A stretch of DNA of 41,595 nucleotides from Myxococcales bacterium. GTDB taxonomy: Bacteria > Myxococcota_A > Bradymonadia > UBA7976 > UBA1532. The stretch spans positions 1-41,595 of the forward strand of contig CANLBD010000003.1 of assembly GCA_947488215.1 (NCBI GenBank), given 5' to 3'. Shown in pieces: positions 1 through 41,595 of this stretch; positions within the stretch are counted from its first letter, which is position 1; each line of letters begins with the position of its first letter. The position numbers were made by a program, and so were the translations under genes. Below the pieces are notes generated by a model, which made no database searches, was not told the DNA's origin, and saw only the letters and a program-made list of their open reading frames with translations.

Positions 1-2
1 CC

Positions 3-1010
3 GTCTACGACGGCGGCAGCGGGCGCCTGCTCGGCGAGGCCGTGCTGGCGATCCCGAAGGGCAAGTTCACGCCTAAGCTCTACACGAGCGCGGCGAAGGC
101 GATTGAGCCGTACTTGCGGCAGGGCTCGTTCCGGTCGGCGCCGCTTGAGCCCGAGGCCGAGCCGGTGGTTGTGGCCCCGGTGATGGCGGACGCGGATTCG
201 GGCGACGCCGCCAGCGATGAAGCGGACGACGAGGTCCGGCCCCGCGGGCGCAAGCGGCTGCCGCCGATCGTGCGGGTGCGGGGAGGTTTCGTGACGGAAA
301 GTCGGAGTTTCAACTACCGCACGGAGAAGGAGTCTCTCGTTTTTCTTGAGAAGGGCATCAGGTACGACTCCTACTTGTTGCAGACCCCCGGCTTCTCGCT
401 AGACGCCGAGGTCTACCCGCTGGCGGCTGCGCTCAAGGGTCCGGTCACAGGCTTCGGCATCACAGGCAGCTTCGACAAGGTCTTCTTGGAGACGAAGCAG
501 CAGGTCAAGAACGAAGACGGCTCGACCGTCACCCAGAGCCTCGAGACCCGACAGAGCGCGGCCCGAGTGGGCCTGCGCTTCCGCTACGGCTTCGAGGAGC
601 ATGAGCTGTCGCCCGAGGTCACAGCAGACGTTGGGATGGGCTGGCGTGTCTTTGAGCTGGGCCAGAACGACGAGTACCGCGGCACGAACTACCGCTACTG
701 GGTCTTGGGCGTGGGCGGCGCCGTGCCGCTGACGACGCCGCTGGCCATCCTGGAGGCGAAGTTCAACTACGCGCCGACGGCCGATCTGGCCGAGTCAACG
801 CGCGAGCTTGCGGCAAAGGCGGACGTCATCGGCTTCGGATTCACCGCGGGCATGACCTCACGTTTTGCGCCCGGTTGGTCGGCGTCGCTGCTCTACGACT
901 GGCAGATGTTCACGCTCGACCTCGACGGCGAAGGCCGAGGTGGCCGCGTCGGCCGAGCCGCCGAAGATGTCTACCAAGGCCTGCGCCTCGTCGCGGGTTG
1001 GGAGTACTGA
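3..1010 (+). CDS. Hypothetical secreted/outer-membrane beta-barrel-like protein (5' partial, runs in from upstream)
   Basis: The frame is open from base 3 (VYDGGSGRLLGEAVLAIPKGKF...). The C-terminal half has alternating aromatic strands and ends in LRLVAGWEY*, like an OM barrel C-terminus. Confidence 0.6.
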   Translation, partial: VYDGGSGRLLGEAVLAIPKGKFTPKLYTSAAKAIEPYLRQGSFRSAPLEPEAEPVVVAPVMADADSGDAASDEADDEVRPRGRKRLPPIVRVRGGFVTESRSFNYRTEKESLVFLEKGIRYDSYLLQTPGFSLDAEVYPLAAALKGPVTGFGITGSFDKVFLETKQQVKNEDGSTVTQSLETRQSAARVGLRFRYGFEEHELSPEVTADVGMGWRVFELGQNDEYRGTNYRYWVLGVGGAVPLTTPLAILEAKFNYAPTADLAESTRELAAKADVIGFGFTAGMTSRFAPGWSASLLYDWQMFTLDLDGEGRGGRVGRAAEDVYQGLRLVAGWEY

Positions 1011-1011
1011 G

Positions 1012-1605
1012 GTGAGCCTGGACGCGCAGCTTGACGCGCTCGTCAACGAGGTCGGCGCGGCGCAGGTCGAGCGCCTTCGACGCGCCCCCCAAGGCTTGGG
1101 TGACTTGGACGTGGCGCTCGCCGCGCTCACCGGCGCGCCGCTACCCGAGCTCTTTCAGGCGCGGACGCCGGAGCCCGTGAACGCGCCCGAGCCCACGCCT
1201 GCGCCTGAGCCCGAGCTCGAGCTCGAAGCCACGCCGGTGCCTGCGATACCGCTCGACGCCGACCTCAGCCCGCTGCGCGACGAGAGCGTCGCTACGGAGC
1301 ACGGCATCGAGCAGGAGGTCGACGACGACTACATCGAGGCCGCCGCAGACGCCGGCGGGCCAGCGCCGATCGACTTCGACATCGTCGACGAGGAGGACGC
1401 CCCCCTCGACGAGGACGCGACCGTGGAGGCGGACCTGCGGCGCTACTTCGCGAGCGACGAGGACCGCGACCGCGCGCTCCTCGCCGCGCCCCCTGCCCCG
1501 CCCCCTGCGGAGCGCAAGCCCGCCGAGGTCGACCCCGAGGCGACGCCGTCTCCGAAGCGCGACAGCAGCCTGCTCACGAGCGTGAAGAAGCTCTTCCGCA
1601 AGTGA
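1012..1605 (+). CDS. Hypothetical acidic Ala/Pro/Glu-rich protein
   Basis: GTG start 1 nt after the upstream TGA (TGAGGTG). In frame with the 865..1605 ORF. The C-terminus is basic and amphipathic (SLLTSVKKLFRK). Confidence 0.6.
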   Translation: MSLDAQLDALVNEVGAAQVERLRRAPQGLGDLDVALAALTGAPLPELFQARTPEPVNAPEPTPAPEPELELEATPVPAIPLDADLSPLRDESVATEHGIEQEVDDDYIEAAADAGGPAPIDFDIVDEEDAPLDEDATVEADLRRYFASDEDRDRALLAAPPAPPPAERKPAEVDPEATPSPKRDSSLLTSVKKLFRK

Positions 1606-1618
1606 GCGAGGTGCCGCG

Positions 1619-2950
1619 TCAGCAGACGCGGTAAGGCGCCAAAAACGCGCCGACATCCCCGTTCCAAGCGCGCCGCATTCGGTCCGCGGGGCACTCGCCC
1701 GCGCTCAGGTCACGGGACAAGACATCGAGCAGCGGCGTCGCGCCGGGCTCCCAGCGCCCCAAGCCCCCCTCGACGAGCGGCAGGACGCGCGCCCACCAGT
1801 CCGCGAGGCTGCGGCCTGCGAGGGTCGCGCTGAGGCCGTCAACCACGACCTGGTCACGGGCTGAGCGCCAGGCATCGGGCCCGACGTCGGCGAAGAGCTC
1901 GAAGAACGCATCGAGCGTCTGCGCGTCGTACAGCGCGCCCACATGCAAGGCCGAGAGCGCCAAGATGTGGTCGCGGTCCCCCATATCCGCCGCCCGCACC
2001 TCAAGGTGCTGCTTGAGGCGCACGTCGGGGAAGAGGGTCGACAGATGCAGGGCGAAGTCGCCCATGTTTGGGCGATGACCGCCGAAGCCCTCGGCCATGA
2101 AGCGTCGAAACGGCAGGCCATCGCAGCGGATGTAGCCGGCGTCGCGGTGAATGAAGAACATCGGCGCGTCGAGCGCCCACGTCACGTAGTCCGAGAGGGT
2201 GGCGTCGCGCTTCAGGAGCGCGTCCGGCAGCACGCAGCGCGCGCGGTCGACGTCGTCCCAAATCCGCATGCGAAACGACCGCTCTGGCACCAAGTGGCCG
2301 TGCCGCACGGTCGACGCGGCCCACAGGGCGACGACGAGCGGCTGCAGCATGAGCGCGACGCGGAACTTACGCATGGCGTCGTCGGCGTCCGCGTAGTCCA
2401 GGTTAGCCTGCACTGTGCAGGTCAGGTGCATCATGTCGAGGCCGGTCGTGCCGACCGTGGGCAGGTACTGCCGCATGATGCCGTAGCGGGCCTTGGGCAT
2501 GCGGGGCATGTCCTCGGCGCGCGCCGTAGGCGCCATGCCCAGGCCGTACCACTCCAGACCGAGCGGCGCGCTGAAGCGCCGCAGCTCCTCGAAGTGCGCG
2601 TCCGTCTCGCGCACGAGCTCGGCGAGCGTGCGCAGCGGGGCGCCCGACAGCTCGAGCTGACCACCCGGCTCGAGCGTGATCGTGGCGCGGTCGCGCTTAA
2701 GCGCAATGATGTCGGCGCCCTCGTAAGTCGGCGCCCAGCCCGCATCGCGCGCGAGCGCCTCGAGCAGCGCGCCGATGCCCCGCGGCCCCTCCCAGGTCGG
2801 GTGCCGCGCGAGGTCCGGCCACCAACCGAGCTTCTCATGCTCGGTGCCGCAGACCCACCGCTCGGGCGGTCGTCCCCCAGCGGCCATCCACGCGACGAGC
2901 TCGTCCTCGTGGGAGAGCGGCGTGGCGTCGTCAAAGGTCTGCGAGCTCAT
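1619..2950 (-). CDS. gshA: Glutamate--cysteine ligase, GCS2 (plant/proteobacterial) type
   Basis: MSSQTFDDATPLSHEDELVAWMAAGGRPPERWVCGTEHEKLGW... with typical motifs EHEK, LEPGGQLELSGAP and MMHLTCTVQANLDY. Confidence 0.9.
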   Translation of the reverse strand: MSSQTFDDATPLSHEDELVAWMAAGGRPPERWVCGTEHEKLGWWPDLARHPTWEGPRGIGALLEALARDAGWAPTYEGADIIALKRDRATITLEPGGQLELSGAPLRTLAELVRETDAHFEELRRFSAPLGLEWYGLGMAPTARAEDMPRMPKARYGIMRQYLPTVGTTGLDMMHLTCTVQANLDYADADDAMRKFRVALMLQPLVVALWAASTVRHGHLVPERSFRMRIWDDVDRARCVLPDALLKRDATLSDYVTWALDAPMFFIHRDAGYIRCDGLPFRRFMAEGFGGHRPNMGDFALHLSTLFPDVRLKQHLEVRAADMGDRDHILALSALHVGALYDAQTLDAFFELFADVGPDAWRSARDQVVVDGLSATLAGRSLADWWARVLPLVEGGLGRWEPGATPLLDVLSRDLSAGECPADRMRRAWNGDVGAFLAPYRVC

Positions 2951-3042
2951 GGGGACTCCGGTCTGGGTATGGGCGCTTGCGGGCGGGGCTGGAGTTTGCT
3001 ACAAGGCCGCCGCCTTTTCACCCCACACGTGCAGGGGAGTGG

Positions 3043-3074
3043 CGCCGGGGCGTCTCACCGCGAGTGAGCCGGCG
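3043..3074 (+). promoter_or_regulatory. Candidate rpsB leader hairpin
   Basis: CGCCGG-[GGCGT bulge]-CTCAC-CGCGA-GTGAG-CCGGCG: two stacked perfect stems (6 bp + 5 bp) about 50 nt upstream of the rpsB start. Confidence 0.45.
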
Positions 3075-3124
3075 ACCACGACGATCCGCACGGAGGCCAC
3101 AACGCGACAGAGGAGTTAGATAAG

Positions 3125-3973
3125 ATGGCGATTCTTTCGATGCGAGAGCTGCTTGAGGCGGGCGTTCACTTCGGCCACCAGACGACCCGGTGGAACCCCC
3201 GGATGAAGCCGTACATCTACGGCGCCCGAAACGGCATCTACATCATGGACCTGCAGAAGACGGTCCCGATGTTCGACGCCGCCTACAACTACGTCAGCAG
3301 CGTCGTGGCGCGCGGCGAGTCGGTGCTCTTCGTGGGCACCAAGAAGCAGGCGCAGGACGTGATCAAGGCTCAGGCCGAGCGCTGCGGCATGTTCTCGGTC
3401 ACGAACCGCTGGCTCGGCGGCACGCTGACCAACTTCTCGACCGTGAAGCAGTCGGTCGCCAAGCTCCGCGCCCTCGAGAAGATGAGCTCGGACGGCACCT
3501 TCGACCGCATCACGAAGAAGGAGGCCATGAACCGCAGCCGTGAGCGCGACAAGCTCGAGATCAACCTCGGCGGTCTGAAGAGCATGGACCACCTGCCCGG
3601 CGCGGTGTTCATCATCGACACGCTCAAGGAGCACATCGCGGTCTCCGAGGCGCGCAAGCTCGGCATCAAGGTCATCGCGGTCGTGGACACCAACAGCGAC
3701 CCCGAGGGCATCGACTTCCCGATCCCCGGCAACGACGACGCGCTCCGCTCGATCGAGATCTTCACGAGCAAGATCGCGGACGCCGTCATCGAGGGCAAGA
3801 TGCGCAACAAGGAGCGCTTCACGGGCGGCGGCGACATCGGCGACCTGGGCGCGGCGATGATGGGCCAAGCCCGCGACGGCGGCCCCGAGGTCGAGCTCAA
3901 GCCCCGTGGCATGGACCTCGGCACGCCGGACGCGTCCGCCTCGCCCACCGAGCCGGTGGACGCGGGCGCCTGA
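3125..3973 (+). CDS. rpsB: 30S ribosomal protein S2
   Basis: [56 protein letters not shown]; ribosome-binding site GAGGAG upstream; followed by tsf. Confidence 0.98.
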
Positions 3974-4017
3974 GCCCCTTCGACTTCAGAACCCTGAGCT
4001 GAGAGGAAGAACGAACG

Positions 4018-4674
4018 ATGGCGATTTCCGCTGCGGACGTGAAGGCCCTGCGTGACAAGACGAACGCGGGCATGTCGGATTGCAAGAAGGCCCTCGAAGA
4101 GGCGGGCGGCGACCAGGACAAGGCCGCTGAGATCCTCATGAAGAAGGGCATCGTCAAGGCCGCCGAGCGCGCTGGTCGCGTGGCGACCGAGGGCGCGGTG
4201 GGCAGCTACGTGCACAGCGGCCGCATCGGCGTGCTCGTCGAGGTCAACTGTGAGACGGACTTCGTCTCGCGGATGGACGAGTTCAAGGCGCTCGTGAAGG
4301 ACATCGCGATGCACATCGCGGCCGCGGACCCCCGCCCTCGCTACATCGAGGAGTCGGAGATCCCCGCCGACGAGATCGCGAAGCAGACCGAGATCTTCAT
4401 GGCGACCCCGGATGTGCAGGGCAAGCCCGAGGCGATCCGCGGCAAGATCGTGGACGGCAAGATCGCGAAGTGGAAGCGCGAGCAGTGCCTGCTCGACCAG
4501 CCCTTCATCAAGGACCCCGAGGTCACGGTCAGCCAGTACTTGGTCAAGACCGTCGCGGCCACGATCAAGGAGAACGTCAAGATCCGTCGCTTCGCCCGCT
4601 TCGAGATGGGCGAGGGCCTCGAGAAGAAGACGTCGGACTTCGCGGCCGAGGTCGCTGCGGCGGTCGGCGGCTGA
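4018..4674 (+). CDS. tsf: Translation elongation factor Ts
   Basis: AADVKALRDKTNAGMSDCKKALEEAGGD...; VEVNCETDFV. Confidence 0.98.
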   Translation: MAISAADVKALRDKTNAGMSDCKKALEEAGGDQDKAAEILMKKGIVKAAERAGRVATEGAVGSYVHSGRIGVLVEVNCETDFVSRMDEFKALVKDIAMHIAAADPRPRYIEESEIPADEIAKQTEIFMATPDVQGKPEAIRGKIVDGKIAKWKREQCLLDQPFIKDPEVTVSQYLVKTVAATIKENVKIRRFARFEMGEGLEKKTSDFAAEVAAAVGG

Positions 4675-4683
4675 AAGCACACC

Positions 4684-5391
4684 ATGAGCGCGCTCGCACG
4701 AGTCCTTCTCAAGATCTCTGGCGAGGCGCTCATGGGCGACGGCCAGTACGGCATCTCGCCCGATTTCATCGAGCGCATCGCGGGTGAAATCCGCGAGGTG
4801 CACGCGACTGGCTGCCAGCTCGCCCTCGTCATCGGGGGCGGCAACATCTTTCGTGGCGTGGCGGGCTCAGCCCGTGGCATGGACCGCGTGAGCGCGGACT
4901 ACATGGGCATGCTCGCCACGACCATCAACGCGCTCGCGATGCAGGACGCGCTGGAGAAGCAGGGCCTGAAGACGCGGGTGCTCAGCGGCCTCGAGATGCC
5001 CAAGGTCGCGGAGCCGTTCATTCGGCGGCGCGCCATTCGGCACCTCGAGAAGGACCGTGTCGTTGTGTTCGCGGCGGGCACCGGCAACCCATACTTCACC
5101 ACGGACACCGCCGCGGCGCTCCGGGCGATGGAGATCGGCGCCAACTGCATCCTCAAAGCGACGAAGGTCGACGGCATCTACGACGACGACCCGCGCCAGA
5201 ACCCGCACGCCACGCGCTTCGACGCCATCGGCTACAACGAAGTGCTCGCGCGCGAGCTCAAGGTCATGGACGCCACGGCGGTCAGCCTGTGCCGAGAGCA
5301 CAAGCTGCCGATCATCGTCTTCGACCTCTACAAGTACGGGAACATCGCCCGCGTCGTTCTGGGCGAGCCGGTCGGCACGCGCATCTCTTGA
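4684..5391 (+). CDS. pyrH: UMP kinase
   Basis: [18 protein letters not shown]...; [42 protein letters not shown]. Confidence 0.98.
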
Positions 5392-5458
5392 TTCGCCCGC
5401 GTGTGTGCTATCGTCCCACGTGCCAATCAAACGTGTGTGAGACGGAGTTGCAGGCGTC

Positions 5459-6016
5459 ATGGTGAACGACCAGATCAATGAGCTGAAGTCCGGCTTCGAG
5501 AAGACCTACGAGTCGCTCAAGAAGGACCTCGCCCGCGTCCGTACGGGCCGCGCGAGCGCGAACCTGCTCGACGTGGTGCGCGTGAACTACTACGGCCAGC
5601 CGACGCCCGTGTCGCAGGTCGCGAACGTCCAGGTCCCCGAGGCGCGCCTCATTACGATCAAGCCGTGGGAGCCGGGCATCCTCAAGGAGATCGAGCGCGC
5701 GATCCTGCAGTCCGATCTGGGCCTCACGCCCTCGAATGACGGCCAGATCATTCGCCTGTCGATCCCCCCGCTCACCGAGGAGCGCCGCAAGGACCTCGTC
5801 AAGCAGGTCAAGCGCCTCGGCGAGGACAGCAAGGTCGCGCTGCGTAACCACCGCCGCGACGTCAACGCCGCGGTCAAGAAGATCACGGACGACGGCAAGA
5901 TCTCCGAGGACGAGGGCGAGCGCGCGCTCAAGAAGGTCCAGGACGAGACAGACGCCGCCGTGAAGAAGGTGGACGAGATGCTCGCCGCCAAAGAAAAGGA
6001 ACTGATGGAGGTCTGA
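5459..6016 (+). CDS. frr: Ribosome recycling factor
   Basis: ARVRTGRASANLLDVVRVNYYGQPTPVSQVANV; synteny rpsB-tsf-pyrH-frr. Confidence 0.98.
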   Translation: MVNDQINELKSGFEKTYESLKKDLARVRTGRASANLLDVVRVNYYGQPTPVSQVANVQVPEARLITIKPWEPGILKEIERAILQSDLGLTPSNDGQIIRLSIPPLTEERRKDLVKQVKRLGEDSKVALRNHRRDVNAAVKKITDDGKISEDEGERALKKVQDETDAAVKKVDEMLAAKEKELMEV

Positions 6017-6028
6017 GACCGCCGTCGC

Positions 6029-7387
6029 TCAGTAGCTGTAGGTGTAGCGCCCCATGAGGGTGTGAATCCACAGCGCCTCGTCATTTCGCGCGTCGACGAG
6101 CTCGGTCTCCAAGACCGCGTCGTAGTCGGCGCCCACGCGGTGCGCGCGGCTCGGTCGCCAGTCGGCCCCGCCGCCCACGAGCCAGACCGACTGTGACTCG
6201 TCAAAGAGGCGGCCGCGGTCCGTCTCGCGGCCCACCGTGCGGCCATTGAACCACGTCGCGCGCCCGTTGACGGCAACCTCCCCCGTCACGTCGTAGTCGG
6301 CGGTGACCGCGGCGAGCCACGTATCGGACTCGAAGCCGTTGTGAAACTGGGCCTGAAGATCGACATCGAGCCCGACGACGAAGGCGTCCGACTGCCGAAC
6401 GCCGATGGTCGAGAGCCACGCAGTGCGGCCGTCCTGCGAGCGGTGCTTCCACTCAAGGCTCTGGTACTCGCGCAGGTCGTCGGGCAGGCGAAATGTGACC
6501 GTCAGGCGCGCGCGCTCGTAGACGAGGTCGAGCACTTCGTCGCCAATGAGCAGCGCCTGGTTGGGCTCAACGACGTTTCGATACACCGAGGCGTCGCGGT
6601 ACTGCTCGATGGCGTAGCGGCTCAGGTTCAGGGTCAGCTTCACATCGTCGATCGGCGCATAGTCGGCCGTCACGAGTGCGGTCGTGAGCGTGGGCGTGTC
6701 CACGAAGTCGGCGACGAGGTAGGTCGCGAAGAAGAGGCCATCCGCCGCGCGCCAGTGTGTGCGCCCAAACACAAAGTGCCGGTCGAGCGCGCCGTCGCCG
6801 AGGACAGCGTTCCACGCCAGCGCCGCTTCGAGCGCGCCGCGGTGCAGGCCACCAAAGGCGCCCACGGCCTGCTTGTCAGCGCGAAAGGTCGCGTCGTAGG
6901 GGTCAGGCGAGGCGCCCGCGTAGACCCCCGTTTGCGCGCCGCGTTCCGCGGATTGCGGACCCAGATCGACCTCAACACGCGCGCCGTCGACCCACGCGTT
7001 CCCCGCCTGGTGCAAGAGCTGGCGGCCGACTGCGACCCGCACGCGCTCATTCGCCAGCGGCTGCATCAGCGCGAGGTCGCGCACCGTCTCCACGCGCGGC
7101 ACTTCGCCGAAGCGGCGCTCGCGGGCGTCCGTGAAATCGACGGTCAGCGTGGCGTCGAGCCACGCCGAGAGGCCGCCCGAGGTCAGGTCCTGAGCGCGTA
7201 CGTCCGCGTCGAGAAAGCTCAGGCCGACGTCTGGACCACCCGCCGAGTCGACGCTGTAGAGCCCCCGCAGGCGGAGCGCGCCGTCTACCCGCGGTGCGGC
7301 GTGGTCGGCGGGGTCCTCAGCCCCGCTCGCGAGGGGCGCGAGGCCGACGAGCAGCCCCGCCGTGAGCGCGGGCAGGTGACGCCTCAT
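6029..7387 (-). CDS. Outer-membrane beta-barrel (porin-like) protein in the multiheme cytochrome operon
   Basis: Signal peptide MRRHLPALTAGLLVGLAPLASGA. Many amphipathic strands, ending in MGRYTYSY* (aromatic OM beta-signal). Its ATG overlaps the upstream TGA (ATGA at 7384-7387). Confidence 0.75.
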   Translation of the reverse strand: MRRHLPALTAGLLVGLAPLASGAEDPADHAAPRVDGALRLRGLYSVDSAGGPDVGLSFLDADVRAQDLTSGGLSAWLDATLTVDFTDARERRFGEVPRVETVRDLALMQPLANERVRVAVGRQLLHQAGNAWVDGARVEVDLGPQSAERGAQTGVYAGASPDPYDATFRADKQAVGAFGGLHRGALEAALAWNAVLGDGALDRHFVFGRTHWRAADGLFFATYLVADFVDTPTLTTALVTADYAPIDDVKLTLNLSRYAIEQYRDASVYRNVVEPNQALLIGDEVLDLVYERARLTVTFRLPDDLREYQSLEWKHRSQDGRTAWLSTIGVRQSDAFVVGLDVDLQAQFHNGFESDTWLAAVTADYDVTGEVAVNGRATWFNGRTVGRETDRGRLFDESQSVWLVGGGADWRPSRAHRVGADYDAVLETELVDARNDEALWIHTLMGRYTYSY

Positions 7388-9633
7388 CGCGGCGCGCACG
7401 CAGGCACCCGGGCGTCCCCGCAGACAGCCCCCGGTCGCGCGGGGACGAAGCTGCGGGTGGTGTGGCAGTCTTCGCAGCTCGTCAGGCCGCCGGGGCAGCA
7501 CTGCGCGTGGTTTGGGGTGCGCGCCTTGTTGAAGGTGTCGGTGTGGCAGAACGCGCAGTCATTCGGTAGGCCGCCGAAGACGCGCCCCGGGTGGCACTCG
7601 CGGCACTCGACGAACCGGTGCGCGCCCGAGAGGCGAAAGCCGGTCTCATTGTGCAAGAAGCGCGCGGGCAGGAACGCCTCTTGGCCGTGGCAGTCATGAC
7701 ATGACGGCCCGAGGCTGCCAAAGTGCGGGTCGCGGTGGCAGCTCGCGCACTCCGGCCCTGTCCCCGCGAGTTGCTTGCGACGGTCGGGGCCGTGGCAGGT
7801 CTCACAGGGCACGCGGTCGTGCGCGCCCTCGAGTCGAAACGGCCCGAAGTCGTGGTTCTGGGCGGCGTTCCCGCGCCAGTCCTCGGTCGAGTGGCACTGC
7901 GCGCACTCGGGGCCACGTCGGCCGCCGTGCGCGTCCACATGACAGTCGCCGCAGTTCGTCGGCAGGCGGTACTCGTTGTCGATGTGGCACTTGTCGCACT
8001 GCACGTCGACGTGCTTGCCGAACAACGGCCATTGCGTCTGGCGAGCGTGGTCGAACGTCTCGACGCGATTCCACCCCTTGGGCTGGTGGCACTCGTCGCA
8101 AGGCCGGCTGAACTGCCCGACGTGAAAGTTCTGGTGGCAGTTGGCGCAGGCCGTGTCGATGGGCTTGTAGTGGCCGCCCTTGTGACACCCGACGCACTCG
8201 ACCTGCGCGTGGCGCCCGGCGAGGTCGAAGCGGGCGCGGGTGTGGTCGAACTCGGGGCGAATCTTGAAGTGGTCGAAGCCCTTGTGGCACGCATCGCAGG
8301 TCGTGTCCCCGAACTGCGGCCCGTGCACGTTCGCGTGGCATGACGCGCAGACGGGCTGGGTGTCATCGTCCGTCTCCGTGCCGTTCGGATGACACCGAAA
8401 GCAGGGCTGCTCGGCGTGCCGCGCGACGAGCGGAAAGCCCGTAACGCCGTGGTCAAAGCGTGTCTGCGACCATCCCTCGGGCGAGTGACACCCCTCGCAG
8501 GGCGCGCCCTTGAACGTGTCGCCGTGGGGGCTCTCCTGCGCGTGGCAGCTCGCGCAGTCCGTATCGACCGGCTTGTAGCGCCCCTGCGGGTGGCACGACC
8601 CACACTCGACCCGCTTATGACGCCCCTGCAGCGGGAAGCGGCTCATCGTGTTGTGGTTGAACTTGGAGCGGTCCTCGAACGATGTCTCCGTGTGGCAGCG
8701 ACCGCATGAGGTCGCGCCGAATTGACCGCGATGGTTGTCCTTGTGGCAGCTCGCGCACTCGCTCGAGCGCGGCCGCCAAGACTGCCAGTCATGGCAGCCA
8801 TCGCAGGTCTGCATGGCGTGCTTGCCGCGCAGAGGCCAGCCGACCTTGCTCGCGTGGTCGAAGCCGCTGACGCGCTCGAAGCCGGTCGAGACGTGACAGT
8901 CCGCGCAGCGCAGGCCCTTGAAGACCCCCGCGGGGTGCGGGTCACTGTGGCAGGTCTCACAGCCGTTGACCTCGATGGGGGCGAACCGCTTGAGGTCCGC
9001 GTGGCACTTCTCGCAGGCCACGGCCTCGTGCTTACCGGTCCGTGGGTAGCGCGTGTCCTTTTCGTGGTCGAAGCGTGGGTTGGGCAGTCGCTTGCGCCAG
9101 TCCGTCGTGACGTGACACCGATCGCACTCGTCGAGGGGCACGCGCCCCATCGGGCGCCCGTGGTAGTCCTCGTGACACGACTTACACTGCGGGCTGGTGC
9201 CCAGATAGCTGTCTCGTCCCGTCTCGGGGCGCTGTCCTTTGTGACAGTCACGACAGGCGGGGCCGATGTGTCCACCCTCGAGCGGCCAGCCGGTCTGCGC
9301 GTGGTCAAAGGTCCGCTTGTCGAGCGGCACGATGGAGCGGTCCCGTCCCAAGTGCTCGTGGTGACACGTATTGCAGGCCACCTGCGCGGCGACACGACCA
9401 TGGTAACCCTTGCCCTGCGAGATCCGCTGTCCGATGTCACGGTGACATCCGACGCACTTCTCGACGGGCACGCCGCTGAAGGCGACGTGGCACTGCTCAC
9501 AGCTCGCGGGGTTATCGAGGTGGGCGTGGGGCGCCGAGAGCGGCGGGGCGTCCGCCCATGCGGCCGACGGCCAGGACAGTGTCGCCCAGAATACGAGCAT
9601 CAGCGCGCAGAGCGCGTGCACGACGCGCCCCAC
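7384..9633 (-). CDS. Secreted 30-heme (CxxCH) multiheme c-type cytochrome
   Basis: N-terminal signal-like sequence (LCALMLVFWATLSWPSAAWA). 30 CxxCH motifs counted by hand in 749 aa. Recurrent FDH...WPLxGKH...CxxCH units. Confidence 0.95.
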   Translation of the reverse strand: MGRVVHALCALMLVFWATLSWPSAAWADAPPLSAPHAHLDNPASCEQCHVAFSGVPVEKCVGCHRDIGQRISQGKGYHGRVAAQVACNTCHHEHLGRDRSIVPLDKRTFDHAQTGWPLEGGHIGPACRDCHKGQRPETGRDSYLGTSPQCKSCHEDYHGRPMGRVPLDECDRCHVTTDWRKRLPNPRFDHEKDTRYPRTGKHEAVACEKCHADLKRFAPIEVNGCETCHSDPHPAGVFKGLRCADCHVSTGFERVSGFDHASKVGWPLRGKHAMQTCDGCHDWQSWRPRSSECASCHKDNHRGQFGATSCGRCHTETSFEDRSKFNHNTMSRFPLQGRHKRVECGSCHPQGRYKPVDTDCASCHAQESPHGDTFKGAPCEGCHSPEGWSQTRFDHGVTGFPLVARHAEQPCFRCHPNGTETDDDTQPVCASCHANVHGPQFGDTTCDACHKGFDHFKIRPEFDHTRARFDLAGRHAQVECVGCHKGGHYKPIDTACANCHQNFHVGQFSRPCDECHQPKGWNRVETFDHARQTQWPLFGKHVDVQCDKCHIDNEYRLPTNCGDCHVDAHGGRRGPECAQCHSTEDWRGNAAQNHDFGPFRLEGAHDRVPCETCHGPDRRKQLAGTGPECASCHRDPHFGSLGPSCHDCHGQEAFLPARFLHNETGFRLSGAHRFVECRECHPGRVFGGLPNDCAFCHTDTFNKARTPNHAQCCPGGLTSCEDCHTTRSFVPARPGAVCGDARVPACAPR
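7540..9309 (-). repeat. About nine tandem three-heme protein repeats within the cytochrome
   Basis: Recurring block F(D/N)Hxxxx(W/F)PLxG(K/R)HxxVxCxxCH...CASCHxxxHxGxF...CxxCH: FDHAQTGWPLEGGH, FDHEKDTRYPRTGKH, FDHASKVGWPLRGKH, FNHNTMSRFPLQGRH, FDHGVTGFPLVARH, FDHTRARFDLAGRH, FDHARQTQWPLFGKH, QNHDFGPFRLEGAH, FLHNETGFRLSGAH. Boundaries are approximate. Confidence 0.8.
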
Positions 9634-9636
9634 GCC

Positions 9637-11673
9637 TCAGTTCCCGACCGCGTAAGCGAGCGCGACGACGATGTGCAGGAGCAGCGCCCCGAACATCACG
9701 TTGCTCGCGACCACATGCACGACACGGTAGCGTTTGAGGAGCCGACCGAGGAAGGCGTGCCGACGGATCGAACGCTCCATCTTGAAGCGCTCCCGCATGA
9801 GCGCGAGCGCCTCTTTTGCCTTGCCCGCGCGAACGCCGCCCCGCTCGAGGTCGGCTCGAAGCGCCTCGATGCGCCGCCGCAATGCCTGGTCTTCACCCGC
9901 GATGCCGAGCAGCCCCTGCACGAGTGACTCTCGGTCCTCGCCGTTGTCCGCCGCGGCCGCGGCGCTCTCGGCGGCCACTAAGTCAGCGACGCGCGTCATC
10001 ATCGTCATGCCGGCGCGCGGGCTGTCGAAGAGCCCCTCGAGCTCGCGGTCGAGCTCGCCGAGCCGGAGCTCCAGCTCGCGCAGCTCGAGCTGCGCCCCTG
10101 CGCCGCTGCGCGGCACCAAGTAGAGCACGTACCGCCCCACAACGCCGGTCAGCAGCGCCACGGACATGGTCACGAACGCCGTGACGGAGAAGAGGCCGTT
10201 GAAGAGAAATGTGGTGTGAAAGAGCCCCCAGAGCCCACCGAGCGCACCCAGCCAGACGTGGCTCTCCATCCAGACCTGCACGCTGCCGAAGCGCGGCGCG
10301 TAGGCCTTGCCGAAGCGGTAGAGCTGCGTCGCGAGCAAGAACCCCGCGCCACCCCAGCCCAGCGCGTGGCTGAACCAGTCGCCTGCGCGGAAGGGCGCGA
10401 CCGGGTTCAGACCCTCTGCCGTGACACCCCACGCATGCAGCCACGTGCCGAACGTGAAGGCGGGCCAGAAGAGCCGACCGAAGCACTCGAACGACAAGAA
10501 AAGGGCGTTCAGCGCGAAGAGAGTGACCCAGAAGCGCCGCCAGCCGAGCGGCGCGCCGGGCGCCACCGCGGCCGCAGCGCCAGCGCCCGCGCGGTGAACC
10601 GCGAACTGGGGCCAAGCATCGAAGAGGCGGGCCCCATCGACCTGAAACAGCGCCCCCGTCGGGCATGCGGTGATGCACGCTTGGTCGGCGTAGCCGGAGC
10701 AGTTATCGCACTTTTGCGCGATGTTCTTGCCCTTCGCGTCCGCCGCGCGGCCAGGGAAGTACCGCGCCATATCAAGGTCCGCGATGGCGTGCATGCGAAT
10801 CGCGCCGAAGCTGCACCCGCGCGCACACGCCGTGCACCCAATGCAGTCATGCGAGATCACGATCTCTTGCGTGTCCGGGTGCCGCGACAAGTGGCCGAAC
10901 TTGCACTTGTCCAGACACTCCGGCACGCCGCAATTGTGGCAGTTCGCCGGGACCTCGGTCAGGCCGTACTTGACCTCTGTCGCGCCGAGGCGATCGGTGC
11001 CGTGCCGGTCTCGGCAGGCGTCGTAGCACCCATCGCACTCGATGCAGATGTCCATGCGCTTGATCTTCACGCGCCCGGCGAACGTGAGGCGTTGCTCCAC
11101 GAAGAAGCGCGCGATCTCTCGCTGAAAGCCCTGGTCGAAGCGCGACGCCTGCCGCTCCGTGACCGCGCGCACAGCGTCGCTGAACGCATCACGCACGGCG
11201 TCGCTCTTCTTGAGCACATAGTTCAGGTCGGCGTAGGCGATCCGCAGCGCCGTCACCGGCACCATCGCCGTCAGGCGAACCCTGCGCGTGCGGTCGTCTG
11301 CGAAGAGCTTCTGCACGTAGACCTCACCGGGCGTGAGGTAGTTGACCGTCTCAAGGCCGCGCTCGGCATCGCGCTCGGCGCTGACATGGCCCGCGAGGAC
11401 CACAAACACAAGCGAGGCGTCGTCGGGCGCGGGCGCGGCGTCGAGCAGCGTGGCCCCCCGCTCGACTTCGACGCGCGTGACGCGCTCCGCGAGCCGCGAC
11501 GCCAAGGCAGCGTCGAGCGAGGCAAACAGCGGCGTCGCGCGCAGGCTCTCACCGGTGAGCGGCGCAGCCTCAGCGTCCGCTTTGCCCTTCTTGCGGGGCG
11601 GCGCCTTTTTGACTCGGGCGACGCCGTCGGGCGGGGCGGCGCCGTCGACGGGGCGCGGCTCCTGCGCGCTCAC
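9637..11673 (-). CDS. Cyclic-nucleotide-binding-like domain + four [4Fe-4S] ferredoxin domain + multi-TM (b-type heme-like) membrane protein
   Basis: GTG start overlapping the upstream TGA (GTGA 11670-11673). CNB-like N-terminus. Cys clusters CIECDGCYDAC, CHNCGVPECLDKC, CIGCTACARGC and CDNCSGYADQACITACP (DmsB/NrfC-like). C-terminal TM helices carry His (FSHALGW, ESHVWLGALGGLWGLFH, VVHVVASNVMFGALLLHIVV). Confidence 0.85.
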   Translation of the reverse strand: MSAQEPRPVDGAAPPDGVARVKKAPPRKKGKADAEAAPLTGESLRATPLFASLDAALASRLAERVTRVEVERGATLLDAAPAPDDASLVFVVLAGHVSAERDAERGLETVNYLTPGEVYVQKLFADDRTRRVRLTAMVPVTALRIAYADLNYVLKKSDAVRDAFSDAVRAVTERQASRFDQGFQREIARFFVEQRLTFAGRVKIKRMDICIECDGCYDACRDRHGTDRLGATEVKYGLTEVPANCHNCGVPECLDKCKFGHLSRHPDTQEIVISHDCIGCTACARGCSFGAIRMHAIADLDMARYFPGRAADAKGKNIAQKCDNCSGYADQACITACPTGALFQVDGARLFDAWPQFAVHRAGAGAAAAVAPGAPLGWRRFWVTLFALNALFLSFECFGRLFWPAFTFGTWLHAWGVTAEGLNPVAPFRAGDWFSHALGWGGAGFLLATQLYRFGKAYAPRFGSVQVWMESHVWLGALGGLWGLFHTTFLFNGLFSVTAFVTMSVALLTGVVGRYVLYLVPRSGAGAQLELRELELRLGELDRELEGLFDSPRAGMTMMTRVADLVAAESAAAAADNGEDRESLVQGLLGIAGEDQALRRRIEALRADLERGGVRAGKAKEALALMRERFKMERSIRRHAFLGRLLKRYRVVHVVASNVMFGALLLHIVVALAYAVGN

Positions 11674-13301
11674 GGCATGAACGCACCGCCGAAGAGGTCC
11701 TGACCGCAAGTGCCATACTCAGGCACGGGCTGACCGGGCAGCGCGAACTGCACGCAGACCGTGCCCGGCTGGCACGGGATGATGTCGGGCGCGAACGGGT
11801 TGCTCAGGTCCTTCAGGCATCGGCAGGCGCCCTTCATCGTGAACATCGTGAAGACGTTCGGATCACACGGGCTGCCCGGCAGACAGACGCCCGCGCCGCC
11901 GCCACCGATGTCGCAGCTGCCGTCCGTATAGAAGCACTGCGCCGTCTCTTCGTTACACGCCAGCGTCGCCTCGTCCCCACAGGCGGCGTCGTCCGCGCAC
12001 CCGGGCGCACACAGGCCGGTCGCGGGATCGCACTGCGCGCCTGCTTGACAGTCAACGCCACCGCACGGGTTAGGCTCGCAGGTGAACGTGGCCTGGTTGC
12101 ACGCGTTTCGGGGCGGGCAGTCGGCGGTCTGCAAGCACTCGACGCAGGCTTGGTTCACGCAGAACTGCCGATTCTCGGGGCAGTCGAGGTCAGACGCGCA
12201 CATGCCACCGACGGGGCCATCGACGCAGCGATACTCGGCCGAGCAGCGCTGGCTGGGGTTCGCACACGGCGCGCCGGGACCGCACTCGCCGCAGGTGCCG
12301 GGCGCGTCCCCCTGCCCCGGCACGCACACGGGCGTCGCGCCGCCACAGGTCCCGCCACAGCGGTCGCACAGGCCGCCGGGGGGCTTGCACAGGCCGCCCT
12401 GGCAGGTCAGGCCGTCCGCGCACGCGCCGCCGCCGGGGGCGCAGCTCGCAAAGCAGAAACGCCCGCCGGACAGGTCGCCGCAGGTCAGGCCCGCGGCGCA
12501 GTCGGCGTCCGTGGAGCAGGCGCCGCAATGCGACCGCGGCGCGACGCACGCCGTCGTGGTCGGGTCGCAGACCTCGCCCGCGGGGCACCCCGTAGCGAAG
12601 CAGCCGCACCGGAAGCTCGCCGGCAAGCAGACGTTCAGGTTGGGCACGCAGCGGAAGCCGCTTGGGCAGTCGGCGTCCATGCCACACGCGGGCGTGCAGA
12701 AGGCGCCCTCGTTCCCGACGGGCGTGCAGACCGCGCCAGCGCCCAGCGCAGCGCAGTCGCTGTCCTGAGCGCAGGGCGCGCACGCGGCGCCCTCGGCGGG
12801 CGGGGCGGCGTCGGCGGGCGAGGCGGCGTCGCTGCTCGGCGGGCCGGCATCGGCGACGGGGATCGTGGCGTCCGACACGGGCGGGCTGCTGTCCGCGGGG
12901 TTGATGCACCCGCGGCTGCACTCACCGGCGCAGCACTGAAAGTCCGCGCCGAGCCCAGCGCAGTCGTCCGAGGTCGAGCAACGCACGCTGCCCGTGACGC
13001 AGCTCCCGGCGTTCGGGCCCGACTCCAGGCACTCCGCGCCCGCTGTGCACTCGAGCGCGACGCCGTCGATCTGGTGCGCGCACTCCTTGGGGCTGCAGGT
13101 GTTGCGACCGGCGAGGCAGGTGCGCCCCGACCCCGGGCAATCGTTGAGCGTGCGGCACGCCAAGGCCTTGCACGTGCTCTCTGAGCACACAGAGCCCCGC
13201 TCGCAGTCGGCGTCGACCTTACAGCCCGACGACGTCTTGTCCTCGCCACACGCCGCCATCACCCAGAGGACGGCGCACATCACCCAGAGCCGCATGACCA
13301 T
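11670..13301 (-). CDS. Cys-rich repeat lipoprotein
   Basis: Signal peptide with lipobox-like VMAAC (MRLWVMCAVLWVMAACGEDKTS). Repeated DADC...VC...C modules. An alternative ATG lies at 13295. Confidence 0.85.
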   Translation of the reverse strand: MVMRLWVMCAVLWVMAACGEDKTSSGCKVDADCERGSVCSESTCKALACRTLNDCPGSGRTCLAGRNTCSPKECAHQIDGVALECTAGAECLESGPNAGSCVTGSVRCSTSDDCAGLGADFQCCAGECSRGCINPADSSPPVSDATIPVADAGPPSSDAASPADAAPPAEGAACAPCAQDSDCAALGAGAVCTPVGNEGAFCTPACGMDADCPSGFRCVPNLNVCLPASFRCGCFATGCPAGEVCDPTTTACVAPRSHCGACSTDADCAAGLTCGDLSGGRFCFASCAPGGGACADGLTCQGGLCKPPGGLCDRCGGTCGGATPVCVPGQGDAPGTCGECGPGAPCANPSQRCSAEYRCVDGPVGGMCASDLDCPENRQFCVNQACVECLQTADCPPRNACNQATFTCEPNPCGGVDCQAGAQCDPATGLCAPGCADDAACGDEATLACNEETAQCFYTDGSCDIGGGGAGVCLPGSPCDPNVFTMFTMKGACRCLKDLSNPFAPDIIPCQPGTVCVQFALPGQPVPEYGTCGQDLFGGAFMP

Positions 13302-13330
13302 GCTGATCCCGATCTGTTCTAAAGCGACGC

Positions 13331-13360
13331 ACTATAACGGACACGCCCGCTGCTGAGCAA
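13331..13360 (-). promoter_or_regulatory. Putative sigma70-type promoter for the cytochrome operon
   Basis: On the minus strand: TTGCTC - 18 nt - TATAGT, about 30 nt upstream of the 13301 start. Pattern match only. Confidence 0.4.
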
Positions 13361-13440
13361 TCACGCGGACCGTTTGACGTCTAACGACCGCTCGTCTAGC
13401 GTCCCGGCCACTGAAATTCTTGGTAGGATGAGTCCCTTAT

Positions 13441-14031
13441 ATGGGCGACAAGTTACCAGACGTCTTCTCCACCCACTCGGCAGCGCGATTCTGCCGAGTC
13501 ACGCCGATGACGATCATCCGCTGGGTGGAAGAAGGCCGAATCAAAGCGTACAAGACCCCCGGCGGGCACCGCCGCATCATGCGGGGCGACCTTGAAGACT
13601 TTTGTCGCCGCGCGGGGATCCCGTTCCAGTGGGCAGAGCGCGTAGACACCGATGGCACACGGCGCCTGCTGATCATCGACGACGACAAGGCCGTCGTCGA
13701 CGCGATCCTCGACGCGGTCATCGACGAGGGCGCGGGCGACTCCGGTCAGTGGGAGGTCGAACACACGGACAACGCGTTCGACGCGGGCCGCCTCGTCTCG
13801 ACCTTTCGACCCGACATGGTCTTCATCGACACGCAGCTCCCTGGGGCGCACGCCGGGCGCATGGCGACCGCGATACGCAATGATCCGGCGACGTCCCGCG
13901 CGCGCGTCGTCGCTGTGACGCCCGAGGGCGCGCCGCGACCGGTCGAGTTCGACGACGTGCTGATTCACCCCATCGCGAAGCGCGCGGTGCAGCGCATCAC
14001 GGGGCCGCTCCCGCTCGTCAAGCCGACTTAA
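13441..14031 (+). CDS. MerR/excisionase-type HTH DNA-binding domain fused to a C-terminal response-regulator receiver-like domain
   Basis: N-terminus FSTHSAARFCRVTPMTIIRWVEEGRIKAYKTPGGHRRI. C-terminus LLIIDDDKAVVDAILD...PDMVFIDTQLPGAHAG...VVAVTPEG. Confidence 0.85.
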   Translation: MGDKLPDVFSTHSAARFCRVTPMTIIRWVEEGRIKAYKTPGGHRRIMRGDLEDFCRRAGIPFQWAERVDTDGTRRLLIIDDDKAVVDAILDAVIDEGAGDSGQWEVEHTDNAFDAGRLVSTFRPDMVFIDTQLPGAHAGRMATAIRNDPATSRARVVAVTPEGAPRPVEFDDVLIHPIAKRAVQRITGPLPLVKPT

Positions 14032-15496
14032 TGCGCGGCGGCCCGGCGTCGCCCCAAGCGCCGTCGAGCCCGCGCAGGGGCTGCTGCAGAGCCCGCAGGA
14101 GCGCGCGGTCCCCCTCCATCTCGCGGTAGCCCGCGCGGAGCGCTTGGTCGACCTTGCGCGCGTCGGGCACGACATCGAGCGGGCTGAGGACATGGACAAA
14201 TGTCTTCGTCAGACCCGCGTACGGCGCGTTGCTCGCGACCTGTGGCCGCACGAGCCGCTGGATCGGGTGCATGAGCACGTTCCGGGTCAACTGGGGCGCG
14301 AAGCAGTCCATCGCCAAGACGAACGCGTTGCGCGTGCCGATGTCGCCGCGCTGCACGTGCTCCCAAGCGATGCGCGACGGCACGTTGTTCACAAGCCCAC
14401 CGTCGATCAGGCGAGCCACCCCATGGCGCGCGAAGAGGCGGTCCATCAGGCTGTGCATGTGAGGATCATCCCGCAGGATGTCGTAGTGGATGAGCCCCGG
14501 GACGGCCGTCGAGAAGCCCACAGCGTCGACGACGTCGAACTGGCGCGTCAGGTCGTCGCCGCCGAGTACGATCTCCTTGAGGACCGTCGGCCGGGCGACC
14601 AGCTCGGTGAGCGCGCTCGCGACCCCGCCGATTGTGCGTCGCAGCGCGCTCCAGGTGGGCCCTGAATCTCCCACGACGGCGTCGGCCAGATGCTCGTAAT
14701 AGGACATGTCGCGGGTCAGGCCTGCGCTGTTGAGCCCCGCGACGACGACGCGGAAAGGGATCGGCAGCTCGCCGATTTGCAGCGTGCGCGGCTCGGTCGG
14801 GTGCTGGAAGAGGTGCGCGATCGTCTTGCGCAGATAGAGCCGCAGCGTAGCAGGTACGCCATAACGATTACGCACCGCGGGCAACATGAACACGCTGCGC
14901 CAGTCTGTGCGGTCCGCGAGCGAGAGCAGCGGGTCGAGCGCGAGGTCTTTGTGACGCGCGCGGAACAGGCCCAGCAGCGAACCGATCGAGGTGCCGACGA
15001 TCATGGACGGCGACCAGCCGACCTCGTGCAACAGCTTGAAGGCGCCGCCGTACACATAGCCGGAGCCGCCGCCACCGCCCGCGACGACGATCAGCGCCTT
15101 GTGGCAGACCTCGGCGTCGAGGTGCGCGGCCGTGAGCCGCCCCTGATAGAGCGTGAGCGCCGCGGCGCGCGCCTTCTCGGCCAAGTCGACCAAGAACGGC
15201 ACTGCCGAGGCGACCTCATCGTGCTCGATGCCCGCGGAAGCGTCGAGCACCCAAGGGCCAAGGCTCTCGACAACGCGGTCACGCAGACCGTCGAACGCGC
15301 CCCCCAAGTCGACCTCGCCATCCGGGAGCGGGACGACCTCGACGCGGGCCAGCGAGAGGACATAGCGCAGCGCGTTCAGTGCGCTCGGGCTCAGCCAGCC
15401 TGGGCGCTCCGTCGCGGCTCGGACAACGGCGACTTCGATCTGGTCCAGCGGACGAATCCGCTCGAAACGGCGCTTCAGCTTCGGGCTCGATGACAT
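14018..15496 (-). CDS. Patatin-like phospholipase
   Basis: GGGGSGYVYGGAFKLLHEVG; GTSIG (GxSxG); LIDGGLVNNVPS (DGG). ATG at 15496 chosen over the upstream-extended ORF. Confidence 0.9.
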   Translation of the reverse strand: MSSSPKLKRRFERIRPLDQIEVAVVRAATERPGWLSPSALNALRYVLSLARVEVVPLPDGEVDLGGAFDGLRDRVVESLGPWVLDASAGIEHDEVASAVPFLVDLAEKARAAALTLYQGRLTAAHLDAEVCHKALIVVAGGGGGSGYVYGGAFKLLHEVGWSPSMIVGTSIGSLLGLFRARHKDLALDPLLSLADRTDWRSVFMLPAVRNRYGVPATLRLYLRKTIAHLFQHPTEPRTLQIGELPIPFRVVVAGLNSAGLTRDMSYYEHLADAVVGDSGPTWSALRRTIGGVASALTELVARPTVLKEIVLGGDDLTRQFDVVDAVGFSTAVPGLIHYDILRDDPHMHSLMDRLFARHGVARLIDGGLVNNVPSRIAWEHVQRGDIGTRNAFVLAMDCFAPQLTRNVLMHPIQRLVRPQVASNAPYAGLTKTFVHVLSPLDVVPDARKVDQALRAGYREMEGDRALLRALQQPLRGLDGAWGDAGPPRIKSA

Positions 15497-15574
15497 GCGC
15501 CCCCACCATGCCACACTCCGCGCAGCAGGGTCGCCATTGACGCACGCGCGCCGCGCGTGGTAGCGCCCGAGGCG

Positions 15575-16486
15575 ATGAAGAATCTCCTGTCCGCTGGACT
15601 CAAGAAGCTGCGCGGTGATGACTCGAGCACGGCCCGCGACGCCCGCCCGAGCACGACGCCGCCGGCGCGGCGAGCGCACGTCATTGCCATTGCCGCTCAG
15701 AAGGGCGGCGTTGGCAAGACCACCACGACGGTGAACCTCGCCTGCGCGCTCGCTCAGCAGCCGGGTGCCCGGGTCCTGGTCATCGACATCGATCCGCAAG
15801 GGCACGTCGCCTCGTCCCTCAAGGACGCGGTTCGGATCGCGGGCACGAGCCTGTCGGATGTGCTGCTCGCGCAGACCCCGCGCGACCTCATGGACGCGGT
15901 TCGGCAGAGCGACATCGAGGGGCTATCGCTCACGCCCCCCGACAAAGCGCTCAATGAGACGGACACGCGGCTTTCGACGCGCGTCGGGCGCGAGTACATC
16001 CTGCAGGCTGCGATGGCGCGCGCGCGCGCGGAGTTCGATTGGGTCCTGATTGACTGCCCGCCCAATCTCGGCAACCTCACCCTCAACGCCTTGGTGGCCG
16101 CGGACCGCGTGCTGGTCCCCTGCGACATGAGTATTCTCGCCTTCGAGGGCGTCGCGGACCTGCTCGGGACGGTGCGCGTCGTGAACGACCGCCTGCGACA
16201 CCCGCTCGAGGTGCTCGGGATTCTGCGCACGCGCGTGGACGGCCGCACGCAGCAGATCAACGAGGCCATCGGCGGCGCGCTCGACGACAACTATCGAGCG
16301 CTGCTGCTCGAGACGAGCATCCCGGTGAACAGCGCGCTCGCGCAGGCGCAGGCCGCGGGCAAGAGCATCTTTCAGTACGCGCCGACGTCGCGCGGTGCGC
16401 AGGCGTATCGGGCGCTGGCGCGTGAGGTCGCCGGTCGCGTCACGTCGGGCAAGGCTGAGAGCGCACGGCGCATGGCGCGGCCATGA
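15575..16486 (+). CDS. ParA/MinD-family ATPase
   Basis: AIAAQKGGVGKTTTTVNLACALA (deviant Walker A); VLVIDIDPQGHVASSL; DWVLIDCPPNLG. Start ATG at 15575 (alternative GTG at 15557). Confidence 0.93.
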   Translation: MKNLLSAGLKKLRGDDSSTARDARPSTTPPARRAHVIAIAAQKGGVGKTTTTVNLACALAQQPGARVLVIDIDPQGHVASSLKDAVRIAGTSLSDVLLAQTPRDLMDAVRQSDIEGLSLTPPDKALNETDTRLSTRVGREYILQAAMARARAEFDWVLIDCPPNLGNLTLNALVAADRVLVPCDMSILAFEGVADLLGTVRVVNDRLRHPLEVLGILRTRVDGRTQQINEAIGGALDDNYRALLLETSIPVNSALAQAQAAGKSIFQYAPTSRGAQAYRALAREVAGRVTSGKAESARRMARP

Positions 16487-18381
16487 AGCGGCGCGCGTGC
16501 GCGTTCGCTACGCTGGCTCTCCTTGCGACGGCGTGCGCGGACAGCGAACGCATTGAGCGGCTCACCGACCCGGACGCCGCGCTCGCGACGGACCTGCGAC
16601 CGCTGACGGACCTTGTGCCCCTCACCGACAGACCCTGTGAGCCCGCCGCCGAGGTCTGCAACGGGCTCGACGACGACTGCGACGGCCTCGTTGACGACGC
16701 GGACCCCGACATCGCCGCGGCGACCTTCGACGACGCGGAGAACTGCGGCGCGTGCGGCGAAGTCTGCACCGCGCCCAACGGCGAGGCCGATTGCCGCGGG
16801 GGCGCCTGCGTCGTCTCGGCGTGTGAGCCGGGGTTCAGCGACTACAACGGAGACGTCACGGACGGCTGCGAGAGCGATTGCCAGCTCAGCGAGGGCGGCG
16901 CCGAGCGGTGCGACGCGGTCGACAACGACTGTGACGGCGTCGTTGACGAGGGCTGGGCGCTCGAGAGCGACCGGGAGAACTGCGGCGCCTGTGACAACGC
17001 CTGCCCAGAGGCGGCCCAGGGCAACGTGCAGTGCGTCTCCGGTGCGTGTGCGCTCGTGGCGTGCGAGCCGGGTTTCGTCGATGCGGACGCCGAGCTGAGC
17101 AACGGCTGCGAGTACGCCTGCCTCACGCGTTCGACCCCCGAGGCCGTCGAGTTCTGCAATGGCCTCGACGACGACTGCGATACCCGCGTCGACGAGGCCC
17201 CCGATCTGGCGCCGCCCAGCGAGGACTACTGCGGCCAAAACGGCGTGTGCGCGTACGAGTGTGTCGTCGACGCCGACTGCGGCCCCGCCGAGGTCTGCAA
17301 CGCCGGCCACGTGTGCGTGCCGAGCGCAGGCGCGCCGCCCGAGGTGAGCTGCGCCGTGGACGCCGATTGTCAGGCGCTCCACCGAGGGCTCGCCTGTGTG
17401 GGCGTGGTCGCGCTCGACGCCGGCGTTCCCATGACCACGCGCCGCTGCGTCGAGCGCATTCACGCCCCTCTCTGCGATGCCGACGCGGGCTATCGCTGCG
17501 CGCGCCCTCCGGAGCACCGCGTGGGTGCCGAGGTCGGCGCATGTGATGGCCTCGACAACGACTGCGATGGACGCACGGACGAGGACTTCGTCGACGCGCT
17601 CTTCGCGGACGGACCCGCGCGTCAGCGGGTGCGGGTGTGCGCCGCGGGCGAGGGCGCGTGCCGCGTCGAGGGCCGCTACGTATGCACCGCGGACGCGCTG
17701 AGCACGGCGTGCACAGCGGTCGCCCTCGCCCCCGAGACCAACGTCGACGATGACTGCGACGGTGAAGACGACGACTGCGATGGCACCGCCGACGAGGACT
17801 TCGCGGACGCCTGGGTCCGCGTGGGCGGCGTCGAGGTCTTCGCGTTCGAGGCCAGCCGACCCGGCGCCACTGCAGACGCCGAGGGCCGTGACCTGACCCC
17901 GGACGACGCCGCTGTCTCCTTCGTCGAGGGGCGCGCGTGCAGCCGCGCCGGCGTTCGACCATGGGCGAACGTCAGCTGGGCCGAGGCGGACGCCGCCTGC
18001 CGCGCGCTCGGTGCGCGCCTGTGCTCAGGCGCAGAGTGGGCCCTGGCGTGCGGCGGCCCCGGGGCGCAGGCCTACCCCTACGGCGCGGCCTACCAGCCGA
18101 ACACCTGCAACGGCGGCGAGCTGGATGCCGACCCGCGTCAACCAGGCGACCAAGACGCGCCGCGGCCGACCGGCTCGCTGGCGACGTGCGCGAGAGGCGG
18201 CATCTTCGACCTCTCGGGTAACCTCAAGGAATGGACGGCCGACCTCGTCGATGGGCTTCGGCCCGTGCGCGGGGGCGGTTACGAGAGCAACATCCCCGCG
18301 GGGCTGGCATGTGGCCAGACCCAAGACCTAAAGCCTGAGGAGCTGCGCTCCTCGACCTTGGGCTTTCGCTGCTGCCGCTGA
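16483..18381 (+). CDS. Lipoprotein with MopE-like CNGLDDDCDG repeats and a C-terminal formylglycine-generating-enzyme (FGE/sulfatase-modifying factor)-like domain
   Basis: Lipobox LLATAC. Repeats CNGLDDDCDGLVDD, CDAVDNDCDGVVDE, CNGLDDDCDTRVDE, CDGLDNDCDGRTDE and DDDCDGTADE. C-terminus WANVSWAEADAACRALGARLCSGAEWALACGG...FDLSGNLKEWTAD...RGGGY...LGFRCCR. ATGA overlap with the upstream gene. Confidence 0.88.
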   Translation: MKRRACAFATLALLATACADSERIERLTDPDAALATDLRPLTDLVPLTDRPCEPAAEVCNGLDDDCDGLVDDADPDIAAATFDDAENCGACGEVCTAPNGEADCRGGACVVSACEPGFSDYNGDVTDGCESDCQLSEGGAERCDAVDNDCDGVVDEGWALESDRENCGACDNACPEAAQGNVQCVSGACALVACEPGFVDADAELSNGCEYACLTRSTPEAVEFCNGLDDDCDTRVDEAPDLAPPSEDYCGQNGVCAYECVVDADCGPAEVCNAGHVCVPSAGAPPEVSCAVDADCQALHRGLACVGVVALDAGVPMTTRRCVERIHAPLCDADAGYRCARPPEHRVGAEVGACDGLDNDCDGRTDEDFVDALFADGPARQRVRVCAAGEGACRVEGRYVCTADALSTACTAVALAPETNVDDDCDGEDDDCDGTADEDFADAWVRVGGVEVFAFEASRPGATADAEGRDLTPDDAAVSFVEGRACSRAGVRPWANVSWAEADAACRALGARLCSGAEWALACGGPGAQAYPYGAAYQPNTCNGGELDADPRQPGDQDAPRPTGSLATCARGGIFDLSGNLKEWTADLVDGLRPVRGGGYESNIPAGLACGQTQDLKPEELRSSTLGFRCCR

Positions 18382-18399
18382 GACGAGCCGACCGACGAC

Positions 18400-20859
18400 A
18401 TGAAGCGCGATTCAGACCTGATGATGACGGCTCTCTTGAGCCTGTTGATGCTCGGCGCGTTGAGCGCCTTCGTGGGCGTATGGGAGCCTTGGGAAGCCCA
18501 GCAAGCCGCGTTCGCTTCGACCCTGCGCGAGGGCGGACACGCGCTCGTGGCGGAGCTCCCCAAGCTCAACAGCGCCGATGCGCCGCGCTACGCCTTACCC
18601 TGGGCGAGCTGGCCAACGCGGGTCTCGCTGTGGCTCCTCGGCGACACCGAGCTCGGCCTGCGCCTGCCCAGCATTCTCGCGACGACCGGCGCGCTCGTTG
18701 TGCTGATGGCGGTCGTCCGCGCTCTCTGGGGCCGACTCGCGGGTTGGCTGGCTGTGCTCGCCGCGCTGGGCGCCCCGATTGTGCTCTTTCACGGCCGTCA
18801 GAACCTGGGCGGCGGCCTCGAGATGGCGCTGGTCGGGGCGTCGACGCTCGCGTGGCTGCGAACTCTCTGTGCAGAAACGCCGGCCAGGGGGTGGCGGTGG
18901 GCGGCCCCCTTGCTCACCGCGGCCGCGGGGCTGTGCGGGGGGCTCGTGGCCTTCGCGGTCCCCGTCGCTGCCGCCGCCACCGCGCTGACGCTGGCCGACG
19001 CCGAGGCACGTGCACAGGCGCTCCGGCTAGTCCGGGTTCCCTGGGCGATCGCGTGCGCCGTGCTCCTCACCGGCTGGGGCGCGGCCATCGCCGCGTTGCC
19101 CGACGCCTCGGGTGCATTGTCTTTGCTCTTGCTGACCGAACCCTACGATGGGCTCACCGCTTCCGCCTCGTGGCCGACCTTCGACCGCATGACCCACCAG
19201 CTCGGTTACGGCCTCTTTCCGATCGCGGGCTTGGTCCCCTTCGCGCTGGGTCGCGCCCTGTGGTCGGTGCGCGACGACGCGGGCGAGTCCGACCATGCCG
19301 ACGCCGGCTCGGACGGAGACACGGCGCCGCAACGCCGCGCGGAGATCGCCCTCGCCGCGGCCTTTGCGGTCGCCTTCTTGGGCGTCGCGCTGCCGGTCCC
19401 GCTGAGTGACGGCGCGCGCTTCTCGGGCGCGCTCGTCGTGGCTGCGAGCATCGGCGTCTACCTGGCCGGGCTGGTCCGACGACCGCCTGAGCCGATGCTG
19501 GCGCTCGGGACGGCGCTGGTGCTGATGCTCCTGGACCACGGCCTTAAGCACGACCCGAAGGCCCTCGTCGAGGCGCTGACGATGGCGCGCGTCGATACAT
19601 TTCCGTCAACCCTGCAGTTCTGGCCCGCGCGCCGCATCTTGGCCGCCGTGCTGATCGCTGTCGTCGTGCTCTACCAGGGTGGCGCGTGGCGCCTCGTCGC
19701 CCCCGTCGCGCGCTTTGTCGCGTTCCCTCGGCGCGCGCTCCGTCCGCTCAGTTGGTCCCTCCTCACGCCGCTCGTCATCGTGGCCTCGGTCGTCGCGGCG
19801 CTTCGACCCGATTGGCTCTTGAGCTGGGCGAGCTCGAGCGCGCTCACGCCGCTGACAGCGCAGGCCCGACAGTTCGTCGTTCTCGCGCCGTTCGTCGTCG
19901 CGGCCTATCTCGCCCTATGGTTTGGCATCCGCGCCCGCGCCCGGCGAGTCACAGATGAGCGCGAGGCGGTCTTCGTAGAGCGCCTGAGCGCGTGGGTGCG
20001 GCGGATCGAGCAGCCGCGCTGGGCGGCGACCAGCCTCTTGGCGCTCCTGGCCGCGTGGTCAGTCTTCATGGGCGGCGCAGTGGGCGTCGAGCTCGCGCAG
20101 AACTTCAGCCAAAAGCAGATCGTTCAGGCCTACGACCGCTTCGCCCAAGGCGACGCGCCGTTGTTCAAGTACCGCGTCGACGCCAAGGGCGCGTCGTTTT
20201 ACACGCGGGCTCTCCCCGAGCTCACCCCCGCGCAGTTCAAGGAGCGCGCGACGGGCGCCGAGCGGTTCTTCGCGATCATTCCGAGAGCGCAGCTCGCGAG
20301 CATCAACGGTGAGTTCCGCGCTGCGGTGAAGGGCGCCACCCTGCCCGTGCTCGACGCGTCGAGCTTCCGCTTCCTGCTGATCTCGAACCAGCTCGCAGAG
20401 GGTGAGGACGACCAAAACCCGATCAAGCGCGCGCTCGTGCCCGAGCTACCCAAAGAGAAGGTCCGCCCAGCGAAGTTCAACTTCGACGACCAGATCGAGC
20501 TTGTCGGCTGGTACATCGACCCGCCGAACCCGAAGCCCGGGACGCGCATCGAAATCTCGCTCTATTGGAAAGCGCTCAAGAAGCCGACCCGTAACTGGAA
20601 GATCTTCGTGCACGTCGACGGCTCCGGCTCGCGCATTCACGGCGACCACGAGCCCGTCGAGGGTCTCTACCCGCCCACGAACTGGAATCCAGGGGACATC
20701 GTGCGCGACGTCTACACAACGGACGTCAAGTCGGAGAAAGCCTCGGGCCGCTACACGGTCTGGGCGGGCTTGTACTCCGGCGATACCCGCGCTGCGGTCA
20801 AGGTCGGCGACAAGGACAACGAGAACCGCGCGAAGCTCGGCGTCTTGGACGTTCGATGA
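18400..20859 (+). CDS. ArnT/PMT-like (GT39-like) integral membrane glycosyltransferase with C-terminal soluble domain
   Basis: Multi-TM. N-terminus VGVWEPWEAQQAAFASTLREGG...PRYALPWASWPTRVSLWLLGDTELGLRLPS. Soluble beta-rich C-terminus (FDDQIELVGWYIDPPNPKPGTRIEISLYWKALKKPTRNWKIFVHVD). Confidence 0.8.
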   Translation: MKRDSDLMMTALLSLLMLGALSAFVGVWEPWEAQQAAFASTLREGGHALVAELPKLNSADAPRYALPWASWPTRVSLWLLGDTELGLRLPSILATTGALVVLMAVVRALWGRLAGWLAVLAALGAPIVLFHGRQNLGGGLEMALVGASTLAWLRTLCAETPARGWRWAAPLLTAAAGLCGGLVAFAVPVAAAATALTLADAEARAQALRLVRVPWAIACAVLLTGWGAAIAALPDASGALSLLLLTEPYDGLTASASWPTFDRMTHQLGYGLFPIAGLVPFALGRALWSVRDDAGESDHADAGSDGDTAPQRRAEIALAAAFAVAFLGVALPVPLSDGARFSGALVVAASIGVYLAGLVRRPPEPMLALGTALVLMLLDHGLKHDPKALVEALTMARVDTFPSTLQFWPARRILAAVLIAVVVLYQGGAWRLVAPVARFVAFPRRALRPLSWSLLTPLVIVASVVAALRPDWLLSWASSSALTPLTAQARQFVVLAPFVVAAYLALWFGIRARARRVTDEREAVFVERLSAWVRRIEQPRWAATSLLALLAAWSVFMGGAVGVELAQNFSQKQIVQAYDRFAQGDAPLFKYRVDAKGASFYTRALPELTPAQFKERATGAERFFAIIPRAQLASINGEFRAAVKGATLPVLDASSFRFLLISNQLAEGEDDQNPIKRALVPELPKEKVRPAKFNFDDQIELVGWYIDPPNPKPGTRIEISLYWKALKKPTRNWKIFVHVDGSGSRIHGDHEPVEGLYPPTNWNPGDIVRDVYTTDVKSEKASGRYTVWAGLYSGDTRAAVKVGDKDNENRAKLGVLDVR

Positions 20860-21770
20860 TCTTCGCCCTCTGGGTGGTCGCGTTCGTCTGGGGCGCCTGT
20901 TGGGGCAGCTTCTTGAACGTCGTGATTCACCGTGTCCCGCGCGACGAGTCCGTGGTCTCGCCCGGCTCTCGCTGTGGCGCGTGCGGCGCGGCGATCCGCC
21001 CGTGGCACAACATCCCCATCGTGAGCTACTTGGCCCTGCGCGGTCGCTGCGCGGACTGTGGCGCGCGCTTTTCGCCGCGCTACATGCTCGTCGAAGCCGC
21101 GTGCGGCGTACTCGCGCTCGTCCTGTTTCGCGGCCTCGTCGACCCTACGGACCCCGACGCGCTGCTGCCGGGCTTGGCCCTGTGGGGGTACTGGCAGATC
21201 TTTGTCTACGCGCTCGTCGCGCTCACGTTCATCGACCTCGAGCACACTCTCCTGCCGTGGTCCATCACGCTGCCGACGACTGCGGTGGGCCTCATCGGCG
21301 CGTTCGCCTTGCCCTCGCTTGAGCCGTGGTCGCACGTCTGGGGGCTCGCGGCCGGCGTGCTGTTCTTTGGCTTCATCTATGGGCTCGCGTGGCTCATGTT
21401 CAAGCGCGAGGCGCTCGGGCTCGGTGACGTGGTCATCGCCGGTATGCTCGGCGCGTGGGTGGGCTGGCAGGCCATGCCCTTCGTTGTGTTGGCCGCGTGC
21501 ACACAAGGCCTGCTCGCCGCGGGCATCGCGAAGCTCTACACGGTGCTGACCGGCAAGGAGAATGCGCTCACGCTCACAACGGCCGAGCTCGACGCGCGCT
21601 TCGACGAGGTCGACGAGCACGCCGACCTGCCTGAGCACACCGCGATCCCCTTCGGGCCATTTCTCGCGCTCGGCGGCCTTGAGGCCCTGCTCTTCGGGAC
21701 CTCGGCCTTCTGGGCCGGCGTGGACGCAGTGGTGGCCCCCCTGCTCCGCGCCCTGAACGCGGGCGGCTGA
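20856..21770 (+). CDS. pilD: Prepilin leader peptidase / N-methyltransferase
   Basis: WGSFLNVVIHRVPR; CGACGAAIRPWHNIPIVSYLALRGRCADCGARFSPRYMLVE (two CxxC); GLGDVVIAGMLGAWVG. ATGA overlap with the upstream gene. Confidence 0.95.
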   Translation: MIFALWVVAFVWGACWGSFLNVVIHRVPRDESVVSPGSRCGACGAAIRPWHNIPIVSYLALRGRCADCGARFSPRYMLVEAACGVLALVLFRGLVDPTDPDALLPGLALWGYWQIFVYALVALTFIDLEHTLLPWSITLPTTAVGLIGAFALPSLEPWSHVWGLAAGVLFFGFIYGLAWLMFKREALGLGDVVIAGMLGAWVGWQAMPFVVLAACTQGLLAAGIAKLYTVLTGKENALTLTTAELDARFDEVDEHADLPEHTAIPFGPFLALGGLEALLFGTSAFWAGVDAVVAPLLRALNAGG

Positions 21771-21773
21771 GGG

Positions 21774-23243
21774 GTGCGCCTCGGCGTCCGCGCGACCTTC
21801 GCGCTCGCGCTCGCCGCGCTGCTCGCCGTCGCCGGTGTGTTCGCAGGCGTGGTGGTCAGCCGCTTGGTGAGCGACGAGGCGGTGCGTCTGGTCGCCGAGC
21901 AACAAAGACGCCGCGCGGACCCCTTGGCCGCGCAGGTCGAGCTCAAGTGCCCGGGTCCGCAGTGCGTCGAGCACCTCGACGCTCTGCGCGCGCAGAGCGA
22001 GGACATCATGGCGCTCGCCCGCCTCGACCCCCAGTTCGCAGCGGAGTCGAGCCCGCCCGACCCCGCTGCCTCGCGCGACCCGCTCGTCGTCGCGGCGTTT
22101 CAAGTGCGGCGCATGCAAGCGGAGACGCGCGGCGACGATGAGGCCCTCACGCAGGTCGTCGCCGTCCCGGTCCAGCGCGCAGACGGGCAGCGGAGCGCAG
22201 TGCGGCTTGTGTTCGACCTGAGCCCTGCGCGCGCGGCCGTGCTCGACCGCGAGCGGACGGTCGCGCTGCTGCTGCTTTTCGACTTTGTCGCCGTGCTGGC
22301 GTTTGGCATCTTTCTGGGCGGTCGCGTGCTCGTGTCGCCGCTCGAGCGGCTCACCCGCGCTGTCCAGGCGACCGCGGCGCGCGGCTTCGCGGGTGAGGCC
22401 GACTTGCCCCCACCCGAGGGCCCGCTCGAGCTCGCGCGCTTGACCACCGCATTTGGCGACATGCTCATGCGACTGCGCGCCCAGCAGGTCGAGCTCACCA
22501 CGCAGCTCGCCACGCTCGAACGGACCCGAGACGACCTGGTGCGGAGTGAGAAGGTCGCGACGGTCGGCCGACTCGCTGCGGGAATTGCCCATGAGATCGG
22601 GAACCCGCTCTCGGCCGTTCAGGGCTTCGTGGAGTACCTGCGCGACACGCGCGGCGCAGCTGTTGAGACGCAGCGCGACCTGCTCGCCCGAATGGCGCGG
22701 GAGCTAGAGCGCATGCAGGCGACAGTCCGCCAGCTCCTCGACTTTGCGCGCCCGAGCGCCGGCGCGCCCCGCGAGGTCGCGGTCGCCGACGTCGTACGCG
22801 AGGCGGTCGAGCTCGTTCGATTCCAGCGCTCTGTCCGGTCAGTCGAGCTCAAGGTCGCGGCGATTGACCCTACGCTGACCGTAATGGCGGACCCGCAGCG
22901 CCTCGGCCAGGTGCTCGTGAACCTGCTGCTGAACGCGGGCGAGGCGCTCGATGGGCAGGGCACGATTCACCTCACGGGCAGGTCTGACCCCGGCTGGGTC
23001 ACGCTCGAGGTCGCGGACGACGGACCCGGAGTCCCCGGGGCGCTGCGCGACCGCCTCTTCGAGCCCTTCCAGACGACCAAGCCCCTCGGCACAGGCCTTG
23101 GCCTCGCGGTATCACAGCGCATTATCGAGGAGGCCCGCGGGCACCTCACGCTGGAGACGTCCGCGGGCGAGCCCGGCGCGCGGTTCGTTATCCGCTTACC
23201 GCGCGTCGCCGGCGTCGAGGTCGAGGTCGAAGAGCGCGCGTAG
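21774..23243 (+). CDS. Membrane sensor histidine kinase (HAMP-HisKA-HATPase)
   Basis: Two TM segments, then VGRLAAGIAHEIGNPLSAVQGFVEYLR (H-box), VLVNLLLNAGEAL (N-box), DDGPGVPG and GTGLGLAVSQRIIEE. GTG start. Confidence 0.95.
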   Translation: MRLGVRATFALALAALLAVAGVFAGVVVSRLVSDEAVRLVAEQQRRRADPLAAQVELKCPGPQCVEHLDALRAQSEDIMALARLDPQFAAESSPPDPAASRDPLVVAAFQVRRMQAETRGDDEALTQVVAVPVQRADGQRSAVRLVFDLSPARAAVLDRERTVALLLLFDFVAVLAFGIFLGGRVLVSPLERLTRAVQATAARGFAGEADLPPPEGPLELARLTTAFGDMLMRLRAQQVELTTQLATLERTRDDLVRSEKVATVGRLAAGIAHEIGNPLSAVQGFVEYLRDTRGAAVETQRDLLARMARELERMQATVRQLLDFARPSAGAPREVAVADVVREAVELVRFQRSVRSVELKVAAIDPTLTVMADPQRLGQVLVNLLLNAGEALDGQGTIHLTGRSDPGWVTLEVADDGPGVPGALRDRLFEPFQTTKPLGTGLGLAVSQRIIEEARGHLTLETSAGEPGARFVIRLPRVAGVEVEVEERA

Positions 23244-24608
23244 GGCGTCGTTCATGAACTTGCCCTCGGGGTCTTGCGTGCGGCGCACCGCGTCGAAGCG
23301 GTCAAAGCGATCGCCATGGAGGCGTCGCAGATCGTGTGCACGCAGTCGCGTCCACTTGCCCAGGTGCGGCTGGCCTCCGAAGTCGACCAAGACGCGCTCG
23401 ATCTCAGCGTAGACCTCGTCCCGCGGCTGCGCCAACGGCGTCGCCAGCTCGATGTAGGCCGTGCGCCGCCCGACCCCAGGCCCGAGCCACCCCGCGGAGC
23501 GGTCATCGGTGAAGCGGACCTCGACGATCGAGAAGAAGTCTCGTGCGCGCAGCACACCCAGAACGGCCTCGAGGCACGGCACCCATGCCGCGTGCGGGAC
23601 GCCGTGTTCCAGCTCGTCGTGCAGGTAGAAGAGTTTGCGGCCGAAGGCGTCTGACGAGGGCATCACCACACTGTGGGGCGGCGCGAGCAAGTGAGAGAGC
23701 GCGGAGTCGGGCTCAAGCTCCGCGAGGAGCGTCGCTGCGTCCGGCAGGGCGGCGCTGATCGCGAAGTCTTTGAGCTCCGCGATGAGCCGATCGCGCGTCC
23801 AGTCGGGCGTGAGCGGCGCGTCGACGCGGTCCCAGGTGTGCTGCCGCGCGGCACCGCCCGCCTCGGCGCCGCCGACGAAGTAGAAGCTCACGTGGTCGTG
23901 CGCGTCGAGGGCCGCGTCGACCGACTCCGGCAGGGCGTCGACCGACACCATCTGGGTCGTCTTGACCATGTGAAACGCGGGTACGACCTCAAGCTCGACC
24001 TCGCTGACGACACCACACGCGCCGAGCCCACCGATGGCGGCGTGAAACAGAGCATCTCCCGGCACGCAGTCGCGGGCGACGCCGTCGGCCCCGACCACCC
24101 GCAGCGCGGTCGTTTGCTGCGACAGGAAGCCGTGTCGCCGCCCTGTGCCGTGCAGGTCCGTCGCCACAAGCCCACCGAGGGACTGCGCGTCCGTGGAGCC
24201 CAGGACGGGGAGCGCCCATCCTTGCGCCCACAGCGCCCGATTCAGGTCGCGGACTCGGACCCCGGCGCCCAGGCGAACACGCCTTCGCGCTGTATCGACC
24301 CGCGGCGGGGACGCCATGGCGTCGAGCGTGAGCATCGTGTCCGCGCAGAGGGGGGTCGCGTTGAAGGAGTGACCGCCACCGACGACCCTGAGCCGCTGCG
24401 CGCTCGCGACCGCGGCGCACAGCGCGGCCTCGTCTCCGGGCGCCACCACATGCGCCGGTCGCTCGGCGTAAGTGCGCGACCAATTCTCCCACACGCCGTC
24501 CTCGAACCGCCCCTCGTGGTCGGGCGCGCCTGTCAGCGCGTAGCGCAGCGCGTGAGTGAGGTCGGCGACGAGGCGGGTGGCCGGGTCCTCAAGGGCGTCT
24601 CGCTTCAT
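23196..24608 (-). CDS. FAD-linked oxidase, D-arabinono-1,4-lactone/L-gulonolactone oxidase-like
   Basis: NWSRTYAERPAHVVAPGDEAAL; VVGGGHSFNATPLCADTMLTLD; GSTDAQSLGGLVATDLHGTG; C-terminal HLGKWTRLRAHDLRRLHGDRFDRFDAVRRTQDPEGKFMND. Confidence 0.88.
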   Translation of the reverse strand: MKRDALEDPATRLVADLTHALRYALTGAPDHEGRFEDGVWENWSRTYAERPAHVVAPGDEAALCAAVASAQRLRVVGGGHSFNATPLCADTMLTLDAMASPPRVDTARRRVRLGAGVRVRDLNRALWAQGWALPVLGSTDAQSLGGLVATDLHGTGRRHGFLSQQTTALRVVGADGVARDCVPGDALFHAAIGGLGACGVVSEVELEVVPAFHMVKTTQMVSVDALPESVDAALDAHDHVSFYFVGGAEAGGAARQHTWDRVDAPLTPDWTRDRLIAELKDFAISAALPDAATLLAELEPDSALSHLLAPPHSVVMPSSDAFGRKLFYLHDELEHGVPHAAWVPCLEAVLGVLRARDFFSIVEVRFTDDRSAGWLGPGVGRRTAYIELATPLAQPRDEVYAEIERVLVDFGGQPHLGKWTRLRAHDLRRLHGDRFDRFDAVRRTQDPEGKFMNDALRALFDLDLDAGDAR

Positions 24609-24663
24609 GACCCCAGTGTACCCCACCCTCGCGTGTCGCGCCGCGCCGTGCCAAGATCAGGGG

Positions 24664-25443
24664 ATGACGTCCGCCCCTCGCCCGCACCGCGTGTTGGTCC
24701 CCTTGCCTACGCATGATTTCGAGCCGACCGAGACGTCCGTGCCTTGGCGAGCGCTCCGAGACGCGGGTCATGTCGTCGTCTTTGCGACCCCCGACGGCGC
24801 TGCGTCCCGACCGGACCCACGCGTTCTGACCGGCGCCGGCCTCGGGCCGCTGCGACCGTGGCTCGCCGCCCGGCCGCACGCCCGCGCGCTGTGCGCGGCG
24901 CTCGTGCGCGATCCCGCGTTCAACGCGCCGCTGATGTTCTCGGCCCTCGCGCCCGCAGACTTCGACGCTGTGCTCCTCACGGGCGGCCATGGTCCCGGCA
25001 TGCGGTCGTATCTGGACGCTCCCCAGGTCCACGCCTTGGTCGGCGCGCAGATGGCCGCGAACAAGCCGGTCGCCGCCATCTGCCACGGTGTGCTCGCGGT
25101 CGCGCGAGCGCGTCACCCCGTCACGGGTGAGCCCTCGCTGCGGGGCCGCCGGTCGACCGCGCTGACGCGGGGGCAAGAGCTCACCGCCTGGCGCCTGACG
25201 CGCGCGTGGCTCGCGGACTACTACCGCACCTATCCTCGCGCCGTTCAAGACGAGGTCGTCGAGGCGCTGGGCGACGCCCGAGCGTTCGAGCGCGGCCCGT
25301 CGTTGCTTCGACGCGAGGACCCGTGTCGAGTCGACTACGGGTTCACGGTGCGCGACGCGAACTACCTCTCAGCGAGGTACTACGTCGACACCTATCGGTT
25401 CACCAGCGAGCTCCTGGCCCTGCTGGGACGAGGCGAGGCCTGA
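24664..25443 (+). CDS. DJ-1/PfpI-family type 1 glutamine amidotransferase domain protein
   Basis: RVLVPLPTHDFEPTETSVPWRALRDAGHVVVFATPDG; DAVLLTGGHGPGMRSYLD; VAAICHGVLAVARA (nucleophile Cys). Confidence 0.88.
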   Translation: MTSAPRPHRVLVPLPTHDFEPTETSVPWRALRDAGHVVVFATPDGAASRPDPRVLTGAGLGPLRPWLAARPHARALCAALVRDPAFNAPLMFSALAPADFDAVLLTGGHGPGMRSYLDAPQVHALVGAQMAANKPVAAICHGVLAVARARHPVTGEPSLRGRRSTALTRGQELTAWRLTRAWLADYYRTYPRAVQDEVVEALGDARAFERGPSLLRREDPCRVDYGFTVRDANYLSARYYVDTYRFTSELLALLGRGEA

Positions 25444-25444
25444 C

Positions 25445-25744
25445 TCAGGCCTTGCCGACGAGCTGGAACGCGATCACGAACGCGAGCAGCACGAGCGACT
25501 CGATGAGCGCCAGACCGAGGATCATCGGGGTCTGGATCTTGTCGGCCGCGCCCGGGTTGCGGGCGATGCCCTCGAGGGCCGCCGAGGCCGCGCGGCCCTG
25601 CGCGAGCGCGCCGCCGAACGCCGCGATGCCGATCGTGAGACCGGCGGCGATCGCAGCCGCGGCGCTGCCGCCGCCCTCGCTGGCGAAGGCGGGGAGCGCG
25701 AAGAGCGTGACGAAGAGGAAAGCGAAGACCTTGGACATCTGCAT
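25445..25744 (-). CDS. atpE: F0 ATP synthase subunit c (with N-terminal signal-like extension)
   Basis: [66 protein letters not shown], preceded by [19 protein letters not shown]. Confidence 0.95.
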
Positions 25745-25906
25745 GACGAATCCCTTTCAGGGTGGGTTGTGCGACTCACGAACACTCATGGAGCCTGAAC
25801 CGGCGCGGCGGGAGCCCGCCTCTACTCTCTCCTACGCCAACCCCATTGGGACCGACGCGCTGGCTTCAGACACTCAAGCGGCGTGAAACGCGATGGAAGC
25901 GTGAAC

Positions 25907-26695
25907 TCAGTGGGCGGGCGCGTGCCCGTCGTCGTGGTGCTCGTGGTGCTCGATGGCCATGCCGATGTACACGGCCGACAGCAAGCAGAAGACCGCGGTC
26001 TGCACCACAGACACCAGCAGCCCGAGGACCATGACCGGCAGCGGGAGAACCAGCGGCACGAGGCCGAGGAAGACCACGAGCAGCGTGTGGTCAGCGAACA
26101 TATTGCACATCAAGCGCACGCCGAGGCTCACGGGCCGAAGCAGGTGGCTGAAGAGCTCGATCGGGAGCATCAGCGGCGCGAGCCACCACACCGGCCCCAA
26201 GAAGTGCTTGAAGTAAGCGATGCCGTTCGCGCGGACGCCCTCGATGTGGACCGTGAAGAAGATGATCAGCGCGCAGGCGACGGTCGTGTTGAAGTTCGAC
26301 GTCGGCGGGTGAAAGCCCGGGATCGCACCACTCAGGTTCGAGAACAGGATGAACAGCGCGAACGTGCCGATGAGCGGCAGGTAGCGTCGCGCCGCCTTCT
26401 CTCCCATGACGCCCGTCAGCGCCCCGAGCACGGCGTCGGCCACTGACTCGATGATCGAACGCGCGTTGAACGAGGCCTCGGGCACAACGCCCTTGTCGGC
26501 GCTCGCGGCGACACGCTTCCGGTAAGCGACCCCCGTCAGGACCACCACGACCGCGATGAACAGCGCCATCACCACGTGGTTGAGCTCGTGAATCTCCTCG
26601 CCGTTGAGCCAAGTCTTGCCCATCGCATGCGCGAGCGCGTGCTTCGCGTCCTTGACCCCCGGGATCAGGTCAAACCAGATATCGTGCTCACCCAT
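25907..26695 (-). CDS. atpB: F0 ATP synthase subunit a
   Basis: MPIELFSHLLRPVSLGVRLMCNMFADHTLL; LPVMVLGLLVSVVQTAVFCLLSAVYIGMAIEHH. Confidence 0.96.
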   Translation of the reverse strand: MGEHDIWFDLIPGVKDAKHALAHAMGKTWLNGEEIHELNHVVMALFIAVVVVLTGVAYRKRVAASADKGVVPEASFNARSIIESVADAVLGALTGVMGEKAARRYLPLIGTFALFILFSNLSGAIPGFHPPTSNFNTTVACALIIFFTVHIEGVRANGIAYFKHFLGPVWWLAPLMLPIELFSHLLRPVSLGVRLMCNMFADHTLLVVFLGLVPLVLPLPVMVLGLLVSVVQTAVFCLLSAVYIGMAIEHHEHHDDGHAPAH

Positions 26696-27131
26696 GCTGA
26701 CTCTCCACGCGCGCCTTCGGACCGAAGGCGTTGCCGATAAAAATTGAGATGACCACGACGAACAAGCCGCCTGTGAAGCCGAGCTCGTCGATGGGCAGGA
26801 GCTTGAACGCGACGTAGACCAGACCGAAGAACCCGAGCATCTTCACGACGAGCATGCCCGCCGTGCCGCCCCCGCTCTCTCGCTGCGAGACCATCCGAGC
26901 CACAATACGCCGCGAGAGCCAAAAGTTGATGACGGCCAGCACGGCGCCAAAGCCAAAGCTCAGGGGCCGAGCGGGGTGGTCCGGCTCCGCGACGGCCGAA
27001 GCAACCACGCCGAGCAGGCAGAGCGCCGCCGCGCACTTGACGACGAACGCCAGCATCGCGTCGCTGCCCGGCGACGGGGCGGCGACGGGGTTCGTCGACG
27101 CTTCTTCGTGATGTGGCGTATCAGGTGTCAT
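26688..27131 (-). CDS. Small ATP synthase-associated membrane protein (AtpI/ATP synthase I-like)
   Basis: ATG at 27131. About four TM segments (GFGAVLAVINFWLSRRIVARMV...). Lies directly upstream of and overlaps atpB. Confidence 0.65.
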   Translation of the reverse strand: MTPDTPHHEEASTNPVAAPSPGSDAMLAFVVKCAAALCLLGVVASAVAEPDHPARPLSFGFGAVLAVINFWLSRRIVARMVSQRESGGGTAGMLVVKMLGFFGLVYVAFKLLPIDELGFTGGLFVVVISIFIGNAFGPKARVESQHG

Positions 27132-27364
27132 GGGCTCTGCTGGGACTTGATCGCTCGGAGCGTGCGCTGAATGGTTCGGACGGCCCCGGCGATACCGAGG
27201 GCCAACCCGCCGAAGAACCCCCAAGGCGCCGTCTCGTAGTGGTCGTCGACCCACTGACCGCCCAAGACGCCCGCGACCAAGAAGACCGCGAGCTCAATCC
27301 CGAGCCCTGTGTGTCGCGCCGCGTTGTACGCGCGCCTTGTCTTGTCTTCGATGTCTCGGTTCAC
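27128..27364 (-). CDS. atpZ: AtpZ/AtpI-like small membrane protein
   Basis: GTG start at 27364. NRDIEDKTRRAYNAARHTGLGIELAVFLVAGVLGGQWVDDHYETAPWGFFGGLALGIAGAVRTI. GTGA overlap with hemL and ATGA with the next gene. Confidence 0.75.
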   Translation of the reverse strand: MNRDIEDKTRRAYNAARHTGLGIELAVFLVAGVLGGQWVDDHYETAPWGFFGGLALGIAGAVRTIQRTLRAIKSQQSP

Positions 27365-28644
27365 CGGGTCAGCGCGACCTCCATGGCCTTGAGGGTGTGC
27401 TCGATCTCTGCGGGTCCGTGCGCGCCGGAGACGAAGCACGCCTCGTAGCCGCTCGCGGGGAAGTAGACGCCCGCCTCGAGGAGCGCGCGATGAAAGCGCC
27501 CGAAGCGCCCCATGTCGCAGCGCTTGGCGTCCTCGAAGTTCGTGACCGTGTGCTCACCGAAGAAGACGGTGAACATCGAGCCGACGCGGGGCACCGTGAC
27601 CTGGACCCCCGCCTTGCGCGCGAGGTCTTCGATACCGACGCACAGCGCCTCGGTCGCGGCGTCCACGCGATCAAAGAAGCCCGGCGCGTCGAGCAGACGC
27701 AGCGTGGCCAGGCCCGCCGCGGTCGCGAGCGGATTTCCGCTGAGCGTTCCGGCCTGATACACGGGGCCGAGCGGCGCAACGTGGCGCATGAGCTCAGCCC
27801 GGCCGCCGTACACGCCCAGGGGCAACCCGCCGCCCGCAACCTTGGCCAGACACGTCAGGTCGGGCGTCATGCCGTAGTACTGCTGGGCGCCACCGCGCGA
27901 CACGCGGAAGCCCGTCATGACCTCGTCCAAGATCAGCAGCGCGCCGTGCTGCCGAACCGCGTCGAGCGCCACGCGGAACTCGGCGCTCGGGAGCGCCACG
28001 CCCATATTGCCCGTGACCGGCTCGACGATGACCGCGGCGATGCGGTGCCCCTCGCGCGCCATCAGCGCGTGCAAGCCCGCAGCGTCGTTGTAAGGGAGCG
28101 TGAGCGTGTGCTTGGCGAGCTCGGCGGGCACGCCGGCGCTGTCGGGAATGCCAAACGTCGCCAGGCCACTGCCGGCCTTGACCAAGAACGAGTCCGCGTG
28201 GCCGTGGTAGCAGCCCTCGAACTTCACGAAGGTGTCGCGCCCCGTCGCGCCCCGCGCCAAGCGGAGCGCGGCCATGCACGCCTCGGTGCCGCTCGAGACG
28301 AACCGCATCATCTCCAAGCTCGGGAAGAACCGCTGCATCGCCTCGGCGATCTCGACCTCGGCGCCCGTCGGCGCGCCGAAGCTCATGCCGCGGCCCGCGG
28401 CGTCGCGGACGGCCTCAACGACCTCGGGGTGAGCGTGACCCAGCAGCGCGGGCCCCCAGCTCAACACGTAGTCGACGTAGCGATTGCCATCGACGTCCTG
28501 CAGCCACGCGCCCTGCCCGCTCGCGATGAAGGGCGGGTCGCCGCCGACGGACCGGAAAGCGCGCACCGGGCTGTTCACACCCGCCGGCAGCAGGTGCTCG
28601 GCGCGGGCGAGCAGCGCTCGACTCTTCGTCAACGTCAGGGACAT
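27361..28644 (-). CDS. hemL: Glutamate-1-semialdehyde 2,1-aminomutase
   Basis: LLPAGVNSPVRAFRSVGGDPPFI; GAWLQDVDGNRYVDYVLSWGPALLGHAHP; FVKFEGCYHGHADSFLVKAGSG; LILDEVMTGFRVSRGGAQ. Confidence 0.98.
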   Translation of the reverse strand: MSLTLTKSRALLARAEHLLPAGVNSPVRAFRSVGGDPPFIASGQGAWLQDVDGNRYVDYVLSWGPALLGHAHPEVVEAVRDAAGRGMSFGAPTGAEVEIAEAMQRFFPSLEMMRFVSSGTEACMAALRLARGATGRDTFVKFEGCYHGHADSFLVKAGSGLATFGIPDSAGVPAELAKHTLTLPYNDAAGLHALMAREGHRIAAVIVEPVTGNMGVALPSAEFRVALDAVRQHGALLILDEVMTGFRVSRGGAQQYYGMTPDLTCLAKVAGGGLPLGVYGGRAELMRHVAPLGPVYQAGTLSGNPLATAAGLATLRLLDAPGFFDRVDAATEALCVGIEDLARKAGVQVTVPRVGSMFTVFFGEHTVTNFEDAKRCDMGRFGRFHRALLEAGVYFPASGYEACFVSGAHGPAEIEHTLKAMEVALTR

Positions 28645-28735
28645 GGCAGGTCTCCCGAAAGCGCGCGCCTTTTAGCAGGGCGAGGCCGGATGCGCAAGGC
28701 TCGAAGTGCGCACCCGCACCCCATAGATCCGGCGG

Positions 28736-29884
28736 TCAGCGAAAGCGCAGGCCGACGAGCGCGCACAGGGTCTCGAGGCCCGTCACAGGCCCGAGCGCGT
28801 TCGTTGTGGTGAGCGCATAGGAGCCCACAATGACGAACATCGTCACAATCCGCAGCGCGACGCGCTCCGCCAGCCCTGAGGTGCGTCGCCACTTCTTGCG
28901 GCGCTTGAGCTGCTGCCAGAGCTGAAAGGCGCCCAAGCAGGTCCCGTGGTAGGCGCCCCAGAGCAGCCAGTTCAGCGACAGGTGGTGCCAAGACGCCATG
29001 ATCGCCATCGATGCGTAGCCCGACAGGATCGGCCGCCGCGTGAGGCCGAGCACCGGCAGGTACACATAGTCGCGGCACCACCCCGAGAGCGAGATGTGCC
29101 AGCGCCGCCACCACTCGCCGACGTTGGTCGAGAGCCACGGGCGGTCGAAGTTCTCAGCGATGCGCCAGCCCAAGAGACGTGACGCCCCGAGGCCCATCGA
29201 CGAGTAGCCGGAGAAGTCGAAGTAGACGTAGACGCCCACACCAAAGAGGGCCGCCCAGAGGCGCCACGCCGGGATCGCGGGCAGGCTGTCGTCGAGTGTG
29301 GCGAAGGGCACGAGCGCCATCAGCCGCGTGCCGACCATCTCAGCGATGACAAATTTTGCGACCAGGCCATGCACGATCCGCGTCAGGCCGACCTCGAGGT
29401 CCTCGCGAGACAAGCGCTCGGTGCGCCCGTCTCGGAAGGCGTCCCACCGCTCGATCGGACCCGCGACGAACGCGGGAAAGAGGCAAAGCCAGCGGGCCAA
29501 CTCCGCCGGCGGCGCAGGCGAGAAGCGACCCCGCGCGACCTCGACCGTGTAGTGAATCAGCTTGAACGTGAAATACGACAGACCCAGCGGTGCGGCGAGG
29601 CTCGAGCCCTCGAAGACGAGCTTGAACCCGACGAGCATCGAGGCAAACCCGCCGACGAGCGCGAACGTCAGGCGCCGTCCGCGGAGCCCGCCCGCTGCGA
29701 GGGTAGGCCCGAGCGCGACCAGCGCTGCCCACGCCGGCACCAGGATGGCCAAGGCTCTCCAGTCCCACGACGCCACGAGCGCCAGCGAGACAACGAGCGT
29801 GAGCGCACCACGCCAGGCGGGCCGAAGCGCGCCGACCGCGACCAAGCCGCCGAGCGCGAGCCAGAACCATGCGCTCCCGACCAT
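28736..29884 (-). CDS. MBOAT-family O-acyltransferase (DltB/AlgI-like)
   Basis: GLSYFTFKLIHYTVEVARG; FPAFVAGPIERWDAFR; YFDFSGYSSMGLGASRLLGWRIAENFDRPWLSTNVGEWWRRWHISLSGWCRDYVYLPV; ASWHHLSLNWLLWGAYHG. Confidence 0.95.
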   Translation of the reverse strand: MVGSAWFWLALGGLVAVGALRPAWRGALTLVVSLALVASWDWRALAILVPAWAALVALGPTLAAGGLRGRRLTFALVGGFASMLVGFKLVFEGSSLAAPLGLSYFTFKLIHYTVEVARGRFSPAPPAELARWLCLFPAFVAGPIERWDAFRDGRTERLSREDLEVGLTRIVHGLVAKFVIAEMVGTRLMALVPFATLDDSLPAIPAWRLWAALFGVGVYVYFDFSGYSSMGLGASRLLGWRIAENFDRPWLSTNVGEWWRRWHISLSGWCRDYVYLPVLGLTRRPILSGYASMAIMASWHHLSLNWLLWGAYHGTCLGAFQLWQQLKRRKKWRRTSGLAERVALRIVTMFVIVGSYALTTTNALGPVTGLETLCALVGLRFR

Positions 29885-29888
29885 GCCC

Positions 29889-30026
29889 TCAGAACCCCGC
29901 GTACCGAAAGACGCGGGCCCCCGCGCTCGCGGCGTAGAGCCCGCCGAGCGCGATGACGAGGAGCTGACCCAGGACGATGATCTGCAGCGCGATGCCCACG
30001 GCGCGCGCGACGCGAGGGGAGATCAT
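29889..30026 (-). CDS. DltX-like 45-aa membrane microprotein ending in FRYAGF (FxYxxF)
   Basis: Hand translation of the minus strand: MISPRVARAVGIALQIIVLGQLLVIALGGLYAASAGARVFRYAGF*. Not in the supplied ORF track (<60 aa). ATG overlaps the upstream TGA (ATGA 30023-30026). The stop lies 4 nt before the MBOAT ATG. One TM helix. Confidence 0.85.
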   Translation of the reverse strand: MISPRVARAVGIALQIIVLGQLLVIALGGLYAASAGARVFRYAGF

Positions 30027-31108
30027 GGGCGCACCGTCGACGGGTTGGGCTCGCTCAGGTGACGCGCGACAAGCGCGGCCAGACGCGCCTCGTATCGACG
30101 CATGGCCTCCTCGGAGCGCAGGTGGGTAAAGTCGTGAAAGTCCTCATCGACGAGGGCGGCCTCGGCGTCGAGGTCGACGAGCGGCACGCCGAGGCGCGCC
30201 GCAAGGGGCGCCACCCGTGCACGGGCAGCGCTCCGCGCCTCGGTGAGCGCGGGGCGAGCACGCGGCGCCAGCGGCGGCTCGAGCAGAATCGGCCGCCACT
30301 GCGTCTGGCGTTGAAGATGCGTGAGCGTCTGCTCGAGGGCGACCAGATGGGCGCTCACGAGGGCATCGTCCTGGGCACGCTGCTCGAAGCCGACGCGCAA
30401 GGCGTCGACGCGTTCGACCCAGCGCTCGTCGGTCCACTGCCTGCGCCCAAGGTAACGATGGCGTCTCGGCTCGGGCGCACCCAATGCCAGCCAAACCGGA
30501 ACCTGAGGGCGACTCACGAAGAACTGCAGGTGGTCGAGGAAATAGAGCCCCGTGGCCGTCCGCTCGGGCATACCGAGCACACGCGCGACCGCGTTCATTT
30601 CGTCGACCGCGAGCGCGCTCGTGGGGTGCTCGAACCGTGTCTGCAGGTCAGTCCGGTCAGCGAAGAGCGTGCCGGGGCCAATCCCGAGCACCACGACGCC
30701 CCGGGGGGTCTCTGGCAGCGCGCCGAGAACGACGAGCGACTCCCCGAGCGCCTGCCCCCCCGATGTCAAGTTGAAAGCGCCCAAGGTCGTTTCTCTTGGC
30801 TGCTCGAGCGCGTCCGCCACCGAGTCGCGGAGAGTGTCGATGTGCCAGAACGCCTCGCGCATGCTCGACGCGCCGACGAGCGCGACGTGGGCAGAGCGAG
30901 CGGGTTCGCGCTGCGCCGTCACCAGCGCGTGCGTGAGCGCGGCGCCGTCGTCGTCCACGTTGCGCGCCAAGACACCCGGCTCGAGGCGTGCAACGACATC
31001 GGGCGTGACGAAGACACACAGCGCGGCGATCTCGACCAGGGCAAAAGCGATGACCCCCAGGGTGACGCTGAGCCGAGGTCGAAGCGCGCCATCGAGGAAC
31101 GCGCTCAT
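30023..31108 (-). CDS. Membrane-anchored SGNH-hydrolase-like acyltransferase (DltD/AlgX-like role)
   Basis: N-terminal TM (LSVTLGVIAFALVEIAALCVFV). GxS block VALVGASSMREAFW. C-terminal DxxH block FHDFTHLRSEEAMRRYEARL. Confidence 0.78.
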   Translation of the reverse strand: MSAFLDGALRPRLSVTLGVIAFALVEIAALCVFVTPDVVARLEPGVLARNVDDDGAALTHALVTAQREPARSAHVALVGASSMREAFWHIDTLRDSVADALEQPRETTLGAFNLTSGGQALGESLVVLGALPETPRGVVVLGIGPGTLFADRTDLQTRFEHPTSALAVDEMNAVARVLGMPERTATGLYFLDHLQFFVSRPQVPVWLALGAPEPRRHRYLGRRQWTDERWVERVDALRVGFEQRAQDDALVSAHLVALEQTLTHLQRQTQWRPILLEPPLAPRARPALTEARSAARARVAPLAARLGVPLVDLDAEAALVDEDFHDFTHLRSEEAMRRYEARLAALVARHLSEPNPSTVRP

Positions 31109-32031
31109 TCCCCGCCGCGCGCTCGGCTCGCCGACAACATCTGGCCAAGCTCGAGCTGTCGGAGCGCCTCCTCCGCGGAGCGCTCTTTGACTTGCTTCAG
31201 CGCCGGGTAGCCCGCGCGCACGGCGACGTCGTTCACGAGGCCACCGAGACGCGAGATGGTGTGCTTGGAGAGCTGTGTGTAGCGACCCACGCTCTGCTGG
31301 TCGACCTGGGTCCGCTCCAGCAGCTTCCAGTCACCGAAGCCGACGGGCGCGCGGTCGGAAACGGCGGCCGCGACCGCACCGGGTGACGGGGCGAGGCCGA
31401 GGGCTTCGAAGAGGCGAGCGGCCTCGGACTCAGGCTGCGCGACGAGCGCTTCGTAGCGCACCACGACGGTGTCCGACGCACGACGCTCCGCGAAGTCGAG
31501 GAGGCGGGTCGTGATGTCCGCCCAAGCTTGCGCGAGGGCGACGCAGACGTTCGGCTCGCGGCGAATATAGCCGTGAATCTCCTCGGGGAAGCGCTGGCTG
31601 CGCGCGAAGAGCTCCTGCATGCTGACCACGACGTCGAGGGGGTGCCGGAGCAGCACGACATAGGTCACCGCTTCGCCGCACAAATCCTCGATGGCGTCGA
31701 GGTGAAAGGCGTTGAAGGGCGTCTTCTCGGCCCAGACTCGTCGGCCTCGGCGCTGCGCGTGCTCTCGCATGAAGCCGAAGACAAACTCGCGTGTCCGCGC
31801 GACGACGTCGGCCGCCTCAAAGCCCGCGAACGCCAACCCGCTCCGCACGCCGACGTGCAGACCTTCGGCGATGGTCTCGTCTTCAAGGAACCGGGCGCCC
31901 GCGCGGAGCAGGTGCGTCTCCGGTGGGCACGCCACCTCGGGGTGGGCGTCGAAGATGCGCTGCAGCAGGGTCGTCCCTGAGCGCGGCAGCGCGAGCACGA
32001 CGACCCCCTCGCGCGGCGCGCGCTCAGCCAC
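31105..32031 (-). CDS. PAPS-dependent sulfotransferase family protein
   Basis: VVVLALPRSGTTLLQRIFDAHPEVACPPETHLL (5'-PSB loop); VWAEKTPFNAFHLDAI; YVVLLRHPLDVVVSM. GTG start, 8-nt overlap with the upstream gene. Confidence 0.9.
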   Translation of the reverse strand: MAERAPREGVVVLALPRSGTTLLQRIFDAHPEVACPPETHLLRAGARFLEDETIAEGLHVGVRSGLAFAGFEAADVVARTREFVFGFMREHAQRRGRRVWAEKTPFNAFHLDAIEDLCGEAVTYVVLLRHPLDVVVSMQELFARSQRFPEEIHGYIRREPNVCVALAQAWADITTRLLDFAERRASDTVVVRYEALVAQPESEAARLFEALGLAPSPGAVAAAVSDRAPVGFGDWKLLERTQVDQQSVGRYTQLSKHTISRLGGLVNDVAVRAGYPALKQVKERSAEEALRQLELGQMLSASRARGGE

Positions 32032-33601
32032 GAAAGCCCTCTTCGAGCATGCGGCCGAGGGCCTTGCGGTCGACCTTGCCGTTCACATTCAGCGGGAACT
32101 CCGGCAGCACATGGACGCGGCTCAGGCCGATATACGGCGGGAGGCGCCGGGCCACAGCCGCCTTGAGAGCCTTCGGATCGGCGTTCACGCCCGCGACGAA
32201 GCCGACGATGCCGTCGTAGCCCGCGTCGTTCTTCGGCCACCCGAGCGCGACCGCGAAGTCGGTCTCCGCGACCGCGCGGATCGCCGCCTCGACCTCGCCG
32301 AGCTCGATGCGGTAGCCGCGCACCTTGATCTGCGTGTCAGCGCGCCCCTGGAACGTCATCGGCGCGCCGTCGACCGGGCGGCGCACAAGGTCGCCCGTGC
32401 GGTAGTGCACCGCGTCCGAGCCGGGCGGCACAACGAAGGCGGCCGCGGTCTTCTCGGCGTCTCGCCAGTAGCCGAGCGTGACCTGCGGGCCCGCCATCAA
32501 GAGCTCACCGAGCTCACCCGGCGCGACCTCGGCCAGGTCCGCGTTCACGACCCGCGCGGTCATCCCCGGAAACGGGTCGCCAATCGGGACGAGCCCATTC
32601 TCACACTCGGCGGGCGAGCGGTCGGCGTTCCACGTGTACCAGGTGCACGCGAGCGTGAGCTCGGTCGGGCCGTAGAGGTTCTCTACGACCGAGTTCGACG
32701 CCGCCTCGGCCCACGTGCGCGTGACGTCCGCGGGCAAGGCCTCGCCGCAGAAGAGGCTCACCTTGAGGTTGGGCAGCGCGCCGGGCTCAAGAAAGCCGAG
32801 GCGCTTCATGAGCACGGCCGTCGAGGGCACAGAGAACCAGACGGTCAGGCGCGCGTCGTGCACGAACTGGCCGACCGTGAGCATCTGCGCCTTCGTCGGG
32901 CAACAGACACAGGCACCGACCCACCACGCCGCGAACATGTCGAAGCCCGACAGGTCAAAGACGAGCTCGAAGAGCTGCGAGAAGCGGTCTTCGGGGCCCA
33001 ACGGATAGCGCGCGAGGACGAGCTCGATGAAGCGAACCAGGTTGCCCTGCGAGACCATCACGCCCTTCGGCTGACCGGTGCTGCCCGACGTAAAGAGCAG
33101 GTTCGCAATGGCGTCGCTGGCGAGGGCCGGGAGAGGGTCCTGCGCGGCGTCGTGGAGCGCATCCGCCGTGACGAGCGTATGCGGCGCAGGGACGCTTGTC
33201 AGACCGTCGACGGCCTCGGGAACGAGGACGACCAGCGGGCGGTCCACCAGACGCAGGAGCTCGTCGAGCTTCGGCAGCCCCTGCGCGTCCACGATGACCG
33301 CGTCGACTTCGGCGCGCTCGAGCATGCTCGCGAGCCGGTCGACGGGAAAGTCGGGGTTCATCGGGACGTACCCGTGCCCGCGATAGAGCGCCCCGAGGAC
33401 GCCCGCGTACGCAGTGGGGCTGCGCTGGGCGAAGACGGCCGTGAGGGGCTGCCGCGGGCTCGGCACGTGCGCTGCGAGCGTCGCGGCGATGCGGCGCGCG
33501 AAGGCGTCCAGCGCGCGGTAAGTGAGCGTCTGCTCGCCGACCTCAAGGGCAGGCCGGTCGGGGTGGAGCGCGACTGACCTGAGGAAGCCGGCCCGAATCA
33601 T
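32024..33601 (-). CDS. Amino-acid adenylation enzyme (stand-alone NRPS A-domain / DltA-like)
   Basis: LLFTSGSTGQPKGVMVSQGNL (A3), FDLSGFDMF (A4), NLYGPTELTLACTW (A5), YRTGDLV (A7), GRADTQIKVRGYRIELGEVEAAI (A8), PLNVNGKVDRKAL (A10). ATG at 33601. Confidence 0.93.
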   Translation of the reverse strand: MIRAGFLRSVALHPDRPALEVGEQTLTYRALDAFARRIAATLAAHVPSPRQPLTAVFAQRSPTAYAGVLGALYRGHGYVPMNPDFPVDRLASMLERAEVDAVIVDAQGLPKLDELLRLVDRPLVVLVPEAVDGLTSVPAPHTLVTADALHDAAQDPLPALASDAIANLLFTSGSTGQPKGVMVSQGNLVRFIELVLARYPLGPEDRFSQLFELVFDLSGFDMFAAWWVGACVCCPTKAQMLTVGQFVHDARLTVWFSVPSTAVLMKRLGFLEPGALPNLKVSLFCGEALPADVTRTWAEAASNSVVENLYGPTELTLACTWYTWNADRSPAECENGLVPIGDPFPGMTARVVNADLAEVAPGELGELLMAGPQVTLGYWRDAEKTAAAFVVPPGSDAVHYRTGDLVRRPVDGAPMTFQGRADTQIKVRGYRIELGEVEAAIRAVAETDFAVALGWPKNDAGYDGIVGFVAGVNADPKALKAAVARRLPPYIGLSRVHVLPEFPLNVNGKVDRKALGRMLEEGFRG

Positions 33602-33623
33602 GCTCAACTCCTGCGTCTGAGGG

Positions 33624-33866
33624 TCAGCGGGCTTGCTTGGCCGCGACGAAGCGCAGCACGCGCCCGACCGAGTCGAGGTTGCCCAAGTTGACGTCGCCCG
33701 GCGTGAAGCGCAGGCCGGCGCGCTTCTCAACGAAGGCCACGAGCGTGACCATCGAAAAGGAGTCGAGCAGCGCGCTGCTGAACAAGAGCGTCTCGTCCTC
33801 GACCGGCTCGTCGAGGTCGAGCTCGGTCTGCAGGAACTCAAGCAGGTCCGCACGGGTGAGCGACAT
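33624..33866 (-). CDS. Acyl/peptidyl carrier protein (DltC-like role)
   Basis: 80 aa. MSLTRADLLEFLQTELDLDEPVEDETLLFSSALLDSFSMVTLVAFVEKRAGLRFTPGDVNLGNLDSV, with a phosphopantetheine-Ser motif (LDSFSM). Confidence 0.9.
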   Translation of the reverse strand: MSLTRADLLEFLQTELDLDEPVEDETLLFSSALLDSFSMVTLVAFVEKRAGLRFTPGDVNLGNLDSVGRVLRFVAAKQAR

Positions 33867-33909
33867 CAGTCCTCCTTAGGCCGGGAGTAGACCCCACGCG
33901 GGGGCGCCC

Positions 33910-36498
<2,589 letters not shown>

Positions 36499-36570
36499 GG
36501 CGCGCGGGTTCTATCGGGGGGGGGACCCGAAGTCAACGCGGGCGTGCCCCTCGCGGGCCCCCTCGGACGA

Positions 36571-38088
36571 TTATCGCGGGTATTCGCGCCCCTCGGTCTC
36601 CCGGCGCGCTCGCCACACCTCGATCCCCACGCAGAACGCCTCGACGACCGCGGGATCGAACTGCGTGCCCGCGCAGCGTCGAATCTCGTCCATCGCGACC
36701 TGATGCCGCAGCGCGCTGCGGTAGGCGCGGTGGCTCGTCATGGCGTCGTAGGTGTCCGCGACCGCCATGATGCGGGCCATCATCGGGATGTCCTCGCCCT
36801 TGAGCCCGCGCGGGTAGCCGGTGCCGTCCCACTTCTCGTGGTGCATGCCGATGCCGGGCAGGAGCTGGCGAAACGCGGGGATCTTCTTGAGCAGGTCCTC
36901 GCCAAAGCCGGGGTGGGCCTTGAAGCGCTGGAACTCCTCCTGCGTGAGCCCCGCGGGCTTGTTGAGCTCCTCGGCGCGGATCGTGAGCTTGCCGATGTCG
37001 TGCAGTCGCCCCGACTGGTAGATGAGGTCGCAGGCGTCATCCGGCAGGCTGAGCGCCCGTGCCGTCGCCTCGGCGAACTCCGCGACGCGCTCGCTGTGGC
37101 CGCGCGTGTAGCGGTCCTTCTCCTCGAGCGCAGCGATGAAGACCTCGACGCTGTTGCGAAAATTGCGCTCGAGGCTCTCGAAGAGCTGCGCGTTGTGCAC
37201 GGCGGCGGCGGCGCGGTCGGCCAAGATGGTCAGGAGCTTGCGCTGCCCCTCGACGAAGGGCGCGCCGCCCGAGCGCGCGGCGAGCAACATCCCCAACACT
37301 CGACCGCGGCTCGTGAGCGGCAGCACCAGCAGCGACTCGGTCGCGGCCGTGCGCGGCGACTGGCGCAGGTAGCGGAAGACCCGCCCGCCCGTCGCAAGCA
37401 CGCTCGTGCGCAGAGCGAGCGCCTCGTCAGTCAGATCATCCCGCGAGAGTGGCTCGCCACCGCACGACGCGGGCTCGTATTCAACGCCCTCCTCGTCGGG
37501 CATGAGCATCACGGACACACGGTCCGCCTGCGTCTGGTCTCGCACGACCTCGGCGATCAGGCGCAGAGTCGGCTCGAGCTCGACCTCGTCGGACAGGCGC
37601 GACGCGAGCTGGTAGAGCGAGAGCGAGGCCTTGAGCGCGATGTTCTCGTGCGTCAGGCGCTGCTGCTCGAGCGCGCGCTGCACGGTGTGGACCACCTCTT
37701 CGACCTTGAAGGGCTTGAGCACGTAGTCAAATGCGCCCGTCTTCATCGCGTGGAGCGCTGTCTCGACCGTGCCGTACCCCGTCATGAGCACCGTCACGAC
37801 CTCGGGGTGGTCGCGCCGCGCGCGCTCAAGCAGCTCGAGCCCGCCCATCTCGGGCATCTTCAGATCGCTCAGGAGCAGGTTGAAGGGCCGCTCCGCGAGC
37901 GCCTCGAGCGCCGCGCGACCATTCGGCGCGTCGTGCACGACGTACCCCTCCATCCGGAGAAAGTCGCACAGGATCTCCCGAATGGAGGGCTCGTCGTCCA
38001 CCACGAGCAGGCGCGCCGGCCCGACCGCCGCGGGGGCCGTAAGACGCCCAAAATCTGCCGACTCGCTCAAGTTCGCCTTGCTCTTCAT
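36571..38088 (-). CDS. Response regulator: receiver + GAF + HD-GYP (c-di-GMP phosphodiesterase-like)
   Basis: LLVVDDEPSIREILCDFLRMEGY...LSDLKMPEMGGLELLERAR...LMTGYGT...VLKPF; GAF-like middle; GRLHDIGKLTI and HHEKWDGTGYPRGLKGEDIP. ATG at 38088. Confidence 0.94.
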   Translation of the reverse strand: MKSKANLSESADFGRLTAPAAVGPARLLVVDDEPSIREILCDFLRMEGYVVHDAPNGRAALEALAERPFNLLLSDLKMPEMGGLELLERARRDHPEVVTVLMTGYGTVETALHAMKTGAFDYVLKPFKVEEVVHTVQRALEQQRLTHENIALKASLSLYQLASRLSDEVELEPTLRLIAEVVRDQTQADRVSVMLMPDEEGVEYEPASCGGEPLSRDDLTDEALALRTSVLATGGRVFRYLRQSPRTAATESLLVLPLTSRGRVLGMLLAARSGGAPFVEGQRKLLTILADRAAAAVHNAQLFESLERNFRNSVEVFIAALEEKDRYTRGHSERVAEFAEATARALSLPDDACDLIYQSGRLHDIGKLTIRAEELNKPAGLTQEEFQRFKAHPGFGEDLLKKIPAFRQLLPGIGMHHEKWDGTGYPRGLKGEDIPMMARIMAVADTYDAMTSHRAYRSALRHQVAMDEIRRCAGTQFDPAVVEAFCVGIEVWRARRETEGREYPR

Positions 38089-38218
38089 GGGCTCAGGTTC
38101 CGCCCGATCATACCCGCGTTCCCCCGCGCGTCTGCCAAGAAAACCCGCAGTCCCCTTGCCTACGGCGCTCGGGGGACGTTGAATCGGCGAGAAGTTTCCC
38201 GCAACGCTTGGGGGGGAG

Positions 38219-39769
38219 ATGCGCGAAGGCGCTCGGGGTCGCGCGTCCGCCGCCTGGGTGGCCGTGCTTGCATGCGCGGCCGTCCTCGTGCTGCCGCTGC
38301 CCGGCTTTGTCATCGACGCTCTGCTCCTTGCCCAGCTCGCCGCGGCCGTCCTGGGCATCGTGCGTCGACCGCAAACCCACGGTGAACGCGCTCTTGGTCC
38401 GCGCATTATCCTTGCGGGCGCGCTCAGCCGCGTGGTCGTCGCGGTCGCTCTCCTGCGCGCGGCGACGGGCAGCGGAGATGCGGGCTCTCTGGTGGGCATC
38501 GCCGGCACAATCGCCCAAGCGGGCGGCGTGCTCGGCGGCGTCGGCGCGTTCGTCGCGCTGACGACGCTGCACGTCATGGTCGTCGCGCGGGGCGCGGAGC
38601 GGCTCGGTCAGGTGACCGCCCGGTTCGCGCTCGACGCGCTGCCCGGACGGCAGCTCGCGCTCGAGGGCGAGCTTCGGCAGCGCCTCGCGGACCCCGCGCG
38701 GGTCGGCGTGGAGCGGGCCCGCTTGCTCCGCGACGCTGAGACAGCGGGGCACGTCGACGGGGTCACCCGTATGCTGCGGGCCGAGTCCGTGGCGCTCGCC
38801 GCCCTGGTCGCGCTGGTCTTCGTGGGCGCGCTCCTTGGAGGCGTCTACGAGCGGGGCATCGAGGCGGCCGAGGCGGCCCGAGCGGCGCTCGGCACCGCGC
38901 TGGGCGCGAGCCTGTGGCTGCAAGTCCCCGCGCTCACTGCGGCAGGCGCCGCCGCTTGGCTCGCCTTGCAGAGCGGGTCCGATGCGCCCACGAGAGACGA
39001 CGACGAAGAGGCGCCGTGGGTGCTCTCGACTCGCCGCGCAGACGCCACCGCCGCCCAACAGGCGCTGTCGCGGGCGCTCGTGCCTGCCGGTCTCAGCCTG
39101 CCCGCGCTGCGCCCGACCTTTGACGAGACCTTGCCCGCAGGCACCCTGAAGCTCGAGCGACGGGGCGTCGTCCTCCTCACCGGCACGATCGGCCCCGGCC
39201 TCGAACAGCTGGCGCGTCGACGTCTCGCGCCGCTCCTCGTGACCCTGCAGGCCACCGCGGCGCGGCTCAGCGCGCTGGAGTCGAGCGCGCCGGTGCTCAT
39301 CCGCGCCGCGATGCCAAGCCGCGTCGATGTCGTTCAGCTCACCCGTGTCCTGCGCGCCCTCGCGGCGGACGCCCTGCCCTCACACGACCTGGAGACCGTG
39401 CTCGACGCCCTCACGGCCGCCCCGCCCGGCGCCGAGCCCGAAGCCTACGTCGCCGCTGCGCGACGCGCCTTCGCTGATGCCCTGACGGCACGACTCCTGG
39501 GGTGCGCTCCGGAGCGCGTCGGGTGCGCCGGCGCGACGCTCGAGTCGGCGCTCGCGCGTGGCGCGCCCGCCCCCTCGCTGGTCGATGATCTCGTCGAGCG
39601 GATCGACACGCTGCCCGGTGAGCCCATGACGCTCGTCTGCGTCCTGTGCTCACCCGAAGCGCGCGTCCCGCTCGCTGAACTCTTCGCCACAACCCGCCCG
39701 CAGGTCGCGGTGATCGCTCTCGACGAGGTGCGCCCCGGCACCCGCGTCATCCCCGCCGCGATCCTGTGA
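38219..39769 (+). CDS. Diverged FlhA/SctV (FHIPEP)-family-like membrane protein
   Basis: LPLPGFVIDALLLAQLAAAVLGIV; VVARGAERLGQVTARFALDALPGRQLALEGEL; GHVDGVTRMLRAESVALAALVALVFVGALLGGVYERGIEAAEA...LWLQVPALTAAGAAAWLAL; RPTFDETLPAGTLKLERRGVVLLTG; C-terminal PQVAVIALDEVRPGTRV. Strong SD (GGGGGGGAG). Confidence 0.72.
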   Translation: MREGARGRASAAWVAVLACAAVLVLPLPGFVIDALLLAQLAAAVLGIVRRPQTHGERALGPRIILAGALSRVVVAVALLRAATGSGDAGSLVGIAGTIAQAGGVLGGVGAFVALTTLHVMVVARGAERLGQVTARFALDALPGRQLALEGELRQRLADPARVGVERARLLRDAETAGHVDGVTRMLRAESVALAALVALVFVGALLGGVYERGIEAAEAARAALGTALGASLWLQVPALTAAGAAAWLALQSGSDAPTRDDDEEAPWVLSTRRADATAAQQALSRALVPAGLSLPALRPTFDETLPAGTLKLERRGVVLLTGTIGPGLEQLARRRLAPLLVTLQATAARLSALESSAPVLIRAAMPSRVDVVQLTRVLRALAADALPSHDLETVLDALTAAPPGAEPEAYVAAARRAFADALTARLLGCAPERVGCAGATLESALARGAPAPSLVDDLVERIDTLPGEPMTLVCVLCSPEARVPLAELFATTRPQVAVIALDEVRPGTRVIPAAIL

Positions 39770-39782
39770 CCTTGACCGCGGG

Positions 39783-40403
39783 TCAGGGCCCGCCGTGGGC
39801 GCCGCCCGGCAGCGTGCGCTTCAGGTCCGCCAGCGTCGGCAACGCGGCGGTCTCCAGAGCGACCATCAGCGCGTCCAGCGTGCTCGCGTGCACGACAATC
39901 GGTCGGTGGGCGGCTCGCACGAAGCCATCGGCCGCGGCGCGATCGAGCGAGCGCACCAGGTCGGCGTAGAAGCCCTCGACGTCGAGCAAGCCAACAGGCT
40001 TCGTGTGGTACTCGAGCTGTGTCCACGTCGCCGCCTCGAAGACCTCGTCGAGGGTGCCATAGCCGCCGGGCAGCGCGATGAAGGCATCTGACAGCTCAGC
40101 CATACGCGCCTTTCGCGCGTGCATGTCCGGCACCACGTCCAGCGCCGTCAGGCCGCGGTGCGCGACCTCGAGCTGCCAGAGCTTCTCGGGGATGACGCCA
40201 TAGACCTCACCGCCCGCGGCGAGCGCGGCGTCTGCGACGAGCCCCATCAGCCCGACGTGCCCGCCGCCGTAGACGACGCGCACCCCGCGCTCCGCGAGCG
40301 CGCGCCCCACGCTCCGCGCAGCGTCTGCGTAAGCGGGCCGCGTGCCCATGCTCGAGCCGCAAAACACGGCCACGCTCCGAATCTGTCGAACCTGCGTCTT
40401 CAT
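39783..40403 (-). CDS. LOG-family protein (TIGR00730-type, cytokinin-riboside monophosphate phosphoribohydrolase-like)
   Basis: [73 protein letters not shown]. Confidence 0.93.
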
Positions 40404-40447
40404 TCCGGGCATCCTGAGAACGCGCGGGGTTGCGCGCAAGAGGCTCC

Positions 40448-41587
40448 ATGCACGTCGACCGCCTGACCACGATTCACAGCCTCTCGGCCGAAGAGTGGGA
40501 CGCGCTCGTCGGACCGGGGTGCGCGTTTCTCGAGCACGCTTTCCTGAGCGCCATGGAAGACTCGGGCTGCGTGGGCCCCGACACAGGCTGGACGCCCGCC
40601 TACCGGGTCGCGCGCGAGGCGCCTCAGGGGCGCGCGGTCGGCGCCGTGGTCGCCTGGGTCAAAGACCACAGCATGGGGGAGTTCATCTTCGACCACGCCT
40701 GGGCAGACGCCGCCCGGCGCGCTGGTCTCGCCTACTATCCGAAGCTGGTCGTGGCCGCGCCGTTCTCGCCCGTCGGCGGCGAGCGTTTCTTGACGTTCGG
40801 CGCGCCCGACCCCGCAGCGGCGCGCGACGTGCTGCTCGCCGACCTGCGCGCGCAAGTTCGGTCCGATGGGCTCTCGGGCCTCCACTGCCTGTTTACGACC
40901 GCAGAAGAGGCGCGCGCCCTCGAGGGCCAAGGCCTCGCTCAGCGCCATACGGTCCAGTTTCACTGGACAAACGCGGGCTATGCGGACTTCGACGCCTTTC
41001 TGGCGCGCTTCGACAGCAAGCGCCGCAACCAGATCAAGCGCGAGCGCCGACGCGTCCGCGAGGCGGGCGTGACCGTGCGCGTCCTCGAGGGGGACGCGAT
41101 CCGGCCGGAGCACGCCACGCTGGCATGGGACCTCTATGTGCGGACCGTCGACAAGTTCGCCTGGGGCCGCCGCTACTTGAACCCGCGCCTTTTCGAGCTG
41201 CTCGTGGAGCGCTGGGCCCACCGCCTGTTCTTCGTCGTCGCGGAGCGCGACGGCGAGGTCGTCGGCGGCACCGTGAACGTGCGCAAGGGCGACGCCCTCT
41301 ACGGCCGCTACTGGGGCGCGCGCGAGGGCATCCCTGACCTGCACTTCGAGGTGTGCAGCTACGCCGCCATCGAGGCCTGCATCGCGCGCGGCCTGCGCGT
41401 CTTCGAGGCGGGCGCCGGGGGCGGCGAGCACAAGTGGGGCCGCGGCTTTTTGCCGGCCGTCACTTACTCAGCGCACGCGCTCGAGCACCCGGGCCTCGAC
41501 CGCGCTGTGCGGGCCTTCTTGCGCGACGAGCGCCGCGCGGTGGCGGCCGACCTGTCGAGCGCGGACGGCCGCGTCCTGATTCGCTAG
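40448..41587 (+). CDS. GNAT/FemAB-like N-acyltransferase (COG3146/DUF482-like)
   Basis: [90 protein letters not shown]-type C-terminus (read in the window as [39 protein letters not shown]). Confidence 0.85.
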
Positions 41588-41595
41588 GGGCGACG

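Follow-up and report, generated by a model that had tools for sequence, protein, structure and literature searches.

The stretch of DNA analysed here, referred to below as the window, comprises 41,595 nucleotides of contig CANLBD010000003.1 from a Myxococcales bacterium. According to its list of open reading frames, four genes follow each other on the minus strand and encode a Cys-rich lipoprotein, a CNB/Fe-S/transmembrane protein, a 30-haem cytochrome and an outer-membrane beta-barrel, in this order. The features considered are as follows.

13441–14031, plus strand: divergent gene for a protein with HTH (MerR/excisionase-like) and receiver domains, kept beside the cassette in family f1
13331–13360, minus strand: promoter-like element TTGCTC-N18-TATAGT, 29 nt upstream of the gene 1 start codon, conserved across loci
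11670–13301, minus strand: gene 1, Cys-rich lipoprotein, 543 aa, 76 Cys, lipobox VMAAC
9637–11673, minus strand: gene 2, putative electron-entry protein of the inner membrane, 678 aa when counted from the GTG of the GTGA overlap
11161–11547, minus strand: cNMP-binding-like domain of gene 2, residues 43–171, Pfam score just below the cut-off
10639–11055, minus strand: four-cluster [4Fe-4S] domain of gene 2, residues 207–345, 16 Cys
9640–10533, minus strand: membrane domain of gene 2, residues 381–678, HX13H in TM3 and TM5, [ST]GXXG in TM4
7384–9633, minus strand: gene 3, secreted 30-haem c7-type cytochrome, 749 aa, 30 CXXCH
6029–7387, minus strand: gene 4, outer-membrane beta-barrel with signal peptide, 452 aa when counted from the ATG of the ATGA overlap

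Genes 1 and 2 overlap by GTGA, genes 3 and 4 by ATGA, while 3 nt lie between genes 2 and 3 (TGA-GGC-GTG); two longer frames reaching upstream of the GTGA and ATGA starts of genes 2 and 4 are mechanical extensions. All four frames with their coordinates, strand, overlaps and 3-nt gap had already been described in an earlier sequence-only reading and are present in the window, as is the sigma70-like promoter it had placed upstream. The exact sequence of this promoter occurs only once in the 2.7-Mb MAG. Its relaxed form TTGCY-N19-TANNNT, with the 18-nt spacer preserved, was registered upstream of the cassette in 9 out of 9 loci (the window and eight relatives), one copy per locus, while only 1–27 of 2000 dinucleotide shuffles per region contained a match. 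A generic sigma-70 scan did not call the site, which has 8/12 matches, and it was recovered by cross-locus comparison. The conserved promoter supports a single transcription unit, the synthesis of which would start about 30 nt ahead of gene 1. Thus overlaps, conserved gene order and conserved promoter speak in favour of the co-transcription assumed in the sequence-only reading. The promoter region is common to the operon and the divergent HTH/response-regulator gene, and the product of the latter may be considered as a candidate regulator of the cassette.

Conservation of the neighbourhood, which had been proposed as a check of the earlier reading, was assessed in 284 sampled genomes of the phylum. 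Relatives of gene 2 (E 1e-10) were found in 46 of them and cytochrome matches (E 1e-100) in 32, some of the latter being shorter or partial paralogs. Most of the relatives are MAGs known from sequence alone, and at least one, recognised by its run accession, presumably originates from an ocean-survey sample. Members of family f1 retain the order of lipoprotein, gene 2, 30-haem cytochrome and barrel, which in many cases is flanked by frr and the HTH/receiver gene, and one MAG of this family (G266) has two extra ORFs separating genes 2 and 3. The same order recurs in relatives from class f7, two of which (G234 and G257) have only the cytochrome/barrel half in the stretches examined. In order f2 (L190–L192 of genomes G170, G127 and G204) the cassette is split, so that genes 1 and 2 reside on one contig and genes 3 and 4, adjacent to each other, on another contig of the same genome. 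This splitting may be viewed as a natural check on which genes form a unit. Porin-cytochrome systems are generally recognised by a gene for a secreted multihaem cytochrome lying directly next to one for an outer-membrane barrel, and this arrangement was found in all 17 barrel-bearing genomes of the class, including the window and three split cassettes, although in one of them (G165) the cytochrome gene runs off the contig. In L045 (G058) and L189 (G257) the cytochrome gene contains a stop or a frame break, which may reflect either assembly error or decay.

Distant loci of Myxococcota contain gene 2 followed by a cytochrome with 25–30 CXXCH motifs and then by a larger barrel. Profile comparison relates such barrels to gene 4 (97%, E 1.2e-10 and 96%, E 5e-9), with the reservation that shared barrel composition can inflate these scores. 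The cassette with the larger related barrel occurs in Kofleriaceae, Nannocystineae and other Myxococcota. Since the full gene set recurs in many genomes, the association is far beyond chance, and the four genes represent a conserved Myxococcota cassette found across much of the phylum.

The product of gene 2 combines a degenerate cNMP-binding-like domain, four [4Fe-4S] clusters and a five-helix putative di-haem b domain, which means that all parts seen in the sequence-only reading were found, with two additions: degeneracy of the first domain and the motif-based assignment of the last one. The cNMP-like domain scores 26.3 bits against the Pfam cut-off of 27.5 and has no conserved phosphate-site Arg in the alignment, so that a role in structure and one in ligand sensing are equally likely. 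A cyclic-nucleotide switch was considered and, in view of the degenerate binding cassette, not adopted. The 16 cysteines of the Fe-S part form four groups between residues 210 and 337 and are invariant in 15 homologs. The same is true for H472/H486 and H653/H667, both arranged as HX13H, in TM3 and TM5, respectively. W is mostly conserved in the TM3 motif, Y or W is found in that of TM5, and TM4 contains [ST]GXXG. Five transmembrane helices with WX3HX13H on TM3 and TM5 and SGXXG on TM4 are the features of inner-membrane proteins of the PCC3 and PCC4 systems, where this signature was attributed to two b haems (He et al. 2017, PMC5566968). Based on these motifs one can assume that the membrane part of gene 2 is a di-haem b protein: the histidine pattern is there, and the haems would follow from it. 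Charges of the loops, interpreted by the positive-inside rule, place the Fe-S domain and the long TM4–TM5 loop on the predicted cytoplasmic side. A stand-alone inner-membrane protein of 336 aa is a homolog of the membrane domain (97.9%, E 5e-13); its gene adjoins that of a cNMP/Fe-S/flavin protein in a gammaproteobacterial MAG, and stand-alone relatives of this domain weakly match cytochrome b561. In several related loci Pyr_redox is fused either to the cNMP/Fe-S protein or to a neighbouring tetrahaem/Fer4 protein. Mainly because of these fusions we propose that gene 2 of the window, itself devoid of a flavin domain, may be linked to cytosolic ferredoxin or NAD(P)H.

Gene 3 encodes a signal peptide and exactly 30 CXXCH motifs, in line with the 30-heme secreted cytochrome suggested earlier. 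All 30 motifs are invariant in 14 close homologs, as are exactly 30 of the 36 other histidines. Since 30 invariant CXXCH histidines are accompanied by 30 invariant distal ones, every haem can be bis-His. Across 27 cytochrome sequences the 90 haem residues show little or no variation. In distant homologs with 25–29 CXXCH the missing motifs are mostly replaced by CX3-5CH, and the haem count is kept at or near 30; the exceptions are two sites, one in L098 and one in L099, at which the first Cys is absent. Variability in haem number among these homologs was rejected in view of the CX3-5CH variants seen on motif inspection. The sequence has a period of ~67 aa per three haems and ~25 aa per haem, which gives about ten c7-like modules, and PF14522 matches it in 10 stretches (E 8e-35). 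Judging from the sequence, tandem triheme units with bis-His haems, typical of the c7 type, are thus predicted for gene 3. Its best PDB profile matches are the dodecahaem protein 3ov0 and sixteen-haem cytochromes. A low residues-per-haem ratio is taken as a mark of conductive wires (He et al., PMC5566968). The AlphaFold model of the cytochrome is poor (pLDDT 61), supports neither a rod length nor a fit to the barrel, and counts against the reading of the cassette as a conduit.

For gene 4 AlphaFold gave a barrel of 22 strands with mean pLDDT of 80, which together with the signal peptide bears out the outer-membrane beta-barrel recognised earlier. No Pfam or NCBIfam family matched it, and neither gene 4 nor its 16 homologs matched the Pfam family MtrB_PioB at E 0.5. 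A Foldseek search against PDB returned generic barrels only, with no close match and TM-scores of at most 0.53 among the matches listed, and this generic character also counts against a conduit. With 22 predicted strands the modelled barrel would be larger than solute porins, which have 16–18. It does not look like the known solute transporter without a cytochrome that had been named as an outcome speaking against the sequence-only reading, for it has no family and is adjoined by the cytochrome gene in 17 of 17 genomes. The size of the barrel, the lack of a solute-porin family match and this constant adjacency, preserved even in split cassettes, are at odds with another interpretation, in which the 30-haem protein stores or relays electrons in the periplasm, as a buffer for the reductases located there, and the barrel, though part of the operon, serves as an ordinary porin. 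So is the presence of related barrels after the cytochrome in loci of the Kofleriaceae type. Such a store would be compatible with the absence of an extracellular cytochrome gene from the operon, with the suggestion that large cytochromes serve as capacitors (PMC11495043), and with three distant Myxococcota loci having no called barrel directly after the cytochrome, namely L090, where the contig ends, L087 and L103, where there are other or no called genes. On balance we consider it unlikely.

The lipobox VMAAC and 76 cysteines of gene 1 agree with the Cys-rich lipoprotein reported for this position. It has only a weak Myxo_Cys_RPT match, and its homologs adjoin gene 2 in family f1, order f2 and class f7. 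It is probably an accessory protein anchored to the surface or envelope. Since a lipoprotein with so many cysteines belongs to the operon and is conserved together with gene 2, one could imagine that the barrel exports or assembles it, while the redox proteins handle its disulphides and have nothing to do with respiration. In split cassettes, however, the lipoprotein goes with gene 2 rather than with the barrel, no homolog of it was found in the distant Myxococcota loci that carry genes 2 and 3 with the larger barrel, and none of the four proteins was found to contain a thiol-oxidoreductase domain, all of which makes this explanation highly improbable.

In the open-access literature we found no description of this cassette. 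The best reading is that it is related to, yet distinct from, known or proposed porin-cytochrome systems, with PCC4 as the closest one. PCC4 includes a porin, periplasmic 4-, 5- and 10-haem cytochromes and a five-TM protein with two WX3HX13H motifs and SGXXG (He et al. 2017, PMC5566968). The cassette shares with it the combination of a porin, periplasmic multihaem cytochrome and five-TM His-motif protein, as well as the lack of an extracellular cytochrome, and the Fe-S gene that lies beside PCC4 in its subgroup II (PMC5566968) adds to the likeness. The differences are that here the Fe-S and membrane parts are fused in one polypeptide with no flavin domain, that one 30-haem cytochrome stands in place of the 4-, 5-, 10-haem set, that a Cys-rich lipoprotein is present, and that the barrel has no detectable homology to the PCC4-like porin of Methylococcaceae, loci which we assigned to this type from gene content. 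A relationship between gene 4 and the Methylococcaceae porin was rejected, as profile comparison detected no homology. PCC3 has a periplasmic cytochrome with 21–27 haems and barrels of up to 42 predicted strands (He et al. 2017; for Gallionellaceae, PMC10734462). Its very large periplasmic cytochrome with few residues per haem, its porin and its five-TM protein with the same His motifs resemble the cassette, which, in turn, has one cytochrome gene in the operon instead of the periplasmic and extracellular giant pair, 22 predicted barrel strands versus up to 42, and an inner-membrane protein fused to cNMP/Fe-S domains.

With MtrCAB, MtoAB and PioAB only the concept of a barrel and a periplasmic multihaem wire is common, whereas the cytochrome here is a c7-like 30-haem protein and not a DmsE/MtrA-type decahaem one, the barrel does not match MtrB_PioB, and genes for a CymA-type tetrahaem protein or MtrC are absent from the operon. 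The octahaem OmaB and dodecahaem OmcB of the Geobacter OmbB-OmaB-OmcB Pcc differ from gene 3 in haem number. The cytochrome itself resembles the c7-type GSU1996 of Geobacter (PDB 3ov0), its best PDB profile match, in tandem c7 modules and bis-His haems; in contrast to GSU1996, which has 12 haems and is not known to have a barrel or a cNMP/Fe-S partner, it is built of ten modules and encoded in an operon with a barrel. The cassette is set apart as its own variant because it lacks the porin family and 4/5/10-haem set of PCC4, the two giant cytochromes of PCC3 and the MtrB family of Mtr. The earlier statement that the locus matches neither Mtr nor Geobacter Pcc thus holds on the features compared, which include the absence of MtrB_PioB for Mtr and the haem numbers for Geobacter Pcc, but that reading overlooked the closest kinds, PCC3 and PCC4, with which the haem-b signature is shared (He et al. 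2017, PMC5566968).

Taken together, sequence data and one structural model lead us to assume, with a probability of about 0.6, that the products of the operon form an electron conduit of the porin-cytochrome kind across the envelope. On the cytoplasmic side the [4Fe-4S] clusters of gene 2 would trade electrons with a cytosolic carrier, either ferredoxin or NAD(P)H via a flavoprotein, and two b haems at the four-histidine site of TM3 and TM5 would pass them across the inner membrane. The 30 haems counted in ten tandem c7-like triheme modules may then bridge the periplasm, and the cytochrome might hand electrons over at or through the 22-strand barrel, with which it is paired in the genomes and into which it would be inserted. 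The trans-envelope electron transfer proposed in the sequence-only reading is supported, while electron flow itself, its direction and passage of haems through the barrel are its conjectural elements. Further circumstances count against the conduit: no extracellular cytochrome is encoded in the operon, the relatives are mostly MAGs known from sequence alone, the Cys-rich lipoprotein has no evident part in it, and insoluble acceptors are not obvious in the environment of the presumed ocean-survey relative.

Electrons may flow either way, gene 2 being probably fed by the cytosolic carrier or feeding it. It is possible, though somewhat doubtful, that the flow is inward, so that electrons from Fe(II), Mn(II), minerals or a partner cell enter by way of the barrel and cytochrome and end up in cytosolic ferredoxin/NAD(P) or in the quinone pool. 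The presumed ocean-survey origin of at least one relative would fit this direction, as does the role suggested for PCC3 and PCC4, the nearest described kinds, in oxidising Fe(II) and passing the electrons to the quinone pool (PMC5566968). A more specific form of the conduit, which can be advanced only tentatively and is on the whole rather unlikely to hold in every part, is a quinone-independent one, where cytosolic ferredoxin or NAD(P)H would reduce fused [4Fe-4S] clusters and two b haems, and a single 30-haem protein would span both the periplasm and, within a new 22-strand barrel, the outer membrane. If the conduit reading is right, many uncultured Myxococcota would be equipped for extracellular electron transfer by a distinct wire made compactly of three proteins, in which the number of haems does not vary, and there would be a specific hypothesis for coupling cytosolic reductant to the outside without quinones. 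The fusion in gene 2 joins Fe-S and membrane families that are separate in PCC4-like clusters and thereby helps to explain these clusters.

Several other loci deserve mention. In the genome to which the window belongs (L077, G000:C105, 6577–9242, minus strand) a gene for a 13-haem c7-type cytochrome overlaps that of a protein of 480 aa, Cys-free and beta-rich-looking, with RF3 (prfC) coming next, and may form a second porin-cytochrome pair; the barrel-like protein was rejected as a relative of gene 4, since homology was not detected. Proteobacterial loci L121 (5751–14097), L126 (8291–12493) and L200 (7117–12292, Sphingobium herbicidovorans plasmid) encode a flavin(Pyr_redox)-cNMP-Fer4 protein together with a small b561-like membrane protein, and these modules look like PCC4. 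In L121 they are neighboured by a 10-haem cytochrome with an FHA-like domain and a barrel-like gene, in L200 by a c7-type cytochrome. A different Myxococcota complex was observed in L064 (5869–13243), where a pentahaem protein and a gene 2-like cNMP/Fe-S/TM protein are accompanied by a tetrahaem protein fused to Fer4 and Pyr_redox, with similar sets in L066, L068, L070, L074 and L130. Further giant c7-type cytochromes, related to gene 3 and found without gene 2, are encoded by neighbouring genes with 23 and 13 CXXCH in L194 (5852–14190) and with 23 and 11 in L195 (6312–10704). Finally, the plus strand of the window codes at positions 16483–18381 for a protein that combines a formylglycine-generating-enzyme-like domain with four MopE motifs, which putatively bind metal, and a Cys-rich protein with an FGE domain is also located near the 13-haem cluster of L077.

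Follow-up and report, generated by a model that had tools for sequence, protein, structure and literature searches.

A 45-residue microprotein as the putative acyl shuttle in a probable Dlt-type aminoacylation pathway of diderm bacteria

One question raised by a contig of a Myxococcales bacterium (CANLBD010000003.1) is what a 45 amino acid protein does between the genes of an SGNH transferase and a DltB-like MBOAT acyltransferase. The whole stretch of DNA that was analysed, called the window here, is 41,595 nt long. The acyl-Tyr mechanism was experimentally established for DltX and for the fused form of its motif, as in PatA, whose Tyr is acylated (PMC12148441). Pathways other than Dlt were described as lacking the carrier protein and a DltX-like microprotein (PMC12148441), and DltX itself is conserved among Firmicutes, with a short ORF that is often overlooked in genome annotation (PMC5541007). 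In the window, the microprotein gene is the fifth of six in a compact operon on the minus strand, located after gyrA and before a hemL-like aminotransferase gene, in the order carrier protein, adenylation enzyme, sulfotransferase, SGNH, microprotein and MBOAT:

33624..33866 (-): acyl/peptidyl carrier protein (DltC analogue), 80 aa, with a conserved Ser in DSF; from weak profile matches and the family alignment
32024..33601 (-): stand-alone amino-acid adenylation enzyme (DltA-like), 525 aa, with its ATG at 33601; from TIGR01733 and pocket motifs
31105..32031 (-): PAPS-type sulfotransferase (Sulfotransfer_3), a recurrent cassette member; from Pfam
30023..31108 (-): SGNH transferase with an N-terminal TM helix, G79-x-S81 and D326xxH329 invariant; from alignment and model
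30023..30026 (-): ATGA stop/start overlap from SGNH to microprotein, shared by the two ORFs
29889..30026 (-): 45-aa single-helix microprotein, putative acyl shuttle (DltX-like); from translation and orthologues
29892..29909 (-): C-terminal FRYAGF, with F40, Y42 and F45 invariant in the family and Y42 as the proposed acyl carrier; from alignment and motif count
28736..29884 (-): MBOAT acyltransferase, DltB-like, 382 aa, without a fused motif, H263 and H300 invariant in the family; from PF03062 and the DltB fold

The initial annotation had described a 45-aa ORF with one transmembrane helix that ends in FRYAGF and lies, ATGA-coupled, between the SGNH and MBOAT genes. Each of these points is borne out: MISPRVARAVGIALQIIVLGQLLVIALGGLYAASAGARVFRYAGF* is the exact translation of 29889-30026(-), a single hydrophobic helix covers residues ~9-27, the last six residues (29892-29909) are FRYAGF followed by the stop TGA at 29889-29891, the overlap with SGNH is at 30023-30026, and the MBOAT ATG (29884) is found 4 nt past the microprotein stop. 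The MBOAT also ends in LCALVGLRFR and carries no such motif, as had been stated.

The MBOAT is matched by PF03062 (2.5e-21) and by TIGR04091 DltB (2.3e-55, below the equivalog cut-off), a sequence search of the PDB gave DltB as its only relative, and its model (pLDDT 88) matches DltB with a TM-score of 0.78-0.81. The active-site His pair of DltB is His289/His336 (PMC11035591), to which we mapped H263 and H300 of the window MBOAT. No Pfam family reaches its cut-off for the SGNH protein, and there is no sequence-family match, but the G-x-S81 and D326-x-x-H329 motifs are kept throughout the family, and the five best PDB fold matches of its model (pLDDT 92.8) are all DltD, with a low TM-score of 0.34-0.41. 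The features of an MBOAT-SGNH envelope acyltransferase are present (catalytic-type His, an SGNH partner and the shuttle hexapeptide in trans), and so are two marks of a Dlt system, a DltB-type MBOAT without a fused motif and a DltD-type SGNH protein with GxS and DxxH. The adenylation enzyme scores above the TIGR01733 cut-off, with DltA models next best and below theirs (226 for the DltA equivalog, with a cut-off of 560); its pocket motifs FDLS, LFCGE and NLYGPTE resemble those of a Bacillota DltA (L096; L-numbers denote fetched relative loci). From general knowledge of adenylation enzymes we assume that the FDLS Asp binds the amino group, and the role of the Cys in LFCGE was assigned in the same way. 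For the carrier protein, DltC models reach 12-15 bits, below the cut-off, and the DSF Ser is conserved in the alignment.

The carrier protein and the DltA-like enzyme were absent from the initial finding; their presence in the operon makes the case for a DltX-like function stronger and a Dlt-type aminoacyl relay the best reading. We suggest, with a probability of about 85%, that the microprotein ferries the acyl group across the inner membrane as part of a Dlt-type aminoacylation system of its diderm host. The genes, their order and coupling, the conservation, the exclusivity of fused and separate motif described below and the model folds of MBOAT and SGNH are observations, while the acyl-Tyr chemistry, the formation of a complex, the amino acid, the acceptor and the physiological role are inferred. 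In the proposed mechanism, a small amino acid such as D-Ala or Gly would be loaded onto the operon's carrier by the adenylation enzyme. From there the DltB-like MBOAT would hand the aminoacyl group on to Tyr42 of a periplasmic FRYAGF tail, and the SGNH protein would accept it on Ser81 and esterify an envelope acceptor, probably a glycan. No acceptor genes or polymer-related genes were found linked to the operon within the window.

The microprotein resembles DltX (dltXABCD, PF12459) in its length of about 45-50 aa, its one TM helix, its C-terminal F-x-Y-x-x-F and its neighbours, which are a DltB-type MBOAT, an SGNH protein, a carrier and an adenylation enzyme. It differs in its place between SGNH and MBOAT, where DltX leads its operon, in a tail that in most members reads F-R-Y-x-[GNA]-F and not F-I-Y, and in its diderm hosts. 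PF12459 has no match in the window genome and none to the microprotein at E up to 10, and hhalign of the microprotein family with four Bacillota microproteins aligned only 12 columns of the tail with a probability of 5%, from a comparison set that is small (a PF12459 search of 61 Bacillota drew one locus). The Pfam DltX family was therefore rejected as the family of the microprotein, since the profile similarity is confined to the tail; 45 residues are too few to tell whether its helix and that of DltX share an ancestor. The label DltX-like, which had been given at the outset, is well supported for function, by the conserved motif and its exclusivity, but not for family. PatA/PatB, AlgI/AlgJ and related pairs share the MBOAT, the SGNH protein and the acyl-Tyr hexapeptide logic; in the window, however, a separate protein supplies the motif, which is missing from the C-terminus of a shorter MBOAT, and a carrier protein, not acyl-CoA, is the probable donor. 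Dlt-like loci of the Gram-negative plant pathogens Dickeya and Pectobacterium (PMC5541007, PMC10142376) are similar in having Dlt functions outside Gram-positives, and no shuttle of the microprotein's family is described in the passages of the two papers that were consulted. PF12459 gave no match above the cut-off in 369 sampled Gammaproteobacteria.

An MBOAT-based scan of GTDB genomes gave 30 loci, in which the small ORF accompanies the MBOATs most like the query (Myxococcota, Magnetococcales, Phycisphaerae, Pirellulales, Parabeggiatoa, Rhodobacteraceae, Henriciella, Hydrogenedentes and Binatota). Orthologues of the microprotein at the equivalent SGNH/MBOAT junction come from at least five phyla (Myxococcota, Magnetococcales, Gamma- and Alphaproteobacteria, Planctomycetota, Hydrogenedentota and Binatota), F40, Y42 and F45 of F-x-Y-x-x-F are invariant in a 14-row alignment, and the 4-nt overlap of SGNH stop and microprotein start was measured at 12 of 14 loci, the window included. 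The idea would have been refuted by relatives that lack the ORF or its terminal motif, a test proposed with the initial annotation, and it was not: 13 further loci keep the ORF, its position and the motif, and the start/stop overlap with SGNH, also named there as a check, recurs. In another genus of the same family (L003/L049) the order is changed to ligase, sulfotransferase, MBOAT, SGNH and microprotein, and even so the microprotein of L049 is ATGA-coupled to the SGNH stop. Selection of loci by MBOAT similarity favours the same architecture, and a blind search with the microprotein alignment alone as query is for this reason important. It covered about 1,350 genomes (298 of the Rhodobacteraceae family, 284 Myxococcota, 395 Planctomycetota and 369 Gammaproteobacteria) and gave six new copies, all beside an MBOAT of the family type (fragmentary in L103); five have a recognised SGNH gene and the sixth (L105) is at a contig end with a ligase and a carrier nearby. 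The microprotein is rare, found in 2-4 genomes per set, and because of this sampled frequency of about 1% the number of loci behind the evidence is modest. Plasmid records gave 88-90 MBOAT matches, all below 60% identity and with no close family member; among the matches listed they are 28-42% identical, general MBOATs or DltB.

Some of these loci depart from the usual form. A second copy in one Phycisphaeraceae genome (L103:7611-7847) has an intact-looking SGNH gene and microprotein beside a 78-aa MBOAT fragment, which may be decay or an assembly error. The tail in L105:5431-5712 is FQYQGW, with Trp for the last Phe. A divergent Hydrogenedentota locus (L066:3149-5733) has the order MBOAT-SGNH-microprotein and the tail FRYMHF, and was missed by the family model.

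One possible option is that Gram-positives were the source of the operon, which would then be a classical D-alanylation (Dlt) system that transfers D-Ala alone, to an acceptor resembling teichoic acid. The same five functions (A, B, C, D and X) are found, the folds match DltB and DltD, and the LFCGE Cys is as in DltA. Yet, in an MBOAT tree made by a quick method, the diderm microprotein MBOATs form a clade of their own (support 99), separate from that of the fused-motif MBOATs (99) and from three Bacillota DltB-like proteins, which stand apart and are weakly placed. The DltA, DltB and DltC models are all far under their cut-offs and PF12459 fails, and a sulfotransferase is foreign to Dlt. Moreover, the DltA-like enzyme, which is found in seven loci (the window, L049, L054, L055, L058, L077 and L078), has its place taken in other members by an enzyme of the ligase_PEP_1 type, accompanied by a PLP decarboxylase, or by an amino acid--ACP ligase. 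Such an acquisition is hence unlikely, though it retains some weight.

Other cassettes have an exosortase-A-associated-type ligase (ligase_PEP_1), which in several loci comes with a matching PLP decarboxylase (L050, L053, L057, L106 and L108). Charging enzymes homologous to the exosortase A-associated ligase and decarboxylase (TIGR03098, TIGR03099) occur in about half of the related cassettes but are missing from the window, whose enzyme is DltA/NRPS-like. The decarboxylases closest to TIGR03099 are at L050:2977-4233, L053:4201-5469, L057:75-1427, L106:12345-13586 and L108:3115-4368; together with the TIGR03098-type ligases they hint that the exosortase set of ligase, decarboxylase and carrier makes a carrier-bound amine acyl group. 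L107 has a relative of amino acid--[acyl-carrier-protein] ligase (L107:4249-5373) and an AurF-like oxygenase (L107:3261-4193), and no AMP ligase was detected in the 16 kb of this locus that were read. In L052 (L052:8059-10009) the neighbours of the carrier include a formyltransferase and a PLP enzyme similar to D-cysteine desulfhydrase, which suggests yet another acyl chemistry. The sulfotransferase is also found in L049, L050, L053, L055, L057, L058, L077, L107 and L108, thus in about half of the cassettes and with both main charging types; its substrate could be either the acyl group on the carrier or the same acceptor.

The transfer core looks constant and the charging enzyme exchangeable, and this points to amino-acid-derived acyl groups in general, with D-Ala or Gly inferred for the window. 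A wider proposal, which is tentative and to which we give slightly less than an even chance, is that these cassettes are a hitherto undescribed class of mobile, modular machines of diderm envelope aminoacylation. They would join a fixed core (carrier, DltB-like MBOAT, their own shuttle family and DltD-like SGNH) to interchangeable charging enzymes (DltA-like ligase, exosortase-type ligase with PLP decarboxylase, or SerRS-like amino acid--carrier ligase), often with a sulfotransferase, and decorate a glycan with varied amino acids and sulfate. The diderm branch with its own shuttle family, a recurrent sulfotransferase and interchangeable charging enzymes is new with respect to open-licence PMC papers, the only literature that was covered, and a newer description is not excluded. 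A separate shuttle microprotein together with a carrier has so far been limited to teichoic-acid D-alanylation (PMC12148441), and the diderm branch has both. Until now the shuttle role was credited to a separate small protein in Gram-positives only; the present family, which Pfam does not cover, offers a second sequence family for testing the acyl-Tyr model. The branch also suggests an exchangeable charging chemistry and, for Myxococcota, Planctomycetota and Rhodobacteraceae, points to as yet unknown surface polymers that are aminoacylated and may be zwitterionic.

Another explanation gives the microprotein a structural or regulatory part, as a subunit joining MBOAT and SGNH, with the acyl group passing directly from the MBOAT to the SGNH Ser. 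A single TM helix encoded between both genes would fit such a role, and Q15, G20, L23 and A26 of this helix are nearly invariant among the 14 aligned microproteins, which suggests helix packing. However, the invariant tail matches the motif whose Tyr is acylated in PatA and which is used by DltX (PMC12148441), and this motif is either fused or separate. Among the MBOAT-selected and blind loci, none of the 36 MBOATs with their own C-terminal F-x-Y-x-x-F has a microprotein nearby, 24 MBOATs (the window counted) have a microprotein and no fused motif, and no MBOAT has both, which is a clean split. In this count the L054 MBOAT is cut by the contig end, and the microproteins of L059 and L108, over which the MBOAT ORF extends upstream, were missed by the script and seen on reading the loci. 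A purely structural or regulatory role is thus improbable, and the acyl shuttle remains the preferred reading. Two MBOATs of Myxococcota/Deltaproteobacteria (L065:6558-8042 and L075:2627-3976) have neither motif nor microprotein, and each adjoins an ORF of ~720 aa.

The ORF is short and GC-rich, and without it the intergenic space would be small, but an open frame that arose by chance with a coincidental motif is refuted for practical purposes by conservation across phyla, purifying selection, the absence of motif background at stop codons and the blind recovery. The background was counted on the window and 30 related loci (414 kb, window + L049-L078; ORFs of at least 30 aa): F-x-Y-x-x-[FW] stands exactly at the end of 24 of 3,878 ORFs, all of them MBOATs or small ORFs within an MBOAT locus, and the microprotein is the only such ORF among the 360 of the window. 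The microprotein of the sister locus L049 is 73% identical, with codon-position identities of 0.76/0.90/0.68, and dN is lower than dS in this pair (0.20 vs 0.43) as well as in L051/L078 (0.34 vs 1.88). Judged by codon-position identity and dN/dS, the microprotein is a real coding gene under purifying selection; its translation is inferred. No Pfam or NCBIfam model matches it above the cut-off. A MELAN-A match (E 0.061) was attributed to chance, and weak microprotein matches in family genomes (E 0.1-1) are consistent with random TM segments.

The charge of the helix flanks is on average +1.75 on the N side vs +0.5 on the C side of the microproteins, and the flanks of the window protein have a net charge of +2 on both sides, which makes the topology call weak for this protein itself. 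On average, the predicted orientation that this bias favours is N-in, C-out, and the tail would then be periplasmic, as the shuttle model requires.

Follow-up and report, generated by a model that had tools for sequence, protein, structure and literature searches.

The window, the whole 41,595-nt stretch of DNA analyzed here, comes from a metagenome-assembled genome (MAG), G000, of 2.7 Mb in 246 contigs that is 67% complete. It carries an sctV-like (FHIPEP) export-gate gene (38219..39769, +), an intact ORF of 516 codons that starts with ATG and has a GC content by codon position of 0.83/0.56/0.86. A G-rich purine stretch abuts the ATG (38210..38218, +) and may be a poorly spaced ribosome-binding site; repeat and promoter scans of the sequence gave nothing useful. 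Divergent from sctV lies a response regulator-GAF-HD-GYP gene (36571..38088, -; Pfam Response_reg, GAF and HD_5), and then gyrA (33910..36498, -), a conserved syntenic neighbor that marks the locus and is not part of the machine. As the original prediction had stated, the window showed no further T3SS or flagellar gene. We found the head-to-head sctV/HD-GYP pair in G000 and in seven other genomes (G002, G005, G007, G008, G009, G011 and G012), usually near gyrA, and G000 and G009 share the same order over about 20 kb: prepilin peptidase-atpB-hemL-gyrA-HD-GYP-sctV-LOG-FemAB-like. sctV is vertically inherited at a family-conserved locus. Within this block, the prepilin peptidase (A24) gene (20856-21770, +) is followed by a histidine kinase gene and possibly serves Tad or type IV pili. 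Genes for an MBOAT acyltransferase, a protein without a Pfam match and a sulfotransferase follow one another between hemL and gyrA (28736-32031, -), unlike G009, where hemL and gyrA are adjacent.

By its sequence, the window protein is a genuine FHIPEP homologue, far outside the FlhA and SctV equivalog definitions. Pfam FHIPEP (PF00771) matched it in two stretches with 155 bits (gathering score 29.1; E=3.1e-45), and its scores against the NCBIfam FlhA (TIGR01398, 135 bits) and SctV (TIGR01399, 119 bits) equivalogs fall below the respective cut-offs of 772 and 692. A phmmer search of the PDB matched FlhA and SctV chains with E-values down to 1.5e-30 and covered the cytoplasmic domain as well. 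An AlphaFold2 model was built on an alignment of 48 sequences (mean pLDDT 81, pTM 0.49); when it was compared with solved structures by Foldseek, as had been suggested, the C-terminal domain matched FlhA_C and SctV_C with a probability of 1.00. The initial view of the gene as a diverged FlhA/SctV homologue is borne out by the profile, chain and fold matches, the FlhA-like motifs listed at that time are present, and the loop that reads AIDADL in FlhA does read ALEGEL here. A pseudogene or frameshift artefact was ruled out by the single open frame, the coding-type GC3 and the in-frame character of the internal loss. Scanning contigs for similar proteins returned mostly flagellar FlhA or SctV from unrelated phyla, with only L118 (Kofleriaceae) and L174 (Firmicute) matching over most of the length of the window protein; the L118 match suggests that the window species probably belongs to the phylum Myxococcota. 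Literature searches turned up no description of a comparable orphan or reduced SctV.

Proteins of the FHIPEP family have eight membrane helices followed by a cytoplasmic domain of four subdomains. The window protein departs from this layout, with no hydrophobic segment past TM6. Its N-terminal membrane half (residues ~14-252; 38258..38974, +), delimited by alignment, residue map and the AlphaFold2 helices (residues 2-24, 29-48, 59-84, 104-153, 159-211 and 216-252), contains six hydrophobic helices and the FHIPEP loop (RFALDALPGRQLALEGEL, residues 135-152). An acidic linker modeled at low confidence (residues ~253-297; 38975..39109, +; low pLDDT at ~251-300) occupies the position that TM7, TM8 and the beginning of the cytoplasmic domain have in FlhA. 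The remainder (residues ~298-516; 39110..39766, +) is a reduced cytoplasmic domain with a D1 remnant, a largely missing D2 and a D3-D4-like portion. Two stretches of E. coli FlhA have no counterpart: residues 308-398, covering TM8 and the first part of the cytoplasmic domain, and residues 436-488, which are mostly D2; TM7 is lost or unrecognizable. The short length of 516 aa noted at the outset is real, and the loss is internal. Loss of a two-helix hairpin would keep the cytoplasmic domain of SctV on the correct side, and among the aligned relatives the loss of TM7-8 occurs in the window protein only.

FlhA residues D45, R85, R94, R147, R154, D158, D199, R206 and Q254 are kept in the window protein, and three others are changed (D208E, D249A and R270Q), the first two at proton-path positions. 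In our test set (R85, R94, R147, R154, D158, D199, D208, D249 and Q254) all residues are kept save D208E and D249A, and R85, R94, R147 and R154 are invariant over the whole alignment. D249A is limited to G000, G002 and G009, which also have D208E in common. In Salmonella FlhA, export is lost with D249A and slower with D208E, and FlgD is still secreted with D249E and D249K (PMC3139655). A 2026 preprint places both residues, 208 and 249, on the proton path (PMC13308203).

In our tree, the window protein groups with the divergent non-flagellar SctV copies of relatives at 100% support (SH-aLRT), so that the proposed phylogeny does recover a conserved non-flagellar clade; its precise position within that clade is uncertain, as the window branch is very long (3-4.5 substitutions per site). 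The gene had been called an orphan, which fails at the scale of the genome. It looked like one owing to the scatter of the T3SS genes and to the break of contig C5 before the flagellar fliP...flhA. On contig C89 of G000 we found a divergent fliO-sctR-S-T-U operon (fliO-fliP-fliQ-fliR-flhB-like) adjoining prfA and a CPBP-family gene, with 151 bits for FliP, 31 bits for FliQ and 20.5 bits, just below the cut-off of 22, for FliO; in several relatives the pore genes also lie near prfA/CPBP. Contig C6 carries a FliA-like sigma factor-sctJ-sctK/L-sctQ operon; besides the sigma factor, it encodes a lipoprotein that has a hydrophobic segment at its C-terminus, a K/L-like fusion protein and a protein that is Q-like. 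This operon was located via its flanks, GDH and CpaF-like genes, which also enclose sigma-sctJ-sctK-sctL-sctQ in relatives. Profiles built from relatives only recovered the FliR-like (E=1e-26), FlhB-like (E=4e-20), SctJ-like (E=4e-18), SctQ-like (E=1e-21) and SctL-like (E=3e-10) proteins of G000, and SctK was assigned by position. Every T3SS*-like gene detected in G000 has an uninterrupted reading frame and coding-type GC3. Together with the tree, the C89 and C6 operons support the earlier suggestion that the gene belongs to a split, non-flagellar T3SS-like system. The sigma factor gene (L100 5010-5660, +) lies directly upstream of sctJ family-wide and is a candidate for a regulator devoted to these scattered genes.

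An NPTH autocleavage motif is a general feature of SctU/FlhB; the SctU at the C89 locus has no NP[TE]H motif, and neither do five related loci, whereas G041 has NPTH. The SctQ-like protein of G000 had no SpoA match in Pfam. The genome-wide search proposed for fliPQR, flhB and sctN succeeded in part: the divergent fliPQR/flhB are on C89, and in the 67% complete G000 the search for sctN returned only the flagellar FliI and one rotary-ATPase-like subunit. No secretin, needle or translocon genes were seen within the loci read. Contig C18 carries a Tad operon whose genes read as CpaC-, CpaE-, CpaF-, TadB- and TadC-like. An extra FliN-like SpoA protein (80 bits) is encoded on C1 (L080 7296-7757, -), away from both systems; it has counterparts in most family members and could be a C-ring part of either.

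We lean toward reading the window gene as the SctV of a scattered non-flagellar T3SS that is closest by gene content to the needle-less myxobacterial T3SS* and became reduced in this lineage. The kinship with T3SS* rests on gene content and the literature because the tree was made without any M. xanthus sequence. In M. xanthus, T3SS* comprises an inner-membrane platform and an export apparatus, lacks both secretin and needle, and cooperates with the Kil/Tad pilus to kill and lyse prey (PMC10433427, PMC12075869, PMC10849154). FliO is a known part of the Myxococcota non-flagellar T3SS (PMC12403147), and Bradymonadia have been proposed to possess a T3SS* (PMC11509652). Like the M. xanthus T3SS*/'Myxo' NF-T3SS group (Abby and Rocha 2012; Thiery et al. 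2022), G000 combines a non-flagellar SctR/S/T/U/V gate with SctJ, SctL and SctQ, has a FliO homologue encoded alongside the gate and also carries a Tad system. However, that system forms one cluster, whereas G000 has several loci, a reduced SctV, an SctU without NPTH and no sctN that we could find. The bradymonad T3SS* is likewise described in predatory Myxococcota with SctV/SctR homologues and Tad (PMC11509652), and G041, a bradymonad by inference, has a scattered yet full-featured set with a full-length SctV, an SctU with NPTH and an SctJ-K-L-N operon, unlike G000. Flagellar FlhA shares with the window protein the FHIPEP loop, membrane helices 1-6, six of the conserved residues (R85, R94, R147, R154, D158 and D199) and a related C-terminal fold, but differs in TM7-8, parts of D1 and D2 and the three substitutions, and is excluded by the tree. 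In Chlamydiales, core T3SS genes are also scattered over several loci (PMC3459982); chlamydial systems have a secretin, however, and the likeness is one of scattering with no specific kinship.

If the system works as in M. xanthus, SctR/S/T would form a membrane pore with SctU, SctV a ring beneath the SctR/S/T/U pore, SctJ a membrane ring and SctK/L/Q a sorting platform, and the assembly would act with the Tad pilus on prey contact. The gate is reduced in this lineage: SctV retains six of the eight membrane helices, its cytoplasmic domain is small and the D249 acid is gone, and SctU carries no autocleavage motif. Because the gate is reduced, D249 is replaced and the SctU motif is lost, export would be expected to be weak, slow or altered and to lack a substrate-specificity switch, and not to be full export of the flagellar type; canonical export by such a gate appears doubtful because these export features are lost. 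The homology, the clade, the scattered partners, the intact ORFs, the conserved locus and the lost features have direct support from the data, and assembly, export and a role in predation are suggested by analogy with M. xanthus. Against this explanation stand the failure to find sctN in the 67% complete genome, D249A (export-abolishing in Salmonella), the missing TM7-8, the SctU without NPTH, the SctQ-like protein without a Pfam SpoA match and dN/dS values several-fold above those of flagellar and neighbor controls.

The main rival to a reduced, predation-linked T3SS* is a decaying relic, which we regard as possible but doubtful. Here the system would be unneeded and lost piecemeal, with sctV shrunken and its proton-coupling acid gone but its frame still open. 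The distribution of changes is consistent with such a course, as D208E and D249A are common to G000, G002 and G009 and the loss of TM7-8 is confined to the window, and so is the very long branch. Gene loss among relatives points the same way. In G005, G009, G007 and G006, sctN stands by itself, beside or flanked by M16 peptidase genes; in G012, G008 and G004, which keep sctV and sctJ, it is cleanly absent from the interval between the conserved pair of M16 peptidase genes. Divergent fliPQR are cleanly lost from the syntenic CPBP locus of G012, where CPBP and a hybrid regulator are 13 bp apart (L184, G012:C77 254000-268000), whereas in the sister G008 they lie between these two genes (L044, G008:C169); G012 keeps sctV and sctJ despite this loss. 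Separately, in G001 (87% complete) the SctV-like protein is full-length (663 aa, FHIPEP 420 bits, key residues kept; L186/L011, G001:C71), and FliP, FliF, FliMN_C and an export ATPase were searched for there and not found, making sctV nearly a true orphan in that genome.

Selection was assessed from pairs of relatives and not from the window gene itself, and because dS is high (0.5-0.95) the dN/dS values are rough: 0.3-0.7 in relatives against 0.1-0.3 for controls. At this precision, the G008/G012 pair (genus g9) gave 0.34 (bootstrap 0.23-0.49) for the sctV TM region and 0.70 (0.56-0.88) past it, compared with 0.13 for flagellar flhA and 0.32 for the M16 gene, a control of the neighboring type. 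The G009/G002 pair (genus g3, the lineage nearest the window) gave similarly rough values of 0.67 for the sctV TM region, 0.62 for sctQ and 0.52 for fliR, compared with 0.11-0.16 for the CpaF-like gene and GDH. Values of 0.5-0.7 for several T3SS* genes favor decay; however, the bootstrap intervals in g9 stay below 1, the detected T3SS* genes of G000 are all open and the four arginines are invariant. That the ORFs are intact and that relatives show dN/dS below 1 speaks against a dead gene, and the dN/dS values fit a retained, weakly constrained and fast-evolving system. D249A, the loss of TM7-8, the loss of the SctU NPTH motif and the raised dN/dS argue for strong relaxation or changed function.

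Changed function could also mean that SctV and its partners form a non-exporting structural platform, an inner-membrane base with the Tad pilus in which proton-driven export was abandoned; we consider this quite unlikely. Export-specific features (D249, NPTH and, in several genomes, sctN) are lost and SctJ/K/L/Q and the gate scaffold remain, G000 has a Tad operon, a CpaF-family ATPase-like gene with Walker A Lys replaced by Arg lies beside sctQ in G000, G002 and G009, and Kil recruits T3SS* in M. xanthus (PMC12075869). On the other hand, a physical SctV-Tad link is presumed by analogy, fast evolution is compatible with decay too, and T3SS* is needed for prey lysis in M. xanthus, suggesting effector traffic. 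A related proposal, that the export apparatus of this lineage gave up proton-driven export and survives as an inner-membrane platform with the Tad pilus, SctV being its longest-retained part, seems unlikely to us; its basis is the loss of D249 and of the SctU autocleavage motif, the missing ATPase in several genomes, and the fact that G012 and G001 keep sctV and the divergent pore genes were not found there. The CpaF/T2SSE-like gene beside sctQ (L100, G000 C6, 8053-9303, -; L085 2903-5035; L084 5477-7351) reads GPPDSGRTS or GPADSGRTT at Walker A, its dN/dS between G009 and G002 is low (0.11) unlike that of the adjacent T3SS genes, and the CpaF of the C18 Tad operon has a normal GKT.

A displaced flagellar flhA serving the organism's own flagellum was ruled out, and we give it almost no credence: the window gene is the sole FHIPEP gene in the assembly, with no second one found, and a flagellar cluster with FliI (581 bits) and FliF is present on C5, but forced grouping with flagellar FlhA was rejected (AU p=0.014), relatives have canonical flhA and fliP in flagellar clusters alongside the sctV-like gene, and at FlhA position 137 the flagellar rows all carry N, the other T3SS* rows Q, and the window protein and G002 H. 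C5, separate from the T3SS-like loci, breaks inside a fliO-like gene past fliM and fliN (both assigned by position), and the flagellar fliP...flhA would therefore lie beyond its end.

How the needle-less T3SS* works and what is exported without a needle or secretin is an open question in the field, and this family provides a series of naturally reduced forms of that machine. Stripped of the proton-path acid of the gate, helices 7-8, SctU autocleavage and the ATPase, with other parts retained, it shows which parts may be dispensable and yields direct mutational predictions for Myxococcus. It also calls for caution, since 'orphan' T3SS genes of Myxococcota may belong to scattered systems missed by cluster-based finders. 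Further sctV-like genes stand alone among non-T3SS-looking genes in the Myxococcota MAGs L118 and L168, and such scattering may be widespread.
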